DNA of 20,318 bases from positions 1-20,318 of the IMG/VR virus record IMGVR_UViG_3300019776_000124; one strand, given 5' to 3'. This document shows, piece after piece, positions 1 to 20,318 of this stretch. Made by a program: the position numbers and the translations under genes. Source of the DNA: a virus. The notes under the pieces are model-generated. The model saw nothing but the letters and a program-made list of their open reading frames with translations. It had not been told where the DNA came from and searched no databases. Position 1 is the first letter of the stretch; each line of letters starts with the position of its first letter.

Positions 1-176
1 ACAAAGGTCCAAAGCTGAATCAACAGATAGACAACGCCACCCCAGATCGCCCGCATTCCCCAAACCAATCCTGCCTTGATTTCCGCCATTCCGGCCTCCA
101 GGTTTTTCACCCGGTTTGTCAGGTCTGCCTCTTTATGCGCTTCTTCGGCAATCCGGCGGCGTTCATCCTCAGTCAT
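1..176 (-). CDS. Partial coiled-coil protein with one membrane helix, possible lysis accessory (XhlA/holin-like)
   Basis: Only the first 58 codons lie in the window; the gene runs off the left edge. The ATG at 176 overlaps the TGA of the preceding membrane-protein gene by one base (TGATG), which points to coupled translation. Residues 1-35 are charged and helical (MTEDERRRIAEEAHKE, then a heptad-like stretch around VKNLEAGMAEIKAGL). From about residue 40 a hydrophobic stretch (IWGGVVYLLIQLW) looks like a membrane helix. A short N-terminal coiled coil followed by one membrane helix is the plan of XhlA-type and other phage lysis accessory proteins. The position after the tail fibre and next to another membrane protein fits a lysis cassette. 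The role is inferred from layout only; with the C-terminus missing it could equally be a different small phage membrane protein. Confidence 0.6.
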   Translation of the reverse strand, partial: MTEDERRRIAEEAHKEADLTNRVKNLEAGMAEIKAGLVWGMRAIWGGVVYLLIQLWTF

Positions 177-673
177 CAATGCACCCGATTTTCCGAAGTA
201 TTGCGCGAAATCGCCCCCGGATATATTCCCGGATTTCCCCGCGAAAGCGCCAGAGAAGGGCGAAGAGAAACACGTCTGCGACGATTGCCGCCGCCATCAC
301 CGCCAAATGATCCAATCGCCAGCACCCCTAATTGCGCATATGCTGCGATGTATACTACACCGAAGGTTGCGCTAATGGGTAAACCGAACACAAGATTTAT
401 GCTGTAGATCGGAATTGTGATTGCATAGCCGAGGGCAATTAAGCGCGCGGCCCCCGGCTTTGTGGACAATGCCGCCCCGGTTGCCAGATCAGCGATCATC
501 ATGGAAACGGTCGCCGCGTTGCGGTCCAGCGCGCCAAGGTCCATTGCAAGGCAGATCGCCAGCACGGCCAGCAGGTTGCCCCACAGCGCAAGCAGGGCGT
601 GGCGCTGCCTGCCCCATGCGGGATAGGACAGCGCCGCCAGGATCAGCGCATAGGCGATCTGGTTGCCGCTCAT
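176..673 (-). CDS. Four-helix integral membrane protein, possible holin or membrane moron
   Basis: 165 residues. Four hydrophobic segments can be seen: around residues 5-20 (YALILAALSYPAW), 28-45 (LLALWGNLLAVLAICLAM), 75-98 (ARLIALGYAITIPIYSINLVF) and 103-122 (FGVVYIAAYAQLGVLAIG). A Gly-rich turn and a basic, polar tail of about 40 residues follow, including four Arg in a row. The ATG at 673 overlaps the TGA of the gene before it (ATGA). I do not recognise a named family. Phage holins usually have one to three helices, so four plus a basic tail is on the large side; a superinfection-exclusion or other membrane protein is possible. The place between the tail fibre genes and another membrane protein favours a lysis-region role, but no endolysin is inside the window to confirm it. 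Confidence 0.6.
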   Translation of the reverse strand: MSGNQIAYALILAALSYPAWGRQRHALLALWGNLLAVLAICLAMDLGALDRNAATVSMMIADLATGAALSTKPGAARLIALGYAITIPIYSINLVFGLPISATFGVVYIAAYAQLGVLAIGSFGGDGGGNRRRRVSLRPSLALSRGNPGIYPGAISRNTSENRVH

Positions 674-945
674 CTGCCGGGGCCGAGAACAACGACTTCC
701 GCGCCGAAGCCGGGCCAGTTGGCAAGCAGGATGGCCGTGCCTTCGGCATGGGCCACTTGCAGACCGCCGAGGGCTTGCGTCAGCTTGGCCTGTGCGGTGA
801 ATGCAGCGTTCGCCAGATCGGCCTTGCCGCCTTCTGCATTGATGCCGACCACGCCGTTCACGTCCTTGATGGCAAGGGCGATCAGGGCTTCCGCGCGGCG
901 CAGACGGTCACGGGCGGATTCGACAAGTTCACGTTCGGTTTTCAT
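670..945 (-). CDS. Small hypothetical phage protein after the tail fibre
   Basis: 91 residues, family not recognised. Residues 1-28 form a charged helix (RELVESARDRLRRAEALIALAI). The middle is Ala/Gly-rich and the C-terminal 25 residues are hydrophobic with a Gly/Pro ending (ANWPGFGAEVVVLGPGR). There is no signal peptide or clear membrane helix. The ATG at 945 has a good ribosome binding site (AAGGAG, 5 nt upstream), and the stop overlaps the next start as ATGA. It lies between the small fibre-linked protein and the membrane proteins. It may belong to the virion tip or to the lysis region; nothing in the sequence decides this. Confidence 0.6.
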   Translation of the reverse strand: MKTERELVESARDRLRRAEALIALAIKDVNGVVGINAEGGKADLANAAFTAQAKLTQALGGLQVAHAEGTAILLANWPGFGAEVVVLGPGR

Positions 946-963
946 GGTGTCTCCTTGGGTTTA

Positions 964-1260
964 TCAGACAGGCAGCCCGACGATCTGGATGTTGGCGTTG
1001 TTCAGCGGGCCAGCGCCTTCGATGGACGCCACAAGCGCATTTACCTCGGCCCGGATCGCGTTGTTCTTGACGGTCGTGGTGGCGTTGCGGGCAAAGCTGA
1101 TCGTGCCGTTGTAGTTGTCCGAAAAGCCGTTGAACAGGACCGCCATGTCCATCTGGATGGTGTCCTGATCGGTGAATGTCGGGTTGCTCAACTGGACGAT
1201 TGCCGCCGTGGTCGGGGCTTCGATGATCGCCGTCGCCTGGTTTCTTGGTTGCCGTGCCAT
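964..1260 (-). CDS. Small protein following the tail fibre (possible fibre-associated protein)
   Basis: 98 residues. The start is taken as the ATG at 1260 because a GGAG box lies just upstream (GGAGACGGGC before ATG) and the tail fibre stop is at 1271; a longer frame reading back into the fibre gene is not needed. The protein is Thr/Asn/Ala-rich with alternating polar and hydrophobic residues typical of beta structure (TDQDTIQMDMAVLFNGF, then YNGTISFARN). No Cys, no signal peptide, no membrane helix. A short beta-rich protein right after a fibre gene is often a fibre chaperone or tip attachment protein, but I do not recognise a family and the role is inference from position. Confidence 0.6.
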   Translation of the reverse strand: MARQPRNQATAIIEAPTTAAIVQLSNPTFTDQDTIQMDMAVLFNGFSDNYNGTISFARNATTTVKNNAIRAEVNALVASIEGAGPLNNANIQIVGLPV

Positions 1261-1270
1261 GCCCGTCTCC

Positions 1271-3061
1271 TTAGTAGTCGGCTTCGATGTAAATCTTGGC
1301 GAACTCGATGTTCGCAGCCGCAGCAACAGCACCGTTCCGCACGTCGCATTTCAGGCAAAGGCCGGTATTGGCGGCGGGGATGTCCGTTGTGTAACTGGTT
1401 GTCAGCACGTCGGCCCCGGTGTTCAGGTTCGTGATTTGCACGAACAGTTCAGAACCACCTGGGGCCATGAACATGACTAGTTCATAGCCAACATCCACGG
1501 CCCGTGCCGCGTTCGTCGCGCCCAAATCCACCTTGGTTGGCGACCCCGTCCCGTCGTTGCGGAAGAACTGCCAGTTGCCTGTGCTGGCGTCTCCCGAGTC
1601 CCATCCCATACCGCACATGTTCAACGGAAAGTCTGTGGAGGGATCTCCACCCAAAGCCCCGGTGGCCGGGCAAAGGCCCACGAATAGCTGCGACCCGTTT
1701 AAGTTGATGTTCACCCCGAATTGCGCTCGGAAGAAAAAACCCCCAAAGCCCGCAGCGGAACCCCGCATCCAGTTGGTGTAGGCCTGCCGGAAGCTAGCTG
1801 CGTTGCCTGCCGTGGTGGTCGTGGTGGTGCGCTTGCGGGCCGTGTTTAGCCATCGGTTGGAACTGGTGAACGACTGCTGGAAGGACAACGTTCCAGCCGT
1901 ACCAATGTTGCCCCCGATAACCGCCGGGGCGGTTGTGCCCGACGTTGGTGTCACGATAAGCGCTCGGTTTCCCCCGAGGTGCGGCTGCAAAGAACTGTCG
2001 ATGCCGCTGGGGCTTACAAAGGCGGGAAGCAACCGCCCGCCTAGTTTACGCCCGAAAAGCTTCAACCCATCCGCCGCCGGGGCCGTGGGGGTGGAAATGG
2101 CCGGAAGCCGAAGCTGACCGCCCTCAATTTCCACGTCAGCCGCGCCCGCAAAAGCACCGCCACTGTTGTACTGGACCTCGCCATCCGCACCGCCAGGGGC
2201 GCCGCTGCCGCTCGGCGCCGCCCAAGACCCGTCCGCCCGCAGGAAGTTGGTAGTCCCGCCGCCCGATGCCGGAACAAGGCCCTTCGCACCGCTGGTGAAG
2301 GTGTTCAGCAGATTGGTCTGGGCCGCGGCATCGGCAGCCGTCAGCATGGCCAGGCCCGCTGCGCTGGCCGCGGCGAAGGCGGCGCTGCCCAGGTCGCCCA
2401 GCCACTTCCCGATCTTGTTGAAGGCCCCAAGGATCGTGTCGCTGGCCGCAAGGGCGGTGCGCGACCCGGCAGCGGAATAGCCAGTCAGGTCGGTCCCGCG
2501 CACCCGGACTGCGGTATGGTACAGGTTGACCGCCCCCTCGGTCACCGAATCCGTCGACCCCGGCGAAGGGCTGATCTCGACATAGGCCGATCCGGACCAG
2601 CGGAATGTCTTGTTGTCGTTCAGCGTGACGTAGATCTTGCCCGTCTCGCCCGTGCCCGGAAGCGCGGCGAAGTTTGCGACCTCGATCGCGTCGTCGACAT
2701 AGGCGGGAAGCTGCGCCGCGGGGACCTTGCCCGTGCCGTCCAGCCCGGCATAGCCACCCGCCACGCCTTTCTGCGCCGCGTTCTCGGCCGTGAACCCCAG
2801 CGCCGCCTGCTTGCCATCCAGTGCGGTCTGCAGGCCGGTCACCGTGGCGATGGCTTGCGTCCCGGTGTGGGTCGAACGGTCGCGCAGGGCGGCCTTCACA
2901 TCGGCATCGATGGTCCAGGTCGCGCCGGACCCGCTGACGGTGATGTCCCCCTTGTCGCCGTCGGTCACCCCGCCCCCGCCGCCACCCGAAGGCCCCTGGA
3001 CGCCCACGGTCGAAAGCGTCATGCCGCCCGTCGCGGGGAACGAAAGAACAATCTCGGTCAT
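1271..3061 (-). CDS. Tail fibre / receptor-binding protein
   Basis: 596 residues. After a short N-terminal segment comes a Gly-rich linker (GVQGPSGGGGGG, residues 20-31) and the motif GDKGDITVSGSG followed by ATWTIDADV (about residues 35-55), which recurs in many phage fibres. Next comes a helical stretch, then a carbohydrate-module-like piece (GKIYVTLNDNKTFRWSGSAY, residues 141-160). The middle is Ala-rich helical repeat (FAAASAAGLAMLTAADAAAQ), and the collar motif FLRADGSWAAP leads into the C-terminal half. That half is a beta-rich, jelly-roll-like domain with aromatic residues and several Cys, suited to binding a host surface. The ATG at 3061 overlaps the upstream stop (ATGA). Role: host recognition at the tail tip, assembled last. 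The receptor cannot be read from the sequence. Confidence 0.88.
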   Translation of the reverse strand: MTEIVLSFPATGGMTLSTVGVQGPSGGGGGGVTDGDKGDITVSGSGATWTIDADVKAALRDRSTHTGTQAIATVTGLQTALDGKQAALGFTAENAAQKGVAGGYAGLDGTGKVPAAQLPAYVDDAIEVANFAALPGTGETGKIYVTLNDNKTFRWSGSAYVEISPSPGSTDSVTEGAVNLYHTAVRVRGTDLTGYSAAGSRTALAASDTILGAFNKIGKWLGDLGSAAFAAASAAGLAMLTAADAAAQTNLLNTFTSGAKGLVPASGGGTTNFLRADGSWAAPSGSGAPGGADGEVQYNSGGAFAGAADVEIEGGQLRLPAISTPTAPAADGLKLFGRKLGGRLLPAFVSPSGIDSSLQPHLGGNRALIVTPTSGTTAPAVIGGNIGTAGTLSFQQSFTSSNRWLNTARKRTTTTTTAGNAASFRQAYTNWMRGSAAGFGGFFFRAQFGVNINLNGSQLFVGLCPATGALGGDPSTDFPLNMCGMGWDSGDASTGNWQFFRNDGTGSPTKVDLGATNAARAVDVGYELVMFMAPGGSELFVQITNLNTGADVLTTSYTTDIPAANTGLCLKCDVRNGAVAAAANIEFAKIYIEADY

Positions 3062-3663
3062 TGGAAGCTCACGGCAAAGGGTTGCGTGGTGCGGGGATCG
3101 GTGGAGCCGGTGCGGCGGCGCAGCTGGAAGGTCCCGGCATCGCCCAGGGCCACGCTCAGGTCGCCCTCGATCCTGATCTCGCAGGCCCGGGTCGCCGCAT
3201 CGGTGACGACCACGCTCACCAGCAAAGCAAGGGTCGCGCTGGCGTTCACCACGTCCACCGTCTCGCCGGTCAGGTCCGCGCCGTCGCGATCATCCGGCCA
3301 GGTGAAGGCATAGGCCTGATCGGCACCACGGGGCACGACAAGCCGGATGCCCGGGCCGCTGACATCGACGGCAAAGGGGATGCTCACGCTTTCGTCGGTG
3401 CCGCTCACCAATGAAAGCCGGGCGGTCCCGAGGCGGCGCTGTGTCGTCGCCCATGCGCCCTGCCACGTCACAGCCAGCCGCACCTGTCCGGTTGCAGGCG
3501 AAGGGATGGTCACGGCCAGCGCGCCTGTCAGTTCGCCGGTCACGTCGACAATGCTGGCTGTGAACCCAGTCAGGTCCAGCGCGGCCCCGTTCTCGTCGGT
3601 CGCTGTCGTGGTCGCAGCCCAATCGCCGGATGCGTTGAGGGTCAGAATGGCAGTGCAGGTCAT
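3058..3663 (-). CDS. Baseplate/tail-tip protein with two Ig-like, BppU-N-like domains
   Basis: 201 residues from the ATG at 3663, which lies 4 nt after the stop of the preceding gene. An in-frame ATG farther up (3720) would overlap that gene by over 50 bases and is less likely. Two similar beta halves can be seen. The first has the pattern 'DENGAALDLTGFTASIVDVTGE'-like (an unnatural-looking but typical 'polymer plus DLTG' turn, around residues 20-45). The second has PRGADQAYAFTWPDD followed by DLTGETVDVV. This 'intended stress, then DLTG' pattern is that of BppU N-terminal and related Ig-like baseplate domains. It probably sits at the tail tip and anchors the fibre encoded directly downstream. 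The family link is from pattern memory, not a search. Confidence 0.7.
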   Translation of the reverse strand: MTCTAILTLNASGDWAATTTATDENGAALDLTGFTASIVDVTGELTGALAVTIPSPATGQVRLAVTWQGAWATTQRRLGTARLSLVSGTDESVSIPFAVDVSGPGIRLVVPRGADQAYAFTWPDDRDGADLTGETVDVVNASATLALLVSVVVTDAATRACEIRIEGDLSVALGDAGTFQLRRRTGSTDPRTTQPFAVSFQ

Positions 3664-3667
3664 TCCG

Positions 3668-4276
3668 TCACCCGAACATGAAGTTGCGGCGGCGGTAGAG
3701 GTAGTATTGCCCGCCATCATGGTTTTGGGCCGTGAAGTTGAAGGATACAGAGGTCAGTGCGGACGCCATGGCCGCAAAGACAAAGTCGCCGTTGAACTGG
3801 CTTGCCGCCGCAGTTGATTGCGGGGCGATGCCGTTCGAACCGCTCAGTTCTCGGAAGTGAAGTCTCCCAATCTTGGGAAGGTCCAGCAGGGTTGGGGCAA
3901 GGATTTCCAGAAAACCGGTCACCGAGGCCCCCCCGCCAATATTCCCCGAAACACTTACTCCGCCGATCTGGAATACCGGTGTGCCGCCTGCCGGGCTGGC
4001 CCCGACCCATCGCACCAGGTAGTCATAGCCGTCGGCAAAGGTGGGCGTCGTGATGGTTGCCAGCGCGCCATCGGTGGCAAAGTCGTAGAAGCGGCCGGTG
4101 TTGCCGTCGCCGACGTTCACCATGTTGTAGGGGTGCCAGCCGGTCTGATTGACGGGCGAATCCGTCGCGCCCTCGGCTGTCGCATCAACGTTGGCGTCCA
4201 GCGCCTTCATCAGCGCAGAGGTGATCGGCGCCTGCGGATCGGTTTCCGTAGACGCAATATCGCGATAAGTGGCCAT
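3668..4276 (-). CDS. Tail tip / baseplate protein, beta-rich, upstream of the fibre
   Basis: 202 residues. The N-terminus (MATYRDIASTETDPQAPITS, then ALMKALDANV) is a start I recognise from uncharacterised tail-tip proteins of alphaproteobacterial and rhizobial phages; no function is established for it that I know of. The remainder is beta-rich with many Gly, Thr and aromatic residues (YDYLVRWVG, then TPVFQIGGVSVSG), as in a carbohydrate-binding or jelly-roll domain. It ends in YYLYRRRNFMFG. The ATG at 4276 overlaps the stop of the hub gene (one-base TGATG overlap). It lies between the hub and the fibre-anchor gene, so a place in the tail tip is likely. Function by position only. Confidence 0.7.
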   Translation of the reverse strand: MATYRDIASTETDPQAPITSALMKALDANVDATAEGATDSPVNQTGWHPYNMVNVGDGNTGRFYDFATDGALATITTPTFADGYDYLVRWVGASPAGGTPVFQIGGVSVSGNIGGGASVTGFLEILAPTLLDLPKIGRLHFRELSGSNGIAPQSTAAASQFNGDFVFAAMASALTSVSFNFTAQNHDGGQYYLYRRRNFMFG

Positions 4277-6036
4277 CAGATGATCCTGTAGGGTCCGGTT
4301 CCGTCAGAGAAAAGCAGGGTGCCTTCGTCCACAGCCCAAGCGCCCGCCTCTTTCTCGGCGTCGGTGGCGGTGCCATAGACCGGGTATGTGTTGGGCGTGA
4401 TGTAGCCAAAGCGGCCCGTGAACTCGAACCGCTGCAACTCCACCTCGACCGTATGGTATGGGGTCGGTTCTGACCGCCCGATCACCTGCATGAGCCGGGT
4501 CGTCACCTCGCCAACAGGCGATGCAAGATCGTCCGTCTCGAGTTCAACCACATCCGAAAGCAGGATCGCCTTGTCGCGCGCGTCGATCAGGCACTTGACC
4601 CGCATGGGGGCCTTTTCAAACCGGCGCAGAAGCTGCCAGGAAACGATGGCGACCGTGGTGTCGTCGCCTTGATCAAGCCAGCGGGTGCGGATGGTGCGGG
4701 TCCGCACGTCGCCATATACGGCCACCGCATCCGGGTTGATCGTCAGCGCGCGGCGCAGGTAGTTCGACACGTCATCCCCGGACCCCAGACCTTTCGTCGG
4801 ATCGGCCCGCTTGTGGACGAAATAGACCTGCGTGACCCGGTCTTCTTCCCGGTCTTCCTGCGTGATCTGGTAGGCGTTCGCATCGGTGACGCTGTAAACC
4901 GTATCTCCGTCAATGGGCCGGTTCATGCGCAGCCTGATCTTGGCCGCCCGTTCGTCCGGTATGATGTTGCAGCCCAGATCGGCCAGTTCCCCCACCAGCG
5001 TCCCAACCGGTGTTGGGCTAGTGATGGTGGTGGTCAAGAGGACGGACGATCCCCAGCGCGTAACCTCCGCTTCCCAATCTGCCAGCGTGATCCAGGACGC
5101 GGGGGTGGTGGTGAAGTCGGTGATCAGTTCATAGGCGACATCATCCAACCGGGCGCGGGTGCAGGTCCAGGCCTGTTGAACCGTGTCGCCAAGGCTGTGG
5201 GTTGCCGCTGTAGTGCCCTTCTGTCCTCTGGTCACCGTGAAGGCATCGGCAACGCGGGTGAACGCCATGACCTCGGAGCCGATGGTCAGGTATCCAGAGG
5301 CGTCATATTCCAGATCACCGATGCCCGATGGCGTGACGTTGAAGGTCGTCGCAACATTCGTCATGTCCAGCGTCAGGACGCCGCGCGTTGGGCGTGGGCA
5401 AACCGCCGTTTTCCCATTCATCAGGTCAAAGATCGAATATGCGGACACCTGCAGGACGCCACCAGTCGGCCCAGCCATTTCCTTGAGCAGATGGTGGTAG
5501 GTCGACTGGTCGGTAATGACGCCGTTGACGATGTAGGCCCGGCACAGCCGCACCGCGCCCCCGGCGTAGTTCGGGAACCTCGCCTTGAGTTTGGCCAGGA
5601 ACATGGAGCGTTCTTCTGGCCGATACCCGACACCGGAAAACTGCGCCGCCCCCGTGACGCGTTCGCTGGCGTAGGGGTCGACGCCTCTTTCGTGGTGCGT
5701 GAAGTCCTCCAGTTCGAAGTCCATCGTGGCTTGCTTGCCCAAAGCGCCATAGCGCGGATCAGCCCCGCCGATGTTTGCCGTGGTGGATGATTGCCGAACC
5801 GATTTCAGGACCGGGAACGCCTTGAACCCAGCCGGAAGCGGCACCCCGATCTTGGAGAATTTCAGGGTGAGAGGTGTGCCCAGAAGGAAGTTTGCCGAGT
5901 CCTGACACCCGGCCCGCAGGTTGAAGCACTTGTCGGGGTTCTGCGCCGAAAGCGCAGCGGTGCAGGGCGCCGTGCCGTAAGTTCGGGTGCACAGGGGAAG
6001 GTCAATCTCGACCCACTCGAAGACCTCATCGCTCAA
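4276..6036 (-). CDS. Tail tip/baseplate hub protein with gpL-like cysteine cluster
   Basis: 586 residues. The N-terminal 50 residues carry Cys16, Cys25, Cys37 and Cys44 within C-T-x-T-Y-G-T-A-P-C and K-C-F-N-L-R-A-G-C-Q-D. The spacing (8, 11 and 6 residues between) is close to the iron-sulfur ligand set of lambda gpL, where the first and last gaps are, from memory, the same. The middle and C-terminal parts are beta-rich hub-like domains (for example EYDASGYLTIGSEVMAFTRV). The start is a TTG at 6036, chosen because a GGAGG box lies 6 nt upstream and no in-frame ATG is near; it overlaps the previous gene by 11 bases. It follows the distal tail-like gene, as expected for a hub. It probably caps the tube, meets the tape measure end and takes part in DNA passage. 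The metal is inference. Confidence 0.8.
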   Translation of the reverse strand: MSDEVFEWVEIDLPLCTRTYGTAPCTAALSAQNPDKCFNLRAGCQDSANFLLGTPLTLKFSKIGVPLPAGFKAFPVLKSVRQSSTTANIGGADPRYGALGKQATMDFELEDFTHHERGVDPYASERVTGAAQFSGVGYRPEERSMFLAKLKARFPNYAGGAVRLCRAYIVNGVITDQSTYHHLLKEMAGPTGGVLQVSAYSIFDLMNGKTAVCPRPTRGVLTLDMTNVATTFNVTPSGIGDLEYDASGYLTIGSEVMAFTRVADAFTVTRGQKGTTAATHSLGDTVQQAWTCTRARLDDVAYELITDFTTTPASWITLADWEAEVTRWGSSVLLTTTITSPTPVGTLVGELADLGCNIIPDERAAKIRLRMNRPIDGDTVYSVTDANAYQITQEDREEDRVTQVYFVHKRADPTKGLGSGDDVSNYLRRALTINPDAVAVYGDVRTRTIRTRWLDQGDDTTVAIVSWQLLRRFEKAPMRVKCLIDARDKAILLSDVVELETDDLASPVGEVTTRLMQVIGRSEPTPYHTVEVELQRFEFTGRFGYITPNTYPVYGTATDAEKEAGAWAVDEGTLLFSDGTGPYRII

Positions 6037-6811
6037 CGTAGGCCTCCATCTGCATGGAGAGGTTGACGAGGTTGCCGCCTGCCCGAATGGCCATGCTCAG
6101 CGTCTTGTCCTGATCGGCCCAGCAATAAGCCACGTCGCTGGTAAACACTCCTGGGGCTGAGGCCCAGACAAAGGCGTTCCCCTCGTTAAAGTGGTCGCGG
6201 AAGTCGGCCATGTCACTCAGCGCAAAGGTGTGCGTGATCGGCATGAATTGCGCCGATAGACTTGCCCCCGCCCGCTCAATCCTCTGCCCCCGGAAGTGCC
6301 CGCGCCGTGTGACGGCGGGGAACTTCTCAAGCCGCTCAGCAGCCCACACAGGGACATAGTCCGGGACAACCCCGCCCGGAATGACCAGCCGCGGCCCGAT
6401 CCACGCAACCCCGACCTGACAGGCTGCGCTGACCGTGAAGGCCCATGTCCCTGCCGTCGTCTCGGGAAAAACGATCATGAACGGGTCATTGCTGGTGGGG
6501 GTGTAGTTGGTGATCTCAACAAAGCCCGCACCAGCGTTGTATTGGATGCTGACCAACACCCCGGATAGCGTGTGCGCCGCGAAGAAAGCGCAGTCAGCGG
6601 CCTCCGGCGCGGCCATGGTCACGATGAAGGTATCCGATCCAGTCGGCGCCCAATACTCGCTCGTGTCCTGCGTCACCGCATCCGCCCGGGGTGCGCCCGA
6701 CGGCAGAAGCGCGTCGGTGATAGTGCCCTCGGCCAGGAGGTTGCGATAGGACACCATCGGCTGGGCGTTCAGTTCATCGTAAGCCGGGGTTCCTGGGACG
6801 ATCACGATCAT
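6026..6811 (-). CDS. Distal tail-like protein (gene directly after the tape measure)
   Basis: 261 residues, beta-rich, no membrane helix. Residues 1-140 contain an insert-like beta domain (SGVLVSIQYNAGAGFVEITN, then PFMIVFPETTAGTWAFTVSA). The C-terminal third (FRGQRIERAGASLSAQFMPI, later AIRAGGNLVNLSMQMEAYVE) has the strand pattern of ring-forming tail proteins such as Dit and tube-like folds. The ATG at 6811 overlaps the tape measure stop (ATGA). In lambdoid and SPP1-like phages the gene after the tape measure makes the ring joining tube and hub (gpM or Dit), and that is the inferred role here. Two cysteines near residues 74 and 131 are not arranged as a metal site. Confidence 0.68.
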   Translation of the reverse strand: MIVIVPGTPAYDELNAQPMVSYRNLLAEGTITDALLPSGAPRADAVTQDTSEYWAPTGSDTFIVTMAAPEAADCAFFAAHTLSGVLVSIQYNAGAGFVEITNYTPTSNDPFMIVFPETTAGTWAFTVSAACQVGVAWIGPRLVIPGGVVPDYVPVWAAERLEKFPAVTRRGHFRGQRIERAGASLSAQFMPITHTFALSDMADFRDHFNEGNAFVWASAPGVFTSDVAYCWADQDKTLSMAIRAGGNLVNLSMQMEAYVER

Positions 6812-8613
6812 ACGAACACCATCTGCGGGCCGGAAATGCCGCGCCGCTTGCCTTCCTCGAACAGTCCGTTCCAGACCTTTTCCCAGAACGCGCCGCTGTA
6901 TTGGGCGTCCCGGTCGATGCCGTAGACCTTGTATTCAATCGCAGGCCCACCGCCGGTCACGCCTTGCGCAGGGACCGATCCACCGGTGCCCCCGCCACCG
7001 CCGATGCCGCCCGCCGACCGAATGGCCGCAACACCCTTGAGGCCTGCCGCCAGCACCGAGGCATAGGCCGCGAACCGGCCCGCAAGCGTGATGCCCGGAG
7101 TGTTAAGCGCCTTGATGGCCGCGCCATAGGCGTTGACCGTGCCCTCGATGGCTTGGAACGTGGCGACGATCTTGGCTGTCTTCTGCCCGCCAGCCTGAGC
7201 CACACTGGCCAGCGCCCCGAACAGGTTGGCCGTGTCGCTGATCCGGCGCTGTTGCGCCTCTGCGTCAATCTCCGCGATGCGGCGCTGATATTCCTCATGC
7301 AGGTCAATCATGGCCTGATCGTGGGCCTGCTTGCCCATGATCTCCACCGCGCGGCGGTCCTGCAGAATGGCGAGGTTTTCCTCATACCATTCCGTCTCAA
7401 TCTCACGCTGCGACCGCAGGTTTTCGATCAGGGCCTGCAGTTCGGTGGCGTAAGGGTCGGACCCACCACCGCCGCCCCCACCTCCTCCACCGCCGCCGCG
7501 AGTAGGTATTGTGCGAATAACGCCGCCGCCCGCCTGCAATTCGGCCAGATCAGCCGACCCGATCAGCGGGCCTCCAGGCCCCATGCCACGCCCGCCGCCC
7601 ACGCCCGGCCCCTCTGACGCACCGGCCAAAGCCGCCTTGGCCGCGTAGGCATCCCACAGTTGTACTGCAAGCGCAGCAGCCTCGCTGATTGCACCCGAAA
7701 GCCATCCGGCCCCTGGGCCAGCCGTTGAGAGGGCATCTGCCGCTGCTTTGGCGTCTTCGGTCGTCTTCTTCAGTTCTGCCATTGCGATGGCGGCTTGGTT
7801 GCCCTCGATCAGCGCCTTGCGTAGTTCTGCCGGAAGCTGTGCGGAGTTCACGCCAGCCTGCCGGAGCGCGCTTTCGACATCGCGGATTGCCGCGATCTTA
7901 TCCTCGAATGTCACAGCATCCCGCAGCCGCGCGAACACCGCCTGCAATTCCTGCGCCTTGCCAACAGTGATGCCCAGATCGTTGGCCATCGCTACGGTGC
8001 CGCGCCCAATAGCGTCAGCATAGGCCTCTACGAGGGGCGCGGCCTCGATCAGCGTCTTTCCAAGCTGGATTTGCGCTTCCGCTGCCTGGTGCTCGATCAG
8101 GGCGCGCGTGGCATCACGCACTGCGAATGCGTAGAGGCCGTATCTTTCGTAGAGCTCCGGGAGCGTCAGGTTTAACGTTTCGGTGGACGACTTCAACGCA
8201 GCCTGAGCGTCTGCCAGATCACCCATGGCCTCTTCAAACGTCTTAATTTCCGCACTGCCGCTTGTGAACATGCTCACTAGCGCCGGGAGCGCAACGCTCG
8301 CCAGAACACCAGCCGCGATACCCACCGCGCCAAAGCCCATCGCCATGTCCGGCAGCTGGATGGACAGGGCCTGCACCCAATTCCCCGTGGCGCTTGCCTG
8401 TTGCGCCACCTGAGAAAGCTGCATCGCCATCATGCGGGACTGTTGCCCGCCTGCGGCCATGCCGGGGGCAAGCTTCCGGCCAGAGGTGTTCGACAAGCGA
8501 TCAGCAGCCATGTCCGCACGGCCAGCGGACAGCGCCAGTTCGTCCAGTTCCTTGGCGGCGCGCTCGGTCTGGGTCGAGTCCACCCGGATGCCTAGCTGTG
8601 CAACGTCGGTCAT
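6808..8613 (-). CDS. Tail tape measure protein
   Basis: 601 residues. It begins with the pattern typical of prophage tape measures (VDSTQTERAAKELDEL), followed by a hydrophobic segment at about residues 90-117 (MGFGAVGIAAGVLASVALPA). Long Ala-rich helices follow (residues about 120-300). A run of 12 glycines at residues 373-384 separates this from a second coiled-coil block (RSQREIETEWYEENLAIL onward). A second hydrophobic stretch lies near residues 505-535 and the last part is globular. Role: sets tail length and is released through the host envelope with the DNA. At about 0.15 nm per residue, 601 residues would suggest a tail of roughly 90 nm. It follows the chaperone pair directly (ATGA overlap), as usual. 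There is no peptidase motif that I can see. Confidence 0.93.
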   Translation of the reverse strand: MTDVAQLGIRVDSTQTERAAKELDELALSAGRADMAADRLSNTSGRKLAPGMAAGGQQSRMMAMQLSQVAQQASATGNWVQALSIQLPDMAMGFGAVGIAAGVLASVALPALVSMFTSGSAEIKTFEEAMGDLADAQAALKSSTETLNLTLPELYERYGLYAFAVRDATRALIEHQAAEAQIQLGKTLIEAAPLVEAYADAIGRGTVAMANDLGITVGKAQELQAVFARLRDAVTFEDKIAAIRDVESALRQAGVNSAQLPAELRKALIEGNQAAIAMAELKKTTEDAKAAADALSTAGPGAGWLSGAISEAAALAVQLWDAYAAKAALAGASEGPGVGGGRGMGPGGPLIGSADLAELQAGGGVIRTIPTRGGGGGGGGGGGGSDPYATELQALIENLRSQREIETEWYEENLAILQDRRAVEIMGKQAHDQAMIDLHEEYQRRIAEIDAEAQQRRISDTANLFGALASVAQAGGQKTAKIVATFQAIEGTVNAYGAAIKALNTPGITLAGRFAAYASVLAAGLKGVAAIRSAGGIGGGGGTGGSVPAQGVTGGGPAIEYKVYGIDRDAQYSGAFWEKVWNGLFEEGKRRGISGPQMVFV

Positions 8614-8951
8614 TTACGCTTGCCCTTCACTGCCGCCGGGGTGGCGATGCCTTTAGGCGGTTCGGTCGGTTGGCTCAGATGCTCGAGGTAGGCGGCATCC
8701 GCGGCCCGGATGCACTGGCGGAAAACAGCCCGCTCATGCTCATCCACCGGCCATGCCGCGATGCTTGCGGCGGGGATCGGGCCGCCCGCGTAGGCCCGAT
8801 CCGTCGACAATTCCCAGAAGGCTTCAAACCACGGCAGAACACCAGGAACAGCTTCCGGGGGTTCCATGTATTGCGGGATCGGGGCGCCTCGTTTCCGCAA
8901 TTCGGCCACGTTCCGACCGTGCCGCGCCTGCCACAAAACGAGGCTTACGAG
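8610..8951 (-). CDS. Tail assembly chaperone, T part of a G-GT frameshift pair
   Basis: This frame is open from the slippery site (CTC at 8951) to the TGA at 8610, 113 codons. It is probably read mainly as the C-terminal part of a 255-residue fusion made by -1 frameshifting from the upstream chaperone gene. A separate start would have to be the TTG at 8936, which lacks a convincing ribosome binding site. Residues are compact and rich in Trp/Pro/Arg (WQARHGRNVAELRKRG, then PGVLPWFEAFWELS). The family resembles the small phage tail assembly proteins found before the tape measure. In lambda, gpG binds the tape measure and the T part recruits tube protein; the same division of work is inferred. 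The stop overlaps the tape measure start (ATGA). Confidence 0.85.
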   Translation of the reverse strand, partial: LVSLVLWQARHGRNVAELRKRGAPIPQYMEPPEAVPGVLPWFEAFWELSTDRAYAGGPIPAASIAAWPVDEHERAVFRQCIRAADAAYLEHLSQPTEPPKGIATPAAVKGKRK

Positions 8952-8957
8952 TTTCCC
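8886..8957 (-). promoter_or_regulatory. Programmed -1 ribosomal frameshift signal (tail chaperone G/GT)
   Basis: Read on the minus strand, the heptamer GGGAAAC lies at 8957-8951, in phase as G GGA AAC. A 6-nt spacer (8950-8945) contains the zero-frame TAA. Then comes a perfect 9-bp stem, GCCTCGTTT (8944-8936) with AAACGAGGC (8894-8886). The 41-nt loop holds a second small stem (CGGCAC 8924-8919 with GTGGCCG 8909-8903, one bulge). Heptamer, spacer of 6 and stem are the classic elements, and lambda uses GGGAAAG at the same place in the same pair. The downstream open frame is exactly -1. Confidence 0.9.
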
Positions 8958-9376
8958 GAAAGTGTCTCCGTCTGGTCGGCTTGCTGCGCCCGAATGTCGA
9001 CCACCTGACAGGCGGCAATGCAGGCTCCGATCAGTGCCTCATAGCCCGCGTCCAGAACCATGGCCCGCACCTGATCCGCCGTGAAAGGCAGATCGCGGGC
9101 GTCGAGGATGCAGACCTGCGAAAGCACTTCGCGGGTATGGCGGGCGTGAACGCTGGGTAGGATCGTTTTGTCAGGCGCCCGCCCCTCTGGCGGGGTGGTG
9201 CGGGCTTTGCTGTTGAAGGCATCGCGCGCCGCGTCAGATGACAGGCCCCTGACCATCAGCGCGCCCTTGCCAAGCGACGGCACGTCATTGCCATCGACCC
9301 ACGCCCCGTCTGCCGCCAGTTCAAGCCGTTTCCGGGCAAAGAGCGGATGAGGCTCTGCTTTCTTGCGCGGAGGCAT
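8945..9376 (-). CDS. Tail assembly chaperone, G part (tube/tape-measure chaperone)
   Basis: 143 residues. The N-terminus is basic (MPPRKKAEPHPLFARKRLEL), a helical middle follows, and the end is TLSGNS. It is the expected size and place for the lambda gpG-like chaperone: directly after the tail tube gene and before the tape measure. The start ATG at 9376 overlaps the tube stop as TAATG. The last codons contain the heptamer G GGA AAC, and the stop TAA is 4 nt further on. Most ribosomes should stop here and give the 143-residue protein, while a minority shift to -1 and continue into the T part. It should be absent from the finished virion. Sequence similarity to named G families is weak, so the call rests on order plus the frameshift signal. 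Confidence 0.85.
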   Translation of the reverse strand: MPPRKKAEPHPLFARKRLELAADGAWVDGNDVPSLGKGALMVRGLSSDAARDAFNSKARTTPPEGRAPDKTILPSVHARHTREVLSQVCILDARDLPFTADQVRAMVLDAGYEALIGACIAACQVVDIRAQQADQTETLSGNS

Positions 9377-9825
9377 TACGCCTCCACGATGTTCGAGTTG
9401 ATTTCGATGGTGAAGTTCCGCATGTCAGCGGTGTTGGCGCTGCCCCCGGCCTTGCCCTTCGACATGACCATGCCGATGAAATACCAGGTTTCGCCGTTGC
9501 CCCACTCGACCTTGAATGCGTAATTGTCGGTGGTGGCCTGCGCCGCGATCAGCGCGATCTGCCCCGCGTCGGTCGGCAGGGCGGCAAAGGTGTTTTCCCA
9601 CGTCCCCGCATCGTTGGTGCCCTTGATCTTGACGACCCGGCCCCGGTTGATGAGCGGCGTGGCGATGGTTTCGGCAGTGTCGCCGATGGCCCCGCAAGTC
9701 TCCCAGCCGTCCACTTCCTGCCAGGTCTGGCCCGAGAAGTCTGCGGCGACGAAGTCTGCGGCTTGGCTGTCAAGCGCCTGCCCGATGAAAATCTTGCTGT
9801 CTGCAACTGCGAAAAGATCAGCCAT
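9376..9825 (-). CDS. Major tail tube protein
   Basis: 149 residues, no Cys-rich or membrane part. It has the beta-sandwich style of siphovirus tube proteins: an N-terminal strand with SKIFIGQAL, the loop WQEVDGWETCGAIGDTAE, the strand VVKIKGTNDAGTWEN, then FKVEWGNGETWYFIGMVMSK and a C-terminal strand FTIEINSNIVEA. It polymerises as rings around the tape measure to form the tail. The ATG at 9825 has a clear AGGAG box. The next gene overlaps its stop. Order (terminator, tube, G/GT, tape measure) is the standard one, so I am confident of the role. Confidence 0.92.
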   Translation of the reverse strand: MADLFAVADSKIFIGQALDSQAADFVAADFSGQTWQEVDGWETCGAIGDTAETIATPLINRGRVVKIKGTNDAGTWENTFAALPTDAGQIALIAAQATTDNYAFKVEWGNGETWYFIGMVMSKGKAGGSANTADMRNFTIEINSNIVEA

Positions 9826-9868
9826 GGCTGTCTCCTATGGTTTGCGCTGGCCCAAGGCGCGGGCGGGC

Positions 9869-10279
9869 TTAGAACATGAGTTCGTAGGGGATGACGACCG
9901 GCGTTCGCCAATAGCCGCCATCAAGCAGCCCCTCGCGAACGCTTGGGGCTTCCGTAATCCGCAGGCGCTGACCGCCCGCTGTAAGGATCGTGTCGCAGGC
10001 GAAGTGCTCGGCCACGGCATCTGCCAGCCCATCGCCTTCGCCGCTTCCGTTGTTGACCCGGCTGGCCACGGTGATGACCACCGAACCCGAGCGGCGATGC
10101 CTGCCGTTCAGCGTCATGCGTTCATTCGGCGCCGGGATGATCTGCACCTGCAGAAAGCGCGCGTTGTCGCCGGTCGGCGGCTTGAAGTCCTTGTTCGGCC
10201 AGGCCACCGGGATCGCCGGGGAAAAGCTGAGCGTGGCGATCTGTGCCTTGATCGCCGCGCCGATGGCCGATTGGCTCAT
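9869..10279 (-). CDS. Tail terminator protein (DUF4128 / gpU-like)
   Basis: 136 residues. The pattern AIPVAWPNKDFKPP, then RFLQVQIIPAP, then RRSGSVVITVASRVNNGSGEG, an AVAEHF helix and the closing WRTPVVIPYELMF is the DUF4128 tail-terminator style. In that family the conserved pieces are the PVAWPN-like strand, a Gly-rich turn with repeated use of Gly, and the final beta strand. It should form the ring that stops tube growth and joins tail to head. The ATG at 10279 is followed after 2 nt by the stop of the upstream gene in the other direction of reading (stop at 10282-10284), with no real intergenic gap. Its place before the tube gene agrees. Confidence 0.87.
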   Translation of the reverse strand: MSQSAIGAAIKAQIATLSFSPAIPVAWPNKDFKPPTGDNARFLQVQIIPAPNERMTLNGRHRRSGSVVITVASRVNNGSGEGDGLADAVAEHFACDTILTAGGQRLRITEAPSVREGLLDGGYWRTPVVIPYELMF

Positions 10280-10281
10280 GG

Positions 10282-10800
10282 TCAGGCCGAGCGCCCGATG
10301 ATGGCGATCTGGTAGGTCGCCGAAGCGCCGGAGGAGTTCGCAATGCGCAGGATGTCCCCCGTGCCAGCGGTGACCGTGCCGATGCCCACATCAGCGGGGC
10401 AGGCCAGCAACAGCAGGCCACCGGGCCGGATCGGGCCGATGGTCGGGGTGGTGCCTCCCAGGAAGCCGAGGAACGGGTTGGAACCAACGCCGATGGTCAG
10501 GTTTGTGGTGTTCGCCACACCCGCTTTCGACTTGTTGATGATGAACAGCGCAACAATCTCAACGAAAGTGATGGTCGATCCCAGGGCGCTGGTCAGCGCG
10601 CCCGCAAGGTCGATATCGTCGTTCGATGCCGAGGCGACGGTGCGCTCATCCACGAAGATGAGGTCTGCGGCATCCGCGACCGTGCCGCTGGCCAGTTCGA
10701 TGAGGGATGCAAGCTGAGGGGTAAAGCGCGGGGCGCCGTAGTCGTTCGACCCGGTCTGGACAGCCTCGACAGAGGCCTTGATCTTGGCGGTAAGGGGCAT
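10282..10800 (-). CDS. Beta-rich virion-associated protein of unknown role
   Basis: 172 residues. I recognise this as a common but unnamed phage protein type. Visible pieces are DLIFVDERTVASASNDDIDL, then an 'ALTSALGSTITFVEIVALFI' strand pair with NKSKAG turn, and the Gly-rich end with RPGGLLLLACPADVGI followed by TAGTGDILRIANSSG and the terminal strand YQIAIIGRSA. This is a beta sandwich with no catalytic motif. The ATG at 10800 has GGAG about 7 nt upstream. It lies between the gp10-like joiner gene and the tail terminator. A decoration or joining role at the neck, or on the tail, fits; which one cannot be decided from sequence. Confidence 0.7.
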   Translation of the reverse strand: MPLTAKIKASVEAVQTGSNDYGAPRFTPQLASLIELASGTVADAADLIFVDERTVASASNDDIDLAGALTSALGSTITFVEIVALFIINKSKAGVANTTNLTIGVGSNPFLGFLGGTTPTIGPIRPGGLLLLACPADVGIGTVTAGTGDILRIANSSGASATYQIAIIGRSA

Positions 10801-10812
10801 TGGGTTTCTCCG

Positions 10813-11205
10813 TCAGAGGTTGCGGACGAGTTCCGCGTTTCGTGCCACGATGGCCTGCCATTGCTGGGCAGCGCTCAGCATGTAGAAGTTGCCCGCGAAG
10901 GCGCTGGTCCCGTATTCCTGGAAGCGGGCGTAGTTGGCCGTCCAACCGGCAAACACGGTGTCGCCGATCTCCATTCCTGCGATGGCCATGACGTAGGCAT
11001 CCGCCCCGCCACCGACCGCTGCGCCGTTGATGTCGGCGATCAGCGAGTTGCGCAGAAAGCCCGTGTCCACCGGCATCCGCCCCCCCGCCGCCTTGGGCGT
11101 CTGGGCGATGCTGAATACCTCTTGGGCTGACTGTTTGACCACAGCCTCAATCTTTTCCTTCGACTTGTCCGCGAAGGCCTTGATTTGCGCGGTGAAGGTG
11201 CTCAC
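10813..11205 (-). CDS. HK97 gp10-like head-tail joining protein
   Basis: 130 residues from a GTG at 11205; no ATG lies near. The N-terminal helix (IKAFADKSKEKIEAVV) is followed by RMPVDTGFLRNSL and by YARFQEYGTSAFAGNFYMLS with a closing helix (AAQQWQAIVARNAEL). 'Vxx-DTG-LRxS' followed by 'YAxxxEYGT' is the signature of the HK97 gp10 family. These small proteins lie between head and tail genes and take part in head-tail joining or tail completion. The gene starts 27 bp from the oppositely directed lipoprotein gene, so the two diverge. Upstream of the GTG only a distant AAGGG box is visible. Confidence 0.9.
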   Translation of the reverse strand: MSTFTAQIKAFADKSKEKIEAVVKQSAQEVFSIAQTPKAAGGRMPVDTGFLRNSLIADINGAAVGGGADAYVMAIAGMEIGDTVFAGWTANYARFQEYGTSAFAGNFYMLSAAQQWQAIVARNAELVRNL

Positions 11206-11232
11206 GTTTTCGTTTTCCCTTTGGAGGAACCG

Positions 11233-11499
11233 ATGCGCCTTGCCCTATTCGCCCTGCCGGTCCTTGCCGCCTGCGTCCCTGCCCCTGATGCACCCGGCGC
11301 AGTGACTGCCTACAACGGCAACACCGTGACAATCCGCAGCGGCGGGGATTTCAGCCTTGCCAATGCCGGGAAGGGCTTCGAGCCAACCCCCGCGGTGGTC
11401 GCTCAGGCACAAGAGGTTTGCCCCGGCGCGAAGTTCGCCTCAGGCACTGGCATCGAAGGCGATGCTTGGCTGGTGGATTACCTGTTCATCTGCCCCTGA
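11233..11499 (+). CDS. Small lipoprotein on the opposite strand (moron)
   Basis: 88 residues, the only credible plus-strand gene here. The ATG at 11233 has GGAGG 5 nt upstream. Residues 1-14 (MRLALFALPVLAAC) are a short lipoprotein signal: Arg2, hydrophobic core, lipobox L-A-A-C with Cys14 as the expected lipidated residue. The mature part is soluble, with Cys63 and Cys87 likely to form a disulfide (EVCPGAKFASG and YLFICP at the end). Small lipoproteins with this 'C-x-x-A-x-F/Y ... YLFxC' ending are common in Rhodobacteraceae chromosomes, where they are unnamed. It would lie antisense to the late transcript, divergent from the gp10-like gene and overlapping the end of the Mu F-like gene by 14 bp. 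Possible role: change of the host envelope, such as superinfection exclusion. No convincing promoter is visible. Confidence 0.78.
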   Translation: MRLALFALPVLAACVPAPDAPGAVTAYNGNTVTIRSGGDFSLANAGKGFEPTPAVVAQAQEVCPGAKFASGTGIEGDAWLVDYLFICP

Positions 11500-12247
11500 A
11501 CGGCGCGAAATAGTCGATCTTGATTTCGTAGTAGCACCGGCACTGGATGATCTCGCTCGCCGGTGCCCCGCGTGACGTATCGTGCGGGAACATCATCTGC
11601 GCCCCGGTCAGGGGGGAGACGAACGGCTCGTCAAGCCCCGCCTCCGCACCGTTCAACGCAAGGTGACTGTCCCTCGTTCTGTCGTCGCCGGTTGCGCGCC
11701 AGATTTTCTTGACCTGCGACCGCTGGACCTTGCCGGATTCCACCAGTTGCCGAATGCCTTCCTCTTTCCCCGCGTTCAGCCCGGCCAGTGTTTCATTCCG
11801 GGCTATGACCTCGCCACGCAGAGCCAAGAGTCGATCCTTGTAGCGCCCCGTGATCCGGTCCACGTCGGCGCGAGACAGCGGCTTGCCATCCCTGATCGCC
11901 CTCTGAACCAACCGGTCAAACCGTGCATCCCGCCGCGCCCGCGTCAGGTAGTTCCGCAGTTGCGCTGGGTCGCCGCTCAGGAGTTCAGCCCGCGCCCGGA
12001 TGACCGCGTCCGTCTGCGCCGCGTTCAAGCCCAGGATGCCGCCTTCCCGCAGTCCTGTGGCCCGGTTGATGCGGCCCGTGATTTCCAGCGCCGTCGCGCG
12101 CGGGTTCTGACCTTCGGCCTGCCCTGCCTCAAGGGCCAGCCGCACGGCTTCCTTGCTGTCCTCTACGATGCCTTCAATCAGGTTGCCCGCCTGCTGGCGC
12201 ATCCACCGCTCCGCGCGCGGGTTGCGCGCGTCGAAGCGGGTTACAAC
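11486..12247 (-). CDS. Mu F-like head morphogenesis protein, C-terminal part (reached by -1 frameshift)
   Basis: The frame is open from GTT at 12247 to the stop at 11486, 253 residues. The first residues, VVTRFDARNPRAERW, already look like normal Mu F family sequence, so coding begins before the first ATG (12202). Downstream are helices and, near the C-terminus, the family signature: IWRATGDDRTRDSH, LNGAEAGLDEPF, MMFPHDTSRGAPASEI and CRC. Joined to the 95 residues before the slip site it makes a 348-residue protein, a normal size for the family. Mu F-like proteins are minor head proteins, probably injected or placed near the portal. A separate start at 12202 with GGAG 6 nt upstream is possible. 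Unlike many phages the gene is well separated from the portal gene. Confidence 0.87.
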   Translation of the reverse strand, partial: VVTRFDARNPRAERWMRQQAGNLIEGIVEDSKEAVRLALEAGQAEGQNPRATALEITGRINRATGLREGGILGLNAAQTDAVIRARAELLSGDPAQLRNYLTRARRDARFDRLVQRAIRDGKPLSRADVDRITGRYKDRLLALRGEVIARNETLAGLNAGKEEGIRQLVESGKVQRSQVKKIWRATGDDRTRDSHLALNGAEAGLDEPFVSPLTGAQMMFPHDTSRGAPASEIIQCRCYYEIKIDYFAPFRGR

Positions 12248-12253
12248 TTTCCC
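12206..12253 (-). promoter_or_regulatory. Candidate -1 frameshift signal in the Mu F-like gene
   Basis: The minus strand reads GGGAAAG at 12253-12247, in phase as G GGA AAG, then TTG TAA. After a 7-nt spacer come an outer stem CCGCT (12239-12235) with AGCGG (12210-12206) and an inner, all-GC 7-bp stem CGCGCGC (12230-12224) with GCGCGCG (12218-12212), loop AACCC. GGGAAAG is the lambda G/GT heptamer. The next frame is exactly -1. A one-base deletion in the A run would look the same at the protein level, so this could also be a mutation or a base-calling error. Confidence 0.65.
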
Positions 12254-12531
12254 CCGGTGTCCGGGTCGGGAATGACCGGCAGACCGGACAGCGCCCGGAA
12301 TCCCCCTTCGATGTAGGCCCCTTGAATAGCCCGATCCAGCGGGGCAAAGAACGCCGGGTCCAGGTTCAGCACCGCTACCAGCCGCTGCACATCACCGGCC
12401 TTGATGGCGTCGATCACAAGGGCCATCTGCGCCTCTGACCTGATGTCCATGATGGACCGCAGGAAGGCATCGCGAATGACCGGCTCCATCGCGTCGATCT
12501 GGCGCTGCAGGGCAGTGGGGAAGCGAGCCAA
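12241..12531 (-). CDS. Mu F-like head morphogenesis protein, N-terminal part
   Basis: 96 residues in the zero frame: MARFPTALQRQIDAMEPVIR, then helices (AFLRSIMDIRSEAQMALVID, 'AIKAGDVQRLVAVLNLDPAF', DRAIQGAYIEGGFRALSG) and the end PDPDTGGKL. This helical 'GD ... LNLDP' block is what normally forms the first 90 or so residues of a full-length Mu F-like protein. The start is a TTG at 12531, supported by a GGAGGG box about 7 nt upstream. The stop TAA comes two codons after the slippery heptamer. On its own the product would be a short helical domain lacking the conserved C-terminal motif. If frameshifting is programmed, both forms are made. Confidence 0.82.
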   Translation of the reverse strand: MARFPTALQRQIDAMEPVIRDAFLRSIMDIRSEAQMALVIDAIKAGDVQRLVAVLNLDPAFFAPLDRAIQGAYIEGGFRALSGLPVIPDPDTGGKL

Positions 12532-12533
12532 GC

Positions 12534-12878
12534 CTAGCCCTCCAGTTCCAGATCAAACAGCAGGTCAACCCCACCCGGCGCCAGCGGCATCACCACGGCA
12601 ATCCGGTGCCACGTCCCGCGCACCTTCACGCGCCAGCCCTTTTCAGGGACGGTGCCATTGCCCTTGACCGTCAGAACCCGCCGCGAACCTGTGACCATTC
12701 CACCTGCATCGCGCTTTGCCACCTGATCGTCAATGACGATGATCTCGCCGACCGTGGCATATTCCGCGCCGCCTTCCGAGCCATCCGTCTCACACTGCCG
12801 CTCAAGCGTGGCCGCAAAGCCGACCGAAGCGATGGCTTCCTCAACCTCTGCGGCGATGGCGGCCCAATCTTCGCTCAT
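12534..12878 (-). CDS. Head closure / head-tail connector protein (stopper-like)
   Basis: 114 residues. A short N-terminal helix (MSEDWAAIAAEVEEAIASVG) is followed by a small beta barrel (GEIIVIDDQVAKRD, VLTVKGNGTVPEKGWRVKVR, WHRIAVVMPLAPGGVDLLFD). Size, fold pattern and place match head-closure (stopper) proteins such as SPP1 gp16 and HK97-type equivalents: just after the DnaT-like adaptor and before the joining proteins. The ATG at 12878 overlaps the adaptor stop (ATGA). It would close the portal pore until the tail docks. I do not recognise a named family, so the role follows order and fold. Confidence 0.72.
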   Translation of the reverse strand: MSEDWAAIAAEVEEAIASVGFAATLERQCETDGSEGGAEYATVGEIIVIDDQVAKRDAGGMVTGSRRVLTVKGNGTVPEKGWRVKVRGTWHRIAVVMPLAPGGVDLLFDLELEG

Positions 12879-13393
12879 GCCCGCTCCAGCATTCTGGTAT
12901 CAGACCCGCCGCCAATAAGCAGGCCCTTCACCAAATCCATAGCCTCGGTCACGACTTGCCGCGCTGCGTCGACGGTGTTGCCCGACTTCTGCACCTCCCA
13001 GCGAATGCCCTTTACCTCGGTCAGCACCTTCTTGCCGCTCAGGGTCACATCTGGCGATAGCGCCCCAGGAGACGCAATTTCGGCGCGGGTGAGCGCATGT
13101 TGTGCGCTGATCATCTCGGCGGGGATGTCCGTCTCCGCAATCTCGTTGCCCTCGCCGTCCACAGCATCCTGGCGGGGCCATGAAAGCGATTGCGACCGGC
13201 CGTTGACCCTCGTTCCAACCCAGCGCAATGCGTCCAAATAGGAGACTGAGCGCCTGATCGCGGCCTCAATGGTGGTCGTATCTGCAGTCGGCGCTGCGCC
13301 CCGGTAAGCCGTGTGCCACGCGACGTAGGCCGCCGCGTCGGCATAGGCTTCCGAAGTTGAGGAGCCTGTGCCGGTTTCGATGATGAGTGCCAT
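12875..13393 (-). CDS. DnaT-like head-tail connector (adaptor) protein
   Basis: 172 residues. The start is the ATG at 13393 (MALIIETGTGSSTSEAYADA); a longer frame reaching 13531 would run through the capsid gene and is not real. An AGAGG box lies about 8 nt upstream. The pattern 'ETGTG ... S-Y-A ... AYRGAAPT ... IEAAIRRSVSYLDAL ... SWPRQDA ... EIAETDIPAEMISAQHALT' is that of the putative DnaT-like family, phage adaptor proteins of the gp6/gp15 helical type. Such proteins bind the portal ring and extend the connector. Databases name it a DNA-binding protein by a remote match; a head-tail adaptor is more likely, given its place directly after the capsid gene. Confidence 0.85.
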   Translation of the reverse strand: MALIIETGTGSSTSEAYADAAAYVAWHTAYRGAAPTADTTTIEAAIRRSVSYLDALRWVGTRVNGRSQSLSWPRQDAVDGEGNEIAETDIPAEMISAQHALTRAEIASPGALSPDVTLSGKKVLTEVKGIRWEVQKSGNTVDAARQVVTEAMDLVKGLLIGGGSDTRMLERA

Positions 13394-13403
13394 TGGCGAA
13401 CCT

Positions 13404-13452
13404 CTGATCTTGAGAAAGGGGGCGAGGGTGCCCGCCCCCTCAGAAAGATCAG
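13404..13452 (-). terminator. Nested hairpin between major capsid and adaptor genes
   Basis: Plus-strand arms: outer 8-bp repeat CTGATCTT (13404-13411) with AAGATCAG (13445-13452), inner 7-bp GGGGGCG (13418-13424) with CGCCCCC (13433-13439), loop of 8. The outer arm contains the capsid stop codon (13451-13449) and reaches the ribosome binding region of the adaptor gene. On the minus strand the inner stem is followed by TTTCTC, a poor U tract, so it is probably a partial terminator or an RNA stability/processing element setting lower expression after the capsid gene. Confidence 0.6.
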
Positions 13453-14591
13453 CCGATGAGGATGGCGATGTGCTCCGACTGGACGGCCTTGAAGCCCCAC
13501 GCCAGGTGCAGTTCCCAAGTCCGCTGGCCATATTGCGCGATGTCCAGCAGAAGGTAGGTCATGCCCATGCCATCCGTGATCAGCGTCTGCGAGATCGTCG
13601 GGTTGGCAGGGATGACCGGCGGGCGCATGACGCCCACAACGGATCCGCGCTCGAAGGCGAGGTTCGGCGTGTAGCTGCCGCCGATGGTGATCGCGTTGTT
13701 GTCCGGGATGGCAACGCGAAGGCCAGGGCGACCGATCACGATGTTGCCCGACGCCGCAGCAAGACCGGTGTTCACCACATACTTGTTGTTGCTGTCGGCA
13801 GCAAAGGTGATCACATCCCCTGCCTTGATGCCGGTGGTGTTAACGGTCATCGTGTCGATGGTCAGCGTGGTCTCCCGCAGAGCCTCGGCGCCGTTGATCA
13901 GCATGGAAGCACCAGCGCCAGCGGTGTGCTGGGTGATGCCTGCAGAGGTCCGCATTTCGAAGCCGTATTGACGACGGATCATGCCGGAACGGCGTTCCTC
14001 GTCGGTCCCGGCCTGCGATGCGTCCAGCACGACGCCGAGCTTCAGAAGGTTCGCTTCCGAAGTGCTGTCGCCAACGAACTGCATATCCGCCATCGGCGCG
14101 CCGTTGTCCCGCAGGATTTTCCGCACGTCGGCCAGCGGCGTCAGGGCGGAAGCGAACGGGTTGGTGCCAGCCGTGCCGGTCGCCCGCGATGCCCCGGTGT
14201 AGATCGCACTGACGCAATCGACCTCGGCTTCGTTGCGCAAGGTGCGCATCATCTGCCCGACCATCTGGCGAATCCATTCCGCCGAAGTCGCGCCGTTGTC
14301 CAGCGAGCGAAGCTGTTCGCCGGTCAGGTGGAAGGAAGTCTTGCGCGACTTGGTGATCTGCACCGAGACCTCGGAAGCGGTCGCATCCGATCCCGTGCTG
14401 GCCGTTGCGGCGGGGGTGAAGTCCGACGCCGAGCTGATCGGCGCGATGGGAACCTTCACGAGATCGCCGACCGCGACGCCCTTGCTGTCGAAGTTGGTGT
14501 TGATGGCGGAAACCGCGCCGAAGGGTTCGGCCGAGACTTCCTGGGCAACCGAAAAGAGGATCGGCTGCAATGCGGTGAGAGTGTTTGCCAT
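13449..14591 (-). CDS. Major capsid protein, P22 coat-like
   Basis: 380 residues. Clear features of the P22-type coat family: N-terminal ANTLTALQPILFSVAQEVSA, then VGDLVKVPIAPISSAS, 'VSVQITKSRKTSFHLTGEQL', RQMVGQMMRTLRNEAEVDCV, FVGDSTSEANLLKLG, an Ig-like/insertion region rich in Thr and Gly (NGAEALRETTLTIDTMTVNT, then AGDVITFAADSNN), and the C-terminal WELHLAWGFKAVQSEHIAIL. P22-type coats have the HK97 fold, carry an inserted domain and need a separate scaffold instead of a protease; the scaffold gene lies directly upstream and no protease gene is seen. The ATG at 14591 has AAGGAA 6 nt upstream. It builds the icosahedral shell. I am confident of the role and fairly confident of the P22 subtype. 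Confidence 0.9.
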   Translation of the reverse strand: MANTLTALQPILFSVAQEVSAEPFGAVSAINTNFDSKGVAVGDLVKVPIAPISSASDFTPAATASTGSDATASEVSVQITKSRKTSFHLTGEQLRSLDNGATSAEWIRQMVGQMMRTLRNEAEVDCVSAIYTGASRATGTAGTNPFASALTPLADVRKILRDNGAPMADMQFVGDSTSEANLLKLGVVLDASQAGTDEERRSGMIRRQYGFEMRTSAGITQHTAGAGASMLINGAEALRETTLTIDTMTVNTTGIKAGDVITFAADSNNKYVVNTGLAAASGNIVIGRPGLRVAIPDNNAITIGGSYTPNLAFERGSVVGVMRPPVIPANPTISQTLITDGMGMTYLLLDIAQYGQRTWELHLAWGFKAVQSEHIAILIG

Positions 14592-14611
14592 GAGGCGTTC
14601 CTTTTCAGTTT

Positions 14612-14630
14612 GCCCGCCTTATGGCCGGGC
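14612..14630. promoter_or_regulatory. Small hairpin before the major capsid gene
   Basis: In the gap between the scaffold stop and the capsid start, GCCCGCC (14612-14618) pairs with GGCCGGGC (14623-14630) with one bulged base, loop TTAT. It lies some 10 nt before the capsid ribosome binding site and could protect or process the abundant capsid mRNA. No U tract follows on the minus strand, so it is not a standard terminator. Confidence 0.35.
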
Positions 14631-14635
14631 GTGGG

Positions 14636-15307
14636 TTAAGCGACCACGACACCAGGGTTTTCGCGGAAGAACTTGGCTTTCGCTTCCGGTGTCATGGCCT
14701 CAAGATCGGCGGCAGCGATAGTCTTGCCGCTGCGGGACTTGTCCTGTCCGCGCGCATCGCCGCCCTTCGGTGGCGTCACGAAGTCCTTGCCCTCGCTTGC
14801 GGCCCACCCTTTCACGAAGTCGCCCAGCATCTTCGGTCCCATGCCGGTCTCGACATAGGCCGACCCGTCATCGCCAAGCTTCACCATGCCTGAAAGCATG
14901 GCCTGCGCGGCCTTGAGGAAAGTCGGGCTGGTGATCCCGGCGGCCTGCAGCGAACCGGCAAGAGCCTGGTCGCGGGTGACGCCAGTGTACTTCGTCTGCC
15001 ACTCGCCCGCCTTGGCATTTGCCGCCTCAAGCTGCTCTTGCAGCTGGGACAGCTTGGCCTGCGTCGCGGCGGTGTCTGGCGCGCCCTTCTGAAGTTCGGC
15101 GATCTGCGCCTTGAGGCTTGCGGCCTCTGTCTTCGCAGCATCCTTGTCCGCTTTGGTGCGGGAATAGGCGTTCTTCAGGCTGGCGACTTCGGGGTGGTCA
15201 TCCACGCCTTCGACCTGCAAGACGAACTTGCCATCGGCTTCGGCGTAGAAGGGTTTCACAGCGTCATCGACGCCTTCAAGCGTTTCGAGCAAGGCTTTGA
15301 GTGCCAT
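14636..15307 (-). CDS. Head scaffolding protein
   Basis: 223 residues from the ATG at 15307, which has AGGAG at 8 nt; a GTG two codons further up is too close to that box. The N-terminal part (ALLETLEGVDDAVKPFYAEA, GKFVLQVEGVDDHPEV) matches scaffold-type starts such as 'L..IPE/GVD .. FY .. dGkf.L.v.gv'. Residues 45-105 are a long coiled coil rich in Ala, Lys, Gln and Glu (ADKDAAKTEAASLKAQIAEL, then QAKLSQLQEQLEAANAKAGE). The C-terminus is less ordered and acidic/Gly-rich, ending in a short helical region (LEAMTPEAKAKFFRENPGV) that may contact the coat. It guides capsid assembly and leaves the finished head. Its place just before the capsid gene is standard. Confidence 0.88.
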   Translation of the reverse strand: MALKALLETLEGVDDAVKPFYAEADGKFVLQVEGVDDHPEVASLKNAYSRTKADKDAAKTEAASLKAQIAELQKGAPDTAATQAKLSQLQEQLEAANAKAGEWQTKYTGVTRDQALAGSLQAAGITSPTFLKAAQAMLSGMVKLGDDGSAYVETGMGPKMLGDFVKGWAASEGKDFVTPPKGGDARGQDKSRSGKTIAAADLEAMTPEAKAKFFRENPGVVVA

Positions 15308-15319
15308 CGGCACGGCTCC

Positions 15320-16684
15320 TTAGATTGTCACCCCATCGGGGTTGATTTGGGCGTCATTGCCCCCGTCCTGACCCTCGATCAGGGCGTATTCTTCGTCCGC
15401 GTCCCGTTCGCTGGAGGCGATCCCGCCCCGCTGAAGGTTCGCGTAGTAGGTTTCCCAAGCCATGCCGCCGCCCTGCCAGACGCGCATCAGCGCCTCGGCG
15501 TCGGCCGGGGTCATGGTCGTATCGAGCAGGTCTGTCGGCGGCGTGACGACAATGGCCGCCTCTGCCGCTTCACCGAGTCCCATCAGCATCGCCACGTTGC
15601 GCAGAGACCGTTCAAGCAGGGCGCATGAGTTCTGCGCGATGCTGGTCAGGGTGGCCAGCTCTGACGCGAACCGCATTTGCCGGGCAGTTCCGCTTTCGTC
15701 GGCCTGTGACGTTTCGACCAGCCGCGCGCCTGCGTGGATGGCCTGAATCCGCAGGTCTTCGATAGCTGCCTTGTGCGCCTCGATCCCAGAACATGTTGGG
15801 CTGACGTATTTCAGATCTGGCGCCAAGCCTTCCGCGCCTTGCATTTCATGGATGACGCCCGCGCCGACCATGGACGGCCCCTTGCCGTTGATGGCGACCA
15901 GCGTCTCCTGCCCGGACATGTAGAGCTGCCAACGGTAGTCCGCCGAAAGCTGGTAGATGCCCAGGGCGGCCCGCGCGACACCGATCAGCGGCGGGGCTTC
16001 GATCCTGGGCGATAGGTCACGGGCGCTGCCCACGGCAAATGGGATGCGGGGCAAGCGTGCGCCGCCGCGCCCGGTGATCTGGATTTCCTCGGCCACAAGC
16101 GCCGGGGCCTCAAATAGCAACTGCTCATACCCGCCGTCGCCCATGGTGAAAAGGCGATAGCGCTCCAGCTTCTCCCAGATGAATCCCTTGCGGATCATCG
16201 ACGTTTCGTCAGTAACCCACCAGTCCTTGTCCCAGTTGATGACCGCATCCCGCGCATAGCCCGCAAGGAACGGGTCGCCGCCATCCTTTGGCGCATCGGC
16301 TAGGACCGCATAGGCCCCGATGACCAGAAGTTCCCGCGTGATCCGGCGGTGGAAAGCCTCCAGTGGCAACCCCATACCGTCCGCGTCCTCCCAAAGGAAC
16401 TGCATGGCGTCTGGCATCTTGATCACGATCTCGCGGTCGTGAATGATGCCGATCATCGCGGCCACAGTCGGCGCCACGATCTCGGGGAACTGCGCCCGTA
16501 GGCGATAGGCGTCATACAGCGCGGTCTCAGTGGCCGGATTGTTCTTGAACCCGCCCGGCTTGGGCAGGTAGGCGTCGGCCCGTGCCTTGACCGCGCTTTC
16601 CCCGTCCATTGCATCGCGCATCAGCTGCCATTCGGCGCGGCGTTCGGCTGTCAGTGCCGGGTGAAGGGTGGCGATGGTGGTCAT
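15320..16684 (-). CDS. Portal protein, DUF4055 type
   Basis: 454 residues, normal for the DUF4055 family. The start pattern is 'RAEWQLMRDAMDGESAVKAR' followed by YLPKPGGFKNNP, YDAYRLRAQFPEIVAPTVAA and MIGIIHDREIVI, all typical of this portal family. The middle has stem/wing beta strands (DKDWWVTDETSMIRKGFIWE), and a helical clip region follows (IEDLRIQAIHAGARLVETSQ). The C-terminus is acidic. A dodecameric ring at one vertex is the DNA gate and the docking site for terminase and adaptor. The ATG at 16684 overlaps the terminase stop (ATGA). Order terminase, portal, scaffold, coat is classic. Confidence 0.9.
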   Translation of the reverse strand: MTTIATLHPALTAERRAEWQLMRDAMDGESAVKARADAYLPKPGGFKNNPATETALYDAYRLRAQFPEIVAPTVAAMIGIIHDREIVIKMPDAMQFLWEDADGMGLPLEAFHRRITRELLVIGAYAVLADAPKDGGDPFLAGYARDAVINWDKDWWVTDETSMIRKGFIWEKLERYRLFTMGDGGYEQLLFEAPALVAEEIQITGRGGARLPRIPFAVGSARDLSPRIEAPPLIGVARAALGIYQLSADYRWQLYMSGQETLVAINGKGPSMVGAGVIHEMQGAEGLAPDLKYVSPTCSGIEAHKAAIEDLRIQAIHAGARLVETSQADESGTARQMRFASELATLTSIAQNSCALLERSLRNVAMLMGLGEAAEAAIVVTPPTDLLDTTMTPADAEALMRVWQGGGMAWETYYANLQRGGIASSERDADEEYALIEGQDGGNDAQINPDGVTI

Positions 16685-18123
16685 ACGAGGCCACCCACAA
16701 CCCGCGTCAATGTCTGTGGCTGCGGCTTGACGAGATCGGAGAAGGCCCGCGTTGCCGCGTCCACCTGATCCTTAAACTTACCCATCGGGAATGTCTCCAG
16801 TTCGGCCAGAAAGTCCCGGTTCCAGTCACCCCGGATCAACAGGACGTTTCCGGCCTCTGCTTGCGCTGCCAGAGGCAGTGCCCGCGTTTCCTTGTCACCG
16901 CTCTCCGGCGATGCCCGATAGGCGTAACCCGCCAGCTGGCGGATCAGATATTGCACTTGCGCCTTGCCCGCCTGGCCCGGGTCCTGCGGCAATGAGCCCG
17001 TGACCGCTTGCCCGTCTTGACTTGCCGTGTTCACGATCAGCCGCTCGGCATCTGCCGCAGTGCCTTGAATGCGGCGGCTGTCCGCGATGTAGAACCGCCC
17101 GTCTGGGGCGCGTCCGATCTTTACTCCTGCTGTCCAAGCCGCGTTGTCGTTGGCCGTGGCTGCCAGATCCCAGCCGCGCACCCACTGGCATCCGACAGGC
17201 GCGGCGTCGACCACCTTGAACCAGTCTTGGCGGAACATGCCGCCACCACGCGGGGCAGGACGCTGTTGCAGCTGCCCGGCGCTGGCGTAGCTTCCCATCG
17301 TTCGCTCAAGGTCTGCAACCTGCGCCTCGCTGAACCTCTCAGGGAACAGCAACTCTCCGTCATGGGTGCGCGGATCGGTGAAGATCGGCGTCACGCAACG
17401 CCGGTCAGGTTCAAACCTCATCGGCAGGCACAGGTGGACGTAGGGAAGGCCACGGTCGAGGATGATGCCAGACGTATCGCGTTCATGCAGGCGCTGCATG
17501 ATGACCACAATGGCGGATCGGTCATTGTTGACCCGGCTGGGCAGGGCCTCGGTGAAAGTCAGTTCTGCGGCACGCAGCGCGGCTTCCGAGTTCGCGTCAT
17601 CCGCCGAAAGCGGGTCGTCTAGGATCACGCGGTCACCGCGCGAACCCGTCATGCTGGTGAAGGCCATCGCTTCACGAAAGCCGGTTGCCTCGTTCTCGAA
17701 CTTGGTCTTCGCGTTCTGGTCCGTCGTGAGGCCGGTCGGCCAGAGCGCCTGATACCACGGCGACTGGATCAGGCGGCGGCATTTCATGCTGTCCCGCACC
17801 GCGAGGTCTTGCTTGTGGGCCGTTCCAAGGAAGCGAGACTGCGGCTTGTTGCGCGGCCCCCATTCCCAGGCTGGCCATATTACGCCGGTCAATAGCGACT
17901 TCATTGTGCCTGGCGGCACGTTCATGAGCAGCCGGTTGATTTGCCCTTCCGTAACGGCTTCAAGATGGGCGCAGATCGCGTCCAGCGCCCAACCCCACTT
18001 GAGCGGCGTGGCGGGCTCCAGAACGTGCCATGCGCGCTTGGCGAAGTCCGCCAAGGACCGTCGGCACAGTTCCCGCTCCAGCGCGAGAAAGTCAGCCCTC
18101 GTGAGGTTCAGCGGTTTCGTCAC
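16681..18123 (-). CDS. terL: Terminase large subunit
   Basis: 480 residues from a GTG at 18123; the start overlaps the small subunit by 32 bases. ATPase motifs are visible: Walker A-like VPPGTMKS (residues 69-76), Walker B VILDD (166-170) and a coupling stretch VIMQRLHERD (207-216). The RNase H-like nuclease half shows GWDLA with Asp319, PQDPG with Asp381 and KDQVDA near 451-456 with Asp452 and Asp455, in the order expected for the three metal sites. It cuts concatemeric phage DNA and pumps it into the procapsid through the portal. No motif is missing and the length is normal. There is no ribosome binding site of high quality, so translation is probably coupled to the small subunit. Confidence 0.96.
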   Translation of the reverse strand: MTKPLNLTRADFLALERELCRRSLADFAKRAWHVLEPATPLKWGWALDAICAHLEAVTEGQINRLLMNVPPGTMKSLLTGVIWPAWEWGPRNKPQSRFLGTAHKQDLAVRDSMKCRRLIQSPWYQALWPTGLTTDQNAKTKFENEATGFREAMAFTSMTGSRGDRVILDDPLSADDANSEAALRAAELTFTEALPSRVNNDRSAIVVIMQRLHERDTSGIILDRGLPYVHLCLPMRFEPDRRCVTPIFTDPRTHDGELLFPERFSEAQVADLERTMGSYASAGQLQQRPAPRGGGMFRQDWFKVVDAAPVGCQWVRGWDLAATANDNAAWTAGVKIGRAPDGRFYIADSRRIQGTAADAERLIVNTASQDGQAVTGSLPQDPGQAGKAQVQYLIRQLAGYAYRASPESGDKETRALPLAAQAEAGNVLLIRGDWNRDFLAELETFPMGKFKDQVDAATRAFSDLVKPQPQTLTRVVGGLV

Positions 18124-18430
18124 TCACCGCCCCCATGATTTCGCGCAGAGCCTCGGTGCTGATCCTGCCTGCGTCGATGGTGGCAATCGGGCCGCCTGCC
18201 GGGCCGGAATGGTGCAGCGACTGGAACGGTCTGCCAAAGCCCCGGTCGAGGATCGAGTTCGCCGCGCTCACACGGGCCGCATCACTCTCGCCCTTTGCCA
18301 TGATCTCGGCCAGCACTGCCAAAGCTTGTTCGGCATGTTCCTTGGCCATTTCCGCAAGTTCACGCTTGGCTTTGCTCACGGCGCCAGGCTTGCGGCCAGC
18401 GCCAGGGCGCTTCCCACCGACCTGACCCAT
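18092..18430 (-). CDS. terS: Terminase small subunit
   Basis: 112 residues. The N-terminus GGKRPGAGRKPG followed by a Lys/Arg-rich helix (SKAKRELAEMAKEHAEQALA) is the familiar beginning of many terminase small subunits, a DNA-recognition region. The centre, AARVSAANSILDRGFGRPFQ, resembles the conserved helix pair of this family. The C-terminus is short and acidic. It overlaps the large subunit gene. It should recognise the pac or cos site and start packaging. It is small for the family, and the ATG at 18430 has only a weak GGGAA-like box about 8 nt upstream. Confidence 0.85.
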   Translation of the reverse strand: MGQVGGKRPGAGRKPGAVSKAKRELAEMAKEHAEQALAVLAEIMAKGESDAARVSAANSILDRGFGRPFQSLHHSGPAGGPIATIDAGRISTEALREIMGAVSDETAEPHEG

Positions 18431-18459
18431 GTCTGATTCCCGTGATTGTTTAGGAACGC

Positions 18460-18490
18460 AAAAAGCGGCCTGCCTTTGGGCAAACCGCTT
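18460..18490 (-). terminator. Rho-independent terminator in the leader before the terminase genes
   Basis: On the minus strand AAGCGG (18490-18485) pairs with CCGCTT (18468-18463). Inside lies a second stem, TGCC (18482-18479) with GGCA (18474-18471). The stem is followed by TTTTT (18464-18460, partly shared with the stem). On the plus strand no T run follows. It would end transcripts coming from the genes to the right, or a short leader RNA from the candidate promoter just upstream, 30 bp before the small terminase start. Confidence 0.75.
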
Positions 18491-18501
18491 CGATTATCGT
18501 C

Positions 18502-18529
18502 AGCCTACCCACTTATCGGCGGTTGTCAA
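18502..18529 (-). promoter_or_regulatory. Candidate late promoter before the terminase genes
   Basis: The minus strand has a perfect TTGACA (18529-18524), a 16-nt spacer and TAGGCT (18507-18502), which keeps the important T-A and final T of a -10 box. It overlaps the last codons of the 206-residue gene. Predicted transcription starts near 18495, so RNA would reach the hairpin at 18490-18460 at once. Only half of the -10 consensus matches, so this is a candidate and not a proven site. Confidence 0.45.
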
Positions 18530-19133
18530 GCATCAACCGCAACGCCTGCACAGCAACGCTTCCTGTCGTGGTCGGCGCGCGGTCCCTCCACAAGGCCCCG
18601 TCCCCGATGAAGCCGTCCAGCGCGCCGCTGATGGCCCATCGGTGGTTCGGGGTGGGCAGGGCCTTGATCTTGGCCCACCACAGATGCCAGGCCCGTCTGG
18701 CGGCCTCTACGCGCTGCTCATGGGTGCGCAGGTCCACCCGCAGCGACTGGTCCGTCTCCATCGGCTCGGGCAGCATGGGGATTGCCGCGCCTTGCGGGTC
18801 GCCGGTCTGGCCGATGATGAGCAGGCGGTAGTTGCGATGGGCGGCTGACAGCGTGGCCCATGCGTCGGAGAGGGTGGCGCGATCCTCGCCCTTGGCGATG
18901 TGGCGGATACATAGCCCCATGTCGGTTCCGCATATGGGCTGGCGGGCGTCCTGCGGGTCTGTGATGCCCGTGCGGCGCTGGCGGGCGAGTGTGACGGTCT
19001 GCATGGCATCCTCGGGTTGGTTGGTGTGGCGGCGGTCGCGGCCCGCCGGGCGCTGGGGGATGGCTTCACCGCCGGGCAGGGTGATCTTGGCGCGCTTGAC
19101 GCGGCGGCGTTTGCGTTCGGCTTTGGATGTCAA
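18513..19133 (-). CDS. Conserved phage protein upstream of terminase; possible late regulator
   Basis: 206 residues. The N-terminus is very basic (SKAERKRRRVKRAKITLPGG); Cys68 and Cys75 with His78 occur close together (ICGTDMGLCIRH); then come helices with YRLLIIGQTGDPQGAAI, METDQSLRVDLRT and a Trp-rich helix (RRAWHLWWAKIKAL). I recall related unnamed proteins in phages of Rhodobacteraceae, always near the terminase. The TTG at 19133 has AGGAG 8 nt upstream and overlaps the methyltransferase stop; an ATG at 19004 with GAGG is an alternative. Size and place, directly before a promoter and terminator, resemble lambda Q (207 residues), so a late antiterminator role is proposed as inference. No fold is recognised. 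Confidence 0.7.
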   Translation of the reverse strand: MTSKAERKRRRVKRAKITLPGGEAIPQRPAGRDRRHTNQPEDAMQTVTLARQRRTGITDPQDARQPICGTDMGLCIRHIAKGEDRATLSDAWATLSAAHRNYRLLIIGQTGDPQGAAIPMLPEPMETDQSLRVDLRTHEQRVEAARRAWHLWWAKIKALPTPNHRWAISGALDGFIGDGALWRDRAPTTTGSVAVQALRLMLDNRR

Positions 19134-19762
19134 AACAGCTTCTCCTGCGTGGGTTGCGGCGGGGGCGGGGTGATCAGCAGGTCCGGCTGGCGCGCGGCCT
19201 CGTCCACCCGCTTGCAGGCTATGGCGAAGTAATCCGGGTCCAGTTCGATCCCGATGCCTTGACGGCCCATGCGCTGGCAGGCGACCAGGGTGGTGCCGCT
19301 GCCCATGAAGGGATCAAGGACAGCGCCCTTTGTTCGCTTCACTAGACGCCGCATAAGTTTGATCGGCTTCTGTGTCGGATGGGGGTGGTATTCGTCGCCG
19401 TTAATCACCGCGTTCATTTCGCAGTTGATTACGGAGTTGCGGAATACCCCGCAGTATGTGCCGCCGCAGACTTCAAAGATGCTTTCATACGGCTCAGTAT
19501 CGCCAACGCACACATTGCACTTCGACCAGATATGGTGCGCCGTGTACTTTAGAGGAAATGCTTGATTTGCCTGCCAGAACCAAAAGCCGTGCAATTCAGA
19601 GAGGCCCAGCGTTTGCACGTCAACATATTTCCAGGCGTAGTCGGTTCGATCATAAGGCGGGTCCGTCACGACGGCATCCACCTTGCCCAGCAGCGGCATG
19701 ACCTGCAGGCAATCGCCCAAAATCAGCCGTTGCCCGCCGATCCGTTCTTCCTTGAGGATCAT
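19130..19762 (-). CDS. DNA methyltransferase (beta order, DPPY type, probable N6-adenine)
   Basis: 210 residues from the ATG at 19762, which overlaps the upstream stop (ATGA). Motif IV DPPY is at residues 34-37, a HPTQKP block at 128-133, and motif I DPFMGSGTT at 150-158, followed by GIGIELDPDYFAIA. Motif IV before motif I is the beta order; DPPY favours adenine-N6 methylation, although N4-cytosine enzymes can have similar motifs. Residues 79-115 hold five Cys (82, 85, 99, 104, 114), an odd feature. No restriction enzyme gene is near, so it is an orphan phage enzyme, possibly protecting phage DNA. The target-side part has clearly lower GC than its neighbours. Confidence 0.92.
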   Translation of the reverse strand: MILKEERIGGQRLILGDCLQVMPLLGKVDAVVTDPPYDRTDYAWKYVDVQTLGLSELHGFWFWQANQAFPLKYTAHHIWSKCNVCVGDTEPYESIFEVCGGTYCGVFRNSVINCEMNAVINGDEYHPHPTQKPIKLMRRLVKRTKGAVLDPFMGSGTTLVACQRMGRQGIGIELDPDYFAIACKRVDEAARQPDLLITPPPPQPTQEKLF

Positions 19763-20088
19763 CCCCGCACCTCCCCCTGTATCGCTTCCACGATTGCGCC
19801 GATGGGCGATGCCGGGGCGTCTTGGCCTTCCTCGCCCCACAGGACGGGAACGCGGCCCAGCGACTTCGCCAGATCGGCGGGCGTGATGCCGTGCTGCAGG
19901 GCCAGGCTGATGACCACGCAGGCGTCGGCCAGTGCTGCGGCCATGTCGCCGCCCTTGGCGGTGTCGGCGAAGACTTCGGCGGGCCGCCACGTCGCGGGGT
20001 CAAGCCCGATGGTCACGGTGAAGGCGTGGCCGTTCCATTCGACGGCGCGGGTGATGTTGCTGCGGCGCTGGGGAAGGGGGGTTCTCAT
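19759..20088 (-). CDS. Stand-alone TSCPD-domain protein
   Basis: 109 residues from the ATG at 20088, chosen because GGAGG lies 7 nt upstream; the open frame goes 9 codons further without a site. The protein is almost exactly one TSCPD domain: VEWNGHAFTVTIGLDP, then RPAEVFADTAKGGDMAAALA, VISLALQHGITPADLAKSLG and the closing SPIGAIVEAI. This domain is best known from the end of class II ribonucleotide reductases, where it contains Cys residues; here the Cys pair is absent and only one Cys is seen. Separate small TSCPD proteins are known in alphaproteobacteria and phages. A link to nucleotide metabolism is possible but the domain's role outside reductase is not established. Confidence 0.82.
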   Translation of the reverse strand: MRTPLPQRRSNITRAVEWNGHAFTVTIGLDPATWRPAEVFADTAKGGDMAAALADACVVISLALQHGITPADLAKSLGRVPVLWGEEGQDAPASPIGAIVEAIQGEVRG

Positions 20089-20318
20089 TCGGCGGCCTCC
20101 TGCACCCGGTGCCATATCTTCACGCCCTTGGCCTTCTGCGCGACAACCTTGCCGCGACTTTCCAGAACGCGAAGGTGCCGGTTGAGAAGCTGGTGGGTGC
20201 GGCCAAGGGCGGTTTCCAAGTCGGTCGCGGTCATGGGCTTCGTCAGCGCGCCGAGGATGCTGGCGCGGGTTGCCTCGCCCTTTGCGATGATGGCAGCGAT
20301 GGCTGCCTCTCGCCCGGC
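20085..20318 (-). CDS. Partial winged-helix regulator-like protein (C-terminal part)
   Basis: 77 residues, cut by the right window edge. The last half looks like a winged helix: ILGALTKPMTATDLETALG (helices 1-2), THQLLNRHLRVLESRGKVVA (recognition helix and first wing strand), then KGVKIWHRVQ as the second wing strand. This is the style of ArsR/MarR-like or replication-linked winged-helix proteins. The stop overlaps the next start (ATGA), so it is in one operon with the TSCPD gene. The N-terminal part before this (AGREAAIAAIIAKGEATRAS) is helical. It could be a repressor or a local early-gene regulator; the missing N-terminus prevents a better call. Confidence 0.65.
   Translation of the reverse strand, partial: AGREAAIAAIIAKGEATRASILGALTKPMTATDLETALGRTHQLLNRHLRVLESRGKVVAQKAKGVKIWHRVQEAAE

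Follow-up and report, generated by a model that had tools for sequence, protein, structure and literature searches.

The question raised by this locus is how the second of two adjacent open reading frames, both lying between a tail tube gene and a tail tape measure gene, comes to be translated. The window, meaning the whole stretch of DNA analysed, is the 20,318-base virus record IMGVR_UViG_3300019776_000124, in which the tail genes lie on the minus strand in the order tail tube protein, G, GT and tape measure. Upstream, the gene for the tail tube (major tail) protein (9376..9825, minus strand) matches PHROG 158 with an E-value of 1.5e-23, its match to Pfam Phage_TTP_12 being below the cut-off, and the tape measure gene downstream (6808..8613, minus strand) matches PHROG 9483 (E 2e-10). 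The stop codon of the tail tube gene overlaps the ATG of G as TAATG (9378..9374, minus strand).

The G-like tail assembly chaperone frame (zero frame, 8945..9376, minus strand) encodes 143 amino acids followed by TAA. Its 3' end reads G_GGA_AAC-TCG-TAA, with the slippery heptamer G_GGA_AAC at 8951..8957, the sole GGGAAAC within G, and a 6-nt spacer, TCGTAA (8945..8950), that contains the zero-frame stop (8947..8945). A perfect 9-bp stem starts 6 nt 3' of the heptamer, formed by the 5' arm GCCTCGTTT (8936..8944) and the 3' arm AAACGAGGC (8886..8894), with T-G as a tenth pair. The loop of this outer stem (8897..8931) holds two nested helices, one of 4 bp (8931..8928 with 8900..8897) and a hairpin of 7 bp interrupted by a single bulged base (8924..8918 with 8910..8903). 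The -1 frame stays open over the 84 nt 5' of the heptamer and on to a stop at 8612..8610, and the GT part in this frame (8610..8951, minus strand) comprises 113 codons (8951..8613) and TGA, so that a slip at the heptamer would give a G-GT fusion of 142 + 113 = 255 residues. The earlier note had placed the heptamer near the end of G, the stop in the spacer, the stem with a second stem in its loop and the 255-residue fusion in the -1 frame, and all of these are borne out by the sequence to the base. It mentioned neither the Shine-Dalgarno (SD)-like GGAG at 8966..8969 (minus strand), a possible upstream stimulator separated from the heptamer by 8 nt, nor the second frameshift site, in a head gene, described below.

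In the coding sequences of the window, about 6490 codons, there are 18 in-frame X_XXY_YYZ heptamers. Of these, just two are followed after 3 nt by a zero-frame stop and also have a long -1 frame: the tail site, with a -1 frame of 115 codons, and the head-gene site, with 255 codons. A scan of the window for Rfam matches and tRNAs returned none.

The identity of the two frames agrees with this gene order. The GT part matches Pfam PF23812 Phage_TAC_18 (E 3.2e-6, 27.6 bits against a curated cut-off of 27) and PHROG 3817 'tail chaperonin' (E 3.9e-12), which upholds the proposal that a G/GT pair lies before the tape measure; the G part has a weak match to PHROG 19222 (E 0.0016). No sequence match was seen between the G-GT proteins and the lambda proteins.

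Alignment of the site in relatives had been named beforehand as a test of the frameshift. Searches with the window protein alone, or with its halves, against viral contigs and phages gave no matches; relatives were obtained via the tail tube gene and then by small alignments. Seven loci picked up as DNA pattern matches (L018-L020, L022, L023, L025 and L026) were not supported as relatives. The closest relative is a metagenomic phage, L002, whose fusion is 67% identical and in which G is also conserved. Its heptamer and spacer are identical to those of the window, and the two share the identical stretch TCGGGAAACTCGTAAGCCTCGT. Between the window and L002, substitutions at the three codon positions number 31/16/63 in the zero frame 5' of the slip and 25/19/56 in the -1 frame 3' of it. 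Third positions take most of the changes on either side of the slip, counted in the zero frame before it and in the -1 frame beyond it, which shows selection on both parts.

Beyond this pair, a Pseudaminobacter salicylatoxidans prophage (34% identity) carries G_GGA_AAC at this position too; its zero-frame stop comes 51 nt after the heptamer, and it has a hairpin of its own. Five prophage loci from a search of one bacterial class (L013-L017) have A_AAA_AAC or G_GGA_AAC at the site, and a slippery heptamer occupies the same place in L002, L009, L017, Rhizobium phage RHph_Y60 and many other phages. Among the phage chaperone relatives retrieved, a -1 heptamer is present at this place in all (15 of 15). 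Heptamers ending in AAC make up 20 of the 23 sites across the chaperone family, about half of which have the zero-frame stop directly after the heptamer. The tail site of the L044 contig reads A_AAA_AAC, followed at once by TGA, and shows no notable structure. The GT match in L044 lies at 1250-1564 of that record (locus L053, reverse strand), and the G part there differs from that of the window. Since the head gene of L044 is nevertheless 83% identical to that of the window, the G/GT module appears to be mosaic within the group.

The anatomy of the site, the switch of frame, the homology of the parts, their conservation and the selection on both frames are thus directly established. The gene order, the Pfam and PHROG chaperone matches of the -1 part and the relatives that switch frame at the same spot all support the reading of the tail site as lambda-type G/GT programmed -1 ribosomal frameshifting in the tail assembly chaperone gene of a siphophage, which we consider very highly probable.

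From this we infer the slipping itself, its rate, the roles of the stimulators and the chaperone function, as follows. Most ribosomes would stop at TAA and make the 143-residue G-like protein, while a minority would slip back by one base, from GGA (P site) and AAC (A site) onto GGG and AAA, and read on to make the G-GT fusion. The stem-loop downstream would probably raise the slip rate by pausing the ribosome, and the SD-like GGAG upstream would perhaps help the slipping. By analogy with lambda, G would coat the tape measure protein and the tail of GT would recruit tail tube subunits, the slip rate setting the G:GT ratio. Since motifs of the type ...A_AAC are poor at -1 shifting in E. coli compared with ...A_AAG (PMC4066793), the rate could be low. 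The TGA of GT and the ATG of the tape measure gene overlap as ATGA (8613..8610, minus strand), as they also do in L002, and translation of the tape measure may be coupled to ribosomes already shifted into GT.

The part played by the stem is less certain than the shift. Under a codon-preserving null, the 65-nt fold at the window site has a z of about -1.2 (p about 0.12), and a stem of such length anchored at the site has p 0.046. The structure signal over the whole family looked strong under the same null, but control positions in the same genes were negative too, showing that this null is too generous. Therefore, within-gene ranks were relied on, each site being ranked among the other positions of its own gene. 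By this measure, the anchored stem of the window is in the top 2% of G positions (rank 0.02) and its fold energy in the top 6%. The pairing probability of the 9-bp stem in the window is about 0.9-1.0 in contexts of 70-140 nt, and its distance from the heptamer lies in the range of about 5-9 nt of bacterial hairpin-stimulated -1 signals. In the family, 11 of the 23 sites rank within the top 10% of positions in the gene concerned (Kolmogorov-Smirnov p 3e-5, the relatives not being independent), which indicates that about half of the relatives have site-specific structure and the rest do not.

Base for base, the tail stem is common to only two sequences. The 3' arm in L002 retains CGAGGC, so that the lower 6 bp and one wobble pair are kept but not the two pairs at the top of the 9-bp stem; in contexts of at least 110 nt the outer stem of L002 is displaced by another fold, whereas that of the window holds. 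No strong stem was found in KL1, HMGUpa1, RcMotherGoose, Xp15, a Vibrio phage or the L044 contig. As for the SD-like element, anti-SD pairing of GGAG is in the top 4% of the gene (rank 0.04) and similar elements recur in relatives, but Glu codons are conserved there as well, which explains part of the recurrence and confounds the signal.

It is possible, if rather unlikely, that the shift is real but the stem is incidental to GC-rich coding sequence, with the heptamer alone setting the rate. The p of about 0.12 for the window by itself would fit such an incidental stem, as would the several relatives that lack strong structure, the control positions that look structured under the same null, and lambda, which works without an anchored stem. 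The perfect 9 bp at the right spacing with their within-gene rank, the lower stem kept in L002 and the 11 high-ranking sites of the family point the other way. A putative role of the stem as a stimulator of slipping, although not a universal one, is plausible on these predictions. The earlier note had held the structured stimulator to be much longer than that known for lambda; this stands insofar as lambda has no comparable stem, but a structured stimulator is not exceptional, given KL1 and about half of the relatives.

A far less probable explanation is that GT forms a gene by itself, initiated either at the TTG at 8936 or by ribosomes that reinitiate past the TAA of G. This TTG, the earliest possible GT start, lies 8 nt past the G stop, and L002 carries GTG-ATG at the corresponding position, which leaves some room for reinitiation. 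The TTG, however, has no SD-like sequence at normal spacing, in line with the earlier view that GT lacks a good start of its own, and the first ATG follows only at about 8867. The five residues between the slip and the TTG are conserved in the -1 frame. Separate starts are not conserved either: L009, L013-L017 and the phages have none there, yet the -1-frame homology begins directly after the heptamer (N-L....W). These observations favor the programmed shift. That the frame break reflects gene decay or a mistake in sequencing or assembly has a negligible probability and is refuted by the relatives since, although the window is a single metagenomic contig, the same break occurs at the same base in the independent contig L002, equivalent breaks occur in many complete phages, and third-position bias is seen in both frames.

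The programmed shift at the tail site has clear precedents. The lambda G/GT pair shares the gene order, a -1 shift near the end of G and a T part in the -1 frame before the tape measure, but its heptamer is GGGAAAG and no comparable stem lies at the right distance (45-nt fold rank of 0.82 in its gene). In the Burkholderia phage KL1, which was compared together with other Septimatrevirus/Kilunavirus-type chaperones, the G-like gene of the gp18/gp19 pair carries GGGAAAC at its end, and the pair is annotated as one joined frameshift product (PMC3483164). Its authors describe the heptamer beside a stop with a predicted stem-loop, and call such structures often found (PMC3483164). KL1 differs from the window in having TGA directly after the heptamer, no strong structure by the measure used here, and an extra gene between GT and the tape measure. 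The Caulobacter phages Colossus (GGGAAAC) and phiCbK (AAAAAAC) have the same kinds of heptamer in the chaperone gene before the tape measure; they are much larger phages, and the passages of the paper on these sites describe no stimulator (PMC3556154). In view of KL1, Colossus, phiCbK and lambda, the tail site represents a known mechanism and a known type of site.

The sections on these systems in a review of frameshifting cover the lambda mechanism, a haloarchaeal G_GGA_AAC, the multi-helix stimulator of IS911, and the stimulation of -1 shifts by SD-like elements 9-14 nt upstream (PMC5009743). The combination of SD-like element, heptamer and 3' hairpin, with more than one helix in IS911, may liken the tail site to E. 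coli dnaX and IS911, which differ in being other genes with other heptamers and in having, in the same sections, experimentally proven stimulators (PMC5009743), whereas those of the window are predicted.

The second site lies in a minor head (Mu F-like) gene (12531..11486, minus strand), which matches Pfam Phage_Mu_F (E 1.5e-10) and PHROG 3517 head morphogenesis (E 3.4e-106). Its zero-frame part (12241..12531, minus strand) has a TTG start and encodes 96 residues, ending at a slip site G_GGA_AAG (12247..12253, minus strand) with a zero-frame stop 3 nt on. The site reads ACC-GGG-GGA-AAG-TTG-TAA, and the -1 frame continues as VVTRFDARNPRAERW; with the -1-frame part (11486..12247, minus strand), the full fusion would have 348 residues. 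A hairpin (12204..12240, minus strand) has a 14-bp core starting 7 nt past the heptamer.

G_GGA_AAG and the switch of frame are also present in L043 (90% identical), L044 (83%) and L002 (76%), at L043:2039, L044:2773 and L002:595. The hairpin occurs in all four phages and is among the most stable folds of the gene (45-nt rank 0.003); in its core, 13 of 14 pairs are invariant across the four, the remaining C-G being changed to U-G. Between the window and L002, substitutions by codon position number 13/6/33 in the N-terminal part, read in the zero frame, and 44/27/115 in the C-terminal part, read in the -1 frame, so that third-position changes indicate codons constrained in the zero frame in the former and in the -1 frame in the latter. 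The ATG at 12202, which a gene caller would pick as the start of the second part, is missing from L044 and L002, both of which have CTG instead.

In more distant relatives the head protein is encoded in one frame. Each of the best 50 phage matches of the head protein aligned in one piece, the match lengths in L046-L049 fit one frame, and the Pseudaminobacter head-gene copies are single open frames. An in-frame head protein occurs at two loci (L054 and L056, on contigs C12 and C10) of the Pseudaminobacter salicylatoxidans genome G001, which presumably belong to two related prophages. Since the split is conserved in four phages and one continuous frame is found in more distant relatives, the switch in the head gene is derived, and from its sequence pattern it looks like a conserved second programmed -1 frameshift.

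A literature search for frameshifts in minor head proteins, incomplete in its coverage, found none. The part of the review that treats frameshifted virion proteins names the major coat proteins of T7/T3, A2 and Listeria phages and the major tail protein of Listeria phages, and no minor head protein (PMC5009743). The head-gene frameshift would thus be more novel than the tail site, no such description having been found for this class of head protein.

The tail site shows a textbook mechanism in clean, well-anchored form in a sparsely sampled phage group. It belongs to a chaperone family in which ...A_AAC heptamers predominate, often but not always accompanied by a hairpin further on or by a stop right after the heptamer. 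Of the two sites, the one in the head gene is the more important, the second use of the mechanism in a head gene being the less expected part. It is likely that programmed -1 frameshifting is used twice in this phage group to set protein ratios: once in the tail chaperone, with G_GGA_AAC and a stem, and once in the Mu F-like head gene, with G_GGA_AAG and a hairpin, the latter use giving a short and a full-length product. If true, the head-gene site would extend the list of virion proteins made in two forms by frameshifting to a minor head protein.

Follow-up and report, generated by a model that had tools for sequence, protein, structure and literature searches.

Organization of the MuF-Like Gene

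The stretch of DNA under analysis (the window; 20,318 nucleotides of an IMG/VR virus record) encodes on its minus strand, at 12531-11486, a MuF-like head protein whose sequence is divided between two reading frames. The features of this locus are the following:

12241..12531, minus strand: N-terminal 0-frame open reading frame of the MuF-like gene, short product of 96 aa (ORF translation; phrog_3517 positions 11-95)
12538..12543, minus strand: Shine-Dalgarno-like GGAGGG upstream of the TTG start (read from the sequence)
12247..12253, minus strand: candidate slippery heptamer G GGA AAG, read in the 0 frame and invariant in six loci including the window
12241..12243, minus strand: 0-frame stop codon TAA (sequence)
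12206..12239, minus strand: downstream hairpin, 7 nt past the heptamer (fold and synonymous shuffles)
11486..12247, minus strand: extension of 253 aa in the -1 frame, containing the MuF domain (translation, PF04233, phrog_3517 positions 99-331, start-codon scan)

The short product of the 0 frame comprises 96 aa, from the TTG start at 12531 to the C-terminus ...DTGGKL. The heptamer stands in the codon context GGG GGA AAG TTG TAA, with the stop 6 nt after it, and is the sole in-frame XXXYYYZ motif within the two-frame overlap of the window. Frame -1 reads VVTRFDARNP... from 12247 to 11486, its translation from 12247 onward being VVTRFDARNPRAERW.... The N-terminal half (N half) matches positions 11-95 and the C-terminal half (C half) positions 99-331 of phrog_3517, a profile of 371 positions described as "head morphogenesis," and the C half scores 43.4 bits against the Pfam family Phage_Mu_F (PF04233), for which the curated cut-off is 29.6. 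The gene is assigned to the MuF-like proteins because its C half exceeds this cut-off and both halves are consecutive parts of one profile. It does not belong with the tail assembly chaperones of the G/GT type; it matches no chaperone profile, and a separate chaperone pair is found at 9376-8610. A preliminary description, made from the sequence alone, had seen the MuF sequence split over two frames at G GGA AAG (12253-12247), followed by TTG TAA, which is what is found; it had further stated that reading through by -1 would rejoin the family sequence into about 348 residues, and the fused product of the window indeed has 348 aa, with halves that abut on phrog_3517.

Split Relatives and Their Heptamers

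Comparison of the frames in which the N- and C-domain profiles match gave 127 loci with one open reading frame (109 distinct) and 26 split loci (14 distinct); a fifteenth distinct split locus, L170, was obtained in a later scan with the N-domain only and is outside the statistics for the first 14. Fourteen of the 15 distinct split loci are on IMG/VR contigs, the window among them, and the remaining one is a prophage located in a bacterial genome. All of them need a shift of -1, none of +1, and each contains in the two-frame overlap a 0-frame heptamer of the form X XXY YYZ. This is GGGAAAG in six loci (the window, L002, L003, L004, L039, and L129), CCCTTTT in eight (L035, L036, L051, L097, L103, L157, L023, and L170), and CCCTTTA in one (L033). 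In-frame X XXY YYZ heptamers are rare in the 109 unsplit homologs (59 in 37,063 codons, or 0.16%), and by chance about one of the first 14 overlaps, which sum to 609 codons, would be expected to hold one.

Three independent IMG/VR contigs, L002, L003, and L004, with C-half amino acid identities to the window of 92%, 85%, and 75%, respectively, share its split at GGGGGAAAG and its hairpin. The frames of L002 overlap by just 25 nt, so that the switch is pinned to the region of the heptamer. Split, heptamer, and stem, the conservation of which had been named in the preliminary description as the check to be made in related phages, are all present in these three relatives. An uninterrupted gene with an extra A and no stem, which it had set against its own reading, is not what the close relatives have, the nearest uninterrupted relative being 61% identical. 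In the 11 more divergent loci the break falls at the domain boundary at which the window is split and is accompanied by a canonical heptamer; the CCCTTTN site is mostly found 12 nt upstream of the position occupied by GGGAAAG (15 nt, by the profile coordinate, in L033 and L023). Nucleotide identity among the first 14 split loci ranges from 59 to 85%. Since the loci are related, they do not represent 15 independent events; three heptamers and two positions would be hard to explain by a single inherited accident. A scan of viral sequences with the C half of L023 did not reveal any relatives.

The 0-frame stop follows the slip site at a distance of 6 to 123 nt, and the tail that the short product acquires after the slip site is unconserved among the split loci. 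In 13 of the first 14 split loci the fused length is 331-351 aa, which is that of the unsplit proteins; the fused product of L157 has 625 aa, owing to a C-terminal extension. The extra C-terminal part of this gene (L157 1501-3099) matches phrog_8314, a profile of unknown function. An unsplit relative of about 588 aa (L131 1204-2967) likewise has a long C-terminal extension.

Distribution of Split and Unsplit Genes

The distinct unsplit relatives number about 109. Among 60 listed records of cultured phages no split MuF gene was found, each aligning in one piece, and in the sampled prophages of Rhizobiales, Rhodobacterales, and other Alphaproteobacteria, part of which were judged by the length of the open frame only, G258 alone was identified as split. 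Placing the split on a tree built from 96 C-half sequences takes nine changes, three of which are forced by well-supported branches, and the split has consequently been gained or lost several times; single-base changes make such gain or loss easy. As most relatives are unsplit and the distribution is patchy, MuF proteins in general can function without the split.

In two unsplit MuF genes (L056 and L068) an in-frame G GGA AAC occurs a few nucleotides upstream of the conserved C-half start. A -1 slip there would end after 13 codons, which might be the reverse arrangement, with the short form made by slipping, or might be due to chance. Another MuF relative (L198, genome G1367) has one in-frame TGA inside the match, through decay or sequence error.

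The Hairpin Downstream of the Slip Site

In the window, a spacer of 7 nt (12246-12240) separates the heptamer from a hairpin at 12239-12206, whose minimum-energy fold consists of 8 bp, one bulged A, and a further 6 bp (14 bp in all) closed by the 5-nt loop CAACC, with an energy of about -26 kcal/mol. The preliminary description had correctly placed a stem after a 7-nt spacer; the inner seven G-C pairs that it had described belong to an alternative register of the same hairpin and not to the minimum-energy fold. Against synonymous shuffles, the hairpin of the window has z values of -2.6 to -3.4. Shuffles that keep the protein and the codon usage of the gene give -2.2 to -3.2 over 42 nt for the six GGGAAAG loci, whose hairpins reach -22 to -26 versus a minimum of -20 at the same place among 82 unsplit homologs. 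The hairpin of the CCCTTTA locus L033 has a z value of -3.7. A putative stimulatory structure is accordingly assigned to the window and the other GGGAAAG loci, while synonymous shuffles revealed no unusually stable downstream hairpin in most CCCTTTT loci, L103 having one weakly. Compensatory changes in the stem were not found in the six GGGAAAG loci, four of which are too alike in sequence and two of which (L039 and L129) have hairpins pairing in a different register, so that the evidence for the hairpin is that of the synonymous shuffles. A search of Rfam gave no match.

The two groups of heptamers differ in the re-pairing that a slip would entail. The changes from AAG to AAA and from TTA to TTT lose full A-site pairing, for which reason these weaker heptamers may need a hairpin; the change from CCT TTT to CCC TTT retains it, and a hairpin is perhaps needed by the weaker heptamers only.

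Position of the Slip Site in the Predicted Structure

An AlphaFold2 model with a mean pLDDT of 95 was obtained for L005, an unsplit relative whose C half is 61% identical. Its N-terminal helical domain is composed of helices 2-31, 34-42, 46-51, and 57-88, and is followed by a coil, residues 89-101, which leads to helix 102-136; the sole internal dip in confidence spans residues 81-100. The slip site maps to residues 89-93, within the coil, and since it is located in the linker after the N-terminal domain, both the short and the full-length product would be made of whole domains. Modelled alone, the short product of the window is predicted to be a helical domain with moderate confidence (pLDDT 83, for the best of five models only). 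Among solved structures, a sequence search returned one short match to an engineered protein, which was taken as chance, and a fold search returned nothing below an E value of 0.001.

Proposed Expression of the Split Gene

From these features the following scenario is proposed. Ribosomes would start at the TTG at 12531, and most of them would read to the TAA at 12243-12241 and release the N-terminal helical domain of the MuF-like protein as a product of 96 residues. A fraction would slip back by one base on G GGA AAG, with GGA AAG re-pairing as GGG AAA, most likely aided by the hairpin 7 nt downstream, and the product of these ribosomes would be the full-length minor head protein, 348 residues long and including the conserved MuF domain. 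In a manner similar to lambda G/GT, slippage may set a ratio, at the time of head assembly, between the free N-terminal domain and full-length MuF, the latter in a few copies. The preliminary description had likewise suggested that the two products could set the copy number of this minor head protein. The slippage itself, its rate, and the product ratio at head assembly are what we infer from sequence.

That ribosomes slip back by one base on purpose, giving a short and a full-length protein, is very probable, because 14 other distinct phages or prophages are split at the same domain boundary. Programmed -1 frameshifting, as it had been suggested in the preliminary description, is strongly supported by the split, heptamer, and hairpin conserved in relatives, all of them features of sequence. 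We are highly confident that the muF gene would be expressed in this way. As to the purpose of the ratio that slippage may set, a more tentative proposal is that the excess of free N-terminal domain might serve as an assembly factor, with the rare full-length form bringing the MuF domain into the procapsid; the system might then be the head-side counterpart of lambda G/GT, and frameshifting in one phage would set two ratios, that of the head as well as that of the tail.

The functional part of this proposal has a rival that is just as conceivable, namely, that frameshifting is real and merely lowers the dose of full-length MuF, the short product having no task of its own. It would be in line with the unconserved tail after the slip site, with the unsplit relatives, which manage without a short form, and with the few copies in which SPP1 gp7, the studied MuF protein, is present (PMC6316719). 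The short product is, however, a complete predicted domain, and a weak start site would be a simpler way to lower the dose. Conservation of the N half cannot decide the matter, because it is needed by the full-length product, too.

It is very unlikely that the locus instead encodes two separate proteins, the C half being initiated alone, past the 0-frame stop, by re-initiation or at an internal start. In L033 and in some CCCTTTT loci a GTG does occur only a few codons away from the point at which the conserved C half begins, and a ribosome-binding site could be provided by G-rich sequence close to the junction. In eight loci, however (the window, L002, L003, L004, L039, L129, L035, and L051), there is no ATG, GTG, or TTG until at least 45 nt into the conserved domain, and the first start codon inside the C half of these loci is not conserved. 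Separate initiation is disfavoured by this lack of a start codon near the conserved start in the group of the window, and re-initiation was rejected on the same ground. Furthermore, the heptamer is found in the right phase at every junction, which re-initiation would not necessitate.

Still less probable is the main alternative of the preliminary description, a one-base deletion in the A run, by mutation or base-calling error, in one contig or in decayed phages, with a coincidental heptamer. The contig is one uncultivated virus record, homopolymer runs are prone to error, and most relatives are unsplit. This explanation is contradicted by the 15 distinct loci from different assemblies, which are all split by -1, with a heptamer at the same junction, and both sequencing error and random indels were rejected on the strength of these conserved cases. 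In the window, L002, L003, and L004, dN/dS is 0.09-0.16 in the N half and 0.07-0.19 in the C half; these low values show that both halves are under purifying selection and that both frames are translated. The neighbouring head-tail genes are also undamaged, the order Ad1-Hc1-MuF-Neck1 being kept, with Ad1, Hc1, and Neck1 intact, wherever this was checked. The split is neither a sequencing nor a mutation artefact. A toxin-antitoxin pair annotated as HipB/RelE lies on the opposite strand between the MuF and tail genes of Paracoccus phage Pkon1 (L020 3236-3841).

Slippage of RNA polymerase at the G/A or C/T run, which could likewise give a mixture with -1-frame products, as at GGGGGAAA in the window, is hardly credible, because the runs are merely 3-5 identical bases long, whereas transcriptional slippage normally requires about 9 or more A or T, and because what is conserved is XXXYYYZ in phase with the codons, accompanied in the GGGAAAG group by a spaced hairpin, which is the pattern of ribosomal slippage.

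Relation to Known Frameshifting Systems

The gene resembles lambda gpG/gpGT in the -1 slip proposed on a heptamer of the G GGA AAG type, in a short N-terminal product accompanied by a longer fusion that is presumed to be the minority form, and in its location in a late structural operon. It differs in that it belongs to a MuF head protein family (phrog_3517), has Hc1 and Neck1 as its neighbours instead of preceding the tape measure gene, and carries in its extension the main conserved MuF domain. The G_GGA_AAG heptamer is reported to be highly shift-prone in Escherichia coli (PMC5009743). The window holds a further candidate of this kind in its tail assembly chaperone pair (9376-8610):

8951..8957, minus strand: second frameshift site G GGA AAC, belonging to the tail assembly chaperone pair (second frame matched by phrog_3817 tail chaperonin)

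This -1 site, G GGA AAC TCG TAA at 8957, is laid out in nearly the same way as the site in the MuF gene of L002 (G GGA AAG TCG TAA). With a -1 site of the chaperone pair's own, the window appears to use two frameshifts.

Besides tail chaperones, phage frameshifting is documented for head genes with two products, namely, the major head proteins of T7/T3, A2, A118, and PSA (PMC5009743). The split muF gene shares with these the status of a phage head gene with two predicted frameshift products. In the major head proteins, the coat protein is abundant and complete without the shift, which appends a C-terminal extension that is often Ig-like, whereas the short form of the window is that of a minor head protein and is devoid of its defining domain; moreover, PSA uses +1, while muF needs -1. 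With the MuF/SPP1 gp7 family (PF04233) the gene has in common the Pfam and PHROG matches, the C-terminal motif, and the fused length; the relatives in the listed cultured phage records differ from it in having one frame each. In agreement with the preliminary description, which knew of no frameshift in this family, a frameshifting MuF gene was not found in searches of the open literature. The nearest match is the PRFect paper, which treats MuF-like genes only as parts of fusion genes (PMC10885494).

The best-known cases of conserved frameshifting among tailed phages are those of the tail chaperones, together with a small number of major proteins of the head or tail. A conserved site in the MuF family, placed at a domain boundary and built on at least two types of heptamer, would imply a rule of stoichiometry for a minor head protein of which little is understood. 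Split muF genes are likely to be listed by gene callers as broken or as two hypothetical proteins; such genes would offer a direct handle on the role of the MuF N-terminal domain.
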